Source: an uncultured Ruminococcus sp.
GTDB taxonomy: Bacteria; Bacillota; Clostridia; Oscillospirales; Ruminococcaceae
DNA length: 64,000 bases
Direction of reading: 5' to 3'
Assembly (NCBI GenBank): GCA_947627175.1
Contig: CANQVA010000006.1
Span: 62,001-126,000, forward strand
This document shows, in pieces, positions 1 to 64,000 of the stretch. The position numbers and the translations under genes are program-made. The notes under the pieces are model-generated. The model ran no database searches. It worked only from the letters and a program-made list of their open reading frames with translations, and had not been told where the DNA came from. The first letter of the stretch is position 1; every line of letters starts with the position of its first letter.

Positions 1-907
1 GGGGGAATTTGTAGTAAGTTCAAGATTGTTCAGTGAATTTACAAGACGTATGTCAGGAGATGAAATAACTTTCAGCATTAACGAAAGTCTTATCATAAAT
101 ATTTCATGCAGTTCAACTGAATGTAGTTTTTCAGCAATGTCAGCAGAAGATTATCCCGACTTGCCTGTAGTCGATTCACAGAGGGGATTCAAAATAAAAA
201 ACTCTCTCTTGAAGTCAATGATAAATCAGACAAGTTATGCGGCATCTCTTAATGAAAACAAACCAATACTTACAGGTGAACTTTTTGACATCGAAAACGG
301 AAAGTTCAATATGGTAGCAATTGACGGATTCCGTCTTGCTATAAGAAGTGAGGAAATTGAAAGCGATGAAAACTATTACTTTGTAGTCCCTAAAAAAGCA
401 CTCCTTGAAATTTCATCTCTCATGAAAGATGAGAATGAATGCATAGTTTACACGAACGACCGCCATATAATTTTTGAAACAGGCAATTTATTTGTCATTT
501 CACGTCTACTTGAAGGAACTTTCCATAATTACAAAGTCAGCATACCACTTGAACACAAAACAGAGGTAATTATAAACAAGAGAGAATTTTCTACCTGCCT
601 TGAACGCTGTTCACTTCTTATCGATGATAAAAACAAATCTCCTATCCGCTGTGAAGTTAATGACGGTGAAGTGAAAATAAGCTGTAAGACAGGAATAGGA
701 CGTATAAACGATTCTCTCTCCGCTGATATAACAGGGGAAGCTGTTACAATAGGATTCAATAACAAATTGCTCCTTGATGCACTCCGTGCAGCAGAGGGGG
801 ATAAAATACGCATACGTTTCAGCGGTGCTACAAAGGTAATAGAAATTCTTCCGCTTGAAGGAGAGAATTTTATATTCCTTGTAATGCCTGTTCAGCTCAA
901 AAACTGA
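1..907 (+). CDS. dnaN: DNA polymerase III beta subunit (sliding clamp), 5'-truncated
   Basis: The reading frame is already open at base 2 and continues to the stop at 905-907, so the window begins inside the gene. About 300 residues are visible; the family usually has about 365-370, so some 65-70 N-terminal residues lie upstream. The visible part starts in the conserved region Gly-Glu-Phe-Val-Val-x-x-Arg-Leu-Phe, and the protein ends in the family-typical Val-Met-Pro-Val-Gln-Leu. A TTG at 26 is internal and is not the start. The beta clamp forms a ring on DNA and tethers the replicative polymerase and repair factors. The next genes (rlbA, recF, remB, gyrB, gyrA) match the standard Bacillota origin-region order, so dnaA and probably oriC should lie just left of the window. 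Confidence 0.95.
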
Positions 908-932
908 TTATACTGAAAGTGAGGTTAACGAC

Positions 933-1142
933 GTGACTGAAACAATAAAAATAAAAACGGAATTTATAAAGCTTGACGCTCTTCTCAAATTTGCATCTCT
1001 TGTAAATTCAGGCGGAGAAGCAAAAATGCTTATTCAGAATGGGCAGATTCTTGTAAACGGGGAAATCTGTACCATGAGGGGTAAGAAGATAAGGTCAGGC
1101 GACAGAGTTTCATACGGTGATAAAGAGGTAGTTGTAGAGTGA
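933..1142 (+). CDS. rlbA: S4-domain RNA-binding protein RlbA/YaaA
   Basis: This is a 69-residue protein consisting of a single S4-like fold. The S4 signature is visible in the middle (Leu-Asp-Ala-Leu-Leu-Lys-Phe-Ala followed by Gly-Gly-Glu-Ala-Lys, then Val-Asn-Gly-Glu). The start is a GTG at 933 preceded by a GAGG at about 919-924; no ATG fits the S4 alignment better. The gene sits between dnaN and recF, as B. subtilis yaaA does, and overlaps the recF start by four bases, indicating translational coupling. Family members bind structured RNA and have been linked to ribosome biogenesis; the exact target in this organism is not shown by the sequence. Confidence 0.9.
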
Positions 1143-2287
1143 TTGTCACTTATGCTGAAATTGACGGTTTCAAGAATCTTTCGGAAATATCTTTTGTTCC
1201 TGACCCTAAGTATAATATCATATCAGGCAGAAACGCTCAGGGAAAAACAAATCTCATTGAGGCGATATGGATAATGTCAGGCTGTAAAAGTTTCAGAGGT
1301 TCAAAGGAAAAAGATTATATAAATCTTGACAGAAACAAAATGACAGCAGAAATAAAAATACATGATGCAGTAAGGGAACAGAAAATAGAATTTGAAATGA
1401 CAAAGGGAGTAAACAGTGCTAAACTTATACGCCTTAATGGAGTAAAGCAAAAAGGCACAAAAGCACTTTTCGATGTTTTCAAATGCATTGTCTTTATTCC
1501 TGACGATATTGAACTCATAAGGGGGTCGCCGGAAAAGCGACGCAGTTTTATAGACATGGCGGCTTCACAACTTAACCCCGTTTCGATTGTTCACCTGAAT
1601 AAAAATAATATAATCATGAACCACCGCAACGCACTCCTGAAAGAAATCATGCAGGGCAATGCGGGGGAAGATGTTCTTGAAGTATGGGACAGACAGGCGG
1701 CTTATGAGGGTGCTTTTATCTCTTATATGCGTAATGATTATGTAAAAAAAATAAATGAAATATGCCATAGACTGTACTGCACAATTTCAGGAGGAACTGA
1801 AAAACTTGAACTTGAATACAAGTCAAATATATATAAGCCGTCGGACTTTGAAAAACCCCTTGATGAAGAATCAGTTGAAATTTATTATAATAAACTTCGT
1901 GAAACATCTGCTTATGATATAAGGACAGGTTCAACCCATGCCGGAGTAAACAGAGATGAAGTGCTTATAAAAATAAACGGAATAAGTGCGAAAGAGTATG
2001 GTTCACAAGGACAGATAAAGAGTGCCGCACTTGTCATGAAACTTGCACAAGCGGAAATATTCATGAAAAAGTCAGACGATGCACCTGTTATATTTCTTGA
2101 CGATGTAATGGGTGAACTTGACGAAAAACGTCAGAGATTCATATTTGACATTGTCAGGGATATGCAGGTATTTATAACAACCTGTAATGAAAGTGCCTTG
2201 TTACCTGAAATAAAAGGAAAAATTATCCATATAGACAGCGGAAAAATTACGGAGGGAGCTGAAAATGTATCTTCATATCGGGAATAA
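1139..2287 (+). CDS. recF: DNA replication and repair protein RecF
   Basis: This 382-residue SMC-like ATPase loads RecOR/RecA at single-strand gaps. The Walker A motif is at residues 30-37 (Gly-Arg-Asn-Ala-Gln-Gly-Lys-Thr). The ABC-type signature region is near residues 282-290 (Glu-Tyr-Gly-Ser-Gln-Gly-Gln), and the Walker B motif follows near residues 320-327 (Val-Ile-Phe-Leu-Asp-Asp-Val). The length is normal for the family. The start is GTG at 1139, overlapping the rlbA stop (GTGA), and the 3' end overlaps remB by 23 bases. All of this fits one polycistronic unit from dnaN onward. Confidence 0.95.
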
Positions 2288-2537
2288 TTATTCTGTAAAT
2301 ACACGTGATATTGTAGGTATATTTGACATTGAGAATACCACAGTCGGAAAGTGTACAAAGAAACTTCTTGAACGTGCTGAAAAAAATCATTTCTGCATTT
2401 ATGCTACTTACGAGATGCCTAAGAGTTTTATTATCACTATGAAAAACGGAAATGAACAGCTTTATATTTCACAGCTTTCAGCTTACACGCTCAAGAAAAG
2501 AATCGGAGAATATTACTTCGGAAGAAGTAAACGTTGA
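2265..2537 (+). CDS. remB: RemB-like DUF370 regulatory protein
   Basis: This 90-residue protein belongs to the DUF370 / extracellular matrix regulator family, of which B. subtilis RemB (YaaB) is the member found between recF and gyrB. The N-terminus (Met-Tyr-Leu-His-Ile-Gly) and the central Ile-Val-Gly-Ile-Phe-Asp are family hallmarks. RemA relatives are DNA-binding ring proteins that regulate matrix and osmoprotection genes; RemB's own role is less clear. The start lies inside recF, 23 bases before its stop, with GGAGG at 2253-2257 and a spacing of about 7 bases. Family assignment is firm from sequence plus position; the regulatory role here is inference. Confidence 0.88.
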   Translation: MYLHIGNNYSVNTRDIVGIFDIENTTVGKCTKKLLERAEKNHFCIYATYEMPKSFIITMKNGNEQLYISQLSAYTLKKRIGEYYFGRSKR

Positions 2538-2619
2538 TGTCTACAAAAGCGACAGCAAGAATAATTACAGTATAACTTTTAACATAATTTGCTAATTTTA
2601 AAAAATCGGAGGTAAATTC

Positions 2620-4545
2620 ATGAGTCAGCAGAATAACAATTATGATGAAAATGATATACAAGTACTGGAAGGTCTTGAAGCTGTAAGAAAACGTCCGGGA
2701 ATGTATATCGGTTCAACAGGTGCAGGCGGTCTGCATCATCTTGTCTATGAGATTGTAGACAACTCAATTGATGAATCTCTTGCAGGCTACTGCACGGAAA
2801 TTACCGTTGAAATTTTAGAGGGCGATATTATACGTGTATCAGATAACGGAAGAGGTATACCTACGGGAATACACCAGAAAGAGGGTATTTCTGCGGCAAC
2901 TGTTGTATATACCGTTCTTCATGCAGGCGGAAAATTCGGCGGAGGAGGCTATAAAGTATCGGGAGGACTTCACGGTGTAGGTGCATCGGCTGTAAATGCA
3001 CTTTCCGAATGGCTTGAACTCACTGTATACGACGGCAGTGACATATGGTTTCAGCGTTTTGAAAGAGGGCATTATTCCGAACCGCTGAAAAAAATCGGAA
3101 AGACTGACAAAACGGGAACGAGTGTAATGTTCAAGGCAGATGACGAGATTTTTGAAACAACAGTTTACAGTTATGATGTTCTTCTGAAAAGACTCCGTGA
3201 ACAGGCATTTTTGAATGCGGGTCTGAAGATTATATTTGCGGATAAGCGTGAACCGCAAGAAATCAAAGGTGAAACACTTTGCTATGAAGGCGGAATACGT
3301 CAGTTTGTGGAGCATATCCACACGGCAAGGGGTTTTGAATCACTCAGCGGTGATGTTATTTACTTTTCAGGCACTCAGGGGGATTCGTTTGCGGAAATAG
3401 CATTGCAGTACAATGACAGTTACAACGAAATTATATTATCCTTTGCGAATAATATTCATACAAAAGACGGAGGCTCACATGAAACAGGGTTCAAAAATGC
3501 GATGACAAAAGTTGTGAACGAATACGGTAGAAAAATGGGACTTCTGAAAGATAAGGAAAAATTAAGCGGTGATGACATTCGTGAAGGGCTTACTGCCATT
3601 ATCTCCGTAAAGCTCACAGACTGCGAATTTGAAAGTCAGACAAAAGTAAGACTTGGAAATCCGGAAGTAAGACCGTTTATTGAAAAGCTTGTACAAGAAA
3701 AATTCATGAATTTTCTTGAAGAAAACCCCGACACAGCAAAGATGATTTTTGAAAAAAGCCTTTCAGCACTTAAAGCACGTGAAGCCGCACGCCGTGCAAG
3801 AGAAGCAGAAAGAAGTAAGAATGCATTCGGAAAATCTCCCATGCCTGAAAAACTTGCAGATTGTTCCGAACGTGACAGCCGTTATACTGAAATTTACATC
3901 GTAGAGGGAGATTCCGCAGGAGGTTCAGCAAAGCAGGGACGTGACAGACGTTATCAGGCAATACTTTCACTATGGGGAAAAATGCTGAACGTTGAAAAGG
4001 CAAGAATTGACCGCATTTATGGAAATGACAAACTTGAACCCGTCGTTGCCGCACTCGGTACGGGAATAGGCGAAGATTTCGATATAGAAAAATTACGTTA
4101 CGGAAAAGTAATCATAATGGCAGATGCCGATGTTGACGGTATGCACATAAGGGCGTTGTTGCTGACATTCTTTTTCCGTTATATGCGTCCGCTGATTGAA
4201 AACGGAAATGTCTATATAGCACAGCCTCCGCTTTTCAGGGTTGAGAGAAACAATAAAATTTTCTATGCATTTTCAGATATTGAACGTGATAAATATATAG
4301 CTGAACTCTCTGAAAACGGTAGATACAAAGTTGAAGTACAGCGTTATAAAGGTCTTGGCGAAATGGACCCTGAACAGCTTTGGGAAACGACAATGGACCC
4401 TGAAAGACGTACAATAATTAAAATCTCAATGGAGGACGCTTTGCACGCAGACGAAGTATTTACCGTTCTTATGGGCGATAAAGTAGAGCCACGACGTAAT
4501 TTCATAGAAACAAATGCAAAGTTTGCACAGGATTTAGACATATGA
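2620..4545 (+). CDS. gyrB: DNA gyrase subunit B
   Basis: This 641-residue ATPase subunit of gyrase shows the full set of domains. The GHKL ATPase has the Asn-containing motif near residue 50 (Ile-Val-Asp-Asn-Ser-Ile-Asp-Glu) and glycine-rich motifs at about 75-125. The transducer follows, then a TOPRIM domain with Glu429 in the Glu-Gly-Asp-Ser-Ala-Gly-Gly motif and Asp502/Asp504/Asp506 for metal binding. The end matches GyrB (Arg-Arg-x-Phe-Ile-Glu-x-Asn-Ala). A GGAGG at 2608-2612 precedes the ATG. In the Val-Glu-Lys-Ala-Arg neighbourhood the usual Leu-Arg-Gly-Lys is Leu-Trp-Gly-Lys. The stop overlaps the next ATG by four bases, so an extra gene is inserted between gyrB and gyrA. Confidence 0.97.
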
Positions 4546-5123
4546 CGGAAAATAATTACAGACTTGAAAAAGAATATACAATTCCCTTTGAAATATTCAG
4601 GGAGGGGTATACGGAATTTCAGAAAAAATTTGTTTTTCCGCAGGCAAATATTACATCACTTGCATTTATAATACTTGCCGGAGTTTTTGTCTTTGCGGTT
4701 ATACAGGACAATTCACAATATTTTGCATATCTTCTGATAATGGTTTGTCTTGCAATGGCTGTCAGGCAATGGTACAATCCCCGAAAGCTGAGGCGGAATC
4801 TCTTTGATGTCTTTAAGACTATGGAAAAAACAGTTTACAAAATCGGAATAGGGGACGGATTCGCTGATATTTCAACAATTTCAGAGGGAAATGTTGAAAA
4901 CTCCGTTGATAATCCGGACGGTGAACAAGAAGAAGAAGAAGAAGAGGAAGAACCGCTCCCCGAAAAAAGCCGTATACCGTTTGACGAAAATTTTTCACTG
5001 CTTGAATATGACAATTTTTTTCTCATGTTTTCGGGAAAAACAGTATTCTACATTATCCCTAAAAATTGCTTTTCGGAAAGCGAAAATGAAATAATCAGGG
5101 AATTGAAAAAATCTGATAAATAA
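4542..5123 (+). CDS. YcxB-like membrane protein
   Basis: This 193-residue protein begins at the ATG overlapping the gyrB stop (ATGA), so it is probably translationally coupled. Two hydrophobic segments lie at about residues 38-56 and 60-76. They are followed by a cytosolic part with a run of glutamates (about residues 127-139) and a C-terminal stretch, Tyr-Asp-Asn-Phe-Phe-Leu-Met-Phe then Val-Phe-Tyr-Ile-Ile-Pro-Lys, that matches the YcxB-like domain of many Clostridia membrane proteins. No enzymatic motif is seen and the function is unknown. Its placement between gyrB and gyrA is not the B. subtilis arrangement. The family call is good but not certain. Confidence 0.78.
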
Positions 5124-5150
5124 TAAATAATCTCACAGGAGGTAAAAATT

Positions 5151-7772
5151 TTGCTTTACAATGATAACTCAAAAGTAATAAATACCGAAATTTGTGACGA
5201 AATGGAACATTCCATACTTCATTATGCAATGTCGGTAATAGTTTCAAGGGCATTGCCTGACGTAAGGGACGGACTTAAACCCGTACACCGCCGAATACTT
5301 TACACCCTTCACGAAAACGGTCTTACACCTGAAAAGGCTTACAGAAAGTGTGCTGATACTGTAGGTTCTGTTCTCGGACGTTATCACCCACACGGCGACG
5401 CATCTGTTTATGACGCACTCGTTCGTCTTGCACAGGATTTTTCAATGCGTTATCCGCTTGTTGACGGTCACGGAAACTTCGGTTCAATCGACGGTGACGG
5501 CCCTGCCGCTTATCGTTACACAGAAGCAAAGATGGCAAAGATTACTCTTGATATGCTTACGGATATAAACAAAGATACTGTTGATTTTGTTGCAAACTAT
5601 GATGACAGACTTAAAGAACCATCTGTTCTTCCGTCAAGGTTTCCTAATTTGCTCGTAAATGGCTCTGTAGGCATCGCAGTCGGCATGGCTACCAATATAC
5701 CACCCCATAACTTAGGCGAGGTTATAGAGGCATTACAGACACTTATAGACGACCCTGAATGTTCACTTGAAGATTTAATGCAGCATATACAAGGTCCTGA
5801 CTTCCCGACAGGCGGAATTATTATGGGCAAGGCAGGCATACGTGCCGCCTATGCTACAGGGCGTGGAAAAATAATACTCCGTTCACGTACACACTTTGAA
5901 GAAATAAAAGGCAGAAATTGTATTATCATTGACGAAATCCCCTATATGCTCCGCAAGGAAAGACTTCTCAAAAGCATAAATCAAATGGCGAGAGATAAGA
6001 AAATTGAGGGGCTTTATGACTTGCGTGACGAATCCGACAAGGACGGAATGAGAGTTGTTATAGAACTCAAAAAAGACGCTGTCCCCGAAATAGTCCTTAA
6101 TAAACTCTTTGCACTTACTCAATTGCAAGATACTGTCGGAATAATAATGCTTGCACTTGTAAATGGAGAACCTAAAATTCTTACACTGAAAGAGATGCTC
6201 CGGAATTACCTTGATTTTCAGGTTGAGGTCATTCAACGCCGTACAAGATTTGACCTTAAAAAAGCCCTTGAAAGGGCACATATTCTTCAGGGTTTTGTGC
6301 TTGCCGCTGATTACATTGATGACGTTATTGCAATACTCCGTAAAAGCAAGACTATTGCAGAGGGTAAACAGGCAATGATGGAACGTTTCAAGGATATTGA
6401 TATTTCAGCACTTCTTGACCATTCACAATATGATTTCACAGGTCTGCATATTGAAAGACAGATTGGACTTTCAGAAGAACAGGCAGATGCTATTGTTCAG
6501 ATGAGACTTGGTGCGTTGACAGGTCTTGAAAGACAAAAAATTACTGATGAACTTTATGGACTGCTTACAAAAATTTCAGATTATGAAGACATTTTAGCTG
6601 ATGTAAAACGTGTATATGAAATAATCATGAATGACTTGAACGCAATACGCAAAAAGTTCAGCGACAAAAGGCGTACAGACATTGAGTCAGTAAGCGGGGA
6701 AGTTGATATTGAAGATTTAATACCGCAGGAGGATTGCGTTGTAACGCTTACAAACAACGGCTATATCAAGCGTATGCCGGTAAGTGAATATAAAACACAA
6801 AGACGTGGCGGACGTGGAATAACGGGAATGAAACAGCGTGAAGAAGATTTCGTTGAAGAAATGTTCATATGCGGAACTCATGACAATATTCTTTTTATCT
6901 CAAACAAGGGCATTATGTACAAGCTGAAATGTTATGAAGTGCCTGATGGTTCAAAGGCTTCAAGGGGATTCAATCTGATAAACCTCCTTCCCCTTACGGA
7001 CGGTGAAAAGATAACTGCCATGATAAAAACCACTGATTTCAGCGAGGATAAATTTATAACTATAGTCACAAAGAACGGCAAAATCAAACGTTCAAATCTT
7101 TCGCTTTACAAGAACGTCCGCAAAAATGGTCTTATTGCCATAGGACTTGACGAGGGCGACGAAATAGCAGGAGTACGCATGACGGACGGAAATGCACAGA
7201 TTTTTGTTGCAACAAGAAACGGAATGGCTATACGCATTGAAGAATCAAAGGGACGTTCAATGTCACGTTCTGCACATGGTGTAAGAGTAATAAAACTGCG
7301 TGACGGTGATTACGTCGTAGGAATTGCACGTGTGCGTGATGGTGCATCACTTCTCACTGTTACAGAGAACGGTTACGGAAAGAGAACTGATATTGACAGT
7401 TACAGAATACAGAACAGAGGCGGTTACGGTCTTTCAAACTATAAAATTGACGATATACGTGGTCATGTATGCGGAATAAAAATTGTAGATGAAGATGATG
7501 ATATTATACTTGCTTCAAGTGACGGAATAATTATCAGGATACTTGCAAGCGATATTCGCATTATGGGACGTATTGCAAAGGGCGTGCGTGTCATGAGAGT
7601 GACAGAGGGGGCAAAGGTTGTTGCAGTTACACGTGCCGAACATGACGAAAATGCAGAAACTGAAAAAGTAGAACAACTTACGGAAGAACAGGCAATTCAG
7701 GCTGAAAAGGAATCTGAAATTGAGGAACGGAATGAAATTGTTTTTGAATCAGAATCAGAAGAAGATGAATAA
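5151..7772 (+). CDS. gyrA: DNA gyrase subunit A
   Basis: This is the 873-residue DNA breakage-reunion subunit. The catalytic tyrosine is Tyr123 (Arg-Tyr-Thr-Glu context). The N-terminal segment carries the usual Asp-Gly-Leu-Lys-Pro-Val-His-Arg-Arg. The GyrA-box (Gln-Arg-Arg-Gly-Gly-Arg-Gly, residues 550-556) marks a wrapping beta-pinwheel and separates it from ParC. The last 50 residues or so are Glu-rich and look disordered. The start is a TTG at 5151, eight bases after AGGAGG (5137-5142); no ATG gives a better N-terminus. The 3' end overlaps the start of the next gene. Confidence 0.96.
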
Positions 7773-8607
7773 TCAGAAAGAGGGTTTCCGCAGTAAGCCG
7801 GAAATCCTCTCACCGAAAAATATTTTTTCCGCATTGTTTCTGATATATGCATTTATTGAAAATAAGTTTATGCTTTGCACAAGACATGAATATTTCGGCA
7901 ATGATATAAAAATTGCTCATATTTCCGATATTCACAAAAGAAAGTTCGGAAAGAATAATTCACGGATATGCAGTATTATCCGCAGGGAATCACCCGATAT
8001 TATATTCATAACGGGGGACGTTGTTTCACGTACTGAAACAGATTTTTCAGCCGTTGAGTCAATGCTGAATGAACTTTGCGGAATATCCCCTGTGTATATG
8101 ATTTTCGGAAATCATGAACAGACACTTGAACCGAAAATGAAAAAGCGATTTATTGAATCCGTAAATCGTACAGATGCAGTAATGTTAAGAAACGAATCGG
8201 CATATATTGAAAAAAACGGTCATAGACTTAATATTTACGGTCTTGAAGAAGAAAGCACCGTTTACAAGAAAGGAAAAAGTTACAGAAATCTTGACAAAAT
8301 AAAAGTTTCAGATATGGAGAGACTTCTCGGAAAATGTTATGGCAATAATAAAATAATACTGCTTGCACATAATCCTTTTTTCTGTGAGGCGTATTCACAA
8401 TGGGGTGCAGATTATACTTTAAGCGGTCATGTGCATGGCGGTGCAGTGAGAATTTTCGGAAAAGGCATTCTTTCGCCTGAAAGAAAATTTTTTCCTAAGT
8501 TTTCAAAAGGTGTGTATACTTACGGCGGAATGAAACTTCTTGTTTCGGGAGGTCTGGGAAAATTCCGTCTTTTCAATCCGCCTGAAATAGTAATATATCA
8601 GATATAA
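7765..8607 (+). CDS. YkuE/YaeI-type metallophosphoesterase
   Basis: This is a calcineurin-like phosphoesterase of about 280 residues. The dinuclear-metal motifs are in order: Asp-Ile-His (Ile-Ser-Asp-Ile-His), Gly-Asp-Val, Gly-Asn-His-Glu, an Ala-His in Leu-Leu-Ala-His-Asn, and Gly-His-Val-His-Gly-Gly near the C-terminus. A hydrophobic N-terminal stretch (Ile-Phe-Ser-Ala-Leu-Phe-Leu-Ile-Tyr-Ala) may anchor it in the membrane, as in YkuE-type proteins. The frame opens at 7720 inside gyrA, but the ATG at 7765, eight bases before the end of gyrA, is a more plausible coupled start. YaeI/YkuE relatives act on lipid-linked or phosphorylated substrates; the substrate here is unknown. Confidence 0.85.
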   Translation: MNNQKEGFRSKPEILSPKNIFSALFLIYAFIENKFMLCTRHEYFGNDIKIAHISDIHKRKFGKNNSRICSIIRRESPDIIFITGDVVSRTETDFSAVESMLNELCGISPVYMIFGNHEQTLEPKMKKRFIESVNRTDAVMLRNESAYIEKNGHRLNIYGLEEESTVYKKGKSYRNLDKIKVSDMERLLGKCYGNNKIILLAHNPFFCEAYSQWGADYTLSGHVHGGAVRIFGKGILSPERKFFPKFSKGVYTYGGMKLLVSGGLGKFRLFNPPEIVIYQI

Positions 8608-8609
8608 GC

Positions 8610-9230
8610 CTATATTCCGAAAAATGCAAATAAAATAAGCATAATACCGCCAACCCATGAGAAATCATGTTTAAGTGATGAAATTTTTTTCCCTGTTATG
8701 TTTCCCATTGCTATTGAAATAAATCCTGCTGTAAAAGTGAACAGAAAAGCGGTCAGCGGATTTATTCCGGAAAAACCACTGCTTAACCCTGTAGCGGCTG
8801 AATCAAGTGAACTCGCAAGAGCAAGAGCGGCGGCTTCAGTGGCGGATAATATTTTTGAGTTGTCAAAATCGGCGGCTGTATCATCAAGGTAAAGTTTTAA
8901 GACTATGCCGTACTTGTCAGACCGCACTGAAAGTTCTCCTTTTTGTGAGATATGTTTTGTAATACTGCGTATAATACTCTTGAAAATTGTTATTATGCCG
9001 ATAGATATTATTACAACAGTTCCGCATATACGGCATAAGTCCGACGGAATGAATGAACCGATAAAATCAGAAAATTCAAGTGATATGCCAAGTACAACGG
9101 CACTTATAAGACTGATGACAGACATTGACAGCAGGGGAATTTTTATTCCGCTGTTGCAGTATGCCACCGCCGCAAGATATGTATCAAGACTTACAATTAA
9201 CGCAAGGAAAATTTCATTGTACAATTTCAA
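8610..9230 (-). CDS. ytaF: YtaF-like sporulation membrane protein (MntP-related)
   Basis: This 206-residue integral membrane protein has about six hydrophobic segments arranged as two halves around a polar loop (about residues 95-125). Each half carries a Ser-Leu-Asp pair: Val-Ser-Leu-Asp-Thr-Tyr-Leu-Ala-Ala near residue 15 and Ser-Ser-Leu-Asp-Ser-Ala near residue 142. This is the pattern of YtaF and the related Mn exporter MntP. In Bacillus ytaF is a sporulation gene, which fits the presence of spo0A in this window. A GGAGG (9236-9240 on the minus strand) precedes the ATG. It ends two bases from the phosphoesterase stop (convergent) and is divergent from nrdR. Confidence 0.85.
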   Translation of the reverse strand: MKLYNEIFLALIVSLDTYLAAVAYCNSGIKIPLLSMSVISLISAVVLGISLEFSDFIGSFIPSDLCRICGTVVIISIGIITIFKSIIRSITKHISQKGELSVRSDKYGIVLKLYLDDTAADFDNSKILSATEAAALALASSLDSAATGLSSGFSGINPLTAFLFTFTAGFISIAMGNITGKKISSLKHDFSWVGGIMLILFAFFGI

Positions 9231-9312
9231 TCACCTCCCGACGTATAATATGCAGAAGATGAAGAAAATGTCAAAATACCTGAATATTATAATTAAAAAT
9301 ATGAAAAATCTA

Positions 9313-9341
9313 TTGACTTTTTCTGTAAATATTGATATAAT
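9313..9341 (+). promoter_or_regulatory. nrdR promoter
   Basis: TTGACT at 9313-9318 and TATAAT at 9336-9341 are separated by 17 bases, about 60 bases before the nrdR ATG. This is a close match to a housekeeping sigma-factor promoter. Confidence 0.7.
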
Positions 9342-9399
9342 AAATAAAATAATTTTTTGTATTTTTCGGATAAGTATTTTTAGAAAGGAGAAAAATAAT

Positions 9400-9855
9400 A
9401 TGAAATGTCCTTTTTGCGGATTTGACGATTCAAAAGTAACCGATTCACGCCCATCCGATGAAAAAATAAGACGACGCAGGGAGTGTATGAAGTGTAAGGG
9501 AAGATTCACAACGTATGAAGTCGTTGAAATTCCTCTGCTTATGGTTGAAAAACGTGACGGAACATATGAAACATTTGACCGCAGTAAGCTGATAAAGGGA
9601 ATTTTTACGGCAATAAAAAAACGTCCCGTTACTATAGGGCAGGTTTCGGAAATTGCGGACTATATCGAAAATTATTATGCAAATCAACTGAAAACAGTTG
9701 CACCCTCAAGGGAAATAGGTGAAATAGTCCTTGAAAAACTCAGAGAAATAGACCCCGTGTCATATATAAGATTTGCATCTGTATATAAAGATTTCACGGA
9801 TATAAAAAGTTTTGTTGCGGCAATAAGTGAATTTGAACAGGGAGGAAATTTATGA
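9400..9855 (+). CDS. nrdR: Transcriptional repressor NrdR
   Basis: This 151-residue repressor of ribonucleotide reductase genes has an N-terminal zinc ribbon (Cys3, Cys6, Cys29, Cys32) with an Arg-rich segment (Arg24-Arg27), then an ATP-cone domain that senses ATP/dATP. The open frame extends far upstream (8905), but the ATG at 9400 has an AAAGGAG at 9384-9390, lies just after a strong promoter, and gives the canonical N-terminus Met-Lys-Cys-Pro-Phe-Cys. No ribonucleotide reductase genes are present in the window, so its targets lie elsewhere. It overlaps the next gene by four bases. Confidence 0.95.
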   Translation: MKCPFCGFDDSKVTDSRPSDEKIRRRRECMKCKGRFTTYEVVEIPLLMVEKRDGTYETFDRSKLIKGIFTAIKKRPVTIGQVSEIADYIENYYANQLKTVAPSREIGEIVLEKLREIDPVSYIRFASVYKDFTDIKSFVAAISEFEQGGNL

Positions 9856-10229
9856 ATATTGATAAAATTCTTGATAACTTCAACGACGAAAAAACAGCTT
9901 GTATGTTTGACTACAATGAAATTCAGCAGAACAAAATTTCTGCTGTCGTTCCTTATCTGATTCCGATTTTGTTTTTTCTTCCACTTATTATGGATAAAAA
10001 CTCTAATTTCTGCAAATTCCACGCAAACCAGCAATTCACATGGTTTATACTCACTTGTGCTATCCGAATAGCTTGTAAGTTAATCGGAATAATTCCAATT
10101 GTAGGCTGGATAGCAAATTTTTTTATTAAAATCGGACTTATAATAATATCAATCGCACTTGCGTATGGTGCAATAAAAGGAAAGGCTCTAAGACTTCCTT
10201 TTGTGGGCGAATTGATAAAAATATTTTAA
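9852..10229 (+). CDS. Small DUF4870/Tic20-like membrane protein
   Basis: This 125-residue protein starts at an ATG overlapping the nrdR stop. After about 28 polar residues there are three to four hydrophobic helices (about residues 30-47, 58-75, 80-90 and 93-106). A conserved-looking Phe-His-Ala-Asn-Gln-Gln between the first and second helices is typical of DUF4870/Tic20-like small membrane proteins in Bacillota. No function can be given. Its stop codon overlaps that of the convergent downstream gene by two bases. Confidence 0.65.
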   Translation: MNIDKILDNFNDEKTACMFDYNEIQQNKISAVVPYLIPILFFLPLIMDKNSNFCKFHANQQFTWFILTCAIRIACKLIGIIPIVGWIANFFIKIGLIIISIALAYGAIKGKALRLPFVGELIKIF

Positions 10230-10657
10230 CTGACGGCAAGTTTTATGCTTCCTCCGTCCTCACTGTAAACCATTGAGGCAACAGCTTTATCATTGCAGAC
10301 AAGAAGTTCCGCAAGCATTTTCTTGTTTTCGGGTCTGTAGTTTTTTACCTCATATAAGTAAATACGGGCGTTTTTTCCCGCATATTCACGCAGTGGCATT
10401 CCCTGTTTGTCCTGAAGAACTGCATATTCTTCATATGCCTCCGAAAATTCCGACGGTATAGTAATGTCTTTTCCGGCGATTTCTTCAACTTCCCAGCCGT
10501 GAGAAGCAAAATAGTCTATACGTTCGCTTGATGTTGATGCGGAAACTACCGGTTTTTCAGGTGTTTCCGTTTCGGTATCGTTTTCGGGAATAAGAAAAAC
10601 CACCGTATAAATTATAATGGCTATAAGTACAAGTATGAATATTTTCTTTTTTTTCAT
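10226..10657 (-). CDS. Membrane-anchored DUF4830-like protein
   Basis: This protein of about 143 residues has a Lys-rich N-terminus and a single hydrophobic helix (residues about 6-22), a short Thr/Glu/Pro linker, and an extracytoplasmic domain beginning Arg-Ile-Asp-Tyr-Phe-Ala-Ser-His-Gly-Trp-Glu-Val. The Gly-Trp-x-Val element is the hallmark of DUF4830. The frame is open to 10762, but the ATG at 10657 has a GGAGGG directly upstream and yields the membrane anchor, so it is taken as the start. The function is unknown. It is divergent from the pseudouridine synthase. Confidence 0.75.
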   Translation of the reverse strand: MKKKKIFILVLIAIIIYTVVFLIPENDTETETPEKPVVSASTSSERIDYFASHGWEVEEIAGKDITIPSEFSEAYEEYAVLQDKQGMPLREYAGKNARIYLYEVKNYRPENKKMLAELLVCNDKAVASMVYSEDGGSIKLAVS

Positions 10658-10755
10658 AATGCCCTCCGTTTGAAAATTGTAAAACGGAACAGGAAAAAAT
10701 TCCGCTGATAAATAATATAGCATTAAAATGAAATTTATTCCGAAAGGGGAAAAAT

Positions 10756-11535
10756 ATGGCATTGGTTCGTATTGATAAATTTATTTCCGAACGGACGGAA
10801 TATTCTCGCAGTCAGATAAAACAGCTTATAAGCAAAAAAATGATAACAGTTGACGGACAGGCTGTAAAAACGGCTGATATGAAAATAAATCCCGATTCCG
10901 CAAAGGTGACACTCAACGGAAAAGAAATTTGTGCAGAACGTTACAGATATATTCTTCTCAATAAGCCGTCGGGCTATGTCTGCTCAACGTCTGAACATGA
11001 TGGAAAATCAGTTATGGAACTTATTCCGTCTGAAATGAAAATGAAAGGAATGTTCCCGGCAGGCAGACTTGATAAAGATTCACTCGGGGCGTTACTTATA
11101 ACTAACGACGGCGGACTTGCACACCGTATACTCTCACCCGGACAACACATATCAAAAATATATATTGTGAAACTTGACAGACCCTTCCAAAATAAATATA
11201 TTGACTTGTTCAAAAATAATTTACAATTGGCAGATGGAGAAGTATGTATGCCCGCATATGTCAGGAGGTGCGAAATCTCCGAAAAACTGGCTTTTGTACA
11301 ACTTTTTGAAGGGAAATATCATCAAGTTAAAAGAATGTTTTCAGCCGTCGGAAATCATGTTGAAGTTTTAATGCGTGTTTCTCTCGGTGGGTTGATTCTT
11401 CCCGAAAAATTGGGCTTTGGGGACTGTATGGAATTATTGCACAAAGATGTTGAAAACTTATTCAAAAAACCGGATTTTGATGATTTTTGCCGTTATTCTT
11501 TTAGAGTTTTTTCGGCAAATCTAATAAACAAATAA
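10756..11535 (+). CDS. RsuA/RluB-family rRNA pseudouridine synthase
   Basis: This 259-residue enzyme isomerises uridine to pseudouridine in rRNA. The N-terminal S4 domain (about residues 4-50) is followed by the catalytic domain with Gly-Arg-Leu-Asp, whose Asp106 is the expected catalytic residue, then Leu-Ile-Thr-Asn-Asp-Gly and a C-terminal Gly-Lys-Tyr-His-Gln-Val-Lys-Arg-Met-Phe. These are all RsuA/RluB/RluE/RluF family motifs. The usual Thr-Glu-Gly after the catalytic Asp is Ser-Leu-Gly here. The length suits RsuA or RluB; the target nucleotide cannot be told from sequence. An AAGGGG at 10744-10749 precedes the ATG. Confidence 0.88.
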   Translation: MALVRIDKFISERTEYSRSQIKQLISKKMITVDGQAVKTADMKINPDSAKVTLNGKEICAERYRYILLNKPSGYVCSTSEHDGKSVMELIPSEMKMKGMFPAGRLDKDSLGALLITNDGGLAHRILSPGQHISKIYIVKLDRPFQNKYIDLFKNNLQLADGEVCMPAYVRRCEISEKLAFVQLFEGKYHQVKRMFSAVGNHVEVLMRVSLGGLILPEKLGFGDCMELLHKDVENLFKKPDFDDFCRYSFRVFSANLINK

Positions 11536-11559
11536 GCTGAACTTTGGCAATTTAGCATC

Positions 11560-11588
11560 TTGAAAAATTTTTCAAAGTTTGGTATTAT
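11560..11588 (+). promoter_or_regulatory. Promoter of the MsmK-type ATPase gene
   Basis: TTGAAA at 11560-11565 and TATTAT at 11583-11588 are 17 bases apart, about 55 bases before the start codon. Together with the terminator after the gene it suggests a monocistronic unit. Confidence 0.65.
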
Positions 11589-11642
11589 ATTAATAGGGCT
11601 GATTTTTATCGGCAAAAATTTTGAACTGGAGGACTGAATTAA

Positions 11643-12779
11643 ATGGCAGGTTTAAGTCTTAAACAAATAAAAAAAATATACCCCGGAGGTGTTGAAGCTG
11701 TTCACAGCACAACGTTTGATATAAGAGATAAGGAGTTCATCGTATTCGTTGGACCTTCCGGCTGCGGCAAGTCTACAACTCTTCGTATGATTGCAGGTCT
11801 TGAAGAAATCTCAGAAGGCGAACTTTACATCGGCGACCGTCTTGTAAACGACGTTGCTCCCAAGGACAGAGATATTGCGATGGTTTTCCAGAACTACGCT
11901 CTTTATCCTCATATGACCGTTTTTGAAAACATGGCTTTCGGTCTTAAACTCCGTAAAGTTCCTAAGGACGAAATCGAAAGAAAAGTTAATGAGGCTGCTA
12001 AGATTCTTGACCTTACACATCTTCTTGACAGAAAGCCGAGAGCTATGTCAGGTGGTCAGTGTCAGCGTGTGGCACTCGGTCGTGCTATTGTTCGTTCACC
12101 AAAGGTATTCCTTCTTGACGAACCTCTTTCAAACCTCGACGCTAAACTCCGTGCTCAGATGAGAACCGAAATTTCAAAGATTCACAAAAGACTCGGTACA
12201 ACTTTCATCTATGTAACTCATGACCAGACAGAAGCTATGACAATGGGCGACAGAATTGTTTGTATGAAAGACGGCTGGATTCAACAGATTGATACACCGC
12301 AGAAACTTTATGATGAACCCGTAAACAAATTCGTTGCAGGATTCCTCGGTTCACCTATGATGAACTTCATTGATGCTACTCTCAAGTATGAGAGAGAATA
12401 TGACCAGTTTATCGTTGAATTTGGTGCAAAAGATGCAAGAGGCAGAAAATTTGAAGTTATCGTTCCCGAATCAAAGGTTACTCCCGAACTTCAAAGCTAT
12501 GTCGGCAAGGAAATTATCCTCGGTGTTCGTCCTGAAAGCATTCATGATGAAGAAATGTATATTTCAAACGCTACAACAGGCATCGTTGACTGTCAGGTAG
12601 AAATTACTGAAATGATGGGTGCTGAAATTTATCTTTATCTCCTTTGTGAAGGTATTCCTATGACTGCAAGAGTAAGTTCAAGGTCAACTGCAAAGGCTGG
12701 CGACGAAATAAGAGTTGCTATTGACCCGAACAGAATCCATATCTTCGACAAGGAAACAGAGAAAACTATTGTAAACTGA
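11643..12779 (+). CDS. msmK: MsmK/UgpC-type carbohydrate ABC transporter ATPase
   Basis: This 378-residue ATPase energises sugar import. The Walker A motif is at residues 37-45 (Gly-Pro-Ser-Gly-Cys-Gly-Lys-Ser-Thr), the Q-loop is near 83, the signature Met-Ser-Gly-Gly-Gln is at 135-139, Walker B with Asp-Glu is at 155-160, and a switch His follows in Val-Thr-His-Asp. The C-terminal 140 residues form the MalK-like TOBE/regulatory domain. No permease or binding-protein gene is adjacent, so it probably serves several carbohydrate importers, as MsmX and MsmK do. Codon use (many GCT, CTT and GTT codons) differs visibly from its neighbours and suggests high expression. It has its own promoter and terminator. 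Confidence 0.92.
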
Positions 12780-12853
12780 TATTGTTCTTTTCCTATCATC
12801 CTTTCTTTTTTTCTATCAGTGTACACTGTTAATGAAAAGCAGGGTACACACGG

Positions 12854-12885
12854 AAAACCGCAGTGGAAATACTGCGGTTTTTTGT
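12854..12885 (+). terminator. Terminator after the MsmK-type ATPase gene
   Basis: An 11-bp stem (12854-12864 with 12871-12881, core ACCGCAGT/ACTGCGGT) is followed by a short T run. It closes the monocistronic unit before pepV. Confidence 0.8.
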
Positions 12886-12909
12886 GTCTTTAAGCGGAGG
12901 TAAATTATT

Positions 12910-14184
12910 ATGACTGAAATAAGAAAATATCTTGAAAAACACCGTGAAGAAATGATTGACTTTCTTGCTGAACTTGTTGCGGTAAGAAGTGTGCAGAGTG
13001 ATGCAGACGGAAATTATCCTTTCGGAAAAATGCCGGCAAAGGCACTTGAACTTATGCTTAAAAAATGTGAAGAATCGGGTTTTAACGTTGAAAATGTGGA
13101 AAACTACGTCGGTTCAGCTGATTTCAATGATATTGAACCCTCTCTTGCAATTCTCACACATCTTGATGTTGTACCGGAGGGAACAGGCTGGAACAGTGAC
13201 CCATACGAACTGAAACGTTCAGAGGGGCGTTTAATAGGGCGTGGAACGTGCGATGACAAGGGGGCTGCTGTAGCATCATTGTTTGCGATGAAAGCCGTCA
13301 GAGAGCTTGCTATACCCCTTAAACGTGGCGTGCGGTTAATATTTGGTACAAATGAGGAAAACGGCTCGGCTGACCTTGCATATTATCGGACAAAAAGAAA
13401 GTTACCGCCTATGGTTTTTACACCTGACGGCGAATATCCTGTAATCAATGCCGAAAAGGGTATGATAAGAGTATACTTTTCAGCAAATTTTAACGATTTA
13501 TCAATAACTTCGGGAAAAATTATCAATGCAGTACCGGAAAAATGTATTGCAAGTTATGAAAGTAATGTTATGTTTTTATGTAACGGAAAATCCGCCCATG
13601 CGTCAACTCCCGAAAAGGGCGACAACGCAATAACAAAGTTTCTTTATGAGTACAGCAGGACATATAAAAATTCTTTATTGTGTGGACTTGCGAAATTATT
13701 CCCACATGGTGAAACGGACGGAAAATCATGCGGTTTAGGATTTTCTGATGAAGTTTCAGGAAAAATGACTTGTGTGCTTTCTATGCTGAATACTGAAAAC
13801 GGCAGACTTAAAGGCGGTATAGACATACGCTTTCCTCTTGACAGGACTTTAAAAGAGGTAAGCGGAATAATTTGCAATTCGCTTGAAAATATCGGTTTTG
13901 AGATTGACTCATGCGAGGGGACAGAACCGCATATAACCGACGAAAACAGTGAATTTGTACAGTCACTTATGCGTGTTTATGAACGTGTTACGGGTGACAA
14001 AGGTCATTGTATTGCTATAGGCGGAGGAACTTATGTACATGAAATAGAAGGCGGTGTTGCATTCGGTGCGGAGTTTCCGAATGAAAACGGAAATATGCAC
14101 GGTGCGGACGAATTTATTACAGAAGAAAACCTTATTAAAAATGCTGAGATAATGGCAGAGGCTATAATTGAACTTTGCGGATAA
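12910..14184 (+). CDS. pepV: PepV-like M20 dipeptidase (Sapep family)
   Basis: This 424-residue metallopeptidase is of the M20 dipeptidase type. The N-terminal metal-binding segment Thr-His-Leu-Asp-Val-Val-Pro-Glu-Gly is near residue 81. An Asp in Gly-Thr-Cys-Asp-Asp-Lys-Gly and the Glu-Glu pair in Thr-Asn-Glu-Glu-Asn-Gly-Ser follow, with a C-terminal His in Asn-Met-His-Gly-Ala-Asp-Glu. A lid domain occupies the middle. It should hydrolyse dipeptides or related small peptides in the cytosol. GCGGAGG upstream (12894-12900) fits the ATG at 12910. The previous gene is closed by a terminator, and an inverted repeat follows the stop. Confidence 0.9.
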   Translation: MTEIRKYLEKHREEMIDFLAELVAVRSVQSDADGNYPFGKMPAKALELMLKKCEESGFNVENVENYVGSADFNDIEPSLAILTHLDVVPEGTGWNSDPYELKRSEGRLIGRGTCDDKGAAVASLFAMKAVRELAIPLKRGVRLIFGTNEENGSADLAYYRTKRKLPPMVFTPDGEYPVINAEKGMIRVYFSANFNDLSITSGKIINAVPEKCIASYESNVMFLCNGKSAHASTPEKGDNAITKFLYEYSRTYKNSLLCGLAKLFPHGETDGKSCGLGFSDEVSGKMTCVLSMLNTENGRLKGGIDIRFPLDRTLKEVSGIICNSLENIGFEIDSCEGTEPHITDENSEFVQSLMRVYERVTGDKGHCIAIGGGTYVHEIEGGVAFGAEFPNENGNMHGADEFITEENLIKNAEIMAEAIIELCG

Positions 14185-14220
14185 GTTTTCAACATCTCAA
14201 CGTGCAAATGTTGAAAACTT
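14183..14220. repeat. Inverted repeat at the pepV stop
   Basis: A perfect 13-bp inverted repeat pairs 14183-14195 with 14208-14220 (core GTTTTCAACAT / ATGTTGAAAAC) around a 12-base loop. It includes the pepV stop codon and is followed by TGTGGAAA. It could act as a weak terminator, but the TTTTCAACA core is the same motif that recurs at 14837-15006. Confidence 0.7.
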
Positions 14221-14252
14221 TGTGGAAATTGTTTAAATACTGTTTAACGGCA

Positions 14253-14291
14253 TGAAAAAAGGGACTGTTAATTATATTTACAGTCCCTTTG
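14253..14291 (-). terminator. Terminator between pepV and the lipoprotein gene
   Basis: AAAGGGACTGT and ACAGTCCCTTT form an 11-bp stem with an 11-base loop. The T run is on the minus side, so it terminates the lipoprotein gene; it may also stop read-through from pepV. Confidence 0.8.
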
Positions 14292-14296
14292 AATAT

Positions 14297-14749
14297 TTAA
14301 TCTCTGTTATCGTTTTCACTGGAATTATCGGTGTTTTCCTCACCGTCAAGCCCGTCGGCTATATCTTCGGCAGCGTCGCCTGCTCCTTCGATAATTTCAT
14401 CGGCGGCATCTCCTACACCGTCAACTACATCTTCACCTGCATTTTCAACGCCGTCGATAGCGTCGTCTGTGTGGTCTTTAACGGAATTACTACTCCCGGT
14501 AGTATCAACAACACCGTCATCATCAGCATCATAGTGTTCATCATCATAGTAACGGTCATCACGTTTATCGTCCTCACGGCTGTCATCATCACGTCTTTTG
14601 TCGTCATCACGGTCTTTTTTTTCAGTGCTTTCATAATCAGTAGTTACCATATCACCGTCTGATGAATAGGAATTGTCGTTATTTCCGCACGAGGCAAAAG
14701 CAGTACACACAGTCAGTAATATGGAACTTATTGCTAAAAGCTTTTTCAT
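14297..14749 (-). CDS. Acidic repeat lipoprotein, function unknown
   Basis: This protein of about 150 residues starts at the ATG whose N-terminus is Met-Lys-Lys-Leu-Leu, with a hydrophobic signal and a lipobox ending Ala-Ser-Cys (Cys near residue 21). It is therefore expected on the outer face of the membrane. The mature part is extremely Asp-rich: first a charged Asp/Arg/Lys segment, then short repeats built on Gly-(Val/Ala)-Gly-Asp-Ala-Ala-(Asp/Glu) with Ile-(Ile/Ala). The frame is open to 14884, but upstream codons have no signal sequence and no good ribosome site. An overlapping + frame (14252-14662) is considered an artefact of the repeats. Function is unknown; a cation-binding surface protein is possible. 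Confidence 0.7.
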   Translation of the reverse strand: MKKLLAISSILLTVCTAFASCGNNDNSYSSDGDMVTTDYESTEKKDRDDDKRRDDDSREDDKRDDRYYDDEHYDADDDGVVDTTGSSNSVKDHTDDAIDGVENAGEDVVDGVGDAADEIIEGAGDAAEDIADGLDGEENTDNSSENDNRD

Positions 14750-14826
14750 ACAATCAAATCCTTTACATGAAATTATTGCGTCAGATTTTCCGCAACGTGT
14801 TTTTATTGTTTGCGTAAATTTCTTGT

Positions 14827-15006
14827 TTATCCACAAAGTTTTCAACTTTTTAGATGTGAAAAGTTGAAAACTCTGAATTATCATGTATTTTATTGTTGAT
14901 AAGATTGATGAAATTATTCACGTTTTTTCCCTTTTATCGGCTATTTTTTTAAAAAAAAGTTTTCAACACAGTTTTCAACACTATGTGGAAAACTATGTTG
15001 AAAACT
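14827..15006. other. Cluster of DnaA-box-like 9-mers
   Basis: The stretch contains TTATCCACA (14827-14835, perfect consensus) and near matches TTATCAACA (minus, 14894-14902) and TTATTCACG (14914-14922). It also holds TTTTCAACA (14961-14969 and 14972-14980), TTTTCCACA (minus, 14984-14992) and TTTTCAACA (minus, 14996-15004). The last four share the 11-mer AGTTTTC(A/C)ACA, arranged two forward then two reverse at 11 to 14-base steps next to a T/A-rich tract. The motif list is direct observation; binding by DnaA is inference from consensus knowledge. It lies upstream of the lipoprotein gene and downstream of carB. Confidence 0.5.
14837..14872. repeat. 14-bp perfect inverted repeat upstream of the lipoprotein gene
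   Basis: AGTTTTCAACTTTT (14837-14850) is repeated in inverse orientation at 14859-14872 with an 8-base loop. The left arm directly follows the consensus DnaA box at 14827. It may be an operator or a hairpin; its distance from the lipoprotein ATG (about 90 bases) suits a promoter-proximal site. Confidence 0.7.
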
Positions 15007-15038
15007 ATCTCCCTGCTATTTTTTTACGGCAGGGAGAT
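15007..15038 (-). terminator. Terminator after carB
   Basis: ATCTCCCTGC and GCAGGGAGAT form a 10-bp stem with a 12-base loop, 35 bases beyond the carB stop. The T run after the stem on the minus strand is short. Confidence 0.65.
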
Positions 15039-15072
15039 ATTTAAAAATAAATTAAATTAAACTGAATTGATA

Positions 15073-18000
15073 TTATTTTATGTCTGCATGGTGGGCTTGC
15101 AGTGATTTTACGCTGAAATGCTTGTTTTCTTTAATAGCCTTGATTCCCTCTGCACTCGCCTTTGCTGCTGCCATAGTTGTTATATAGGGAACACGGTGTT
15201 TTATAGCGGCTTTTCTTATATAACTGTCATCATGTGAACTTGTTTTTCCGGCGGGAGTGTTTATAACAAGCTGAATTTCGCCGTTTGCAATTTCGTCCGC
15301 AATGTTGGGGCGACCCTCATAAATTTTGAAGATTTTTTCGCAGGGAATGCCGGCTTCTTTAATCATCTTATAACTTTTTCCTGTAGCGATAATGCGAAAA
15401 CCGAGTTCATTAAATGATTTTGCAATTTCGATTAGTTCGGGTTTATCATGGTCACATACACTTAAAAGAACAGTTCCTTTTTCGGGCAATCTTGTCTGAG
15501 TAGATTCCTGTGCTTTATAATAAGCCTCTCCGAAAGAGTCGGATATACCGAGAACTTCCCCTGTTGAACGCATTTCAGGGCCTAAAACGGGGTCAACCTC
15601 CTGAAACATATTAAACGGGAATACAGCTTCCTTAACGCCGTAGTGGTTGATAGTTTTGTCTTTAAGCTGTGGAACGGGTGAAGGTTTTCCCGTAAGTTCG
15701 GAAGTAATGATTTCAGTCGCAATTTTAACCATGTTTATATTACATACTTTTGAAACAAGGGGTACAGTTCTTGATGCACGGGGATTTGCTTCAAGTACAT
15801 AAACAGTATCGTCTTCAATGGCATACTGCATATTCATAAGACCACGCACATTCATTTCAACAGCGATTTTCTTAGTATATTCTTTGATAGTATCAATTTG
15901 TTTCTGTGTGAGATTCTTTGCAGGAAGAATGCAGGCGGAGTCGCCCGAATGAACGCCGGCAAGTTCTATATGTTCCATAACAGCAGGAACAAAACAATTT
16001 GTACCGTCTGAAATAGCATCTGCCTCACATTCTGTAGCATGATGAAGAAAACGGTCAATAAGAATAGGTCTGTCAGGGGTTACGCCTACAGCGGCGGACA
16101 TATATATTCTCATCATTTCGTCATCGTGAACAATTTCCATTCCACGACCGCCGAGAACGTATGATGGACGAACCATAACAGGATAACCAATTTTATTAGC
16201 GATTTCAAGAGCCTCATCAACGTTTACAGCCATACCCGATTCAGGCATCGGAATGTTAAGTTTGTCCATCATTGCACGGAAATTGTCACGGTCTTCTGCG
16301 AGGTCAATAGTTTCGGGAGTTGTACCGAGAATGTTGACACCATATTTTTTAAGGTCATTTGCAAGATTAAGCGGAGTTTGTCCGCCGAACTGTGCAATAA
16401 CACCAAGTGGTTTTTCTTTTTCGTGAATGCTTAGAACATCTTCAAGAGTAAGGGGTTCAAAATAAAGTTTGTCGGAAGTGTCATAATCAGTTGAAACAGT
16501 TTCAGGGTTACAGTTTACTATAATTGATTCAAAACCGAGTTTTTTAAGTGCAAGAGCAGCATGAACGCAACAATAGTCAAATTCAATACCTTGACCTATT
16601 CTGTTAGGTCCTCCGCCGAGAATCATAACTTTCGGTTTGTCGCTTGACGTGCTGGGGTCTTTGTCAAGATGATATGTTGAATAGTAATATGCGGCATTCT
16701 GAGTACCGCTTACATGAACGCCCTCCCATGCCTCTTTAATTCCGAAATTGATACGTGCGTTTCTGATTTCTTCTTCTGTAACTTCAAGCAGTGAACTTAA
16801 ATATCTATCCGAAAAACCGTCAAGTTTAGCCTGTTTCAGAATGTCTTTTTCGGGAATACTTCCTTTTAATGTAAGGAGTTTTTCCTCTTCCTGAACAAGT
16901 TCAAGCATCTGTTCAAGAAACCAGTGTTTTATTTTTGTGAGTTCAAAAATTTCCTCAACAGTAGCACCCTTGCGGAGAGCTTCATATATAATAAACTGTC
17001 TTTCACTTGTCGGGAAACGCAATTGATTAAGAAGTTCTTCCTTTGACTGTTCGTGGAAATTCTTTGCAAAACCGAGACCATAACGACCTGTTTCAAGACT
17101 TCTGACGGCTTTCTGAAAAGCCTCTTTATATGTTTTGCCTATACTCATAACTTCGCCGACTGCTCTCATTTGCGTACCGAGTTTATCCTCTGCACCTTTG
17201 AATTTTTCAAAAGCCCATCTTGCAAACTTGATAACTACATAGTCACCGTCGGGTGTATATTTGTCAAGAGAGCCATATTTACCGCAGGGAATGTCTTTCA
17301 GTGTAAGACCGCAGGCAAGCATTGCAGAAACAAGAGCAATAGGGAAGCCTGTAGCTTTTGAGGCGAGAGCAGAAGAACGTGAAGTTCGTGGATTGATTTC
17401 AATAACGATAATACGCCCACTTTCAGGGTCACGTGCAAACTGACAATTACAACCGCCGATAACTTCAATTGATTCAACAATGCTGTATGCCTGTCTTTCA
17501 AGTTCTTTCTGAACGTCCTCCGGAATTGTCAGCATAGGAGCGGAACAGAAAGAATCGCCCGTATGAACGCCGATAGGGTCAATATTTTCAATAAAGCAAA
17601 CAGTTATGATATTGTTTTCAGAGTCACGGACTACTTCAAGTTCAAGTTCTTCCCAACCGCTGACGCATTCTTCAACAAGAACCTGTCCCACAAGTGAAGC
17701 CTGAAGTCCTCTTTCACATACTACTTTAAGTTCATTGACATTGTATACCATACCGCCGCCTGTACCGCCCATTGTGTAAGCAGGACGGAGAACAACGGGA
17801 TATTTGAGTTTTTCGGCAATTTTCACAGCTTCATCAACTGAATAGGCAACTTCACTCCGAGCCATTTCTATGCCGAGTTTGTCCATAGTGTGCTTAAATT
17901 CAATGCGGTCTTCTCCACGTTCAATTGCATCAACCTGAACGCCTATTACCTGAACGCCATATTTTTTGAGAACGCCGGCTTTGTCAAGTTCAGAACATAA

Positions 18001-18291
18001 ATTAAGTCCTGATTGTCCGCCAAGATTAGGCAAAAGAGCGTCGGGGCGTTCTTTTTCGATAATTTGAGTAAGTCTTGCGACGTTAAGCGGTTCAATGTAG
18101 GTTATGTCGGCAACATCGGGGTCTGTCATGATAGTAGCAGGGTTAGAATTTACAAGAACTATTTCATATCCCAGTTTTTTAAGTGCTTTGCACGCCTGAG
18201 TGCCGGAATAGTCAAATTCGCACGCCTGACCGATAATAATAGGGCCTGAGCCGATAATTAAAATTTTGTTGATGTCTTGTCTTTTTGGCAT
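15073..18291 (-). CDS. carB: Carbamoyl-phosphate synthase large subunit
   Basis: This 1072-residue enzyme makes carbamoyl phosphate for pyrimidine and arginine synthesis. It has the standard two homologous halves, each a pre-ATP-grasp plus ATP-grasp domain (about residues 1-400 and 550-935). The first half opens with Ile-Gly-Ser-Gly-Pro-Ile-Ile-Ile-Gly-Gln and the second with Gly-Gly-Gly-Pro-Asn-Arg-Ile-Gly-Gln. An oligomerisation linker lies between them, and a C-terminal methylglyoxal-synthase-like allosteric domain starts near residue 935. The small subunit gene carA is not in the window; the flanking minus-strand gene is the broken carD, so carB seems transcribed alone. A GGGAGAAT precedes the ATG. 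Confidence 0.96.
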   Translation of the reverse strand: MPKRQDINKILIIGSGPIIIGQACEFDYSGTQACKALKKLGYEIVLVNSNPATIMTDPDVADITYIEPLNVARLTQIIEKERPDALLPNLGGQSGLNLCSELDKAGVLKKYGVQVIGVQVDAIERGEDRIEFKHTMDKLGIEMARSEVAYSVDEAVKIAEKLKYPVVLRPAYTMGGTGGGMVYNVNELKVVCERGLQASLVGQVLVEECVSGWEELELEVVRDSENNIITVCFIENIDPIGVHTGDSFCSAPMLTIPEDVQKELERQAYSIVESIEVIGGCNCQFARDPESGRIIVIEINPRTSRSSALASKATGFPIALVSAMLACGLTLKDIPCGKYGSLDKYTPDGDYVVIKFARWAFEKFKGAEDKLGTQMRAVGEVMSIGKTYKEAFQKAVRSLETGRYGLGFAKNFHEQSKEELLNQLRFPTSERQFIIYEALRKGATVEEIFELTKIKHWFLEQMLELVQEEEKLLTLKGSIPEKDILKQAKLDGFSDRYLSSLLEVTEEEIRNARINFGIKEAWEGVHVSGTQNAAYYYSTYHLDKDPSTSSDKPKVMILGGGPNRIGQGIEFDYCCVHAALALKKLGFESIIVNCNPETVSTDYDTSDKLYFEPLTLEDVLSIHEKEKPLGVIAQFGGQTPLNLANDLKKYGVNILGTTPETIDLAEDRDNFRAMMDKLNIPMPESGMAVNVDEALEIANKIGYPVMVRPSYVLGGRGMEIVHDDEMMRIYMSAAVGVTPDRPILIDRFLHHATECEADAISDGTNCFVPAVMEHIELAGVHSGDSACILPAKNLTQKQIDTIKEYTKKIAVEMNVRGLMNMQYAIEDDTVYVLEANPRASRTVPLVSKVCNINMVKIATEIITSELTGKPSPVPQLKDKTINHYGVKEAVFPFNMFQEVDPVLGPEMRSTGEVLGISDSFGEAYYKAQESTQTRLPEKGTVLLSVCDHDKPELIEIAKSFNELGFRIIATGKSYKMIKEAGIPCEKIFKIYEGRPNIADEIANGEIQLVINTPAGKTSSHDDSYIRKAAIKHRVPYITTMAAAKASAEGIKAIKENKHFSVKSLQAHHADIK

Positions 18292-18364
18292 ATCATTCTC
18301 CCAACTCGTACATAAAATTGCACGTAATAATATTTACCATTATGTCATGGCATTCTTATTTTAT

Positions 18365-18393
18365 ATGATAACATAAAAAAGTTGAAAATGCAA
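18365..18393 (-). promoter_or_regulatory. carB promoter
   Basis: On the minus strand TTGCAT (18388-18393) and TATCAT (18365-18370) are separated by 17 bases, about 75 bases before the carB ATG. Confidence 0.55.
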
Positions 18394-18416
18394 GATAAAA
18401 ATAGAAAAAAATCATC

Positions 18417-18442
18417 AAAAAAGGACAGATAAAAATCTGCCC
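18417..18442 (-). terminator. Terminator after the carD remnant
   Basis: On the minus strand GGGCAGAT pairs with ATCTGTCC (one G-U) around a TTTT loop and is followed by six T residues. It separates the carD remnant from carB. Confidence 0.7.
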
Positions 18443-18448
18443 CTGTTA

Positions 18449-18942
18449 TTATATATGCTGTTTTATGTATGGTACAACTTCTTCACGTGGAATATTGAGA
18501 GAATATGCAAATTCATCATAAAGCATATTTTCCGCTTCTCTCAAAAATTTTTCATCTGCTGAACGGAGTTTCTTGTGATTTTTGTTGAGTTCAATATTTT
18601 TTTCGTAAAGAGTTTTTATAAGGCGGACAAGTTCATGGCGGTCGCCTTTGTCAATAATTTTTTTGTATTCTTCTTTTCGCTGAAAGTCGTTGTCAATCCA
18701 TATACAGCATTCGTCTGACATCATGCTTATAAGGTCATCAACTTCCTTGCGAGAATAAATACTTCTCATTTTGTTTTTAAGTGCAGAGTTTGAAGTAGGA
18801 ACATAGAAAGTATTTTTTTGTCCCCTACCGGCTAAAGAATATAATATTCAACATTTTCACCGCTGAAATCACGTTCTTCTATTGCACTTATTATGCATAC
18901 GCCGTATGTGGCATATACAACTGCGTCATTCACATTATACAA
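18449..18942 (-). pseudogene. carD/cdnL-family transcription regulator, broken by a stop and a frameshift
   Basis: Read on the minus strand, an AGGAGG (18951-18956) is followed by a TTG start at 18942. The N-terminus (Asn-Asp-Ala-Val-Val-Tyr-Ala-Thr-Tyr-Gly-Val, then Glu-Asn-Val-Glu-Tyr-Tyr-Ile-Leu) matches the RNA-polymerase-interacting domain of CarD/CdnL. A TAG then stands where the family usually has Lys before Pro-Val. Shortly after, the frame changes at a run of seven A residues (7 T at 18813-18819 on +). Beyond it the reading resumes in another frame as Thr-Phe-Tyr-Val-Pro-Thr and the CarD C-terminal helical domain (Leu-Val-Arg-Leu-Ile-Lys-Thr-Leu-Tyr). The 106-residue open frame 18449-18769 is only this C-terminal part and lacks a ribosome site. 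Either a genuine pseudogene or, for the A run, a sequencing error. Confidence 0.8.
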
Positions 18943-19051
18943 TTTAAAATTCCTCCTTTATCTGATATATAATAATTATAACACATTTTTATATATAAAT
19001 GTCATAGGCATTACTAACAAAAATAAAGAAAAGATTTGTATATTTTGTCAA

Positions 19052-19083
19052 CAAAAATCCCCGCTCTTATTATGAACGGGGAT
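19052..19083 (-). terminator. Terminator after the YfhO-family gene
   Basis: ATCCCCG and CGGGGAT form a 7-bp stem (19057-19063 with 19077-19083), followed on the minus strand by TTTTTG. Confidence 0.75.
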
Positions 19084-19089
19084 AATTTT

Positions 19090-22000
19090 TTACTTTTTCT
19101 TTTTCTTCTTTTTCTTGTTGTTATTGCTGTTATTATTTTTGCTATTATTGTTATTATTTTTGTTGTTACTGTTGTTATCAGAAACTTTTTCCGAATTATC
19201 AGTTTTTTCTGAATCATCAGATTTTTCCGAATCATCAGTTTTTTCGGTGTCTGGTTCTTTTGTTTCGTTTGATTTTTCGGACTTATTTTCTTCATTCTCA
19301 GAGGAATTTTCCTCATCGTCGGATTTGTTTGCCGTTGTCAGTTCCTGTTCGGAAATAGCACCCTTTGATTTGATAATCTGGACATTTTTAGCAGGTTTAG
19401 CAGGTTCTTCATTTTCAATGCCGAGTTTTCTTTTTTCTTTTTCTTTCTGAAGTTCAATAAGCACAACGTTATGTTTTTTGTCGTAGATATAGAACATAAC
19501 CATAATTGCAATACCGAGAATGAGAGTGAATATTCCGAGAGTAAATCCCGGTGGTGTATATTTCATAGTGATAGTATGCTGACCCGGGGGAAGTTTAAGA
19601 CCTATTGTAGATTCAAGCATAATTACTGTTCCTGATTCGGCATCAGAATTGTTTGAATAGCGTATTGTGCCGTCCTCATTTACATTTTCAAATATAAGGT
19701 TATCAGCCTTTTTGCCGTCAATTTTCAGCGTCCAGCCTTCTTCATACGGGATAGTAGTAAAGAGCAACTGTCCTTCATTTACATTTACAGTACCTTCAAT
19801 ATATCTGTCATTTGACTTATCTGTATTTATTACAAGCTGATTTTGTTTGAGTTTGTTTATATCTTCATGGAAAGCTTCATAGTCGATATTATAAAATTGC
19901 AGACCGCCATTTTCCTTGAACATGAAGTGTTCATTTGAACCTGTATAAACACTGCTGCCTTCTGTTTTTGTGATAGTGAATCTTACTTCAATTTCAGTGC
20001 CGGCAGGATAAGAACCAAGTCTTATAATAGGTCTGATATGGTCTTTAAGATAATTGCCGTATTCCTGATGATTAGTGTAGTTTCCGTTTTCGTCTTTATC
20101 CGTGGAAACCCATATATTAACGCCTTTATAGTAATCACTGTCTATGTGCATATATACAGCACCGTCATATTGAGTAGTAATATGCATATTTACAACAGGG
20201 TCAATTGCGTTGGGGAGAGCATCATAAGCATGATGTGCTTTTTCATTCATAACATTTCCGTTGCTGTCAGTCGGTGTATATATACTGTGGCGTACCTGAT
20301 TCGGGTCAAATACGGTATTTCCTTCATATGCTTCAGGTTCAAGGCGTTTGTAATATTCCTTGAAACCGTTTATTGTAATATAACCGTTTTCATCTGTCTG
20401 AAAATCTGTATTTCCCGTAAGTGTACTAAGGAAAATATTCATGCTGTTGAATTGGTTGTCATTTCCGAGATGACCGAGTTTAAGCATATCTTCACTTGCG
20501 GCATATGCGATTGAAAGAGCGTCTTTGTTTTCATATACATCAAGTGTTGTTTCTTTATTTACATTGTTTATATAGCTTGTTTCAAATACTTTTTCATAAA
20601 GTGGTTCAAGAAGTGAACGATTTCCGGAATTTCTGTTAGGGTCATCAATTACATACTTTATACCGAGAAGTGAATCTGCAATAACATTGTTTCCCTTGTA
20701 CTGAGTTTCATAGCTTTGTGTGAAATAGCCGAGAGCTTCAATAAATTTAATTGCTTTCGCATTCATTACAGAGCTTGAGTGTGAAACACCTTTCAGACCA
20801 TATGCAAGATTATCATTTACGCATCGCTGATAAGTTTTTTCAGCACGATAAAAACCGTCGTCATATTCTTCCAATGCTTCAACGACATCGGGAGCGGACA
20901 TAATTTCTTCATATGTTGAACGGTCGGAATATGCAACTTCCTTGTTTACTTTCTTGAAAGTATCATAGGCGTTATATCCTGCCTCAAAAAATACAACGCA
21001 GGCAACGGCAATTGTAAGAAGATTTTTTCCCTTTTTTGTTTTTGAGTTGCTGTAGAAATAGATATAAATAAGATAGACCGCCGCAAGCATTACGCCGATA
21101 ACGAGAGTACCGAGCCATAATTCTTCATGTGTGTCATTGTGATATGTTTCAGTTGTTTTATAGGGAACTGTTGCGACATACTGGTATTTTTCCTGATTAT
21201 AGTTGTATTTCGGCATACGTTCATTGAAGAACGCAACAAGCACCGCAATTCCGGTGAATGTCCCGGCAACACTTCCGACTGAAATTTTATATCCGTCAAG
21301 ATGTGAGAATATTTCTGCCGCCATTGAAACAAAGACAAATGAGAGCAGGAAAGAATATCTATAAGGGAGCCAGTTAGGGTCTTGTCCACCGTGCCAAAGC
21401 ATATTTATCGGCTTTACATACATACTTGTAATCAATATTGCAGTAAGCAGTCCATAGCCTATTTTGTGTTTTACTTTTACTTTTTTATTCATGAAGAACA
21501 GCGGTAAAAGTGTTAGTGTAAGAACACCGCAATAAATTTCCGGTCGTCCATACATTCTTGTACCCTCATCAACGTTTACAGAATAGTATTGGTTGGGGAG
21601 CAACGTCGGGACAAGTTCAAGAAATTCAAACATATGTTTGAAAGAGTAGTCAGGTTCGGAAAAATCAAATTTACCATTTGAAAGACCATTATAAACAGGC
21701 AAAATCATAAATATACTGCACATAAGCACAACTATAGTTGATACTGCCATAAGACCAAATGTCATGAAATATTCTTTGACATTGTTGAACTTTCTTTTTG
21801 TTCCGAAGAAAAGATAGTAAAAGAAATAAATTGCAACAAATATTGCTATCATGTAGCCGATGTAAAATTCAGCAACAAACATAATCGCAAGCGGAATAAT
21901 ATAGTTGAGTTTTCTGCCGTCGTCTATGAGATATTCAACGCCTAAAATAATAAGCGGCAGGAAAACAGGGCCGTCAATCCACATGGGGTCAATAAGCTGA

Positions 22001-22518
22001 ATTGCAACATAACTCATCATTGCATACATTGTAGAAAAAAGGATTGACTGCAAAGGCGGTACATTCTTTGATTTCTGAGCATATATGCAGAATGTAAGAC
22101 CGGCAGCACCGACTTTGCACAACTGCATTATCATCATAGCTTCAAGTATAAGGCTTCTTGGCATGAGAATTATAATAAGTGTAAACGGGCTTGCAAGATA
22201 GTAGCCTGTTATACCCATAAATTCACCTGATAGGTTACGGCTCCAGTTATAGAATATACTGCCGTCTCCCCAGAATGCGTCACGGATAGCCTCAAAGTAG
22301 TAGATGTACTGTCCGTTAAGGTCAAGAGCGAGTACGGAACGCTCATTGAACGGATATATGCCGAAAAAGGCATATGCGATAAAAGTAAGCAGAGCCGGTA
22401 TAAGAAAAGCAGCAACATAATAAAGCGGTTTATACTTTACTTTTGTTTTTGCTGCAATTATGTCTGAAGCTGTAACAGACGGTTTCTGCTTTGAACCGAT
22501 AGCTTTTGTTTTAGACAA
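19090..22518 (-). CDS. YfhO-family multispanning membrane protein
   Basis: This 1142-residue protein has a soluble N-terminal stretch of about 30 residues, then many transmembrane helices through about residue 510. A large extracytoplasmic domain follows (about 530-990) and one more membrane helix near residue 1000, followed by a cytoplasmic tail. The architecture and the sequence around the first helices match the YfhO family. B. subtilis YfhO is implicated in glycosylating lipoteichoic acid or similar polymers; the role here is inferred. The last 90 residues or so are Glu/Ser/Asp-rich and then almost pure Asn, Ser and Lys, ending in eight Lys. Start is a TTG at 22518 after AGGAGG; no closer ATG gives the full N-terminus. 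Confidence 0.85.
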   Translation of the reverse strand: MSKTKAIGSKQKPSVTASDIIAAKTKVKYKPLYYVAAFLIPALLTFIAYAFFGIYPFNERSVLALDLNGQYIYYFEAIRDAFWGDGSIFYNWSRNLSGEFMGITGYYLASPFTLIIILMPRSLILEAMMIMQLCKVGAAGLTFCIYAQKSKNVPPLQSILFSTMYAMMSYVAIQLIDPMWIDGPVFLPLIILGVEYLIDDGRKLNYIIPLAIMFVAEFYIGYMIAIFVAIYFFYYLFFGTKRKFNNVKEYFMTFGLMAVSTIVVLMCSIFMILPVYNGLSNGKFDFSEPDYSFKHMFEFLELVPTLLPNQYYSVNVDEGTRMYGRPEIYCGVLTLTLLPLFFMNKKVKVKHKIGYGLLTAILITSMYVKPINMLWHGGQDPNWLPYRYSFLLSFVFVSMAAEIFSHLDGYKISVGSVAGTFTGIAVLVAFFNERMPKYNYNQEKYQYVATVPYKTTETYHNDTHEELWLGTLVIGVMLAAVYLIYIYFYSNSKTKKGKNLLTIAVACVVFFEAGYNAYDTFKKVNKEVAYSDRSTYEEIMSAPDVVEALEEYDDGFYRAEKTYQRCVNDNLAYGLKGVSHSSSVMNAKAIKFIEALGYFTQSYETQYKGNNVIADSLLGIKYVIDDPNRNSGNRSLLEPLYEKVFETSYINNVNKETTLDVYENKDALSIAYAASEDMLKLGHLGNDNQFNSMNIFLSTLTGNTDFQTDENGYITINGFKEYYKRLEPEAYEGNTVFDPNQVRHSIYTPTDSNGNVMNEKAHHAYDALPNAIDPVVNMHITTQYDGAVYMHIDSDYYKGVNIWVSTDKDENGNYTNHQEYGNYLKDHIRPIIRLGSYPAGTEIEVRFTITKTEGSSVYTGSNEHFMFKENGGLQFYNIDYEAFHEDINKLKQNQLVINTDKSNDRYIEGTVNVNEGQLLFTTIPYEEGWTLKIDGKKADNLIFENVNEDGTIRYSNNSDAESGTVIMLESTIGLKLPPGQHTITMKYTPPGFTLGIFTLILGIAIMVMFYIYDKKHNVVLIELQKEKEKRKLGIENEEPAKPAKNVQIIKSKGAISEQELTTANKSDDEENSSENEENKSEKSNETKEPDTEKTDDSEKSDDSEKTDNSEKVSDNNSNNKNNNNNSKNNNSNNNKKKKKKKK

Positions 22519-22584
22519 AATTTTGTTCCTCCTTTTTTTTCGGCGGACGGCGGAAAGCCATAATCCCCGATTATAATAATAATT

Positions 22585-22613
22585 ATTATACTATAATTTT
22601 TCTGACATTGCAA
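22585..22613 (-). promoter_or_regulatory. Promoter of the YfhO-family gene
   Basis: On the minus strand TTGCAA (22608-22613) and TATAAT (22585-22590) have a 17-base spacer, about 70 bases before the TTG start. Confidence 0.6.
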
Positions 22614-22718
22614 GAGAAATATATAAATTTTCATAAAAGATAATAAATACTCTGTTTCCCCATTATATTTGACGTTTTTTAATACAAAAACTCTCAATAT
22701 TTTTTAAAGTAATGTAAA

Positions 22719-22750
22719 TTAAAAAAACGGGGCAATTACCTCGTTTTTTT
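22719..22750. terminator. Small hairpin with T run between divergent genes
   Basis: AAAACGGGG and CCTCGTTTT form a 9-bp stem (one G-T) with a six-base loop, followed by TTT on +. It lies between two divergent promoters, so it ends no visible gene. It could insulate them or be a remnant. Confidence 0.4.
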
Positions 22751-22772
22751 ATGAAAAATTTTATATTTTTTG

Positions 22773-22801
22773 TTGACAATATATGTATTATGTGGTATTA
22801 T
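22773..22801 (+). promoter_or_regulatory. Promoter of the ORF6N gene
   Basis: A perfect TTGACA (22773-22778) and TATTAT (22796-22801) are separated by 17 bases. The predicted transcript start (about 22808) leaves a leader of about 200 bases. A 13-bp palindrome, GGGCATAATGCCC (22809-22821), sits at the predicted start site. Confidence 0.75.
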
Positions 22802-22807
22802 AGAAAC

Positions 22808-22970
22808 AGGGCATAATGCCCACCGTCTGAAACAGGTCGGCAAACCTGAATCAGACACTAAAACAAAAGTTACCAAACTAACTTTGTAATAGCTTGTGAA
22901 CAATATACCCTATGATTTTATTATATCATATAGGGTTTGGTTTGTCAAGATTTTTTTACTCTTGGTAACT
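22808..22970 (+). ncRNA. Structured leader or small RNA ahead of the ORF6N gene
   Basis: Four hairpins can be drawn in order. H1 is 22809-22821 (GGGC/GCCC). H2 is 22825-22856 (GTCTGA/TCAGAC and CAGGT/ACCTG around a symmetric AA/AA internal loop). H3 is 22863-22887 (about 8 bp with one bulge). H4 is 22907-22936 (ACCCTAT/ATAGGGT extended by GAT/ATC) followed by a U-rich stretch. Nine bases of H3 (22868-22876, AGTTACCAA) are also perfectly complementary to 22962-22970, just before the ribosome site, so two folds are possible. It resembles no riboswitch I recognise. It may be an attenuated leader, an independent small RNA of about 140 bases, or a set of protein-binding palindromes. Confidence 0.5.
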
Positions 22971-23009
22971 TCTGTTATCAGCAATTTTTTTGTAAAGGAG
23001 TAGAGAAAT

Positions 23010-23648
23010 ATGTATGAAATTATTAACAATGTACCTTTAGAAATCAAAGAGTACAATGGACAGCGTGTAATAACATTCAAGGACATCGACATCATACACG
23101 ACAGACCGGAGGGAACAGCACACAGAAACTTCCAAAAAAATCGTGCTCGTTTTATAAAAGGTGAAGATTACTTCAAAGTTAGTGCTGATGAAATTCGCCT
23201 TAATAACATCATGGATATATCACCAAAAGCACATGGTGAAATTATTCTTGTTACAGAATCAGGCTATATGATGCTTGTAAAATCTTTTACAGATGAACTT
23301 GCATGGAGCATACAGCGTCAGCTTTTCACGACGTATTTCAGGAAACAAAAAATTGATAATTCGTATGATGAAGATATTATTATCAGGCTTAATGAGCTGG
23401 AACAGAAAATCAATGAATTATATGTAAGGGAAGAAAGGGATTTTAAACAAATAACAGAAGACATTAAAGCTATGACGGAGGACATTAAAGCTATGGAAGA
23501 AGACATTAAAGCTATAACAGAAGATATTAAAGATATAAGAAAAGATATGGTAATAACTTCTCTGGAAGTTGTAAATACATTGATACCATGTTTTGGTTAT
23601 ATCAATAAAAAGTTAAAGAAATTAAAGGAAAAGTTAAAAAATAAATAA
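23010..23648 (+). CDS. ORF6N-domain protein, phage-type regulator
   Basis: This 212-residue protein has an N-terminal ORF6N domain (about residues 1-105), recognisable by Gln-Arg-Val-Ile-Thr-Phe-Lys-Asp-Ile-Asp, Ala-His-Arg-Asn-Phe-Gln and Gly-Tyr-Met-Met-Leu-Val-Lys. ORF6N and related KilA-N/BRO domains are DNA-binding modules of phages and mobile elements. A coiled coil follows, in which a heptad (Glu-Asp-Ile-Lys-Ala-Met-Thr and variants) is repeated four to five times (about residues 148-181). A Lys-rich C-terminus ends the protein. An AAAGGAG precedes the ATG. Surrounded by AT-rich, repeat-containing DNA and without phage structural genes, it is probably an acquired single-gene cassette. 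Function is inferred from the domain only. Confidence 0.82.
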   Translation: MYEIINNVPLEIKEYNGQRVITFKDIDIIHDRPEGTAHRNFQKNRARFIKGEDYFKVSADEIRLNNIMDISPKAHGEIILVTESGYMMLVKSFTDELAWSIQRQLFTTYFRKQKIDNSYDEDIIIRLNELEQKINELYVREERDFKQITEDIKAMTEDIKAMEEDIKAITEDIKDIRKDMVITSLEVVNTLIPCFGYINKKLKKLKEKLKNK

Positions 23649-23663
23649 ATCAAAAAAAATTAA

Positions 23664-23897
23664 GGTTATTTCAAAAATTGCGAGGGCGAAATTTGTTGGC
23701 ACAAATTTTCCTATATATAGCCAAAAATAAAACGTAAATTATTTTAATTTTCTTACATATAAAAAAACTAAAATAAGGGAAATTTCACAAACCACGATAT
23801 ATAGGCAAAATATAACAATCGCTTTGTAGAAAATTCGGATTATTTCAAAATTTGTAAAAGTGAAATTCACCTGCACAAATTTGCCTATATATAGCCA
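23664..23897. repeat. Pair of diverged direct repeats of about 60 bp
   Basis: Positions 23664-23722 and 23838-23897 share the order TTATTTCAAAA, GAAATT, GCACAAATTT and CCTATATATAGCC, differing mostly in the middle. A partial inverse copy (GAAATTTCACAA with GATATATAGGC) lies between them near 23779-23811. No open reading frame is convincing in 23649-24020, which is otherwise AT-rich. Confidence 0.55.
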
Positions 23898-23974
23898 TAT
23901 TTGCAAGTGCAAAATTTGCTCGCACAAAAAAACAGCCTTATTTATATTTTTTGGTGCTTATTCAAAAAACCAGC

Positions 23975-24016
23975 AAAAAAAACAACGGTTCTTTTTTTCG
24001 GAACCGTTGTTTTTAT
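23975..24016. terminator. Bidirectional terminator
   Basis: AAAACAACGGTTC and GGAACCGTTGTTTT form a 13-bp stem with an 8-base loop. T runs on both strands allow it to end the ORF6N unit (+) and the GH13 gene (-). Confidence 0.85.
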
Positions 24017-24020
24017 ATTA

Positions 24021-25904
24021 TCAGCCTATAAATTCAGCGGAAATTATTGTATATCCGTAGGGTTTTAGAGTAACCGTATTATTTTCAAATTCGCCGTACA
24101 TCTTTTTAAAGTTTTTAAATCTCGGCAGAAGTTCCTGAATATTTTCAAAAGTTATGTCATCACCGCTTCTGTTTACAAAGATAATTGCATCTACATCACC
24201 TTGTCTTGTAAAAGCAGCTACACGTTCGTCAATAATTTCATTATCATTGATAACAAAATAAGTTCTTCCATATTTCATATTGGGAATAGATTTTCTTACA
24301 CGGCTTAACTCTGAAACATATTCAATAAGTTCCTTGTCCTCATTTCCCCACGGATAACAACGACGGTTGAACGGGTCTTTATATCCCTGTAAGCCTGCCT
24401 CGTCGCCATAATAGATACTCGGAACACCCGGAAGGAAAAACATTAAAGCCATAGCAGCCTTCAGGAGATTTTTTCCCTGATTGTACTGATGTTCATTAAG
24501 GTATCTTTCAGCCATCCAGTCCTTGCTTTTATCGTCGCAGTTTTCACCGCCAAGGCGATTTATTGCACGTTCAATATCATGAGTTGAAACAAAATTCATA
24601 AGAACGTCAACTGTCGGTTTAGGATAGTTTTCAACAATTGTCATTATTGAATATATAAAATTCTTTACACTTCCGCCCTTTACATAATTGATTATAGCTT
24701 CACGGAAAGGATAATTCATAACAGAGTCAAGTTGTTCACCGAGAAGATAACGGCGTTTTATGCCGTAGCTTTCTTTATTTGATGCATCTTCCCATACTTC
24801 ACCGATAACAATTTTGTCCTTGTCGTAATTTTTAACGCATTTGCGGAGATTGATTAAAAATTTGTCGGGGAGTTCGTCAGCAACGTCAAGGCGGTATCCT
24901 GCCGCACCCTTTGAAAGCCAGTAATTCAATACACCATCTTCACCACATATAAATTCAGTATAGCTTTCATTATTTTCCCATACATTTGGGAGGGTATCAA
25001 TTCCCCACCATGCTTCATATACATCAGGATAGTTTATAAAAGTATACCATTCATAATACTTACTGTCCTTTGAGTTATAAGCACCTTGATTTTCATATCG
25101 GTTGAACTTGTTGAAGTAAACGCTGTCCGCACCTGTATGAGAAAAAACACCGTCAAGAATTACGGAGATACCATATTTTTCAGCTTCTTTGCAGAGTTCT
25201 TCAAATTCGTCATTAGTACCGAGGAGCGGGTCGGCTTTCATATAGTTAGCCGTATTATAGCGATGATTTTCATGTGATTCAAATATAGGATTAAGATATA
25301 TACAAGTAACACCGAGGTCTTTCAGATAACCGAGTTTTGACTGTATTCCGGCAAAATCTCCGCCGAAATAGTCATTATTCCACACATGACCGTTTTGGTC
25401 AGGCTTGTAAAACGGAGTACCGCCCCAGTCATCACGGATAATACGGTCTTTCGGTACATTTTCATGTACTTTTCCACTTTTGCAGAAACGGTCGGGGAAA
25501 ATCTGATACATAACGCCACCTTTCAGAAAATCGGGCGTTTCATAGTCACTTGAATAAACTGTAAGCTGGAAAAGGTCGCCGAAATCTATATTTCCCTCAT
25601 GGCAGTTAATTCTTTTTATGTAATGGCGTGTTCCTCCGCTTGTATATGAAAAGTAGTAATAATGAACATCAGTATACCTTGCGTTGTAGCTTGTAGTGAA
25701 AACACGGTCTTCGTCAGTTTCTTCTGTAAGTTCCATATTAAGGAAACGCTCTTTGAATCCTGTTCTGAAAAGAACGAGTACAGGCGGAAAATCGAGGTTT
25801 ATATTTTTCGGGAGTCTGATGGAAAAATTACAGGTTTCCCCCTGCTTTACCGCTCCGAAAATTGATTTGTAATTTAAATTCCATGTATCATAAATTGGTT
25901 TCAT
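24021..25904 (-). CDS. GH13 alpha-glucan hydrolase (neopullulanase/alpha-amylase type)
   Basis: This 627-residue cytosolic enzyme has no signal peptide. An N-terminal Ig-like module (about residues 1-120) precedes the TIM barrel. The expected nucleophile is Asp340 (Gly-Tyr-Arg-Leu-Asp), the acid/base is Glu369 (Ile-Gly-Glu-Val), and the transition-state Asp is Asp443 (Ser-Thr-His-Asp). The other conserved GH13 region, Asp-Gly-Val-Phe-Ser-His, is at 251-256. The N-terminal module plus the intracellular location suit a neopullulanase or cyclomaltodextrinase that trims imported maltodextrin. The gene follows glgP but is separated from it by a terminator, so it has its own promoter or depends on read-through. 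Confidence 0.92.
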   Translation of the reverse strand: MKPIYDTWNLNYKSIFGAVKQGETCNFSIRLPKNINLDFPPVLVLFRTGFKERFLNMELTEETDEDRVFTTSYNARYTDVHYYYFSYTSGGTRHYIKRINCHEGNIDFGDLFQLTVYSSDYETPDFLKGGVMYQIFPDRFCKSGKVHENVPKDRIIRDDWGGTPFYKPDQNGHVWNNDYFGGDFAGIQSKLGYLKDLGVTCIYLNPIFESHENHRYNTANYMKADPLLGTNDEFEELCKEAEKYGISVILDGVFSHTGADSVYFNKFNRYENQGAYNSKDSKYYEWYTFINYPDVYEAWWGIDTLPNVWENNESYTEFICGEDGVLNYWLSKGAAGYRLDVADELPDKFLINLRKCVKNYDKDKIVIGEVWEDASNKESYGIKRRYLLGEQLDSVMNYPFREAIINYVKGGSVKNFIYSIMTIVENYPKPTVDVLMNFVSTHDIERAINRLGGENCDDKSKDWMAERYLNEHQYNQGKNLLKAAMALMFFLPGVPSIYYGDEAGLQGYKDPFNRRCYPWGNEDKELIEYVSELSRVRKSIPNMKYGRTYFVINDNEIIDERVAAFTRQGDVDAIIFVNRSGDDITFENIQELLPRFKNFKKMYGEFENNTVTLKPYGYTIISAEFIG

Positions 25905-25938
25905 AATAACACTCCTATATTTATTATTTTTTATAACT

Positions 25939-25978
25939 AAAAGGGGACGGAAGTTGAATTTCGTCCCCTTTTTTTTAG
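25939..25978. terminator. Terminator between glgP and the GH13 gene
   Basis: AAAAGGGGACG and CGTCCCCTTTT form an 11-bp stem with a 12-base loop, with T runs on both sides. It ends glgP. Confidence 0.85.
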
Positions 25979-25991
25979 AATAGGGTATATT

Positions 25992-28400
25992 TTATTTTAA
26001 ATGCCAGATATTTTCTGCATATTCCGTAACTGCACGGTCTGCGGAGAAGATACCCGCACCAGCAATATTATTAAGTGACATTTTAGCCCACTTCATAGTA
26101 TCCTGATAGCACTCTGTTGTATATTTCTGTGCTCTTCTGTAATCATCGAAATCAGCAAGAACCATATACGGGTCACGGTCTTTAAGTGAATTTGCAACAT
26201 CATTGAAAGTACAGCCGTTAATTCCGTGATACATACGTTCAATAGCCTCATGAATAAGCGGATTGTTGTTGAAATATTCTTCAGGCTTGTAACCGCTTGC
26301 TTTAAGGGCATTAACTTCTTCTGTTTTCATACCGAAGATAATATTATTGCCTTCTCCTGCTGCTTCATTTATTTCGATGTTTGCACCGTCAAGAGTACCG
26401 AGAGTAATCGCACCGTTAAGCATGAATTTCATATTGCCTGTACCTGATGCTTCTGTACCTGCAAGTGAAATCTGTTCTGAAATTTCTGATGCCGGCATAA
26501 GTGCTTCAGAGATAGTTACACAGTAATTTTCAAGGAATACAACCTGCAACTTCTGATTGATTCGTGGATTCTTTCTGATTTCCTCCGAAATAGCCCATAT
26601 CAATTTTATAATCTGTTTTGCAAGGTAGTAACCCGGGGCAGCCTTTGCGGCGAAAATATATGTCTTCGGCACAAATTCGGCACTTGGGTTATTGAGGAGA
26701 TAAGAATAATCAGCAAGTATATTCATAACATTAAGGTGCTGTCTCTTGTATTCATGGAGACGTTTTACCTGAACATCAAATATACTGTCGGGATTAAGAA
26801 TAATACCCGTTTTGCTCTTGACTTTCTTTGCAAATTTTTCCTTGTTCTCTCTCTTTACGGCAACGAGTTTTTCAAGGACTGTTTCATCATTTTCAAATGC
26901 CCTGAACTTTTCAAGTTCTGCACCGTCCTTTATGAACTTTGTACCGATAGTTTCGCTGAGAAGGTCTGTAAGCCCCTTATTTGACTGATAGAGCCATCTT
27001 CTGTAAGCGATACCGTTTGTAACATTCTTGAACTTTTCGGGAGTGTTTTCAAATTCATCGTGGAATACAGATTCCTTGATAATTTCCGAATGGAGTTTTG
27101 AAACACCGTTTACACTATGTGAAACAGCGACACAAAGAGTAGCCATATGAATTTGATTGTCTTTGATGATAGACATACTTGTTGTCTTTGCACTGTCATG
27201 ACCGTTGCTTTCCATAAGTGACTGACAGTATCTGTTGTTGATTTCAACGATAATAGAGAAGATTCTCGGAATTACTGTTCTTACAAGGTTTACATCCCAT
27301 TTTTCAAGAGCTTCAGCCATAACTGTATGGTTTGTATATGCGAATGTTCTTGTAACAATATCCCATGACTTTTCCCACGTGTAACCGCAGTCGTCAAGGA
27401 GTATTCTCATAAGTTCGGGGATAGCAAGTGTCGGGTGTGTATCGTTTATGTGAATAGCAACTTTGTCGGCAAGATTTTCAAGAGTGCCATAAACGTTCAT
27501 GTGATTATTTACAATATCACCGATTGATGCGGCACAGAGGAAATACTGCTGACGAAGACGGAGTGATTTTCCTTCGGGGTGATTGTCATTAGGATAAAGG
27601 ATTTTTGAAATAGCGTTTGCAATTGCATTCTGATTTATAGCTTTGTCATAGAATCCCTGATTGAACATTTCCATATCAAATCCCGGAGCTTTTGCAGACC
27701 AGAGACGAAGAACAGAAACGCCCTCAGAACCGTAACCCGAAACGTACATATCATAAGGAGTAGCAACAACAGTACTGTAATTTACGTGGGAAATGTAGTG
27801 ATACTGATTATCCCAGTATTCCTGCAAATCGCCCTCAAAATGAACATCAATTGAAAGTTCGGGCTTTGGAACGAGCCATACAGAACCGCCCGGGAGCCAG
27901 TTGTCGGGGAGTTCAGTCTGCCAGCCGTCCTGAAGTTTCTGCTGGAAAATACCGTATTCATAACAGATAGAATAGCCCATTGCAGGGAAACCGGTAGTTG
28001 CAAGAGCGTCAAGATAGCAAGCCGCAAGACGACCAAGACCGCCATTTCCAAGACCTGCATCGGGTTCTTGTTCATATATTTTGTCAAGGTTTATGCCTGA
28101 ATGTGCAAGCAGTTCCTTAACGTCGTCAACAAGTCCGAGGTTGTAGAGGTTTGTTTTGAGGGAGCGTCCCATAAGAAACTCCATTGAGAGATAATAAATC
28201 TGTTTCCCTCCGACTGAGTTCGTATGATTTATGAATCCCTGTCTTTTCTGACCGAGAATTTCTACAATAATAGCAGAAAGAACATGATAAACCTGCCTGT
28301 CAGATGCCTCTTCGGGGGATACGCTGTATAAAGCATGAAGCTTTTCAGGGAATGCTTGTTTAATTTTTTCCATAAGTGGATTAACCTGTTTGTTTGACAT
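25992..28400 (-). CDS. glgP: Glycogen/alpha-glucan phosphorylase (GT35)
   Basis: This 802-residue phosphorylase releases glucose 1-phosphate from alpha-1,4-glucan ends. The pyridoxal-phosphate lysine lies in Glu-Ala-Ser-Gly-Thr-Gly-Asn-Met-Lys-Phe near residue 650. The N-terminal domain carries Leu-Ser-Met-Glu-Phe-Leu-Met-Gly-Arg and Gly-Asn-Gly-Gly-Leu-Gly-Arg-Leu-Ala. The length is normal for the bacterial family. Start ATG is preceded by GGAG at 28408-28411 (minus strand). With the GH13 enzyme downstream and the sugar ABC ATPase elsewhere in the window it belongs to storage-glucan or maltodextrin use. Confidence 0.96.
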   Translation of the reverse strand: MSNKQVNPLMEKIKQAFPEKLHALYSVSPEEASDRQVYHVLSAIIVEILGQKRQGFINHTNSVGGKQIYYLSMEFLMGRSLKTNLYNLGLVDDVKELLAHSGINLDKIYEQEPDAGLGNGGLGRLAACYLDALATTGFPAMGYSICYEYGIFQQKLQDGWQTELPDNWLPGGSVWLVPKPELSIDVHFEGDLQEYWDNQYHYISHVNYSTVVATPYDMYVSGYGSEGVSVLRLWSAKAPGFDMEMFNQGFYDKAINQNAIANAISKILYPNDNHPEGKSLRLRQQYFLCAASIGDIVNNHMNVYGTLENLADKVAIHINDTHPTLAIPELMRILLDDCGYTWEKSWDIVTRTFAYTNHTVMAEALEKWDVNLVRTVIPRIFSIIVEINNRYCQSLMESNGHDSAKTTSMSIIKDNQIHMATLCVAVSHSVNGVSKLHSEIIKESVFHDEFENTPEKFKNVTNGIAYRRWLYQSNKGLTDLLSETIGTKFIKDGAELEKFRAFENDETVLEKLVAVKRENKEKFAKKVKSKTGIILNPDSIFDVQVKRLHEYKRQHLNVMNILADYSYLLNNPSAEFVPKTYIFAAKAAPGYYLAKQIIKLIWAISEEIRKNPRINQKLQVVFLENYCVTISEALMPASEISEQISLAGTEASGTGNMKFMLNGAITLGTLDGANIEINEAAGEGNNIIFGMKTEEVNALKASGYKPEEYFNNNPLIHEAIERMYHGINGCTFNDVANSLKDRDPYMVLADFDDYRRAQKYTTECYQDTMKWAKMSLNNIAGAGIFSADRAVTEYAENIWHLK

Positions 28401-28519
28401 AATTATTCTCCAATCTGCCGTATATAACGGCTGTATTACTTATAGTAAATTATTTACCATGATTTACTGATGGTTTATATAGAAATCAGGGAAATAACTT
28501 TACACTCGGTATATTAACT

Positions 28520-28548
28520 ATTTTACCATGTTTCTGAATTTTTTTCAA
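28520..28548 (-). promoter_or_regulatory. glgP promoter
   Basis: On the minus strand TTGAAA (28543-28548) and TAAAAT (28520-28525) have a 17-base spacer. The resulting leader is about 115 bases. The rest of the divergent region 28401-28860 is AT-rich and shows no open reading frame. Confidence 0.55.
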
Positions 28549-28766
28549 TTGTATATTTCAACAAATATTTATCAACGAAATATACATATTACAAAAAAAT
28601 CACATTAAAAGTAGACAAAATTCAATAAAAGTCTATAAATTACAAATTTCCAAATTCCCACAAGGAAATATATATTTTTTTTCTGTTCAAAAAAAATGTC
28701 TGTAAAGGCAATATGTGATGAGTAAATAAAAAAATAAAGTAAAATATTAAAAAATATCAGAAATAT

Positions 28767-28795
28767 TTGAAATCTCTGTAAATATGTGTTATAAT
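28767..28795 (+). promoter_or_regulatory. Promoter of the signal-peptidase-like gene
   Basis: TTGAAA (28767-28772) and TATAAT (28790-28795) have a 17-base spacer, 65 bases before the ATG. Confidence 0.65.
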
Positions 28796-28860
28796 AAGAC
28801 TATGTTAAATTTTGATTCGGATAAATCGGCTGAAAATAATGAAAAAGGACGGGTTTACTT

Positions 28861-30057
28861 ATGAAGAAGAAAAAAAGATTTTCCATATTGAAATGTTTTA
28901 TATCAATTATATGCGTGATTTTTATTGCGGTAACGATTGCAATAAATGTCTTTTATTCGCAGAATAAAACTCCGAATATTCTCGGGAGATATTTTTACAT
29001 CGTCACAGAAAATGATACAAACGGCATAAGCGACGTAACGCCGGGGGCTGCAATTATTGCAAAGGACGCATCTAATATAAGCATAGCACAGAAAGACCTT
29101 GTTCTTTGTTATCCTGCCGGCGACCCTAACAATTTACGTCTTTGCGGAATATACAATATAATTACGGGCGATGACGGAATAGAAAAGTATCAGACTTATT
29201 ACGACGGTCATGAAGATAATACAGACCTTATCACAAAGGAAAAAATTGCCGCAGTCTGCACAGGTTATCCCGAAAGTACAGAACTTGGAATATTTATTAC
29301 ATTTACAAGAAGCATTCCGGGAATAGTTGCGGAACTTATTATTCCGTGTATAATTCTGCTTGTATTCTTTATTTCAAGAATGTCCGCAAAAGAAGAAGAG
29401 GAAGAATATGAAAGTCCTGATTTTTCAGATGATACTCCTAAAAAGTCAGGAAATAAAAAAACTGCCTCAAAATCTCCTGCACCTCTTTTTGAACCGTCGC
29501 AGGAAACACAGTCAAGCGGTGAACTTGAACGCAAAAAAATGTCAATCGCAGAAAATTTCAGTCAGAAAAAAGTCAATCCTGATTCACCGTATCAGAAAGA
29601 AAAAGAACGCACAATGCAGTTTAAGGCGGCAACTCGTCCCGATAACGCAAAAGGACGTGTTTCGCCTGCTCCTACAGCCGACGATATAAGAGAAGATATC
29701 CGCAGAAAAAATGAATATGAGGGGGCTCACGTCAAGAAAGTTGAGAAACTTGAAAGAGTTGAAAGACCTGAAAGAATTGAAAGACCTGAACCCCAAACAA
29801 TAAAAAATGAAATCATTGACAATACGGGAATTATTCCTACTGCTCAGATTGCTGAAATGTCGAAAAATGCCGAAGCGTCAAGAAGTACGGTATCAGAAGT
29901 AAAGGCTGCTGCTCCAAAATCTGCCCCTAAAAGCAGTTCGCCCGATATTTCAGATATTATAAGCAAATCAGAGGCAAACAAGCGAAAGAGAAACGCTTCA
30001 AATATGTCTGTTGATGAACTGCTTAAAATCATTGAAGAAGAAAAGAAAAAGCTGTAA
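28861..30057 (+). CDS. Membrane protein with a signal-peptidase-like extracellular region
   Basis: This 398-residue protein has a Lys-rich start, one membrane helix (about residues 9-28), and an outside segment of about 130 residues. A second helix (about 150-171) and a long charged cytoplasmic tail follow. The outside segment has the spacing of S26 signal peptidases (Pro-Gly-Ala-Ala-Ile-Ile-Ala-Lys, then Gln-Lys-Asp-Leu-Val-Leu-Cys-Tyr). The Ser-x-Met that would supply the catalytic Ser is not recognisable, so activity is doubtful. The tail begins with a Glu run and has short Glu-Arg repeats (about 300-315) that look disordered. A good RBS (AAAAAGGACGGG) precedes the ATG. Alone in its unit: promoter before, terminator after. 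Function not known. Confidence 0.6.
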   Translation: MKKKKRFSILKCFISIICVIFIAVTIAINVFYSQNKTPNILGRYFYIVTENDTNGISDVTPGAAIIAKDASNISIAQKDLVLCYPAGDPNNLRLCGIYNIITGDDGIEKYQTYYDGHEDNTDLITKEKIAAVCTGYPESTELGIFITFTRSIPGIVAELIIPCIILLVFFISRMSAKEEEEEYESPDFSDDTPKKSGNKKTASKSPAPLFEPSQETQSSGELERKKMSIAENFSQKKVNPDSPYQKEKERTMQFKAATRPDNAKGRVSPAPTADDIREDIRRKNEYEGAHVKKVEKLERVERPERIERPEPQTIKNEIIDNTGIIPTAQIAEMSKNAEASRSTVSEVKAAAPKSAPKSSSPDISDIISKSEANKRKRNASNMSVDELLKIIEEEKKKL

Positions 30058-30059
30058 TT

Positions 30060-30086
30060 AAAGGGACTGCTGTGGCAGTCCTTTTT
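30060..30086 (+). terminator. Terminator after the signal-peptidase-like gene
   Basis: GGACTGC and GCAGTCC form a 7-bp stem with loop TGTG followed by TTTTT. Confidence 0.85.
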
Positions 30087-30162
30087 CACTCTGAATAATA
30101 GAAACAAAACCGCAGATAATTATTATATCACATTTTTATAGAAATTTATGATTGTTAATAGC

Positions 30163-30191
30163 TTGACAAATTATACCTGATTATGTATAAT
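30163..30191 (+). promoter_or_regulatory. Consensus promoter of the first cyclophilin-like gene
   Basis: Perfect TTGACA (30163-30168) and TATAAT (30186-30191) with 17 bases between. The predicted transcript starts near 30198, which rules out the upstream in-frame ATG at 30183 as the start. Confidence 0.8.
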
Positions 30192-30245
30192 ATAATATTA
30201 TATTATAGTTATTATAATATCACTAAAAATGAAAGACGTGAACAA

Positions 30246-31043
30246 ATGAAAAATACCGGAAACAGAAGTTTCATGAAAACACTTATAATATTGATGGTTG
30301 GAATGGGACTGATTACTCTTGCACTTATGTTCATGGAAAATGTCAGAGATAATAATAATACTTATATCACGATTGATGTTGACAGCCTTGAACTTGTTCA
30401 GCTTGAAGAACCGCAGGAAAATGACCCTATAGCAATAGTAGAAACAACTCTTGGTGAAATACGTTTTGTGTTGTATCCGCAATATTGTCCGAATGCCGTC
30501 AAAAATTTTACAGACCTTGCCGAAAGCGGATATTATGACAACACATATTTCTATAATTCTGACAGCGGAGTTTACTCTTCAGCAGGTTCAAAGAAAAAAG
30601 ACGGCAGTTTCAACAGCGGTGATGCCTGCGAAAGAATAGAACGTGAGCTTAATCAGAATTTATGGAGTTTCAAGGGTGCTGTATGTTGTACCACTACCGA
30701 CTATGAACGCACTTTCAAGGAAAAACTCTTCGGCGGGGGAACTTATTATTGTGGTAGTCGGCTGAATTTTATCAACACAATAGATTTTACCGACGAACTC
30801 AAAGAACAATTGCGTGCTTCCGATACAAGCGAAAAACTTGTTGAAGCCTTTATAGAAAAAGGAGGAGTGCCTAATTTTTCACAGCAAATGACGGTAATAG
30901 GGCAGGTTTATAAGGGAATGGATGTAGTTGAAAAACTTGCTTCTCTTGAATCTTCCGATAATGGGAATTATAAAGTTCCAAATGATGATATAATGATTAT
31001 TTCCGTAAAAACAGGAACATATTCCGCAGACGAAAAGGAATAA
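30246..31043 (+). CDS. Membrane-anchored divergent cyclophilin-like protein
   Basis: This protein of about 265 residues has an N-terminal membrane helix (about residues 12-28) and an extracytoplasmic cyclophilin-type domain. Recognisable pieces are Thr-Thr-Leu-Gly-Glu-Ile-Arg-Phe, Cys-Pro-Asn-Ala-Val-Lys-Asn-Phe, Gly-Tyr-Tyr-Asp-Asn-Thr and the late Val-Ile-Gly-Gln-Val-Tyr-Lys-Gly-Met-Asp-Val-Val. The central part that holds the catalytic Arg and the Phe-Met-x-Gly-Gly-Asp motif in normal peptidyl-prolyl isomerases is replaced by unrelated sequence with several Cys. It may be an inactive chaperone-like relative. Start chosen at the ATG 30246 because the promoter overlaps the earlier one; the ribosome site is weak. 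Confidence 0.75.
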   Translation: MKNTGNRSFMKTLIILMVGMGLITLALMFMENVRDNNNTYITIDVDSLELVQLEEPQENDPIAIVETTLGEIRFVLYPQYCPNAVKNFTDLAESGYYDNTYFYNSDSGVYSSAGSKKKDGSFNSGDACERIERELNQNLWSFKGAVCCTTTDYERTFKEKLFGGGTYYCGSRLNFINTIDFTDELKEQLRASDTSEKLVEAFIEKGGVPNFSQQMTVIGQVYKGMDVVEKLASLESSDNGNYKVPNDDIMIISVKTGTYSADEKE

Positions 31044-31160
31044 TAATAATTCAGGTCGTTTTTGCTTTACTATAGAATAAAAAATTACGGCATTTTAGAG
31101 TAAATATTATTCGTTTTTGTTATTGCTTTTCCCGTTTGTTACAAATTTATTCGGAAAGTA

Positions 31161-31189
31161 TTTACAAATCAAGAATAATGTTGTATAAT
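31161..31189 (+). promoter_or_regulatory. Promoter of the tandem cyclophilin gene
   Basis: TTTACA (31161-31166) and TATAAT (31184-31189) with a 17-base spacer, about 85 bases before the ATG. Confidence 0.6.
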
Positions 31190-31274
31190 AATTAAGTTGA
31201 ATTATATTTGTTATTCAAAACTGTACTTTATGTACATTAAAATTTTTTGAAATTTTTAAGGAGTGCAACAACGT

Positions 31275-32867
31275 ATGTTAAAAAAAGTATTGGCTGTTCT
31301 TATGTGTACATTTACATTTGCGTCGGCTTTTTCGTCGTGTGGTAAAGAACCGGAAATAGTTGAAAATTCAAATGAAGAATCTGTTGACAATTCTTCACAG
31401 TCAAGTGTACAGGTAGCTAATTTTACTGCTCCCGAAAAAGGAGATACAATTATTACAATGAACATAAAGGACTATGGAACGGTTAAAATAAGACTTTTCC
31501 CCGAATATGCAGACAAAGGCGTTGAAAATTTCATCGGTCTTGCAGAAAAGGGTTATTATGATGGTCTTACTTTCCACAGAGTAATAAACGATTTTATGAT
31601 TCAAGGCGGAGACCCCGAAGGTACGGGACGTGGCGGTGAATCAATATGGGGCGGAAAGTTTGACGGCGGTACAGACCCGCATCTTATTCATGCGGCAGGT
31701 GCTCTTGCATATGCAAACAGTGGTGCTACTTCAACAAATGGAAGTCAGTTTTATATAGTCACAGGTAAAGTATGTACCGAAAATGATATTGAACAATATA
31801 GGTCATCAGGTTATAATATATCTGAAGAGGCTGAAAAAATTTACACGACAGCAGGCGGTACACCTTATCTTGACGGTGCATACACTGTTTTCGGTCAGGT
31901 CTATGAGGGACTTGACATAATATTCAAAATACAACAAGTTGCTACTGATGCTAATGACAAACCGACACAGGACGTTATAATGGAATCAGTTACAGTTGAC
32001 AAATACGACGGCGAAGAAATTAAATGGTATATCAGCGATTATGACGGTTATGACGAACAGTCCGAACCTGAAGAAAATACTTTACCTCCCGAAGAAGTAG
32101 CTGTTGAAAATTTTTCGGATATTAAAGAGGGCGATAAAGTAATAAGCATGAATATCAAGGACTATGGCGAAGTAAAATTCAGACTTTTCCCCGAATATGC
32201 CGACAAAGGCGTTGAAAATTTCATCGGTCTTGCGGAACAGGGTTATTATGATGGGCTTACTTTCCACAGAGTAATAAATGATTTCATGATTCAGGGCGGC
32301 GACCCCGAAGGAACAGGCATGGGCGGAGAATCCATGTGGGGCGGAAGTTTTGACGGCGGTACAGACCCGCATCTTATTCATGCGGCAGGTGCAGTTGCAT
32401 ATGCAAATAGCGGTTCAACTTCAACAGACGGAAGTCAGTTCTATATTGTTACAGGAGAAGTATATTCAAAGGAAGATTTGGAACAATATAAAAACTATGG
32501 CTACAACTTCTCAGATGAAGCAATGGAAATATATTCGACAGCAGGCGGTACTCCTTGGCTTGACGGAGCTTACACAATTTTCGGTCAGGTTTATGACGGT
32601 CTTGACATAATTTTTGAAATTCAGAAAACTGAAACAGATGAAAGCGACAAGCCTATTGAAGATGTTATAATTGAGTCTGTTAAAGTCGGTGAATATGACG
32701 GCGGTCAGGTGCGTTGGTATATTTCCGATTACAGCGGTTCTTCATCGGAAACTCCGGTAAGCGGAGAAACAGAAAGTTCTGTAAGTGAAGAAACAGCAGA
32801 AACAGAAAGTTCTGTAATTGAAGAAACGGCAGAAACAGAAACGTCCGCAGAGGAATCACCGGTATAA
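31275..32867 (+). CDS. Lipoprotein with two tandem cyclophilin-type peptidyl-prolyl isomerase domains
   Basis: This protein of about 530 residues starts at the ATG 31275 with GGAG at 31260-31263. The signal peptide ends at a lipobox (Phe-Ser-Ser-Cys, Cys22), so it is surface-anchored. Two nearly identical cyclophilin domains follow (about residues 55-225 and 285-470). Each carries Phe-His-Arg-Val-Ile-Asn-Asp-Phe-Met-Ile-Gln-Gly-Gly-Asp, which includes the catalytic Arg, so both should catalyse proline isomerisation in exported proteins. An acidic linker separates them, and the C-terminus consists of Ser/Glu/Thr repeats. The DNA of the two domains is also very similar (compare 31483-31700 with 32183-32400), indicating an internal duplication. 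Confidence 0.9.
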   Translation: MLKKVLAVLMCTFTFASAFSSCGKEPEIVENSNEESVDNSSQSSVQVANFTAPEKGDTIITMNIKDYGTVKIRLFPEYADKGVENFIGLAEKGYYDGLTFHRVINDFMIQGGDPEGTGRGGESIWGGKFDGGTDPHLIHAAGALAYANSGATSTNGSQFYIVTGKVCTENDIEQYRSSGYNISEEAEKIYTTAGGTPYLDGAYTVFGQVYEGLDIIFKIQQVATDANDKPTQDVIMESVTVDKYDGEEIKWYISDYDGYDEQSEPEENTLPPEEVAVENFSDIKEGDKVISMNIKDYGEVKFRLFPEYADKGVENFIGLAEQGYYDGLTFHRVINDFMIQGGDPEGTGMGGESMWGGSFDGGTDPHLIHAAGAVAYANSGSTSTDGSQFYIVTGEVYSKEDLEQYKNYGYNFSDEAMEIYSTAGGTPWLDGAYTIFGQVYDGLDIIFEIQKTETDESDKPIEDVIIESVKVGEYDGGQVRWYISDYSGSSSETPVSGETESSVSEETAETESSVIEETAETETSAEESPV

Positions 32868-32975
32868 ATATATTTTAAATAATTATGCTTGTGTGTGGCA
32901 GTACGTATTATTTACGTATATAAAGATATTCAGGAACAAATAAAAAATTTCCTGAGAAATAAGGAGAGAGTATAT

Positions 32976-34439
32976 TTGGATAAATTTGTTATCAAGGGTG
33001 GTCGCCGTCTTAGCGGTGAAGTAATTATAAGCGGTGCTAAAAATGCCGCCGTAGCTATTATTCCGGCAGTAATTCTTTCAGATGAACCGTGTTACATTGA
33101 AAATGTTCCGTCAATAAGTGATGTGAAAATAAGTCTTACTATTCTGAAAGAAATGGGTGCTGAAGTTACAAGCATCGGAAAAGAGGCGTACAGAATAGAC
33201 CCCACTACAATTGACAGATTCTGCGTTCCGTATGAAACAGCAAGAAAAATGCGTGCGTCATATTATTTTCTCGGTGCTTTGTTGGGAAAATACAACAAGG
33301 CAAGAGTTTCAATGCCGGGTGGCTGTTCTCTTGGCAGTCGTCCAATTGACCAACATTTGAAGGCTTTTTCACTTCTCGGTGCAGATTATACACTTAGTCA
33401 AGGCATGGTTGACCTTAAAGCAGATGAACTGAAAGGAAATCAGATTTTCCTTGATGTAATTTCAGTAGGGGCTACAATAAATGCCGTTCTCGCCGCTGTT
33501 AAGGCAAAGGGACTTACAGTCATTGAAAATGCGGCAAAAGAACCTCATGTGGTTGACGTTGCAAATTTCCTTAATTCAATGGGTGCAAATATCATGGGTG
33601 CAGGTACGGACGTTATTAAAATAAAAGGTGTTGAACATCTTCATGGCACTCGTTATTCTGTTATTCCCGACCAGATTGAAGCAGGAACTTTTATGATTGC
33701 TGCCGCAGCTACAAAGGGCGATATATTGATAAAAAATGTTATTCCGAAACATCTTGAATCAATCACCAAAAAACTTGAAAAAATCGGCGTGAATATTGAA
33801 TCATACGACGACAGTATGAGAATATGGGTTGATGGCCCTCTTGTAAAGGCAAATGTAAAGACTTCTCCTCACCCGGGATTCCCGACCGATATGCAACCAC
33901 AAATTGCAACACTTCTTACTCTTGCAGAAGGTACAAGCATCATAACAGAAGGAATATGGGATAGACGTTTCCGCTATGTTGACGAATTAAGACGTATGGG
34001 TGCGGATATTACCGTAAACGGCACTGTTGCACTTATTGAGGGTAGCCGTGAACTTATAGGAGCACCTGTAAAGGCTTGTGACCTCAGAGCAGGAGCGGCG
34101 TTAATTATTGCTGGACTTGCCGCAAACGGTATTACTGAAATTGAAGATATATATCACATTGAGAGAGGCTATGACAAAATGGAAGTCAAGCTGAATAAAA
34201 TAGGTGCTGATATAAAAAAGGTATCTGTTCCGGACGAATTCCCCGACGAAATTATTGAAGAAATTCCGGAAGAAATTTATGAAGAAATTCCCGATGAAGT
34301 TCATGAAGAAATCACAGAAGAAACTCCCGAAGATATTCATGAAGAAATCACAGAAGAAATTACCGAAGAAATCCCCGAAGAAATCCCGGAAAACGATGAA
34401 AATACAGTCATAGTAAAAAAAAATGCGAAAGCAGTTTAG
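32976..34439 (+). CDS. murA: UDP-N-acetylglucosamine 1-carboxyvinyltransferase with acidic tail
   Basis: This 487-residue enzyme transfers enolpyruvate from PEP to UDP-GlcNAc, the first committed step of peptidoglycan synthesis. Lys22-Asn23 (Gly-Ala-Lys-Asn-Ala) and the active-site Cys117 (Pro-Gly-Gly-Cys-Ser-Leu-Gly) are present, so it should be fosfomycin-type sensitive. The start is a TTG at 32976 with AGGAGAG at 32962-32968; the in-frame extension to 32889 has no ribosome site. The core ends near residue 417, the usual MurA length. Beyond it is a tail of about 70 residues of Glu, Ile, Pro and Thr in short repeats (Glu-Glu-Ile-Pro/Thr-Glu), ending in a basic Val-Lys-Lys-Asn-Ala-Lys. Such a tail is not part of the standard enzyme. 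Confidence 0.93.
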   Translation: MDKFVIKGGRRLSGEVIISGAKNAAVAIIPAVILSDEPCYIENVPSISDVKISLTILKEMGAEVTSIGKEAYRIDPTTIDRFCVPYETARKMRASYYFLGALLGKYNKARVSMPGGCSLGSRPIDQHLKAFSLLGADYTLSQGMVDLKADELKGNQIFLDVISVGATINAVLAAVKAKGLTVIENAAKEPHVVDVANFLNSMGANIMGAGTDVIKIKGVEHLHGTRYSVIPDQIEAGTFMIAAAATKGDILIKNVIPKHLESITKKLEKIGVNIESYDDSMRIWVDGPLVKANVKTSPHPGFPTDMQPQIATLLTLAEGTSIITEGIWDRRFRYVDELRRMGADITVNGTVALIEGSRELIGAPVKACDLRAGAALIIAGLAANGITEIEDIYHIERGYDKMEVKLNKIGADIKKVSVPDEFPDEIIEEIPEEIYEEIPDEVHEEITEETPEDIHEEITEEITEEIPEEIPENDENTVIVKKNAKAV

Positions 34440-34453
34440 TATGATATGAAAAC

Positions 34454-34485
34454 AAAAGACGGAGAAAAAAACTCCGTCTTTTTTT
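34454..34485. terminator. Terminator between murA and psd
   Basis: AAGACGGAG (34456-34464) and CTCCGTCTT (34472-34480) form a 9-bp stem followed by TTTTT. It closes murA and, on the other strand, lies at the psd stop. Confidence 0.85.
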
Positions 34486-35344
34486 ATACTGAAATTCCTA
34501 CTTTTTCGCCGTAGTGTACGACAGTTTCAAAGCCGTCCCTTGTGTTTCTGAGAATATCGGAATCGGGGCGTATTCTGTCTTTTTCAAAAAGCTGAACTAT
34601 AGTTGAACCGCCGAATTTGAACATTCCTTTTTCTTCACCCTTTATGAAATTGTATTCTCCGTGGTAATTGCAGATTCTTCCCACCATCATAGCACCAAAT
34701 TCAATTTGCACAACATCTCCGAAATTATCCGTATGCATAATTGTATATTCACGGCAGTTTCTTTTGTATATATTATATTTTTTCAGGGCAACAGGATTTA
34801 CTGTATGAAGTTCACCCAAAATAAATATATTGTCAGTTTTTATTCCGTCATCAATATAACAGTAACGATGATAATCATCAACTTCAAGACGGTAAATAAG
34901 ACAATAACCGCCTTCATATCTTCTTGCAAGAAATTCATTTTTCAGAATATCGGAAATTCTGTAAAGTGAGTTTTTTATTTTGAATATACTGTTTCTTTTT
35001 ATTTTGTATGCGGTCATTTTTGAATCACACGGGCTTATCAGATGTTTCTGATTATAATCAACAGGGCGTTTTCCGGGTTTTATTTTTCTTGTGAAAAATT
35101 CATTGTATGAACTGAAATTTTTCATTATATATTGTGATGTATCAATATTATTATTCTCTATAAACGATTTAATCAGAGGTTTTGAAAATGGTGAATCCAT
35201 ATATTTTCCGGCAGTTTTTGAGATAATCGGAGAAGTAAGCATTTTAAGGATAATTCTGCCGGAAATTGTTCCGTAAAGTTTTTCAAGGGTCTGATTTTGT
35301 TTTTGATTTGTGGCGATTATTTCGCCGTTTCTTTTTTTAATCAT
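34484..35344 (-). CDS. psd: Phosphatidylserine decarboxylase proenzyme
   Basis: This 286-residue proenzyme converts phosphatidylserine to phosphatidylethanolamine at the membrane. The self-cleavage site is Gly-Gly-Ser-Thr with Ser247 as the residue that becomes the pyruvoyl group, leaving a C-terminal alpha chain of about 40 residues. Family motifs His-Arg-Tyr-Cys-Tyr and Pro-Cys-Asp-Ser-Lys are also present. It starts five bases after the stop of the dehydratase-like gene, suggesting the last position in a three-gene operon with the activase. Confidence 0.92.
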   Translation of the reverse strand: MIKKRNGEIIATNQKQNQTLEKLYGTISGRIILKMLTSPIISKTAGKYMDSPFSKPLIKSFIENNNIDTSQYIMKNFSSYNEFFTRKIKPGKRPVDYNQKHLISPCDSKMTAYKIKRNSIFKIKNSLYRISDILKNEFLARRYEGGYCLIYRLEVDDYHRYCYIDDGIKTDNIFILGELHTVNPVALKKYNIYKRNCREYTIMHTDNFGDVVQIEFGAMMVGRICNYHGEYNFIKGEEKGMFKFGGSTIVQLFEKDRIRPDSDILRNTRDGFETVVHYGEKVGISV

Positions 35345-35349
35345 AATAA

Positions 35350-36579
35350 TTACCTGCGAGCATTAGCGAGCATTAGCTTTATACGATTTTCCTGATTTAC
35401 ACGAGTTGCACCGGGGTCATAGTCAATAGCGACTATATTTGCATTCGGGTTATCCTGCTTTATTGCACGTGACATACCTTTTGCAACTATATGATTCGGC
35501 AGACAACCGAAAGGCTGTGTACATATTATATTCTCAATTCCCGACTGTACAAGAGCAGCCATTTCAGCAGGAATAAGCCAACCCTCCCCCATTACAACAC
35601 CTTGATTTATATATTTGTCGGCAAGTTTTCTGAGGTGTTCAAAATCATGAAACGGTTCAAAACTGCCTTGTTTTTTCATAATGGAAATAAGTTTTTTCTG
35701 CTGATGATAAATAATTTCATAGGCAAGTCTGTAAAGATGTGATTTTGTGTTTGCATTGTCATATATTTTAGCGTCATTAAAAGTTCCCGATGCACAGTAC
35801 ATTATAAATTCAAGCAAAGATGGAACAACAGGTTCACAACCTTCTGATATTAAAAAATCTTCAAGATGATTATTTGCAAGCGGAGAATATTTTACATATA
35901 TTTCACCGACTATTCCTACACGGATTTTCTTTTCACAGCTAAGCGGTATTTTTGCAAAGTCGTTAAGAATATCACTGCTTATTTTTTCAAGTTTAAGATA
36001 GAAATTACTTTTTTTCCGATATATATTTCCGATTCTTTTCTGCCATTTGTTCAGGACTTTTTCAGCCTGACCTTTATTTATTTCATATGTACGGCATTTA
36101 TTATAACAGGTCATAAGCAAATCACCATAAATAACAGCATAGAAAAGTTTAAGGAAAATAACGGGCGTTATTTTTAATGCACTGTCATGTTCAAGACCGC
36201 TGAAATTTAAAGATATAACGGGAATTTGCGGATAATTCTTTTTAACTGCTTTTCTGAGAAGGTGAATATAGTTTGAGGCACGGCAGCCTCCCCCTGTTTG
36301 TGTTATCATAAGGGCAATTTTGTCAAGGTCATATTTTCCGCTTTTAAGAGCGTCCATGAACTGACCTATAACAAGAAGTGCAGGATAGCACACATCATTA
36401 TGGACGTTTTTAAGACCTTCATCAACAACAGAGCGTGAACTATTCTGTAAAAGTTCCATTTTATAGCCCTCTGCTTCAAATATGCTTATAATAAGTTTGA
36501 AGTGTATAGGGAGCATATTCGGAACAAGTATAGTATGCGTTTTAATCATATCTTCTGTAAATTTAGCATATTCAGACAT
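35350..36579 (-). CDS. 2-hydroxyacyl-CoA dehydratase-related protein
   Basis: This 409-residue protein resembles the C-terminal part of the very large Clostridia proteins annotated as acyl-CoA dehydratase activase fused to 2-hydroxyglutaryl-CoA dehydratase D-component. It has conserved Cys in Asn-Asp-Val-Cys-Tyr-Pro-Ala, Gly-Gly-Gly-Cys-Arg-Ala and Cys-Thr-Gln-Pro-Phe-Gly-Cys-Leu-Pro that probably bind iron-sulfur clusters. It lies 41 bases after the activase gene and five before psd. The extreme 3' end contains a direct repeat (GCGAGCATTA twice) that overlaps the last codons. The actual substrate is unknown. Confidence 0.75.
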   Translation of the reverse strand: MSEYAKFTEDMIKTHTILVPNMLPIHFKLIISIFEAEGYKMELLQNSSRSVVDEGLKNVHNDVCYPALLVIGQFMDALKSGKYDLDKIALMITQTGGGCRASNYIHLLRKAVKKNYPQIPVISLNFSGLEHDSALKITPVIFLKLFYAVIYGDLLMTCYNKCRTYEINKGQAEKVLNKWQKRIGNIYRKKSNFYLKLEKISSDILNDFAKIPLSCEKKIRVGIVGEIYVKYSPLANNHLEDFLISEGCEPVVPSLLEFIMYCASGTFNDAKIYDNANTKSHLYRLAYEIIYHQQKKLISIMKKQGSFEPFHDFEHLRKLADKYINQGVVMGEGWLIPAEMAALVQSGIENIICTQPFGCLPNHIVAKGMSRAIKQDNPNANIVAIDYDPGATRVNQENRIKLMLANARR

Positions 36580-36620
36580 ATTATAACAAATTTCTCCTTT
36601 CTTGTTTTTTTATATAGGAA

Positions 36621-39551
36621 CTATTTTTGTTCCATAGCAGCAACAAGACTTCTGAGCCTTATTCTTGCCGCACCTAAATTATTTATTTCGTCAATTTTCA
36701 GCTGTGTATATAGTTTTCCGTGACTTTCAAGAATATTTCTCACTTCGTCGCCTGTAACGGCATCTATTCCGCAACCGAAAGAAACAAGCTGAATCATCTG
36801 CATATCGGGCTGTTTTGTGACATAGTTTGCGGCACGGTAAAGTCTTGAATGATAAGTCCATTGATTAAGTACATCAAGTTTCGGAGTACGTGCAAGAGCG
36901 GAAACGCTGTCCTCTGTTATTACAGCCATTCCAAGACTGGTAATAAGTTTGTGTATGCCGTGATTTATTTCTTTGTCTATGTGGTAAGGTCTGCCTGCAA
37001 GGACGATAATATTTCTTTTTTCTTCACGTGCCTGACGTATTATATTTTCTGCCTGACGTGCTATATCGCTGTTATAATTTTCCATAGCCTTGTAAGCCTT
37101 TTCAAGAGCGTCGGGAATCCTGCACCGGAGGTTATAGCCTTTGAGAGAGTTTTTCAGAACTTTTATGACGTTCTTTTTTACATTAAGGTCAATATACGGG
37201 TGAATGAAATTTCTTTCATTAAGCCGTGGATTATTGGCAAGAAGTAATTCAGGATAGTAAGCAACAACAGGACAATTGAAATGATTATCACTTTGTCCTT
37301 CATCTATATTGTAACTCATGCAGGGATAGAATATAAAGTCAACATTCTTGTTAAGTAAATTTTCAATATGACCGTGTGTAATTTTTGCAGGATAGCAAAC
37401 AGTGTCAGACGGAATTGTATGTTGTCCGAGATAGTACATACCCCTTGAACTTTCGTCCGAAACAACAACCCTGAAACCAAGTTCCGTAAAAAGCATATGC
37501 CAGAAAGGAAGTTGTTCATAGAATCCGAGTGCAAGCGGAAAACCGACTGTTCCGACGGGGCGTTTTGGCTGATGTGTTTTAACGATATTGACAATACTGT
37601 TGTATTTATATTCATAGAGATTCGGAATAGTATTTTTACTTGAAATTCCTCCGCCCTTTTCGCATCGGTTTCCGGAAATAAATCTGCGTCCTTTACCAAA
37701 ATTTATTATATTAAGCTGACAATGTGCTGTACAGCCTTTGCATTGTGCAGAACGTGAAGTATATGAAAATGTTTCAAGTTCTTCCTTTGATATGAGAGCA
37801 GATTTTTCAGCAGTTACTTTTTCCTTAGCGTACAATGCACAGCCGAAAGCTCCCATAAGTCCCGAAATTGCGGGGCGTATAACGTTTCTGCCGATTTCCT
37901 TTTCAAATGAACGGAGTACAGCATCATTAAGGAAAGTACCGCCTTGAACGACAATATTCTGTCCGAGTTCTTCAGGGGAATTTGCACGGATAACTTTATA
38001 TATGGCATTTTTTATAATGGACATTGAAAGACCTGCGGAAATATCTTCAACTGTTGCACCGTCTTTTTGAGCCTGTTTTACTGAACTATTCATGAATACA
38101 GTACAGCGTGAGCCTAAATCAACAGGGTGTTGTGCGAAAAGACCGAGTTGTGAAAATTCGGAAATATCATACCCGAGAGCCATAGCGAAAGTCTGAATGA
38201 ATGAACCACAGCCGGAAGAACACGCCTCATTAAGCATAATGCTGTCAATATTTCTGTTTTTAATTCTGAAACACTTTATATCCTGACCGCCTATGTCTAT
38301 AATAAAATCAACGTCGGGACAGAAATAAGAGGCGGCTTTGAAGTGTGCGACCGTTTCGACAATTCCGCAATCTATGGAAAGACCTGCTTTTATTAAATCT
38401 TCGCCGTAACCCGTCACGGCAGAACCTTTTATTATAATATCGGGGTTCATTTCATTATATATTCGTTTTATCTGTTCAGCGATTTTGTCAAGAGGTTGAC
38501 CCATATTAGACGAATAGTGATGATAAAGTATTTTTCCGTCGTCAGTTATAAGAACAAGTTTTGTTGTTGTAGAGCCTGCATCAATACCGAGATATGCGTT
38601 GCCTTTGTATTTATGTATGTCTGCATATGCAAGGTCATATTTTTTATGACGGTCTATAAATTCATCATACTCCGCTTGTGATGCAAAGAGGGGTTTACCT
38701 GTAATTATACCGTCAGAAGCCCTTGCTTTACTGACTTTGTTTATTATTTCATCTATCCTGAAATAGTCATCAGAAGTTGATGCATAGAGTGAACAGCCGT
38801 ATGCGACGAAAACAGGGGCTTCTTCGGGGAAAATTGCGTTTTCCTCATCAAGTCCGAGAGTAACGACAAAGGCATTTTTCAGACCTTTGAGAAAGAAGAG
38901 AGGCCCTCCGAGAAACAGAATTTTTCCCTCTATTGAACGCCCTTGTGCAAGACCTGAAACTGTCTGGTCAACGACTGCCTGAAATATGCTTGCGGCTATG
39001 TCCTCACGCCTTGCCCCTTGATTAAGTAACGGCTGTATGTCTGATTTTGCGAATACACCGCACCGTGATGCAATAGGATAAATTTTTTGTGAACGCAGTG
39101 AAAGATTGTCAAGTTCATCTGTCGTAATGCCAAGCAGTGTAGCCATTTGGTCAATAAATGCACCCGTACCGCCGGCACATGAGCCGTTCATACGTTGTTC
39201 AACTCCGCCTGTAAGAAAAATTATTTTTGCGTCCTCACCTCCGAGTTCAATAACTGAATCAACATCGGGATATTTTTTCTTTACTGCAAGAAAAGCGGCA
39301 TGAACTTCCTGAACGAAAGGTAGTTCGGCAGAATTTGCAAGACCAAGACCTGCCGAGCCTGTTATACATACTGTAAAAATATCATCAGGGTAATCAGCCT
39401 GAATAATTTTAAGTTGGTCAGTCACTGTTTCTTTTACTTTTGAAAGGTGACGCTGATATTTTGCATAAATTATATTTCCGTCTGAATCCGATATAACGGT
39501 TTTTACGGTTGTAGAGCCTACGTCTATACCAAGAGAGAGTTTTTTACTCAT
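36621..39551 (-). CDS. Acyl-CoA dehydratase activase with two ASKHA ATPase domains
   Basis: This protein of about 976 residues has two ASKHA ATPase domains, each opening with Leu-Gly-Ile-Asp-(Val/Ala)-Gly-Ser-Thr-Thr (about residues 5-255 and 315-570). Each domain has two Cys for a bridging [4Fe-4S] cluster (Gly-Ser-Cys-Ala-Gly-Gly-Thr-Gly and Ser-Arg-Cys-Gly-Val in the first; Cys-Ser-Ser-Gly-Cys-Gly-Ser and Ser-Arg-Cys-Thr-Val in the second). A Cys-rich stretch (Cys-Lys-Gly-Cys-x3-Cys) and a DUF2229-type domain follow. It should inject electrons, driven by ATP, into a dehydratase-type partner, here the next gene. The first ATG (39560) is too close to GGAG, so the second, at 39551, is preferred. 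Confidence 0.85.
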   Translation of the reverse strand: MSKKLSLGIDVGSTTVKTVISDSDGNIIYAKYQRHLSKVKETVTDQLKIIQADYPDDIFTVCITGSAGLGLANSAELPFVQEVHAAFLAVKKKYPDVDSVIELGGEDAKIIFLTGGVEQRMNGSCAGGTGAFIDQMATLLGITTDELDNLSLRSQKIYPIASRCGVFAKSDIQPLLNQGARREDIAASIFQAVVDQTVSGLAQGRSIEGKILFLGGPLFFLKGLKNAFVVTLGLDEENAIFPEEAPVFVAYGCSLYASTSDDYFRIDEIINKVSKARASDGIITGKPLFASQAEYDEFIDRHKKYDLAYADIHKYKGNAYLGIDAGSTTTKLVLITDDGKILYHHYSSNMGQPLDKIAEQIKRIYNEMNPDIIIKGSAVTGYGEDLIKAGLSIDCGIVETVAHFKAASYFCPDVDFIIDIGGQDIKCFRIKNRNIDSIMLNEACSSGCGSFIQTFAMALGYDISEFSQLGLFAQHPVDLGSRCTVFMNSSVKQAQKDGATVEDISAGLSMSIIKNAIYKVIRANSPEELGQNIVVQGGTFLNDAVLRSFEKEIGRNVIRPAISGLMGAFGCALYAKEKVTAEKSALISKEELETFSYTSRSAQCKGCTAHCQLNIINFGKGRRFISGNRCEKGGGISSKNTIPNLYEYKYNSIVNIVKTHQPKRPVGTVGFPLALGFYEQLPFWHMLFTELGFRVVVSDESSRGMYYLGQHTIPSDTVCYPAKITHGHIENLLNKNVDFIFYPCMSYNIDEGQSDNHFNCPVVAYYPELLLANNPRLNERNFIHPYIDLNVKKNVIKVLKNSLKGYNLRCRIPDALEKAYKAMENYNSDIARQAENIIRQAREEKRNIIVLAGRPYHIDKEINHGIHKLITSLGMAVITEDSVSALARTPKLDVLNQWTYHSRLYRAANYVTKQPDMQMIQLVSFGCGIDAVTGDEVRNILESHGKLYTQLKIDEINNLGAARIRLRSLVAAMEQK

Positions 39552-39643
39552 TTTACACATTCTCCATTCTCAAGTATCCCCTCTTATTATTATACTATAA
39601 TTTTTCAGAAAAATAAAGCGGAAAATTTTGATTTTCCAAAAAT

Positions 39644-39668
39644 GAAGGGACGGAATAACCGTCCCCCT
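39644..39668 (-). terminator. Terminator after glyS
   Basis: AGGGACGG and CCGTCCCC enclose a 5-base loop, giving a 7-8-bp stem just after the glyS stop. The T run beyond it on the minus strand is short. Confidence 0.7.
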
Positions 39669-39672
39669 ATTT

Positions 39673-41079
39673 TTAGAATGAAATTTTTTCTTCAAGGTAA
39701 GCAGTCAGGTCATTTATATTGACACGTTCCTGTTCCATTGTGTCACGGTCACGAACTGTAACACAGTTGTCTTTTTCAAGTGTATCGAAATCATAGGTTA
39801 TGCAGAACGGTGTGCCTATTTCATCTTGTCTGCGGTATCTTTTTCCTATAGTACCGGTTTCGTCGAAATCAACCATAAATTTCTTTGACAGCATTTCATA
39901 TACTTCTTCTGCTTTCGGTGTAAGTTTCTTTACAAGCGGAAGAACTGCACACTTGAACGGAGCAAGTGCGGGGTGAAGATGCATAACTGTACGGATTTCC
40001 CTTTTTTCCTTTCCGTTTTTGTCAACTGTAACAAGTTCTTCTTCGTCGTATGCTTCAGTAACGATTGACAGAAAAAGTCTTTCAACGCCGAGGGACGGCT
40101 CAATTACATATGGAATATATTTTTCATTTGTTTCGGGGTCAAAGTATTCGAGGGATTTTCCGCTTGTTTTGATATGTTGTGTAAGGTCATAGTCTGTTCT
40201 GTCAGCAACTCCCCATAGTTCACCCCAGCCGAACGGGAAGAGATATTCAAAGTCTGTTGTTGCCTTTGAGTAGAAACAGAGTTCTTCGGGGGAGTGGTCA
40301 CGCAGACGGATATTTTCTTCTTTAAGACCGAGACTAAGTAAAAATTCTTTACAGTAATTTCTCCAATAGCTGAACCATTCAAGGTCAGTGCCGGGTTTAC
40401 AGAAAAATTCAAGTTCCATCTGTTCAAACTCACGTACACGGAAAATAAAGTTTCCGGGAGTAATTTCATTTCTGAATGACTTTCCGACTTGTGCAACACC
40501 GAACGGGACTTTTTTTCTTGTAGTACGCTGAATATTTGCAAAGTTTACGAAAATTCCCTGTGCGGTTTCGGGACGGAGATAAAGCTCAGACTTGCTGTCT
40601 TCTGTAACGCCCTGAAAAGTCTTGAACATAAGGTTAAACTGTCTTATATCTGTAAAATTATGTTTTCCACAATTAGGGCATATAATCTGATGTTCATTTA
40701 TATAGTTCATCATCTGTTCATTTGACCAGCCTGCAACATTAGTGCCGTCGAAATCTTCAATAAGATTGTCGGCACGGTGGCGTGTTTTACATTCTTTACA
40801 GTCCATAAGGGGGTCAGAGAAACCGCCGATATGACCCGAAGCAACCCATGTCTGCGGGTTCATAAGAATTGCACTGTCAAGACCGACGTTATACTTATTT
40901 TCCTGAACAAACTTTTTAAGCCATGCCTTTTTTATGTTGTTTTTCAGTTCAACACCGAGTGGGCCATAGTCCCATGTATTAGCAAGACCGCCATAAATTT
41001 CAGAGCCGGGGTATACATAGCCCTTTGATTTGCAGAGGTCAACAATTTTGTCCATAACTTTTTCATTGTTTTTAAGCAT
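39673..41079 (-). CDS. glyS: Glycyl-tRNA synthetase (homodimeric class II type)
   Basis: This 468-residue enzyme charges tRNA-Gly. It is the single-chain homodimeric type (GlyQS), recognisable by Gly-Ser-Glu-Ile-Tyr-Gly-Gly at the N-terminus and motif 2 with Phe-Arg-Asn-Glu-Ile-Thr-Pro near residue 215. Motif 3 with Gly-Val-Glu-Arg follows, and a C-terminal anticodon-binding domain with Lys-Arg-Tyr-Arg-Arg-Gln-Asp-Glu. Pairs of Cys (Cys-Lys-Glu-Cys and Cys-Pro-Asn-Cys) in the insertion at about residues 90-140 suggest a zinc site. No glycine T-box or other leader is evident in the 230 bases upstream. Confidence 0.96.
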
Positions 41080-41165
41080 TTTGATTTACCTCATTTCAGA
41101 ATGATATTGTTTATTATATTGTAATTGAAAAAGCGTAAAATGTCAAGACCTTTACAAAAATCAAT

Positions 41166-41191
41166 AGAAAAAAAGCCGTACAGGGTACGGC
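41166..41191 (-). terminator. Terminator after deoD
   Basis: GCCGTAC and GTACGGC form a 7-bp stem with loop AGG; the minus strand continues with seven T. It lies about 120 bases beyond the deoD stop. Confidence 0.8.
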
Positions 41192-41272
41192 AGAATAAAA
41201 ATATAGAAATGGGAATCGGGGGATTACTTAATCCGATTATTAGTATATAGTTTATTTCTTAAAATAATCTTA

Positions 41273-41309
<37 letters not shown>

Positions 41310-42017
41310 TTAAATAATCAATGCGGTTTCAAGTGCTGTTTCCATCATATCACGGAAAGATGACTGTCTTTCTTCTGCACTTGTGGAAAGATTTTTCAGC
41401 GGACAATCCGACACTGTAAGTATGCAGAGTGCATTTTTACCTGTTCTTGCGGCATTCATATAAAGGGCAGCCGTTTCCATTTCTACTCCGATTACTCCCA
41501 TTTTCTTCCACTTTGCAAGACTGTCCGAATCGTCATAGAAAGCGTCGGTTGATAAAATATTCCCGACATGAAAATTAAGACCCATTTTTTCAGTTATTTT
41601 TACAGCAGATGAAAGAAGTTTCCATGAAGCAGTCGGGGCATAAGTTCCCGGAAGATTATACTGTGATGCATAAGCGGAATTAGTGCTTGCACTCATAGCA
41701 ATAACAATATCCCTTAAATTAACACTGTCTGAAATTGCTCCGACTGTTCCTGTTCTGATAATGTTCTGTACATCATATTCATTGAAAAGCTCCCATGAAT
41801 ATATAGCCATTGACGGCATACCCATTCCGCTCCCCTGAACTGATATTCTTTTATTTTTGTAAGTACCTGTATATCCGTACATACCCCTTACTTCATTATA
41901 GCATACAGCATTTTCAAGGTAGTTTTCAGCAATAAATTTTGCTCTCAGCGGGTCGCCCGGCATAATTACTGTTTCGGCAATATCGCCTTTTTTTGCGTTG
42001 TTATGTGGTGTAGACAT
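41310..42017 (-). CDS. deoD: Purine nucleoside phosphorylase, DeoD type
   Basis: This 235-residue enzyme phosphorolyses purine nucleosides. It has the family's Pro-Gly-Asp-Pro-Leu-Arg-Ala phosphate-binding motif (about residues 20-26), Gly-Met-Gly-Met-Pro-Ser and the late Glu-Met-Glu-Thr-Ala-Ala-Leu that binds ribose. Catalytic Asp in Val-Ser-Asp-Cys is present near residue 205, consistent with the hexameric type. It is 16 bases downstream of the flippase gene, so the two probably form one transcript despite unrelated roles. Confidence 0.94.
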   Translation of the reverse strand: MSTPHNNAKKGDIAETVIMPGDPLRAKFIAENYLENAVCYNEVRGMYGYTGTYKNKRISVQGSGMGMPSMAIYSWELFNEYDVQNIIRTGTVGAISDSVNLRDIVIAMSASTNSAYASQYNLPGTYAPTASWKLLSSAVKITEKMGLNFHVGNILSTDAFYDDSDSLAKWKKMGVIGVEMETAALYMNAARTGKNALCILTVSDCPLKNLSTSAEERQSSFRDMMETALETALII

Positions 42018-42033
42018 ATAATTTTCTCCTTTT

Positions 42034-43461
42034 TTATTTTTTTAAAAATTTGCGTGCGGTGAGCATAAGTGACTGATAATTATTCATGAGGACAAATGCA
42101 AGCAAAGCAAATACAAATAATCCGTATAAAGTATTCTGTGCAATCATAAGCCAACACATTATAAGAAGTATAAATGTATTTACTAATGATTTAACACCAT
42201 TGAATCTGAAATGTATATAATATCTTGCGTCAATTATTCTTGCCCAGAAACAGAGGTAATAACTAAGGAATGTTGATATTGAGGCACCTTGTATTCCCCA
42301 TACAGGAATCAGGAAGTAGTTCAGAATTATATTTGCAACGCTTGCAACAAAACTTGTCCAGAATGAATTTTTAGTGTGTTTGGTGGCGGTGTATATACTG
42401 CTTAAAAACTGGTCAAGGCACATGAAAAGTACTGCAACGATAAGAACGGGAGTATATTTATACACTTCGCCATATTCCGAAAAGTTCTTTGTACTCACGA
42501 AAAACGGAGATATAATTTTTACTCCTGCAATAAGAAGTGCAGACGCAATAAAAAGAATTGCTTCATAGGCATTATATACTTTTTCATAGAAGTTACTCCT
42601 GTCTTTTGAGTCATTCTCCATAATTGCCGATATATTCCACGCTTGAAAGAAAATAGTTGATACCATTGAAATAAGGTTCGGAACTTTTGAGGCGTAACCA
42701 TATATTCCTGCGGCACTATCTCCGAGAGTAACTATATCACTTTTCATGTAACGTATAAAAAGCCTGTCCGAAAATCCTGTTATTACCCACATTACAACCG
42801 TCGGGATAAGAGGAACGGCGAATTTCATCATACTCCTTGCGAGTTTTTTGTTATAGTAATTTATATAGAAATATTTTTTAAGGTCTGCTATGGTAAACAG
42901 AAAAATTGTTGAGCATAAATCAGATAATATTACTGAAAGCATAAAACCTTTAACGCCCCAGTGCAATTTTGATATAAATAATATATTGAATATGAAAAGT
43001 GTAAGAGTTGCAAATATTCCGTCAAATGAAAACAGCTTTACAAAGCCTTTTGCACGTACAAACTGTGAACATATCGCCCTTAATGCGGAAGTACACACAT
43101 AAATAAGAAGAAGTATTGTATAACCGTCTATGAAGTCAAGAAACGGTATCAATTTCAGAATAGGTGCGAATACAAACATAAGCCCAAGCCCGACAAGATT
43201 CAGGCAAGTTGCCGTTGTAAAGACTTCTCTCTTCTTATATTTACGGTCAAGTCCGTATCTTATAATTGCCTCTGACATTGAGAAAGTAAAAATCGGCAGA
43301 AGAAAATTTGCAGTTATTTCAAGAAGTTCTTTTGTACTGCTGTCAGCCGGACTGATATTGTTTGTGTAAAGTCTTGTAAGAAGAATTACAAGGATTTTTG
43401 AACCGAAATTTCCTATTGCGAAAATAACAGTGTTCATTGCAAGTTTTTTATATTTATTCAT
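42034..43461 (-). CDS. Wzx-like polysaccharide flippase
   Basis: This 475-residue integral membrane protein has about 12-14 transmembrane helices and the N-terminal Met-Asn-Thr-Val-Ile-Phe-Ala-Ile-Gly-Asn-Phe-Gly-Ser-Lys typical of the oligosaccharide-flippase (MOP/Wzx) superfamily. It should translocate lipid-linked saccharides across the membrane. No glycosyltransferase cluster is adjacent. The preceding intergenic stretch (43462-43771) is AT-rich and shows only the promoter of the downstream gene on the other strand; a small 85-codon frame in it is not convincing. Confidence 0.85.
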   Translation of the reverse strand: MNKYKKLAMNTVIFAIGNFGSKILVILLTRLYTNNISPADSSTKELLEITANFLLPIFTFSMSEAIIRYGLDRKYKKREVFTTATCLNLVGLGLMFVFAPILKLIPFLDFIDGYTILLLIYVCTSALRAICSQFVRAKGFVKLFSFDGIFATLTLFIFNILFISKLHWGVKGFMLSVILSDLCSTIFLFTIADLKKYFYINYYNKKLARSMMKFAVPLIPTVVMWVITGFSDRLFIRYMKSDIVTLGDSAAGIYGYASKVPNLISMVSTIFFQAWNISAIMENDSKDRSNFYEKVYNAYEAILFIASALLIAGVKIISPFFVSTKNFSEYGEVYKYTPVLIVAVLFMCLDQFLSSIYTATKHTKNSFWTSFVASVANIILNYFLIPVWGIQGASISTFLSYYLCFWARIIDARYYIHFRFNGVKSLVNTFILLIMCWLMIAQNTLYGLFVFALLAFVLMNNYQSLMLTARKFLKK

Positions 43462-43694
43462 TTTTTGTTCACGCTCCGGAAAATTATGTTATACAAACTC
43501 ATTATATCATATTTTTTGTGGTTTGTCATTACTTTTATGATTTTTTTCAATAAAATTATATATTATAAAATGACTTTATATGACATTTTTGTAAATTATT
43601 TTCAGATTTGTTGTATTTTTATACAAAACAACGCCCTTAAAATATTATTTATTTATGATTTATTTCAGAATTGCACGGGAAATTGCAAGGAAAT

Positions 43695-43723
43695 TTGCAA
43701 ATATAATAAAACTGTGATATAAT
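43695..43723 (+). promoter_or_regulatory. Promoter of the GH95 unit
   Basis: TTGCAA (43695-43700) and TATAAT (43718-43723) with a 17-base spacer, about 50 bases before the ATG. Confidence 0.65.
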
Positions 43724-43771
43724 ATAGTGATGATGATAAAAAGCCATTATAACTTTTGAACGGAGAATATT

Positions 43772-46093
43772 ATGGAAACAGAAACAATACTAAGATATGA
43801 CAGTCCTGCGGAAGATTTCAGTTGGGCTATTCCTGTCGGCAACGGCAGAATAGGCGGTATGGTTTTCGGAAAACCTGCTGATGAAGTAATTGAGCTTAAT
43901 GAAGATTCAGTGTGGTCGGGCGGACTGCGTAACCGTATAAACCCGGACGCTCAGGAAGGACTTAAAGAAGTCCGTGAATTGATTATGTCCGGAAACATTC
44001 CTGAAGCCGAAAAAATTGCATTTGAAAAAATGCAGGGCGTAACGCCTGATATGAGGCGTTATATGCCTTTGGGTAAACTTTTTATAAATATGGAACTCAA
44101 CGGCAAAGTCAGAGATTATTCACGTTTACTCGATATTTCAAACGCCTGTGCAGAGGTTTCTTTTACTGTAAATGACATAGCTTATACAAGAAAAGTATTT
44201 ATTTCATTTCCCGATGAAGTAATGATTGTACATATTTCTGCATCAGAATCTTCATCAATTTCGCTTACTTGCAGTATAGACGGACGTGACGATTATTATG
44301 ATAATAACCGCCCATGCAGTGACAATATGATTCTTTATACAGGCGGAACGGGAAGCCGTGACGGTATATTTTTTGCAGGTGTTCTCGGTGCAAAGGCAAA
44401 CGGCGGAGAATTGAGGACACTCGGCGGTAAAATATCTGTTAAGAATGCTGATGAAGTTATGATTGTTTTTTCAGCACGAACAAATTTTTACAGTAAAGAT
44501 TATATCGAATCGGCAGAAGTTGATGCTGAAATGGCTCTCGGTTGTGAATATGATGAAATTTATTTCCGTCATGTCAGCGATTACAGGGAACTTTTTGAAC
44601 GTGTCGAATTTTCACTTAATGACAATTCAGAATGTGATGATATATCAGGTCTTTCAACGGATAAAAGAATTGCCCGTCTGCGTGGCAATGAACTTGACAA
44701 CAAGGAATGTCAGCGTCTTATACATGACAATAAGCTTATAGAACTTTATTTTAATTTTGCACGCTATCTTATGATATCCGCAAGCCGTCCGGGCAGTCAG
44801 CCTATGAATATTCAGGGTATATGGAATGAAGATATGAAAGCACCTCTCGGAAGTCGTTACAGTGTTAATGTGCGGACACAGATGAATTACTGGATTGCTG
44901 AAAACTGTAACCTTTCAGAATGTCATATGCCTCTTTTTGACCTGCTTGAGCGTGTTTGTGAAAACGGCAGAAAAACCGCAAAAGAAATGTACGGTATCAA
45001 AAAAGGATTTGTTTGTCATCATAATACGGATATATGGGGCGATACTGCACCGCAGGACACTTTCCTGCCGTCAACTATATGGGTAACAGGCGGTGCATGG
45101 CTTGCACTTCATATCTTTGAACATTATGAATATACAATGGATAAAGATTTCCTTACCGAAAAGTATCATATAATGAAAGAATCCGCCGAATTTTTTGCAG
45201 AGTATCTCATTGAAAACAAGGACGGAAAACTCGTCACTTGTCCATCAGTTTCACCTGAAAATACATATCTTACAGAAGATGGCGTTAAAGGTTGTCTTTG
45301 CATGGGTCCTTCTATGGATTCTCAAATTATAACGGTACTATTTCAGAATGTCATAAAATCAGCGGAAATTCTCGGAAAAGATAAAACATTTTCAAAAAAA
45401 CTTTCAGGACTGCTGAAAAAACTCCCTCAGCCCGAAATAGGAAAATATGGTCAGATAAAAGAATGGGCTGTTGATTATGATGAAGTTGAAATAGGTCACA
45501 GGCATATTTCACAGCTTTTTGCCCTATATCCCGCAAGTTTGATTTCACCGCACAAAACACCTAAACTTGCTGATGCGGCAAGGGCTACACTTATACGCAG
45601 ACTTATTCACAGCGGAGGTCATACCGGTTGGAGCTGTGCATGGATTGCGAATATGTGGGCAAGACTTTATGACGGTCGAATGGTCTACGAAAATATAAAA
45701 AATCTCCTTGCCTATTCAACAAATCCTAATATGTTAAATAACAGTCCCCATTTCATGATAGACGGAAATTTCGGCGGTGCATCTGCAATTACAGAAGCAC
45801 TTATGCAGTGTTGTGAGGGTGAAATAAATTTACTTCCTGCACTTCCTGATGAATGGAATAGCGGACATATAAAAGGACTCCGTGCAAAAGGCGGATTCGG
45901 AGTTGACATTGAATGGGAGAACGGCAAACTTAAAAATGCCGTCATTACGTCTGATTTCGGCGGTGAATGCCGTCTGCGTGCAAATTGCGTTGTAAGTATT
46001 ATATGTGACGGCGAAACAGTAGGTTCAAGGATTGAGGACGGCGTTATAATATTTAATACTGCTGAAAATCGTAAATATACGGTAAAAGCATGA
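43772..46093 (+). CDS. GH95 glycoside hydrolase (alpha-L-fucosidase/galactosidase type)
   Basis: This 773-residue enzyme matches GH95 over its whole length. The N-terminal beta region carries Leu-Pro-Val-Gly-Asn-Gly-type sequence (Ile-Pro-Val-Gly-Asn-Gly-Arg-Ile-Gly), then Leu-Asn-Glu-Asp-Ser-Val-Trp-Ser-Gly. The (alpha/alpha)6 barrel shows Gly-Ile-Trp-Asn-Glu, Trp-Ile-Ala-Glu-Asn-Cys-Asn-Leu-Ser-Glu and Ile-Asp-Gly-Asn-Phe-Gly-Gly. It has no signal peptide, so it acts inside the cell on imported oligosaccharides. GH95 members cleave terminal fucose or L-galactose; plant xyloglucan or xylan side chains are plausible substrates. It heads a unit with the GH26-like lipoprotein 16 bases downstream. 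Confidence 0.92.
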   Translation: METETILRYDSPAEDFSWAIPVGNGRIGGMVFGKPADEVIELNEDSVWSGGLRNRINPDAQEGLKEVRELIMSGNIPEAEKIAFEKMQGVTPDMRRYMPLGKLFINMELNGKVRDYSRLLDISNACAEVSFTVNDIAYTRKVFISFPDEVMIVHISASESSSISLTCSIDGRDDYYDNNRPCSDNMILYTGGTGSRDGIFFAGVLGAKANGGELRTLGGKISVKNADEVMIVFSARTNFYSKDYIESAEVDAEMALGCEYDEIYFRHVSDYRELFERVEFSLNDNSECDDISGLSTDKRIARLRGNELDNKECQRLIHDNKLIELYFNFARYLMISASRPGSQPMNIQGIWNEDMKAPLGSRYSVNVRTQMNYWIAENCNLSECHMPLFDLLERVCENGRKTAKEMYGIKKGFVCHHNTDIWGDTAPQDTFLPSTIWVTGGAWLALHIFEHYEYTMDKDFLTEKYHIMKESAEFFAEYLIENKDGKLVTCPSVSPENTYLTEDGVKGCLCMGPSMDSQIITVLFQNVIKSAEILGKDKTFSKKLSGLLKKLPQPEIGKYGQIKEWAVDYDEVEIGHRHISQLFALYPASLISPHKTPKLADAARATLIRRLIHSGGHTGWSCAWIANMWARLYDGRMVYENIKNLLAYSTNPNMLNNSPHFMIDGNFGGASAITEALMQCCEGEINLLPALPDEWNSGHIKGLRAKGGFGVDIEWENGKLKNAVITSDFGGECRLRANCVVSIICDGETVGSRIEDGVIIFNTAENRKYTVKA

Positions 46094-46109
46094 TTTATTG
46101 GAGGAAAAA

Positions 46110-47930
46110 ATGAATATTCTTAAATATATTTCTGTTGCATTGACTGCTGTGTTGTCGGTTTCTGCCGTTACTGCGTGCAGTTCAAAGAAAAATGTAGAAG
46201 AATTATCTGAAGAAACATCTGTTACAGAAGAATCTACTGAGCCTGTAACAGAACCTGTTACAGAAGAAATCACAACAGAACCGCCCGTTGAAAAGTATGC
46301 GGAAAATCCCGTATCTTACCCGGAAATGGAACATTCTTATGCTTCCGACCTCTATGAGGCTGAAAGGGAAAGACTTAAAAACGGTCTTGTGGCTTCAAAT
46401 GAAAGATACGGTTACAGCGGAGGAGGATATGTTACAGGTTTTGACAATTCGGGTCAGAAGTCGGTCAGATTTACTTTTGACGCTCCTGCAACACAACATT
46501 ATGATATTTCTTTCGGAATTGCTTCTGATATGCCGTCAAAATGCCGTGTTCTGCTGAATGGTTCGGAACTTTACAGCTTTGACACAATGTCAGACGGACA
46601 GTTTCAGAAAATAACGCATTATGGCGTATTTATTGAAAAGGGTACAGCTATAATTGAAATATGTCCGCAAGGCGATATTATGCTCGATTATCTTGATATT
46701 GAAAATAGTGTTGCCGTAAATAATATAAATTATGAAGTAAACAGTGTTCCGGTGAATCCCAATGCATCAGAGCCTACAAAAGAACTTATGAAATTTCTTG
46801 CCGACAATTACGGAAAATATACGCTTACAGGACAATATGTCACAAGTCCCGAAAATAATGAACTTGAACTTATATATAAGAATACAGGGCAGTATCCTGC
46901 AATAAGATTTTCTGTAATTGACGATACAGAAACGGGAACAGACGTTACCCCGGAAAATGTCAATGCCTGCGTTGCATGGCACGAAAAAGGCGGTATAAAC
47001 GGAATTACATGGGAATGGAAATCTCCTTCCCTTCAGTCATCAGTATATGCACAGGAATGCGACTTTTCAATTCTGAATGCCATGACAGAAGTTGACATTG
47101 CAAAATATTCGTCAGGTCAAATTTTCAATCTCTACAGTGACGGATATATTTCTGAAGAATGCTATAAACTTATGATGAGTATTGACGAAGTAGCACAAAA
47201 ACAACTTATGCCACTGAAAGAAAAAGGTATTCCTATTTTGTGGAGACCGCTTTATGATGCCTCACTCGGATATGACAGTGAAAACGGTGCTGTGTATTGG
47301 TGGGGTGCAGGCGGTGCAGATGCCTACAGATGGTTATGGAATCTGATATATAACCGCTTTACTGAATATTATGGTCTTGATAATTTAATATGGGTATGGA
47401 ACGGAATGAGTGATGTTTATACGGTTGATGAATCAACTTTTGATATTGCATCTTATGACCTTTATACAGGAACAGATAAAAAATTCGGAAGCCGATGTGA
47501 ACAATTTATGTCAGCTCAGAAATACATAAATAATAAAATTATTGCAGTCAGTGAATGTGACAATGTACCTGATATTGATACTTCTTTCAGGGATAATTCA
47601 GTGTGGTCATTTTTCGGATTGTGGTACGGTGAATATATATCAGATGAAAGTGGTAATTATTCAGAAAAGTACACAACTAAAGATGAACTGATACGTGCAT
47701 ATAATTCAGAGGGTTCACTCACTCTTGATGAATATAAAATGTTGCGTGAGGGTGGACAACTTTCAGTAGGAAACAGAAATTTCTCTTCTGAATTACAGCA
47801 AGAATACACCCAACCGATAACAGAAACACCTGAATACGGTTATAACGATTACGGTTATGAAGATTATGGATATAATGATTACGGTTATGAAGATTACGGC
47901 TATAACGACTACGGTTACAGTGAATGGTAA
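46110..47930 (+). CDS. GH26-like lipoprotein with CBM and Tyr-rich tail
   Basis: This protein of about 606 residues has a signal peptide and a lipobox ending at Cys23, so it is surface-anchored. A Thr/Glu/Pro linker follows, then a CBM35/CBM6-like module (about residues 70-205) and a GH26-type barrel (about 225-550). The barrel has the family's Tyr-Trp-Trp-Gly-Ala-Gly-Gly and Leu-Ile-Trp-Val-Trp-Asn-Gly. At the acid/base position the usual Arg-Pro-Leu-His-Glu reads Arg-Pro-Leu-Tyr-Asp (Asp383); the likely nucleophile Glu482 is kept. The C-terminus is a repeat of Asp-Tyr-Gly-Tyr-(Asn/Glu). Start at ATG 46110 after GGAGG. Mannan binding or cleavage is inferred; activity is uncertain because of the substitution. 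Confidence 0.82.
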   Translation: MNILKYISVALTAVLSVSAVTACSSKKNVEELSEETSVTEESTEPVTEPVTEEITTEPPVEKYAENPVSYPEMEHSYASDLYEAERERLKNGLVASNERYGYSGGGYVTGFDNSGQKSVRFTFDAPATQHYDISFGIASDMPSKCRVLLNGSELYSFDTMSDGQFQKITHYGVFIEKGTAIIEICPQGDIMLDYLDIENSVAVNNINYEVNSVPVNPNASEPTKELMKFLADNYGKYTLTGQYVTSPENNELELIYKNTGQYPAIRFSVIDDTETGTDVTPENVNACVAWHEKGGINGITWEWKSPSLQSSVYAQECDFSILNAMTEVDIAKYSSGQIFNLYSDGYISEECYKLMMSIDEVAQKQLMPLKEKGIPILWRPLYDASLGYDSENGAVYWWGAGGADAYRWLWNLIYNRFTEYYGLDNLIWVWNGMSDVYTVDESTFDIASYDLYTGTDKKFGSRCEQFMSAQKYINNKIIAVSECDNVPDIDTSFRDNSVWSFFGLWYGEYISDESGNYSEKYTTKDELIRAYNSEGSLTLDEYKMLREGGQLSVGNRNFSSELQQEYTQPITETPEYGYNDYGYEDYGYNDYGYEDYGYNDYGYSEW

Positions 47931-47963
47931 TATATAACTTATTTCCGGAAAAGGAGGTTTTCC

Positions 47964-49235
47964 GTGAACGAATTTATAAATAAAAGACCCTTGTCGAATG
48001 AACAGAAAGAACTTTTAAATAAAATGACCCGTGAAATTTCGGGTAATAATATAAGGGCTATCAGCTTTAAAATGAACGATATACTTGTTGTCACACCGTT
48101 TTCATCACAGCAAGATATGTTTATGTTAATGGAAAACGATTTCAGAAAATTAAACAAGGGGAAAAGTTTTTCACAACTCCGCACTGATGCACAGGATACG
48201 GCATATAAGAAGTATGGAAAAGAATCTGTAACAATTGATATTATATATAGTATACTTGCAAAAACAGCAAAATTAAAAAAAGATGATGTTTCTATTCTCA
48301 TAAAACGTGAATGTGAACTTATTCAGAAGTTTTCGTTTGTGCGTGAATGCGGAAAAGTTCTTTTCAATGAGGCAAAAAAGAATGGCAAAAAAATAATTAT
48401 CTCTGTGGACACGATTTATCCGCAGGAAATTATTGCCGGTATTCTTAAAAAATGCGGTTATACTCCTTATAATGTACTTGTAATAAATCCCGATGATTTC
48501 GGAAAAATTCAGGAAGTTTCAGGTGTTGAACCGTCAGAACTTATGCACATAGGCGGAAACGTTGAACATGACGTTGAAGTCCCTATTTTAAAAGGTTCAA
48601 AGGCAATACTTATTTCTCCGATTATTCCCCTTATGGTAAAGTCGGGCAGATTGAGGGGTTTTATTGAATCAAAAATACTGCTTGAATCTGATTCACCGAA
48701 ATATCTCGCACTTCGATGTGCTTTCGGACTTTATGCAATGTACGGTTTTGATGTTCCGCAGAACAAAATACCTAAATCGGATTTTTGCAAAGACCCTTAT
48801 ATGCTCGGCTTTATAGTTTACGGTACTTTCAGTCTTATTGAAAGTGACTATGAATTTAATGAAAAATGGAAACAGGAAATTATTCAGCTTAACGGAAACA
48901 ATCAGAAAATTTTGCAGGGAAGAGACGATTTTATAAAAATGTTCAATGAATATTTCGGTGAATTTTATGACTGTATGAAATATACGGGGTTTGAATTACC
49001 GTTTGAATTTCTTACAGACCATTCCGCACCCGGTGACAGAATGATGCTAAAGTCATGCATTTCCGACAGCACTTGTAAAAAATGGTCAGAATCCGTCACC
49101 GAACCTGAAATTGTACCTGTTTATGCCCGTGCAGTCAAAAAGAACGCTGTTTCAAGGCTTGCCGACAAACTGTTTCCGCCGGGTACTAAAGTAAGGACAA
49201 TTGCCGACGGTATTCTTGCGAAATCGCAACGTTAA
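47964..49235 (+). CDS. Degenerate HAD-like protein
   Basis: This 423-residue protein starts at a GTG with AAGGAGG upstream, 33 bases after the GH26-like gene. The first 240 residues align with HAD-type domains found in Bacillota glycan clusters: Ala-Ile-Ser-Phe then Asp-Ile-Leu-Val near residue 35, and His-Ile-Gly-Gly-Asn-Val-Glu-His-Asp-Val near 192. Both catalytic spots are altered. The first Asp of the DxD motif is replaced (Lys-Met-Asn-Asp), and the usual Gly-Asp-Asn is Gly-Gly-Asn. The C-terminal half shows no familiar domain and ends in a basic segment. It may be a non-catalytic relative; function unknown. Confidence 0.65.
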   Translation: MNEFINKRPLSNEQKELLNKMTREISGNNIRAISFKMNDILVVTPFSSQQDMFMLMENDFRKLNKGKSFSQLRTDAQDTAYKKYGKESVTIDIIYSILAKTAKLKKDDVSILIKRECELIQKFSFVRECGKVLFNEAKKNGKKIIISVDTIYPQEIIAGILKKCGYTPYNVLVINPDDFGKIQEVSGVEPSELMHIGGNVEHDVEVPILKGSKAILISPIIPLMVKSGRLRGFIESKILLESDSPKYLALRCAFGLYAMYGFDVPQNKIPKSDFCKDPYMLGFIVYGTFSLIESDYEFNEKWKQEIIQLNGNNQKILQGRDDFIKMFNEYFGEFYDCMKYTGFELPFEFLTDHSAPGDRMMLKSCISDSTCKKWSESVTEPEIVPVYARAVKKNAVSRLADKLFPPGTKVRTIADGILAKSQR

Positions 49236-49311
49236 TCCGACAATAATTTTTTCAGCTTGCTGTTTTATTCATTTCCCGTGCTTAAAATACAAGAAAACCT
49301 TAAATAATTTG

Positions 49312-49341
49312 TTGCACTTCCTTTTTATTATGTGGTAAAAT
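49312..49341 (+). promoter_or_regulatory. spo0A promoter
   Basis: TTGCAC (49312-49317) and TAAAAT (49336-49341) with an 18-base spacer, about 30 bases before the spo0A start. No clear 0A box was seen. Confidence 0.5.
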
Positions 49342-49372
49342 ATACTTACAGAACAAAAGGAGGTAAAAATAA

Positions 49373-50128
49373 ATGAACAACAAAATAAGAGTGCTTATAG
49401 GCGATGATTCTGCCGAAACAGGTGTAAGTATCGCAAATAAGCTGCGTGAAAGAGGTATGTATGCCTATACCAGACGAAAGGATTGCAATGTAATTCTTGA
49501 ATCTATAAAGAATGACCCGCCGGACGTTGTTGTAATTGACATAACAGCACAAAACGGCGACGTTGTTGCGATTATGAAAAGAGTGAGGGAACTCGGTGTC
49601 AAGTTTCCTGTTTTTGTTGTTACTTCTTCATATGACAACGAATTTATTGAACGTCAGGTTATAGACAATGGTGCGTCAAAGTTCATTCTCAAGCCATATG
49701 ATGCAGACGACCTTTGCAGAGCAATAAATTCTGCTCTCGGTGACAGGGCTAACAGTCTCAGCGATGACATGGAAGTTGTTGTGACTGATATTATTCACCA
49801 ACTCGGCGTTCCTGCTCACATAAAGGGTTATCATTATCTCAGAACAGCTATTCTCTATTCAATAGAAGATAAAACGCTCCTTGACAGCGTAACGAAACTG
49901 CTTTATCCGACTGTTGCGGGGATATATGATACTACTTCATCAAGAGTTGAACGTGCAATACGCCATGCCATAGAAATTGCGTGGGACAGGGGAAATGTTG
50001 ATACACTTAATTCCTTTTTCGGGTATACTGTTGATACCGGAAAAGGCAAGCCTACAAATTCTGAATTTATCGCTTTGATTACAGATAAACTCCGTTTGAG
50101 ATATAAAGCGGCTTTAAGACGGGTATAA
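49373..50128 (+). CDS. spo0A: Sporulation master regulator Spo0A
   Basis: This 251-residue response regulator has an N-terminal receiver with acidic pair Asp11-Asp12, phosphoacceptor Asp56 (Val-Val-Ile-Asp-Ile), a Thr in Val-Val-Thr-Ser and Lys in Leu-Lys-Pro-Tyr. The C-terminal DNA-binding domain (about 140-250) is strongly Spo0A-like: Gly-Val-Pro-Ala-His-Ile-Lys-Gly-Tyr, [12 protein letters not shown] and Lys-Pro-Thr-Asn-Ser-Glu-Phe-Ile-Ala. The Met-Pro that usually follows the phosphoacceptor is Thr-Ala. It controls entry into sporulation and stationary-phase programs. GGAGG upstream supports the ATG at 49373. Confidence 0.93.
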
Positions 50129-50186
50129 TTTGTGTAAAGCCGTTAAATTCGGAAATTATATTAAATATATAAAGGAGAATTTTATT

Positions 50187-50696
50187 ATGGCTTTTAAAAA
50201 AATCAGTCTTTCGGAACTTTCATTCAATCCGTTTGAAAAAATCGGAAAAGAATGGATGTTAATTACAGGAGGAAATGCAGAAAAATTCAACACTATGACG
50301 GCATCATGGGGACAACTCGGTGTACTTTGGAATAAAAACGTTCTCACCTGCTACATAAGACCAAACCGCTATACATATGAATTTATAGAAAACGGAGAAT
50401 ATTTTACAGCATCTTTCTTAGGTGAAAAATATAGAAATGCACTTTCTTTCTGCGGTTCACATTCAGGCAAAGACTGCGACAAAGTTAAGGAAACAGGGCT
50501 TACACCTGTTGAAACTGACGGCTGTATGACTTTTGGGGAAGCAGACCTTGTGTTTGTGTGCCGTAAGCTGTATAACTATGATATACAGGAAAACGGCTTT
50601 ACAACGGGCGACGGAATAGCGGAAAAAGTTTATGGAAATGACCCTTATCACAGAGCATATATTTCTGAAATAACGGCAGTTTATATCAAAGAGTAA
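50187..50696 (+). CDS. Flavin reductase-family protein
   Basis: This protein of about 169 residues has an FMN-binding split-barrel fold. Family features are Thr-Ala-Ser-Trp-Gly-Gln-Leu-Gly (flavin binding) near residue 40, Tyr-Ile-Arg-Pro-x-Arg-Tyr-Thr and Phe-Leu-Gly. The frame opens at 50130, but the ATG at 50187 with GGAG at 50173-50176 gives the family-typical N-terminus. The partner oxidoreductase is not visible. It ends at a strong terminator. Confidence 0.85.
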   Translation: MAFKKISLSELSFNPFEKIGKEWMLITGGNAEKFNTMTASWGQLGVLWNKNVLTCYIRPNRYTYEFIENGEYFTASFLGEKYRNALSFCGSHSGKDCDKVKETGLTPVETDGCMTFGEADLVFVCRKLYNYDIQENGFTTGDGIAEKVYGNDPYHRAYISEITAVYIKE

Positions 50697-50701
50697 GAAA
50701 A

Positions 50702-50735
50702 AAAGGACGTACTTTAAAAGTACGTCCTTTTATTA
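50702..50735. terminator. Bidirectional terminator after the flavin reductase gene
   Basis: AAAGGACGTACTT (50702-50714) and AAGTACGTCCTTT (50718-50730) form a 13-bp stem, with T runs on both strands. It also ends the convergent GH5 gene. Confidence 0.9.
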
Positions 50736-50743
50736 TTTAATCA

Positions 50744-52945
50744 TTATTCGGGGAGAGCATCAACAGGGAGGTCAGCTACTGAAAGAGTTTTGATTTCTAC
50801 ATACTGAATTACAAGAGCGTCATTGTTTGTGATACCGTCGCCGGTTTTATAAACATCGCCTGCAATTCTTCCTTCTTCAGAAAGGGTAAATTCGTCGGGG
50901 TTTGCGATTGACTGCATAATCAATACAGCATCAGAAATATTTACTGCTCCGTCGCAGTTAGTATCACCATAATTTACAGATGGTGTTATACCTGTGCCTG
51001 TAGTTGTAGTAGTTGATGTTGTCTGAGAATCAGGTGCTGTTGTAGTAGTTGTAGTTGTCGGATTTGTCTGTTCACTGTCGCCGAAATTGTAGCTTTCAAA
51101 TTCAAGCGGAGTATCGCTCCACCATACCTGAATCTGAACATCTTTTACAGAATCGGGAATCTGACTGATGTCAGCTTCAATAACAAGATTTCCGTCACTG
51201 TCTACAGTGCCTTCCCATTCGATACTTTCCCAGTCCTCGCCATTCATATAGCCTATACAGCCGTTAGCATATGTTCCTGCTTTACCTGTAAATTTAGCTG
51301 TCATTTTGTTGCTGTCGCCTCTGTTTGATAATTCTGCCGGATAAACCGGAACTTCAGGTTCGGGGTCTTCCTCGGGCGGTTTTACTGAAGATGCACTTAT
51401 TGCCACTATGTTGCCAACAGTTGTAACGCCGTTTGTCTTTGCACATATGCTGTTAAGTTCTGAAATATCGACCGGCCATGCATTCTTTATATTTTCAGAT
51501 GAGAAGTAAGCTATTCCGTTCTTTTCGTCAACATCATATGCTTTTACTTCTGTCCAGTTTTCCCAATTGCTGTCCATAAATGCAAGAACGGGTTCATCTC
51601 CTATAAATTCAACAGCAATATCTTTTCCTTCAATATCTTTCCATTTGATTATAGCATTTTGTGTACAGTTTCCATTTTCTATAGATGCATCAATCCTTGC
51701 GGGGCCTTTAATAAGAACTGTTCCCTTAGAAATATCTTCATGGTCATATTGAATGCCGTACTTTGTACTTCCCCACTTGATAGAATCATCAGCGAGTACT
51801 TTCATCATTGTATCAATAACCTGACCTGAATCTTCATACCATTCGAGAGTATCCCTGTTGAGATAATCATGGGCTTCTGATTGGTCTTCGTTTCCTCTTG
51901 CGTCGTTATCCCAGAGTACGCACGGAATGCCGTAACCTTTCATAAGGGTTATGTACTTTTCAGCCCATTCACAACGAGCCTCTGTGTTATTGTAGTTTGA
52001 AGCACTGAATTCACCGAGAACAACGGGAATATCCTTTTCAACAAACTGCTTGCGGATACCGTTTAAAATTGTTTCAAGTTCAGTAGCATATGCCTCTGAA
52101 AAAGTGCTATGGTCACTTTCTTTATCCATGGCGAAACCATAAGGTGAATAAGCGTGAATAGATACGGCTACATAATCGTCGTCAGGAACTTTAAGAGTTG
52201 ACATCATAGTTGAATCACTTGATGCACAGTAAGGCGGACACATTAAAAGTCTTGTATCCTTGTAGGGAGATTCAACACTTCTTACAGTATCAACGAAATC
52301 CTGATTGAGTTTGTTTATAGTATCAACTTCATCCTGCTGAGGTCCCCACCATTCGTGGTCAGTACCTGCCGCACGTGGTTCGTTCATTCCTTCAAAAATA
52401 AGGTGCTGGTCATAGTCTTTAAATTCTTCTGCAATCTGTTTCCATATAGCTTTGAGTTTAACAGACATTTCGTCATAGGCTGTACCGAGGTCGGGTCTGT
52501 TAATCCATTCTTCATGGTGTACGTTAAGTATAACATACATATTATCATTGAATGCATAGTCAACTATTTCATGAACACGAGCCATCCATTCGGGGTCTAT
52601 GTTATTATTTTCGTCAAGATGCTGATACCATGTTGTAGGTATTCTTATAGTATTGAATCCTTTAGCTTTTACAGCATCAATCATTTCCTGAGTAGCTTTC
52701 GGGTTGCCCCATGCTGTTTCAGTTTCAAGACCTGCGTGAGCTGATGATGTTGTGGAGTCAAGGGAGTTTCCGAGATTCCAGCCTATTTTCATATCTTCCG
52801 TAATTTCAAAAGCTGTCATTACGTCTTCAGCCGCATCAACAACTTGTCTGTCATTGAGCGGTGCAAAATTGAGTGCTGACATCATACATACTGCTGCTGC
52901 GGAAATGCTTACAATACGTCTGATGTTCTTTGATTTGTCAAACAT
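50744..52945 (-). CDS. GH5 endoglucanase with CBM-like modules and dockerin
   Basis: This 733-residue secreted cellulosomal enzyme has a signal peptide (about residues 1-38) and a GH5 barrel (about 45-380) with acid/base Glu189 (Met-Asn-Glu-Pro) and nucleophile Glu312 (Leu-Gly-Glu-Phe). A beta-rich module (about 395-515) and another (about 535-625) follow and look like carbohydrate-binding modules. A Thr-rich linker leads to a C-terminal type I dockerin with two calcium loops (Asp-Thr-Asn-Cys-Asp-Gly and Asp-Val-Tyr-Lys-Thr-Gly-Asp-Gly) of the form seen in R. flavefaciens. It should bind cellulose or mannan/xyloglucan and dock on a scaffoldin; no scaffoldin is in the window. Confidence 0.94.
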   Translation of the reverse strand: MFDKSKNIRRIVSISAAAVCMMSALNFAPLNDRQVVDAAEDVMTAFEITEDMKIGWNLGNSLDSTTSSAHAGLETETAWGNPKATQEMIDAVKAKGFNTIRIPTTWYQHLDENNNIDPEWMARVHEIVDYAFNDNMYVILNVHHEEWINRPDLGTAYDEMSVKLKAIWKQIAEEFKDYDQHLIFEGMNEPRAAGTDHEWWGPQQDEVDTINKLNQDFVDTVRSVESPYKDTRLLMCPPYCASSDSTMMSTLKVPDDDYVAVSIHAYSPYGFAMDKESDHSTFSEAYATELETILNGIRKQFVEKDIPVVLGEFSASNYNNTEARCEWAEKYITLMKGYGIPCVLWDNDARGNEDQSEAHDYLNRDTLEWYEDSGQVIDTMMKVLADDSIKWGSTKYGIQYDHEDISKGTVLIKGPARIDASIENGNCTQNAIIKWKDIEGKDIAVEFIGDEPVLAFMDSNWENWTEVKAYDVDEKNGIAYFSSENIKNAWPVDISELNSICAKTNGVTTVGNIVAISASSVKPPEEDPEPEVPVYPAELSNRGDSNKMTAKFTGKAGTYANGCIGYMNGEDWESIEWEGTVDSDGNLVIEADISQIPDSVKDVQIQVWWSDTPLEFESYNFGDSEQTNPTTTTTTTAPDSQTTSTTTTTGTGITPSVNYGDTNCDGAVNISDAVLIMQSIANPDEFTLSEEGRIAGDVYKTGDGITNNDALVIQYVEIKTLSVADLPVDALPE

Positions 52946-53036
52946 TTTAAAAACCCTCCGTTTATAATTTTATTTTTTCCGAAAATCCAGTGCAGAAAAT
53001 TTTCGGTTTTATGCTTATTTGAATTACTATAAACTA

Positions 53037-53065
53037 ATATTACCATAATGTTTTAAAAAAGTCAA
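53037..53065 (-). promoter_or_regulatory. Promoter of the GH5 gene
   Basis: On the minus strand TTGACT (53060-53065) and TAATAT (53037-53042) with a 17-base spacer. The leader is about 85 bases. Confidence 0.6.
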
Positions 53066-53126
53066 TATAATTTGTAATATATATTATATTTTTTCTATTA
53101 TTTTTTTGTTTTATCAAATTATGATG

Positions 53127-53155
53127 TTGAATAAAGTTTTATGGCATGATATAAT
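53127..53155 (+). promoter_or_regulatory. Promoter of the DUF3877-like gene
   Basis: TTGAAT (53127-53132) and TATAAT (53150-53155) with a 17-base spacer, only 22 bases before the ATG. It is divergent to the GH5 promoter. Confidence 0.6.
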
Positions 53156-53177
53156 ATTTTAAAAGGAGGAACTTATA

Positions 53178-53723
53178 ATGAATTATAAAAGACTTGAAAA
53201 AAATATAATTGATAATATCAAAGAAGCACAGATAAAACTCGGTTTTGAAAAAAGACCCATAAGTTTTAATTATATGCTGAACTCTCTGAACAGTCTTATC
53301 GGTGAAAATCTTGACTATGAGGAAATGAAAAAGGCACTTGAAAACTTTGCGGAAAATAGCCGTGAAATACCGGGTGAAATAACATTCCGCCCTGTAAAAG
53401 ACGGTTTTTGTATAACTGTATCTGCCGAAGGTACGGCTTATGTGAACAGTCTTGACGGATTTGAATTTATCACAGAATTTATAAATACTGTCAGAAGCCA
53501 TTCTGTTTCGTTTGATGATGTTATATCAGTGTTCAGGAAATATTCCGACAATGTAGTTTCTGAAATAAAAGAAAACGGTGAATTTGACCGTCTTGTATAC
53601 TTTGCCGACGGGAACCCCGACGAATATTTATATTGTATTTCACTTGAAGAAGAAATAGACGGACATATTCATATTACTTATCATCGTTTCATAAAAGAGG
53701 ATTATGAAAAATTAGGATTCTGA
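53178..53723 (+). CDS. Hypothetical cytosolic protein, DUF3877-like
   Basis: This 181-residue protein has no signal or membrane segment. The opening (Met-Asn-Tyr-Lys-Arg-Leu-Glu-Lys-Asn-Ile-Ile-Asp-Asn-Ile-Lys-Glu) and the middle (Asp-Tyr-Glu-Glu-Met, Gly-Glu-Ile-Thr-Phe) look like Clostridia proteins grouped under DUF3877; that attribution is from memory and moderate. No catalytic motif is seen. GGAGG precedes the ATG. It has its own promoter. Confidence 0.7.
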   Translation: MNYKRLEKNIIDNIKEAQIKLGFEKRPISFNYMLNSLNSLIGENLDYEEMKKALENFAENSREIPGEITFRPVKDGFCITVSAEGTAYVNSLDGFEFITEFINTVRSHSVSFDDVISVFRKYSDNVVSEIKENGEFDRLVYFADGNPDEYLYCISLEEEIDGHIHITYHRFIKEDYEKLGF

Positions 53724-53777
53724 AATTTACAACATATTCCGTTACAAAATAAGGATATTTTCTTCACCTTTGATAAT

Positions 53778-53806
53778 TGACATTGATTCTCCTACATGAT
53801 ATAATT
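53778..53806 (+). promoter_or_regulatory. Consensus promoter of the alpha/beta hydrolase-ddl unit
   Basis: Perfect TTGACA (53778-53783) and TATAAT (53801-53806) with 17 bases between, about 75 bases before the hydrolase ATG. Confidence 0.8.
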
Positions 53807-53882
53807 AAACTATTGGCATATTATGTATATTCATGCATATAGAATTTATTGAACGCCTAAATTTAAACTTTGGAGATAACAA

Positions 53883-54656
53883 ATGTACAAAACAGTAAAT
53901 AATATCAAGATAAATTATGAACAGAAAGGCAGTGGCGATTTAATTGTACTGCTTCACGGCTGGGGCAGTAATATAAAACTTTTTGCAAATCTCATTGACC
54001 TGCTTTCAAAAAAATATACCGTTGTTGCAATGGATATGCCCGGTTTTGGTGAAAGTGAAGAACCGCCGTCGGCATGGTGTGTTGATGATTATGTTAATTT
54101 TGTCATTGACTTTCTGAAAGACTATGACAACAAGGAAATTATGTTTTTGGGGCATTCTTTCGGCGGTCGTGTAATTATAAAGCTGAACAGCCGTAAAAAT
54201 ATTCCGTTTAAGATAACTAAAGTAATACTCGTAGACAGTGCGGGAATACTTCCGCCAAAGTCAAATAAAAAGAGTTTCCGGACGTATTACTATAAAGCCG
54301 GAAAAGCATTTCTTTCTACAGGTATTATGCAGAAAATAGCCCCCGACGCATTGGAAAATTTCCGCAAAAAAATGGGTAGTGCCGACTATGCCGCCGCCTC
54401 TCCTCTTATGAGGCAGGTTCTTGTTAAAGTCGTCAATGAAGATTTAGAGCCTTTACTCCCGAATATAAAATGTCCTACTCTGCTTGTATGGGGTGTGAAT
54501 GATACTGCTACACCGCTTTCAGACGGCGAAAAAATGGAAAAACTTATTCCCGATGCCGGTCTTGTAAAACTTGAAAATGCGGGTCATTACTCATTCCTTG
54601 AACAACAGTTCACTTTCAACCGTGTAATGTGTTCGTTTATGAAGATTGAAGAATAA
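53883..54656 (+). CDS. Alpha/beta hydrolase
   Basis: This 257-residue hydrolase is single-domain and cytosolic. Oxyanion motif His-Gly-Trp-Gly-Ser is at 25-29, the nucleophile Ser92 in Gly-His-Ser-Phe-Gly-Gly, an Asp in Trp-Gly-Val-Asn-Asp and the His in Ala-Gly-His-Tyr. The substrate is unknown. It opens a + strand run with the MurF-like ligase 12 bases downstream, then ddl, so a role linked to envelope precursors is possible but not shown. Confidence 0.85.
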   Translation: MYKTVNNIKINYEQKGSGDLIVLLHGWGSNIKLFANLIDLLSKKYTVVAMDMPGFGESEEPPSAWCVDDYVNFVIDFLKDYDNKEIMFLGHSFGGRVIIKLNSRKNIPFKITKVILVDSAGILPPKSNKKSFRTYYYKAGKAFLSTGIMQKIAPDALENFRKKMGSADYAAASPLMRQVLVKVVNEDLEPLLPNIKCPTLLVWGVNDTATPLSDGEKMEKLIPDAGLVKLENAGHYSFLEQQFTFNRVMCSFMKIEE

Positions 54657-54668
54657 GGAGATTATGTG

Positions 54669-56276
54669 ATGGATATTTTAGTTTTTGTGTTATATGCTGT
54701 TATGGCACTTTTCGGAATTATCTTTTTCAGTCTGAGAGAATTTCATATGTTACAGCTTAACGGCTATAAAACCCCTGAACATTCACGGTGGATGAAGAAA
54801 AATTACAAGAGATATATTTTTCCTGCAATAATGTTAATATCCGGCGATTTGGTTCTTTTTTTGGTTAATGCGTGGACATATCTTTTGCCGATATACTGTA
54901 TATCTTATATAATAATTGCCATACTCAACAAGCCCGGAAAAAAATTCAAGAAACCGCTTGTATATACAGCACGTGTAAAACGCATGATGACAACTTTTTT
55001 CATAATAGTTGCAATATGTTTTATATCAGCGTTTATTGTGGCTTATAACGGTGAAGCAGGCAGTGACAAACATATTCCTTTTGGTGTATATACGCCTTAT
55101 TTTATTATAAATATTGTCGTGTGGCTTACTCCGTTGCTTGTGCCTTTGTCAAATCTTATAAACAAACCGCTTGAAACGTATATTCAACATTGGTATATAA
55201 ATGACGCTAAAAGAATTTTATCTGAAATGCCTGACCTTCACAAAATCGGCATTACAGGCAGTTACGGAAAAACAAGCATGAAATTCTATCTTAGTGAATT
55301 ATTGAGTTCACAATATAACACACTCAAAACACCTGAAAGTTTTAATACGCCTATGGGTGTTACAATTACAGTAAGACGTGATTTGAAACCGACTCATGAA
55401 TATTTTATTTGTGAAATGGGTGCAAGGCGTGTACATGAAATAAAAGAACTCTGTGAAATTGCCCACCCTCACGACGGCATTATAACATCAGTCGGCGAAC
55501 AGCATCTTGAAACATTCGGTTCAATAGAAAACATTGTCAATACAAAATTTGAACTTGCTGACAGCGTTCAGGCAGTCGGCGGAAAAATCTATCTGAATGG
55601 CGACAATGAACTTATACGCAAAAAAGCCCCTCAATATAAAAATGCTGTTATGTACGGTTTGCAGGAACATAACGACTATCGTGCAAAAGATATTTCCGTA
55701 TCGGACAGGGGAACGGAATTTACAGTAATTGCCCCGAACGGTGAAAATTGTCGTTTTACAATGAAACTTTTAGGTGAACACAATGTACAGAACGTTCTCG
55801 GTGCTATTGCATATTGTCACGGCATCGGCATACCCTTTGAAAAGCTGATACTTCCCGTTAAACGCATTTCCCCTGTACCGCATAGACTTCAACTTCTTGA
55901 CAAAGGCGGAAATCTTACTTATATTGACGATGCCTACAACTCAAATCCTAACGGTTGCCGTGCGGCTCTTAACGTTCTCGGACTGTTTGATGCGTGCCGT
56001 ATTCTTGTAACTCCCGGTATGGTTGAACTTGGTGAAAAGCAGGAGGAACTTAATTTTGAGTTCGGACAGGAGGCGGCGAAAGCCTGCGATTATATTGTAC
56101 TCGTCGGAAAAAATCAGACAGTGCCAATTTACAACGGCATAAAAGATGCCGGTTATGATATGAAAAATGTCTACGTTGCGGACGGTCTTAATGAAGCACT
56201 TGCAAAAGTTCAGGAATACAGGACTGACAAGAAAAAAATCGTTCTTCTTGAAAATGACCTTCCCGACAATTACTAA
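54669..56276 (+). CDS. Membrane-anchored MurF-like Mur ligase
   Basis: This protein of about 535 residues has five or so N-terminal hydrophobic segments (about residues 1-170), then a Mur-ligase body. The ATP-binding Gly-Ser-Tyr-Gly-Lys-Thr-Ser is near residue 199, followed by Cys-Glu-Met-Gly-Ala-Arg, His-Asn-Val-Gln-Asn, and a C-terminal domain with Asp-Asp-Ala-Tyr-Asn-Ser-Asn-Pro. This last pattern is typical of MurF, which adds D-Ala-D-Ala to the UDP-tripeptide. The membrane part is an addition seen in some Clostridia. Positioned before ddl, which makes its dipeptide. Start ATG 54669 with AAGGAG upstream; a GTG one codon earlier is the alternative. Confidence 0.85.
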   Translation: MDILVFVLYAVMALFGIIFFSLREFHMLQLNGYKTPEHSRWMKKNYKRYIFPAIMLISGDLVLFLVNAWTYLLPIYCISYIIIAILNKPGKKFKKPLVYTARVKRMMTTFFIIVAICFISAFIVAYNGEAGSDKHIPFGVYTPYFIINIVVWLTPLLVPLSNLINKPLETYIQHWYINDAKRILSEMPDLHKIGITGSYGKTSMKFYLSELLSSQYNTLKTPESFNTPMGVTITVRRDLKPTHEYFICEMGARRVHEIKELCEIAHPHDGIITSVGEQHLETFGSIENIVNTKFELADSVQAVGGKIYLNGDNELIRKKAPQYKNAVMYGLQEHNDYRAKDISVSDRGTEFTVIAPNGENCRFTMKLLGEHNVQNVLGAIAYCHGIGIPFEKLILPVKRISPVPHRLQLLDKGGNLTYIDDAYNSNPNGCRAALNVLGLFDACRILVTPGMVELGEKQEELNFEFGQEAAKACDYIVLVGKNQTVPIYNGIKDAGYDMKNVYVADGLNEALAKVQEYRTDKKKIVLLENDLPDNY

Positions 56277-56301
56277 TTTATATAAAAGGAGTAGATTTAT
56301 T

Positions 56302-57492
56302 ATGAAAATCAATCTTGCTGTTATTTTCGGAGGAAAAAGCGTTGAACATGAAGTATCTGTTATTTCAGCCGTTCAGGCTATGGCAAGCATGAACAAGGAA
56401 AAGTATAATATTATTCCCGTTTACATGACTAAACAAAATGAATTTTGGACAGGTGAAAAACTTTTTGACATAAACGCATTCAGGGATATTCCCGAACTCC
56501 TGAAAGAATGTACTTCATGTGTTTTTGTGAGAAGTGAGGGAAAAGTACAGCTTATTCGTCAGAAGATGAAAAAATTCGGTTCTAATCTTATTTCGGACGT
56601 TGATATAGCTTTTCCCATAGTTCATGGCACTAACGTTGAAGATGGTGCTTTACAGGGATATTTGCAGACACTTGACATTCCCTATGTCGGTTGTGATGTT
56701 CTTTCATCGGCTGTAGGTATGGATAAATTTGTCATGAAGATTTTACTCAAAGATGCAGGATTTCCTGTACTTGATTGTTGCAGATTCTCTTCATTTGAGA
56801 TTGATAAAATTGAAGAATGTGCGGATAAAGTTGAATCAAAATTCGGTTATCCCGTAATTGTAAAGCCTATAAACCTCGGTTCAAGCGTTGGTATTTCAAA
56901 AGCATCAGACAGAGACAGTCTTATTAAATCAATGGAAAATGCCTTTGAATTTTCCGATAGAATACTCGTTGAACCTGCTGTTGTACAGCTTAAAGAAATA
57001 AATTGTTCCGTAGTCGGTGACAGTGAATCGGCAGAGGCTTCAATATGTGAAGAACCTGTTCAGGCAAGTGATGACGATATTTTAAGTTTTGAACAGAAGT
57101 ATGTCGGAGGCGGTGGAAAGTCGGGTGGAAGTAAGGGAATGGCTACCCTTAAAAGAAAGATTCCTGCTGACATTACACCCGAACAGGACGAATTTATAAG
57201 AAAGACTGCTGTTGATGCTTTCAGATATTTAGGTTGTAACGGTGTTACACGTATAGATTTTATGCTTGATATGGCTGATAATAAAATTTATATAAATGAA
57301 ATAAATACAATACCCGGTTCACTCGCATTCTATCTCTGGGAACCGAAAGGCGTTAAATATTCCGAACTTCTTGAAAAAATGATACAGCTTGCACTTAAAC
57401 GTTACAGAATGGGCGAAAAAATAAATTATTCGTTTGATACAAATATACTTGCTATGGGCGGAAGTTTCGGAGCAAAGGGAAGTAAAAGATAA
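56302..57492 (+). CDS. ddl: D-alanine--D-alanine ligase
   Basis: This 396-residue ATP-grasp ligase makes the D-Ala-D-Ala dipeptide. The N-terminus Gly-Gly-Lys-Ser-Val-Glu-His-Glu and the ATP-binding stretch Val-Lys-Pro-Ile-Asn-Leu-Gly-Ser-Ser-Val-Gly are characteristic. The omega-loop pair is Lys266-Tyr267; Tyr at this position is linked to D-Ala-D-Ala, while D-lactate ligases have Phe. This suggests a normal vancomycin-sensitive dipeptide. The end has Asn-Glu-Ile-Asn-Thr-Ile-Pro-Gly. The frame opens at 56167 inside the previous gene; the ATG at 56302 has AAGGAG upstream and starts the family alignment. Confidence 0.95.
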   Translation: MKINLAVIFGGKSVEHEVSVISAVQAMASMNKEKYNIIPVYMTKQNEFWTGEKLFDINAFRDIPELLKECTSCVFVRSEGKVQLIRQKMKKFGSNLISDVDIAFPIVHGTNVEDGALQGYLQTLDIPYVGCDVLSSAVGMDKFVMKILLKDAGFPVLDCCRFSSFEIDKIEECADKVESKFGYPVIVKPINLGSSVGISKASDRDSLIKSMENAFEFSDRILVEPAVVQLKEINCSVVGDSESAEASICEEPVQASDDDILSFEQKYVGGGGKSGGSKGMATLKRKIPADITPEQDEFIRKTAVDAFRYLGCNGVTRIDFMLDMADNKIYINEINTIPGSLAFYLWEPKGVKYSELLEKMIQLALKRYRMGEKINYSFDTNILAMGGSFGAKGSKR

Positions 57493-57507
57493 AAAGGAGG
57501 TTTTTTT

Positions 57508-58179
57508 ATGACCGAAAAGGAAAAATTACAAGCAGGCGAACTCTATAACGGCAACGATAAGGAACTTGTTGCGGAAAGAATAAGTGTAAAAAAACTATGT
57601 GCGGAATATAATTCAGCCACATATAACGATTTTCAGAAAAGGGAAAGGCTTTTAAGCAGAATTATAGCTTTCAAGGGTGAAAACACATGGATTGAACCGA
57701 ATTTTTTCTGTGACTATGGCTATAATATAATGATTGGCGACAATTTCTATTCTAACCATAATCTTGTAATTCTTGACTGTGCGGAAGTTACTTTCGGTGA
57801 CAATGTTTTCATAGGCCCTAACTGCGGATTTTATGCAGCAGGTCATCCCCTTGACTATAAGGCACGCAATGCAGGTCTTGAATATGCAAAGCCGATAAAA
57901 GTCGGCAATAATGTATGGATTGGCGGAAATGTCAGTGTTATGCCGGGTGTTACTATCGGCGACAACGTTGTAATAGGTGGCGGAAGTGTCGTTGTAAATG
58001 ACATTCCGTCAGGTGTTGTTGCAGTCGGAAATCCATGCAAACCTGTAAAAGATATTCCCGAAAGTACATTTGTTCCCGAAGAAGAACCGCAGGAGGAAGA
58101 ACCTATTGTTGAAGAAGTAAAGAAACCTAAAATAAAACACTGGACGGTTGAAGAAATAACACCGGACAGCAAAAAATAA
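57508..58179 (+). CDS. Maltose/galactoside-type O-acetyltransferase
   Basis: This 223-residue protein is a left-handed beta-helix acetyltransferase of the Maa/LacA type. The N-terminal Mac domain has Met-Thr-Glu-Lys-Glu-Lys-Leu-Gln-Ala-Gly; the hexapeptide repeats run from about residue 65 to 175, with the catalytic His in Gly-His-Pro-Leu. The last 45 residues are Glu/Pro/Lys-rich and not part of the family fold. It probably acetylates a sugar or exported glycan. It lies 15 bases after ddl with GGAGG before the ATG. Natural substrate unknown. Confidence 0.88.
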   Translation: MTEKEKLQAGELYNGNDKELVAERISVKKLCAEYNSATYNDFQKRERLLSRIIAFKGENTWIEPNFFCDYGYNIMIGDNFYSNHNLVILDCAEVTFGDNVFIGPNCGFYAAGHPLDYKARNAGLEYAKPIKVGNNVWIGGNVSVMPGVTIGDNVVIGGGSVVVNDIPSGVVAVGNPCKPVKDIPESTFVPEEEPQEEEPIVEEVKKPKIKHWTVEEITPDSKK

Positions 58180-58202
58180 AAGATAATTAAGGAGGGCAAG
58201 CT

Positions 58203-59153
58203 GTGAATACACTTCATTTCAGGTATGCGGTTGAAATTGAAAAAACACGCTCCATAACTCAAGCTGCTGAAAATCTGTACATGGCTCAGCCTAATCTGAG
58301 CAAAGCTATAAAAGAACTGGAGAACACTCTCGGAATAACTATATTCCGACGTACTTCAAAGGGCGTTATTCCGACAGACCAGGGAATAAAGTTTCTCGGT
58401 TATGCAAAGCAGATTCTTATGCAGATAGATAACATGGAAGCTATACATTCACCCGGAAAATATAAAAATAACAAGCTCCGTATTTCTGTTCCCCGAACAG
58501 GTTATATTTCAAAAGCTTTTTCGGAATATATTGCTGAAATTGATAACCCCGACGATATGGAAGTATATTTTTGTGAAACAAATTCCCTGCGTACAATAGA
58601 AAACGTCCGTGAAAACAGTTATGATTTCGGCATAGTAAGGTTCAACACAGTACATGAAAAATATTTCATGGACTTTCTGGACGAAAAGAATCTCAGCAGT
58701 AAATTGTTGTGGGAATTTGAAATGCTTGCAGTCATGTCTGCCGAACACCCTGCCGCACATACTGAAAATCTGGAATATTCGGAACTTTCCTGTAAATATA
58801 TTGAACTTACTCAGGGCGATGACGCTATACCATACGTTTCAGGAGCAGTTGAAAAGCTGTTTGCCGCAAATCGTCCTGCCGATATTCCTGTAAGGAAAGT
58901 ATGTATGTATGATAGGGGAAGTGCTTTAGATTTTTTGCTGACCGTTCCAAATTCATTTATGCTTGATTCTCCTGTTCCGAAAAGTCTTTGCGGAAAGTAT
59001 AATCTTGTTCAGAGAAGATGCGACTTTCACGACAACAGCTTTAAAGATATGTTGATATATTCTACCGGTCATAAACTCTCTGAAATGGAATTGCGGCTTG
59101 TGAATAAATTCTATGAAGTACGCAATGAAGCCGCATTTGCTGAATATCGTTAG
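58203..59153 (+). CDS. LysR-family transcriptional regulator
   Basis: This 316-residue regulator has an N-terminal winged helix-turn-helix (Ser-Ile-Thr-Gln-Ala-Ala-Glu-Asn-Leu-Tyr-Met-Ala-Gln-Pro-Asn-Leu-Ser at about 17-33) and a substrate-binding-like effector domain from about residue 90. Start is GTG 58203 with AAGGAGGGC before it. Target and inducer are not evident. It is encoded on the same strand just upstream of the NfnAB-like pair, which may or may not be its target. Confidence 0.92.
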   Translation: MNTLHFRYAVEIEKTRSITQAAENLYMAQPNLSKAIKELENTLGITIFRRTSKGVIPTDQGIKFLGYAKQILMQIDNMEAIHSPGKYKNNKLRISVPRTGYISKAFSEYIAEIDNPDDMEVYFCETNSLRTIENVRENSYDFGIVRFNTVHEKYFMDFLDEKNLSSKLLWEFEMLAVMSAEHPAAHTENLEYSELSCKYIELTQGDDAIPYVSGAVEKLFAANRPADIPVRKVCMYDRGSALDFLLTVPNSFMLDSPVPKSLCGKYNLVQRRCDFHDNSFKDMLIYSTGHKLSEMELRLVNKFYEVRNEAAFAEYR

Positions 59154-59305
59154 TTTTATTTTTTGAAAATTATTTGCACTGATATTGATAACAGAATATA
59201 TAAATATAAAATATTATATTTCCATGTTAAAAAATAATGTGATATAATAATCTTTGACACAGTCGTTTGTGTGGGGACGGTATATTTTTACGAAAGGAAG
59301 CGAAA

Positions 59306-60151
59306 ATGATGTTTGAAATTGTGGAAAAAAGAAGTCTTAATCCTACTGTTACACTTATGAAAATAAACGCTCCGAAAGTTGCGAAAAAATGTGAACCCGG
59401 ACAGTTCATAATTCTTAGGACAGACGAAAACGGTGAGCGTATTCCGCTTACTGTAGCCGACTTTGACCGTGAAATCGGTACAGTTACCATTATATTTCAA
59501 ATTGTAGGTTCTACTACTGAAAAACTTAATCATATGAATGAGGGCGAATGTCTGCATGATTTTGCAGGGCCTCTCGGACGTGCGACAGAAACGGACGGTT
59601 TAAAAAAAGTCGCTGTAGTCGGCGGAGGTGTAGGCTGTGCAATAGCTTATCCTGTTGCAAAGAAACTTCATAGTCTTGGTGTTGAGGTACATTCAATAGT
59701 AGGTTTCAGAAATAAGGATTTAGTAATTTTAGAAAAAGAGTTCAAAGAATCAAGCACAAAATATGTTCTTATGTCTGATGACGGCTCAGCAGGTGAAAAA
59801 GGTCTTGTTACTGATGCTCTTAAAAGGCTTATGGAAAGCGGTGAAAAATACGACAGAGTTATTACAATAGGCCCTCTTATTATGATGAAATTTGTCTGTC
59901 AGCTTACAAAAGAATATAACATTCCTACTGTTGCATCAATGAATCCGATTATGATTGACGGCACGGGAATGTGCGGAGGTTGTCGCCTTACAGTCGGCGG
60001 AGAAACTAAATTTGCCTGTGTTGACGGCCCTGAATTTGACGGTCATCTTATAGACTTTGATGAAGCTATCGCAAGGGGCGGAATGTATAAACCGTTTGAA
60101 CGTAAGGCACATGAAAATACCTGTAGTCTTTTCAGTCAGGAGGGAAAGTAA
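59306..60151 (+). CDS. NfnA-like NAD(P)H:ferredoxin oxidoreductase subunit
   Basis: This protein of about 281 residues is of the ferredoxin-NADP reductase type (sulfide dehydrogenase/NfnA subunit). The FAD domain has Pro-Gly-Gln-Phe-Ile-Ile-Leu-Arg and Arg-Ile-Pro-Leu-Thr-Val-Ala-Asp; the NAD-binding part opens Val-Gly-Gly-Gly-Val-Gly-Cys-Ala. The C-terminal Cys set (Met-Cys-Gly-Gly-Cys-Arg and later Phe-Ala-Cys-Val-Asp-Gly-Pro) binds a [2Fe-2S] cluster. With the next gene it should make an Nfn-type complex that couples NADH, NADPH and ferredoxin. ATG 59306 with AAAGGAAG is preferred over the open frame at 59267. Confidence 0.85.
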   Translation: MMFEIVEKRSLNPTVTLMKINAPKVAKKCEPGQFIILRTDENGERIPLTVADFDREIGTVTIIFQIVGSTTEKLNHMNEGECLHDFAGPLGRATETDGLKKVAVVGGGVGCAIAYPVAKKLHSLGVEVHSIVGFRNKDLVILEKEFKESSTKYVLMSDDGSAGEKGLVTDALKRLMESGEKYDRVITIGPLIMMKFVCQLTKEYNIPTVASMNPIMIDGTGMCGGCRLTVGGETKFACVDGPEFDGHLIDFDEAIARGGMYKPFERKAHENTCSLFSQEGK

Positions 60152-60157
60152 AATATT

Positions 60158-61540
60158 ATGCCTAATATGTCATTGAAGAAAAACGAAATGCCTGTACAGA
60201 ATCCGGACGAAAGAAATAAAAACTTTGAAGAAGTCGCACTTGGTTATACAGAGGAGCAGGCAATAGACGAAGCAAAAAGATGTCTGAATTGTAAGAATAA
60301 ACCATGTATGACTGGCTGTCCAGTACAGATAGATATACCATCATTTATTAAGCAGGTTGCAGACGGAAATTTTGAAGAAGCTTATAAAATTATAACAAAT
60401 TCAAGTTCTCTGCCGGCTATATGCGGAAGAGTATGTCCGCAGGAAACGCAATGCGAGAGCAAGTGTGTCAGAGGAATAAAGGGCGAACCCGTTGCAATAG
60501 GAAGGCTTGAAAGATTTGTTGCCGACCGTCACAACGCAATGCCCGAAACTCCCGTTGAAAAGCCTGTTTCAAATGGTCATAAAGTGGCTGTTATAGGTTC
60601 AGGCCCCGCAGGACTTGCCTGTGCAGGCGACCTTGCAAGAAAAGGCTATGATGTTACAATTTTTGAGGCTTTACACATTGCCGGGGGTGTTCTCTCTTAC
60701 GGCATTCCGGAATTCAGACTTCCTAAAAGTATAGTACAGAAAGAAATTAACGGTCTTAAAGATATGGGCGTTAAGATAGAAACAAATACAATTGTCGGAA
60801 AAACTGTTTCAATAGACGAACTTATGAAAGAATACGGATTTGAAAGTGTGTTCATAGGTTCAGGTGCAGGGCTTCCGAGATTCATGAATATAAAGGGCGA
60901 AAACCTCAACGGTGTTTATTCTGCAAATGAATTTCTCACGAGAATAAACCTCATGAAAGCATACAGAACTGACAGTTCAACACCTGTTCAGGCTGGCAAA
61001 AGGGCTGTTATAGTCGGGGGCGGAAACGTTGCAATGGATTCCGCACGATGTGCTAAAAGAATGGGTGCTGATGTATATATAGTATACAGACGTACAGAAA
61101 ATGAATTGCCTGCACGTGCCGAAGAAATTGAACACGCTAAGGAAGAGGGAATTATTTTTAAATTTCTCTCAAATCCCGTTGAAATAAAGTCCGATGGTAA
61201 AGGCTGGGTAAAAAGTGTAGTATGTCAGCAGATGAAACTTTCTGAACCCGATGCGTCAGGCAGGGCTAAGCCTGTACCGATTCCCGACGCATTTTTTGAA
61301 ATAGAAACAGACAGTGTTATAATATCAATCGGTACTTCTCCCAATCCCCTTATTAAATCAACGACAGACGGTCTTGAAACGCAGAAGTGGGGCGGAATTA
61401 TTGCTGATGAAAACGGTCTTACTTCAAAAGAAGGCGTTTATGCCGGCGGTGATGCCGTTACAGGTGCGGCAACAGTAATACTTGCTATGGGTGCAGGAAA
61501 AACAGCCGCCGCAGCTATGGACGAATATATTCAGAAATAA
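60158..61540 (+). CDS. gltA: NfnB/GltA-type NADPH-dependent oxidoreductase
   Basis: This 460-residue flavoprotein resembles the small subunit of glutamate synthase and NfnB. The N-terminal part has two Cys clusters (Cys-Leu-Asn-Cys-x3-Pro-Cys-x3-Cys-Pro near residue 43 and Cys-Gly-Arg-Val-Cys-Pro-x-Glu-x-Gln-Cys near 88) for [4Fe-4S] clusters. The FAD site follows (Gly-Ser-Gly-Pro-Ala-Gly-Leu-Ala-Cys) and an NADPH site (Gly-Gly-Gly-Asn-Val-Ala-Met-Asp). It begins six bases after the NfnA-like gene. The paired order favours NfnAB over a stand-alone glutamate synthase; no GOGAT large subunit is present. Confidence 0.88.
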   Translation: MPNMSLKKNEMPVQNPDERNKNFEEVALGYTEEQAIDEAKRCLNCKNKPCMTGCPVQIDIPSFIKQVADGNFEEAYKIITNSSSLPAICGRVCPQETQCESKCVRGIKGEPVAIGRLERFVADRHNAMPETPVEKPVSNGHKVAVIGSGPAGLACAGDLARKGYDVTIFEALHIAGGVLSYGIPEFRLPKSIVQKEINGLKDMGVKIETNTIVGKTVSIDELMKEYGFESVFIGSGAGLPRFMNIKGENLNGVYSANEFLTRINLMKAYRTDSSTPVQAGKRAVIVGGGNVAMDSARCAKRMGADVYIVYRRTENELPARAEEIEHAKEEGIIFKFLSNPVEIKSDGKGWVKSVVCQQMKLSEPDASGRAKPVPIPDAFFEIETDSVIISIGTSPNPLIKSTTDGLETQKWGGIIADENGLTSKEGVYAGGDAVTGAATVILAMGAGKTAAAAMDEYIQK

Positions 61541-61558
61541 TTTTTTTCGCCCGAACTA

Positions 61559-61587
61559 TTGACTTTTAATGAAAAGTATAGTATAAT
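61559..61587 (+). promoter_or_regulatory. Promoter of the T-box unit
   Basis: TTGACT (61559-61564) and TATAAT (61582-61587) with a 17-base spacer, about 275 bases before the first ATG, leaving room for the T-box leader. Confidence 0.7.
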
Positions 61588-61616
61588 GTCAGTATGATAT
61601 GAATAATTAAAATCAA

Positions 61617-61840
61617 TGACGAGGAAGGCTTTTTTCCGTCAGGTCGTTTTCAGAGAATCCGCTTTTTGCTGTGAGGCGGTAACGACAGGGAATAAAGCAC
61701 ACCGCCTCTGAGAGTGTTTAATAAACAACGCTGCTCCCGTTACAGAGCTAATAAGACATGGAATATTTTTCTGTGTGAATCAGGGTGGAATCACGGTTAC
61801 AGTCGTCCCTTGTGCCTTTTTCGGGTATGAGGGACTTTTT
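61617..61840 (+). promoter_or_regulatory. T-box leader, probably threonine-specific
   Basis: The T-box sequence AGGGTGGAATCACGG is at 61782-61796 (consensus AGGGTGGNACCGCG). Upstream, a Stem I-like region contains GAGGCGGT (61673-61680) paired with ACCGCCTC (61701-61708) and CAGAG/CTCTG arms. Downstream, CCCT at 61807-61810 can pair with AGGG of the T-box (antiterminator) or with AGGGAC at 61830-61835 (terminator). An ACC (Thr) at 61701-61703 is a candidate specifier but is not placed with certainty. Uncharged tRNA-Thr should allow read-through into the unknown gene and thrS. Confidence 0.85.
61803..61840 (+). terminator. T-box regulated terminator
   Basis: GTCCCT (61805-61810) plus GTGCC pairs with GGGTATG and AGGGAC (61830-61835), followed by TTTTT. 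This is the intrinsic terminator that competes with the antiterminator fold. Confidence 0.8.
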
Positions 61841-61863
61841 AAATTTAAAAAGGTGGTGAATTT

Positions 61864-62238
61864 ATGAATAAAATCCAATACAACGAAAAAGAAGAGGCTT
61901 ATGAAATCAATTATAAGCTGTGGGACAATATGGTAACTGTACGTTTTTATGTTGAGGAACAACAGGAAATTATGGACAATTTCAGCGAGATAGCTCAGAA
62001 ACTTGACAAGCTGAACCGCAACAAAAAGAAAATCGCTGAAATTATTTCAGATGAGGGTTATTATGGCGGTTTGTCCGAAACTTTGGAAGAATGCCTTCAG
62101 GTTACGAGTGCATATATTGATGTAGATGAAGACGGCGTTGTTTTATGTTTCAATGTTGACAGCACCGACGGCTATCTTACACCGCTTACTATGGAACTTG
62201 GTACAGATAACGGCATTGAAGTTACAGGCAGAGTTTGA
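61864..62238 (+). CDS. Unknown protein between T-box and thrS
   Basis: This 124-residue cytosolic protein has no signal or membrane helix and no family I can name. It is acidic, with an N-terminal beta-like stretch (Tyr-Glu-Ile-Asn-Tyr-Lys-Leu-Trp-Asp-Asn-Met-Val-Thr-Val-Arg-Phe-Tyr), a Lys-rich helix (about residues 45-62) and a C-terminal beta-like part with Asp-Val-Asp-Glu-Asp-Gly. An AGGTGG precedes the ATG. It starts 24 bases after the T-box terminator and 27 bases before thrS, so it is controlled by threonine status together with thrS. A stress- or translation-linked role is speculation. Confidence 0.8.
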   Translation: MNKIQYNEKEEAYEINYKLWDNMVTVRFYVEEQQEIMDNFSEIAQKLDKLNRNKKKIAEIISDEGYYGGLSETLEECLQVTSAYIDVDEDGVVLCFNVDSTDGYLTPLTMELGTDNGIEVTGRV

Positions 62239-62265
62239 AAATTTTTACAAAGGAGAGAAAAAATT

Positions 62266-64000
62266 ATGATTAAATTAACCCTTAAAGACGGAAGTATCCG
62301 TGAAATTGAATCCGCTTTACCTGCAAGCGAAATAATAAAGGGTATCGGCATGGGGCTTTACAAGGCATCATGTTGTGTGAAAATCAATGGCGAAGTTAAA
62401 GACATGAGAACGATTGTAGAAAACGACTGCAATTTTGAAGTATGTACTTTTGACTCCGTAGACGGAAAAAAGACTTTTTGGCATACTGCTTCACACATTC
62501 TTGCACAAGCTGTTAAAAGACTTTACCCCGATGCAAAACTTGCTATAGGCCCTGCAATTGATAACGGCTTCTATTACGATTTTGACCTTGAAAAGCCTTT
62601 TACTCAGGAGGAACTTGAAAATATTGAAGAAGAAATGAAAAAAATTGTCAAGGAGGGTTTACCACTTGAACAGTTTGAACTTTCACCTGAAGATGCAATT
62701 GCTAAATTAAAGGAAATGGACGAACCATATAAAATTGAACTTTGTGAAGAACACGCAGGCAAAGGCGAACCTATTTCATTCTATAAACAGGGTGAGTTTG
62801 TTGACTTATGTGCAGGCCCTCACCTTATGACAACAGCACCAGTAAAGGCTTTCAAACTTCTTTCATGTACAGGTGCTTATTGGAGAGGTTCAGAAAAAAA
62901 CAAGATGCTTTCAAGAGTATATGCTGTCGCTTATCCTAAGAGTGCAGAACTTGAAGCCGATATTAAACAGAGAGAAGAGGCTAAACTCCGTGACCATAAT
63001 AAACTCGGACGTGAACTTGAATATTTCACAACTGTTGACTCTATCGGTCAGGGACTGCCCGTCATTCTGCCAAAGGGTGCAAGAGTTATTCAGACGCTCC
63101 AGAGGTGGGTTGAAGATGTTGAACAGAAACACGGCTATTTACTCACAAAAACACCTTATCTCGCTAAAAGGGAACTGTATAAAATTTCAGGTCATTGGGA
63201 GCATTACCTTGACGGAATGTTTGTACTCGGAGACCCTTACGACGAAACAAAGGAATGTTTTGCACTCCGTCCTATGACTTGCCCGTTTCAGTATCAGGTA
63301 TTTTTGAACAGACAACGTTCATATCGTGATTTGCCAATGAGACTGGGCGAAACTTCTACACTTTTCCGCAAGGAAGATTCAGGTGAAATGCACGGTCTTA
63401 TACGTGTAAGACAGTTTACAATATCTGAAGGACATCTTATACTCCGCCCTGACCAACTTGAAGAAGAATTTAAAGATTGTCTTGAACTTGCTAAATATAT
63501 GCTCGGTACAGTAGGACTTCTTGAAGATTGTACTTTCAGGTTCTCACAATGGGATTCTGCAAATCCTAAAAATAAATATGAAGGTACTGCTGAACAGTGG
63601 GAAGAGGCACAGTCTGTTATGGCTAAAATTCTTGACCACCTCGGCGTTGAATATGAGATTGGAATTGATGAAGCTGCTTTCTATGGCCCTAAACTTGATA
63701 TACAATATAAGAACGTATACGGCAAAGAAGATACTCTTGTTACAATTCAGATTGATATGCTCCTTGCCGAACGTTTCGGAATGGAATATGTAGACGTTGA
63801 CGGCACTAAGAAACACCCCTATATTATTCACAGAACATCCCTCGGCTGTTATGAAAGAACACTTGCATATATGATTGAAAAATATGCCGGTGCAATGCCT
63901 TTGTGGCTTGCTCCCGAACAGGTGAGAATTATTCCCGTTGCAGACCGTCATCTTGATTACTGTAATGAAGTTCGTGTAAAACTTGAAAATGCCGGAATAC
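62266..64000 (+). CDS. thrS: Threonyl-tRNA synthetase, 3'-truncated
   Basis: The frame is open to the end of the window (578 codons), so the last 50-70 residues lie outside. An AAAGGAGAG precedes the ATG. The domains are a TGS domain (residues 1-60) and an editing domain with His-Thr-Ala-Ser-His (about 74-78) and Cys-Ala-Gly-Pro-His (about 184-188). The catalytic core carries the zinc Cys in Pro-Met-Thr-Cys-Pro, a His in Ser-Glu-Gly-His and another in His-Arg-Thr-Ser-Leu-Gly, and the anticodon-binding domain has just begun. Several core motifs differ from common ThrRS (Met-Thr-Cys-Pro-Phe-Gln instead of Met-Asn-Cys-Pro-Gly-His). Controlled by the T-box upstream. Confidence 0.95.
   Translation, partial: MIKLTLKDGSIREIESALPASEIIKGIGMGLYKASCCVKINGEVKDMRTIVENDCNFEVCTFDSVDGKKTFWHTASHILAQAVKRLYPDAKLAIGPAIDNGFYYDFDLEKPFTQEELENIEEEMKKIVKEGLPLEQFELSPEDAIAKLKEMDEPYKIELCEEHAGKGEPISFYKQGEFVDLCAGPHLMTTAPVKAFKLLSCTGAYWRGSEKNKMLSRVYAVAYPKSAELEADIKQREEAKLRDHNKLGRELEYFTTVDSIGQGLPVILPKGARVIQTLQRWVEDVEQKHGYLLTKTPYLAKRELYKISGHWEHYLDGMFVLGDPYDETKECFALRPMTCPFQYQVFLNRQRSYRDLPMRLGETSTLFRKEDSGEMHGLIRVRQFTISEGHLILRPDQLEEEFKDCLELAKYMLGTVGLLEDCTFRFSQWDSANPKNKYEGTAEQWEEAQSVMAKILDHLGVEYEIGIDEAAFYGPKLDIQYKNVYGKEDTLVTIQIDMLLAERFGMEYVDVDGTKKHPYIIHRTSLGCYERTLAYMIEKYAGAMPLWLAPEQVRIIPVADRHLDYCNEVRVKLENAGI

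Follow-up and report, generated by a model that had tools for sequence, protein, structure and literature searches.

Few model bacteria are known to have DnaA-box clusters away from oriC, and it is debated whether they act by titration of DnaA or by gene control. Bacillus subtilis has six such DnaA-box clusters (DBCs), and the joint removal of its oriC-proximal clusters (Okumura et al. 2012) leads to early initiation, according to reviews (PMC5295017, PMC13220808). DnaA of B. subtilis is also a transcription factor at several non-oriC sites (PMC4447404). In Escherichia coli, datA is likewise a group of DnaA boxes separate from oriC, and its distance from oriC is conserved; it is located at 94.6 min versus 84.6 min for oriC, needs IHF and stimulates DnaA-ATP hydrolysis (PMC4585315). 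In the E. coli DARS1 and DARS2 loci, both the arrangement of the DnaA boxes and their location are conserved (PMC4585315); these loci have a three-box core with a geometry of its own, as well as Fis and IHF sites in the case of DARS2, and are far from oriC.

The locus described here is located in a 64-kb stretch of DNA, referred to as the window (G000:C6:62001-126000), in a 2.6-Mb draft genome from the genus of Ruminococcus flavefaciens. By analogy, the closest known case appears to be that of the oriC-proximal clusters of B. subtilis, because both consist of DnaA boxes clustered outside oriC near the origin of a Bacillota chromosome. The cluster in the window has a box density far above the background outside oriC, it lies near oriC, and it uses the motif of the organism's own oriC. 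This motif identity, together with conservation across the genus, supports the B. subtilis-type DnaA-box cluster proposed in the first-pass annotation. Unlike the six DBCs, however, Ruminococcus has one dominant locus with genus-conserved spacing, which is tied to one lipoprotein gene. The locus lies about 15 kb from oriC. It is not equated with datA or DARS, whose host proteins differ. The Ruminococcus array can be traced in over 80 species. Its spacing is fixed, it has been amplified naturally to 12-20 boxes in some species and lost in others, and the gene beside it is always the same, so that comparative analyses and simple reporter experiments can be used to test titration against regulation. 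It also names the lipoprotein as a candidate for replication-coupled control.

The sequence to the left of the window contains rnpA, dnaA (TIGR00362) and dnaN, and a box-rich oriC, which confirms the earlier expectation that the window starts inside dnaN with oriC just outside it. When a strict DnaA box was defined as [TC]T[AT]TC[AC]ACA, 39 such boxes were found in oriC (C6:58.7-61.7 kb), most of them TTTTCAACA, TTTTCCACA and CTTTCAACA, and the boxes between dnaA and dnaN are of the TTTTC(A/C)ACA type that is also present in the cluster. The cumulative GC skew is lowest at dnaA-dnaN, at 61 kb of the contig, and a DnaA-trio, CTACTACTACTACTA, is located at 61646. The dnaA-dnaN intergenic region (L011:8548-9640, corresponding to C6:60548-61640) contains about 35 strict boxes, some of them in near-identical units 258 bp apart (61036, 61294), compared with 1-6 in most R. 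flavefaciens relatives. The rnpA-rpmH-dnaA-dnaN context and the trio place this oriC in the bipartite type described for Clostridioides difficile (PMC7561715). The cluster belongs to the same box family as the C. difficile origin, but it is without a trio, a dnaA context or a skew minimum. Domain IV of DnaA (L011:7054-8463) keeps the GGRDH motif, while the residues corresponding to E. coli P423, T435 and H439, which are among those listed as box contacts (PMC7561715), are A, S and Y across the genus. These changes would fit a box consensus that has moved away from TTATCCACA and towards the unusual TTTTCMACA. A literature search for DnaA in R. flavefaciens returned no paper.

The features of the cluster are collected in Table 1. 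The first-pass annotation had pointed to a group of boxes, one of them perfect, between 14827 and 15006, and this interval contains six strict and three weaker boxes. The extent of the cluster was underestimated, as the whole comprises eight strict boxes in 830 bp (14186-15004), with a pair on the pepV side and a further degenerate box. The array of two forward and two reverse boxes at 14960-15004 (the 2+2 array) was also described correctly in its orientations, while its start-to-start steps are exactly 12 bp rather than 11-14 bp.

Table 1. Coordinates of the DnaA boxes and neighboring features in the 64-kb window (rows named DnaA box are strict matches)
Feature	Position	Strand	Remarks
DnaA box TTTTCAACA	14186-14194	+	left arm of inverted pair directly 3' of the pepV stop codon
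DnaA box TTTTCAACA	14209-14217	-	right arm of inverted pair 3' of pepV
Small acidic lipoprotein gene, 150 aa, MKKLLAISS...ASCG	14297-14749	-	gene of the array
Leader hairpin, TTGCG/CGCAA in the window	14775-14796	-	arms covary across species
Degenerate box TTTTCCGCA	14786-14794	+	slot -41 of the genus array; overlaps an arm of the leader hairpin
Conserved TTTTTATTGTTTRC (GYAAACAATAAAAA on the gene strand)	14800-14813	-	proposed -10 region, from conservation, also in box-less lineages
DnaA box TTATCCACA, perfect	14827-14835	+	slot 0; overlaps conserved GGATAAAC block, the proposed -35 region
Weak box TTTTCAACT	14839-14847	+	slot +12; near-invariant in the genus
Weak box TTTTCAACT	14862-14870	-	inverted repeat of the 14839 box; window lineage only
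DnaA box TTATCAACA	14894-14902	-	
Weak box TTATTCACG	14914	+	
DnaA box TTTTCAACA	14960-14968	+	2+2 array, box 1
DnaA box TTTTCAACA	14972-14980	+	2+2 array, box 2
DnaA box TTTTCCACA	14984-14992	-	2+2 array, box 3
DnaA box TTTTCAACA	14996-15004	-	2+2 array, box 4
Stem-loop	15007-15038	-	directly after the 2+2 array; probable carB terminator; outside the box array

The cluster is real and is not a product of chance. Outside oriC and this region, the background density of strict boxes in 126 kb of the window's contig is 0.205 per kb, which gives a Poisson tail of 1.5e-11 for eight boxes in 830 bp (genome-wide, about 1e-7). When the same AT-rich intergenic DNA was simulated with a first-order Markov model, the number of boxes averaged 0.12 and reached 3 at most, versus the 8 observed. 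These two results rule out chance or AT-richness as the source of the cluster. The check proposed in the first-pass annotation, namely whether a similar motif density occurs across the AT-rich intergenic DNA of this genome, was run and found that it does not, and hence the cluster stands. The remainder of the genome was covered by pattern searches. Both tandem pairs (TTTTCMACA-N0..30-TTTTCMACA) and inverted pairs occurred at oriC and in this cluster; elsewhere, there was one isolated tandem pair, and two further places had an isolated inverted pair each. In this pair-pattern search, with boxes within 30 bp, the cluster at the lipoprotein gene was the sole multi-box cluster outside oriC. A similar scan of eight relatives returned clustered matches mainly at oriC and at the orthologous element, together with scattered single pairs.

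The comparison of relatives, many of which are metagenome-assembled genomes (MAGs) with broken contigs, showed that the cluster has a core common to the genus. The genus-wide array, which relatives have downstream of pepV, consists of slots at -41, 0, +12 (TTTTCAACT), +54, +63, +75 and +107 in forward orientation and at +119 and +142 in reverse orientation, numbered relative to TTATCCACA. All but one of 60 other elements have TTTTCCACA or CTTTCCACA in slot -41, and the box in slot 0 is identical in 59 of 60 elements. The two-box core (box 1-N32-box 2) was found in 87 of 125 genomes of the genus, and in 56 of the 68 good ones, while a control with the reversed pattern returned one match. The three-box geometry, searched in one genome each of 84,980 GTDB species, gave 58 matches, nearly all of them labelled Ruminococcus; the four labelled otherwise (Oscillospiraceae, Clostridiales, Bacillota and Alistipes MAGs) all carry the same lipoprotein gene. 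The MAG labelled Alistipes sp. (L132) has both the Ruminococcus element and the lipoprotein, and its label is probably wrong. In the distal part of the alignment the box columns are 0.86 identical versus 0.67 for other columns (p = 1e-8), a contrast that is less affected by common descent than the species counts, which are not independent and are inflated by it. The substitutions inside boxes fall mainly at positions 1, 3 and 6, the same positions that vary at oriC.

The window species keeps slots -41 (degenerate), 0 and +12 and has lost most of the distal slots. It has in addition two arrays in the flanking intergenic spaces, the inverted pair on the pepV side and the 2+2 palindrome next to the probable terminator of carB, which are absent from most of the genus. 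The division into three separate sub-clusters in the window lineage was missed previously. The pepV-side pair is found at the same place in G003, L099/L139 and several more distant species, and the 2+2 array likewise keeps its place in G003, L089/L100 and L139, with three of its four boxes in L099. In sister species the 2+2 array is located upstream of a small gene, which has a Pfam Imm6 match in G003; the window is without this gene, and the array persists. The Imm6-matching (immunity protein) gene of G003 lies between the array and carB (L044, about 15950-16520).

The core of the cluster is the predicted upstream regulatory region of the lipoprotein gene, which the first-pass annotation also missed. 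The lipoprotein has an acidic repeat, DAxDGxxDAGxDIIDG, and each of the 125 genus genomes searched has a match to it. It belongs to no Pfam family, and NCBIfam gave no match above the cut-off, with a sub-threshold match for one relative. An open reading frame of the MKK type, or a close variant, lies upstream of the element on the opposite strand in 87 of 88 element copies, the remaining copy being cut by the end of the locus. The distance from box -41 to the lipoprotein ATG is 30-80 bp and nearly always 37-46 bp. The element and the gene invert or move together, and the two orientations relative to dnaN account for 32 and 19 cases. Because the core moves with the lipoprotein gene, gene regulation by DnaA has to be considered beside titration.

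The boxes stand at a fixed distance from the start codon of the lipoprotein gene, while the promoter itself is predicted. The conserved blocks, read on the gene strand, are GGNATAAAC, which overlaps box 0, GTAAACAATAAA and the leader hairpin. The hairpin appears as a 5' leader element of the lipoprotein mRNA across the genus, including species without boxes, and five of its seven pairs show changes on both sides that keep pairing. Since these blocks persist in box-less species, the boxes seem to be superimposed on a promoter and leader that do not require them. The -35 and -10 assignments are weak ones, and a promoter consensus scan returned no more sites than were obtained in shuffles.

The motif identity, the uniqueness in the genome and the pattern of variation make DnaA binding the best-supported reading of the boxes. 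We propose, with a probability of roughly 0.6, that the cluster is an oriC-proximal DnaA-binding array, which serves as the regulatory region of the lipoprotein gene and also keeps DnaA from oriC. The constant distance to one gene favors control of that gene by DnaA, while the amplified arrays and the short distance to oriC favor a titration role as well. In the proposed mechanism DnaA would bind the array cooperatively, and the gene-proximal boxes -41 and 0 would cover the predicted promoter and leader, so that bound DnaA, most simply, would probably repress the gene. The expression of the lipoprotein would then follow free DnaA and the replication cycle. The boxes farther from the gene, and in the window species also the inverted pair and the 2+2 array, would add DnaA-binding capacity and, as they are duplicated soon after initiation, could soak up DnaA. 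Part of the conservation of box -41 is explained by the leader hairpin, which is present also without boxes, and this counts against the proposed reading, as do the weak promoter assignments, the species that keep the gene without boxes and the missing correlation with box numbers at dnaN. The cluster suggests that chromosome replication may be tied to a cell-envelope gene.

Pure titration, in which DnaA is bound but its sequestration near oriC is the sole selected function and the lipoprotein gene is a passenger, explains several of these data and is nevertheless rather unlikely. The B. subtilis precedent (PMC5295017, PMC13220808) speaks for it, as does the stable position of the array, 10-24 kb from dnaN in either orientation. 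Most elements are 15-18 kb from dnaN; the median distance is 16.7 kb in 51 species, 47 of which have the element within 25 kb, and in the window it is 14.8 kb. The weight of this argument is reduced by the gene order around the locus, which is conserved anyway, with pepV about 15 kb from dnaN throughout the genus. The box numbers are also consistent with titration. In 41 of 56 species the strict boxes upstream of the lipoprotein gene at least equal in number those in the 2.2 kb upstream of dnaN, a comparison which leaves out boxes upstream of dnaA and, being limited to strict boxes, underestimates the weak ones at oriC of other species. Furthermore, one lineage has amplified the array to 12-20 boxes, and the window lineage has boxes flanking the gene on both sides, including the convergent pepV side. 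On the other hand, nearly every species has the array beside the same gene, about 39 bp from the start codon, even where the two have moved or inverted, and titration alone needs no such tie. The array is also missing in a few species.

The losses were followed in eight species (G107, G132, G115, G112, G073, G113, G128 and G140), which retain the lipoprotein gene with no strict box upstream of it, so that the array is dispensable. A different DnaA specificity in these species was considered and rejected, because the recognition helix region is nearly identical and oriC has few boxes of the same type; G140 is an exception, with 34 boxes at oriC and 0 at the lipoprotein locus. The first few species had suggested that the number of boxes at this locus tracks that at oriC, which was not sustained in 56 species (Spearman -0.07, versus dnaN).

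The operator of another DNA-binding protein, with sites that merely resemble DnaA boxes, is an improbable explanation of the cluster. The near-perfect palindromic symmetry of the inverted pair and of the 2+2 array could suggest a dimer site in the window, but the genus-wide array lacks such symmetry, its boxes being mixed in orientation and spacing. Moreover, the variation inside the boxes is the same as that at oriC, and as the genome has no further multi-box place, a dedicated regulator would share its sites only with oriC. An even smaller probability is assigned to signals at the RNA level, in which the repeats would be transcript hairpins at mRNA 3' ends and in the leader instead of protein sites. 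The 2+2 array and the pepV pair do fold strongly as RNA, and the covarying leader hairpin overlaps box -41. However, separate stem-loops already exist for pepV and the lipoprotein gene (14258-14294) and for carB, the boxes of the array do not pair mutually in most species, and the box sequence is conserved beyond mere pairing.

A second or ancestral replication origin, with DnaA unwinding and helicase loading at the cluster, could draw on the AT-rich tract adjoining the boxes, on the 12-20 boxes of four species and on a 22-mer common to oriC of the window's clade, but it can be dismissed as extremely improbable, because the skew minimum is at dnaA-dnaN with no switch at the locus in the window genome and in G002, G019, G008, G114, G107 and G127 (the profile of a seventh relative, G043, is not clear-cut), and a DnaA-trio, present at oriC of G000 and G002, was found in none of 60 elements, nor in the window cluster or the large arrays, although for the latter its absence alone is weak evidence in G114, G127 and G138, where oriC likewise gave no match to the simple trio pattern. 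The secondary origin element suggested in the first-pass annotation was therefore abandoned, as the window genome has no skew inflection at 77 kb.

The region upstream of the lipoprotein gene contains 12-20 boxes in four species (G114, G127, G138 and G043), a number equal or nearly equal to that at their own oriC. Their large arrays contain the 22-mer CTAAACTAACAGGTTTTCAACA, which is found at oriC in the window's species and in G002. Within the genus this 22-mer occurs in nine genomes and, wherever mapped, it is located at oriC or at the lipoprotein array. Tentatively, the main dense cluster of consensus boxes in Ruminococcus may often be located 15 kb from dnaA-dnaN, at the lipoprotein gene, with box-rich units exchanged between this locus and oriC, and this gene could possibly encode a DnaA-controlled, replication-coupled envelope factor linking initiation to the cell surface. 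The 12-mer CTAAACTAACAG is found beside boxes at oriC of the window clade (C6:60567, 60775, 61045 and 61303) and at the lipoprotein array of other species (G114:C16:162779-163077; G127:C10:17162-17460; G043:C11:138000-138298; G138:C69:6294), a distribution that looks as if array units had been exchanged between oriC and the lipoprotein locus. Beyond the last box of the array, many species have a conserved ACTATATTGCT block (for example, L064 at about 1700-1720), which resembles TATTGCTAAAA at the start of the lipoprotein coding region.
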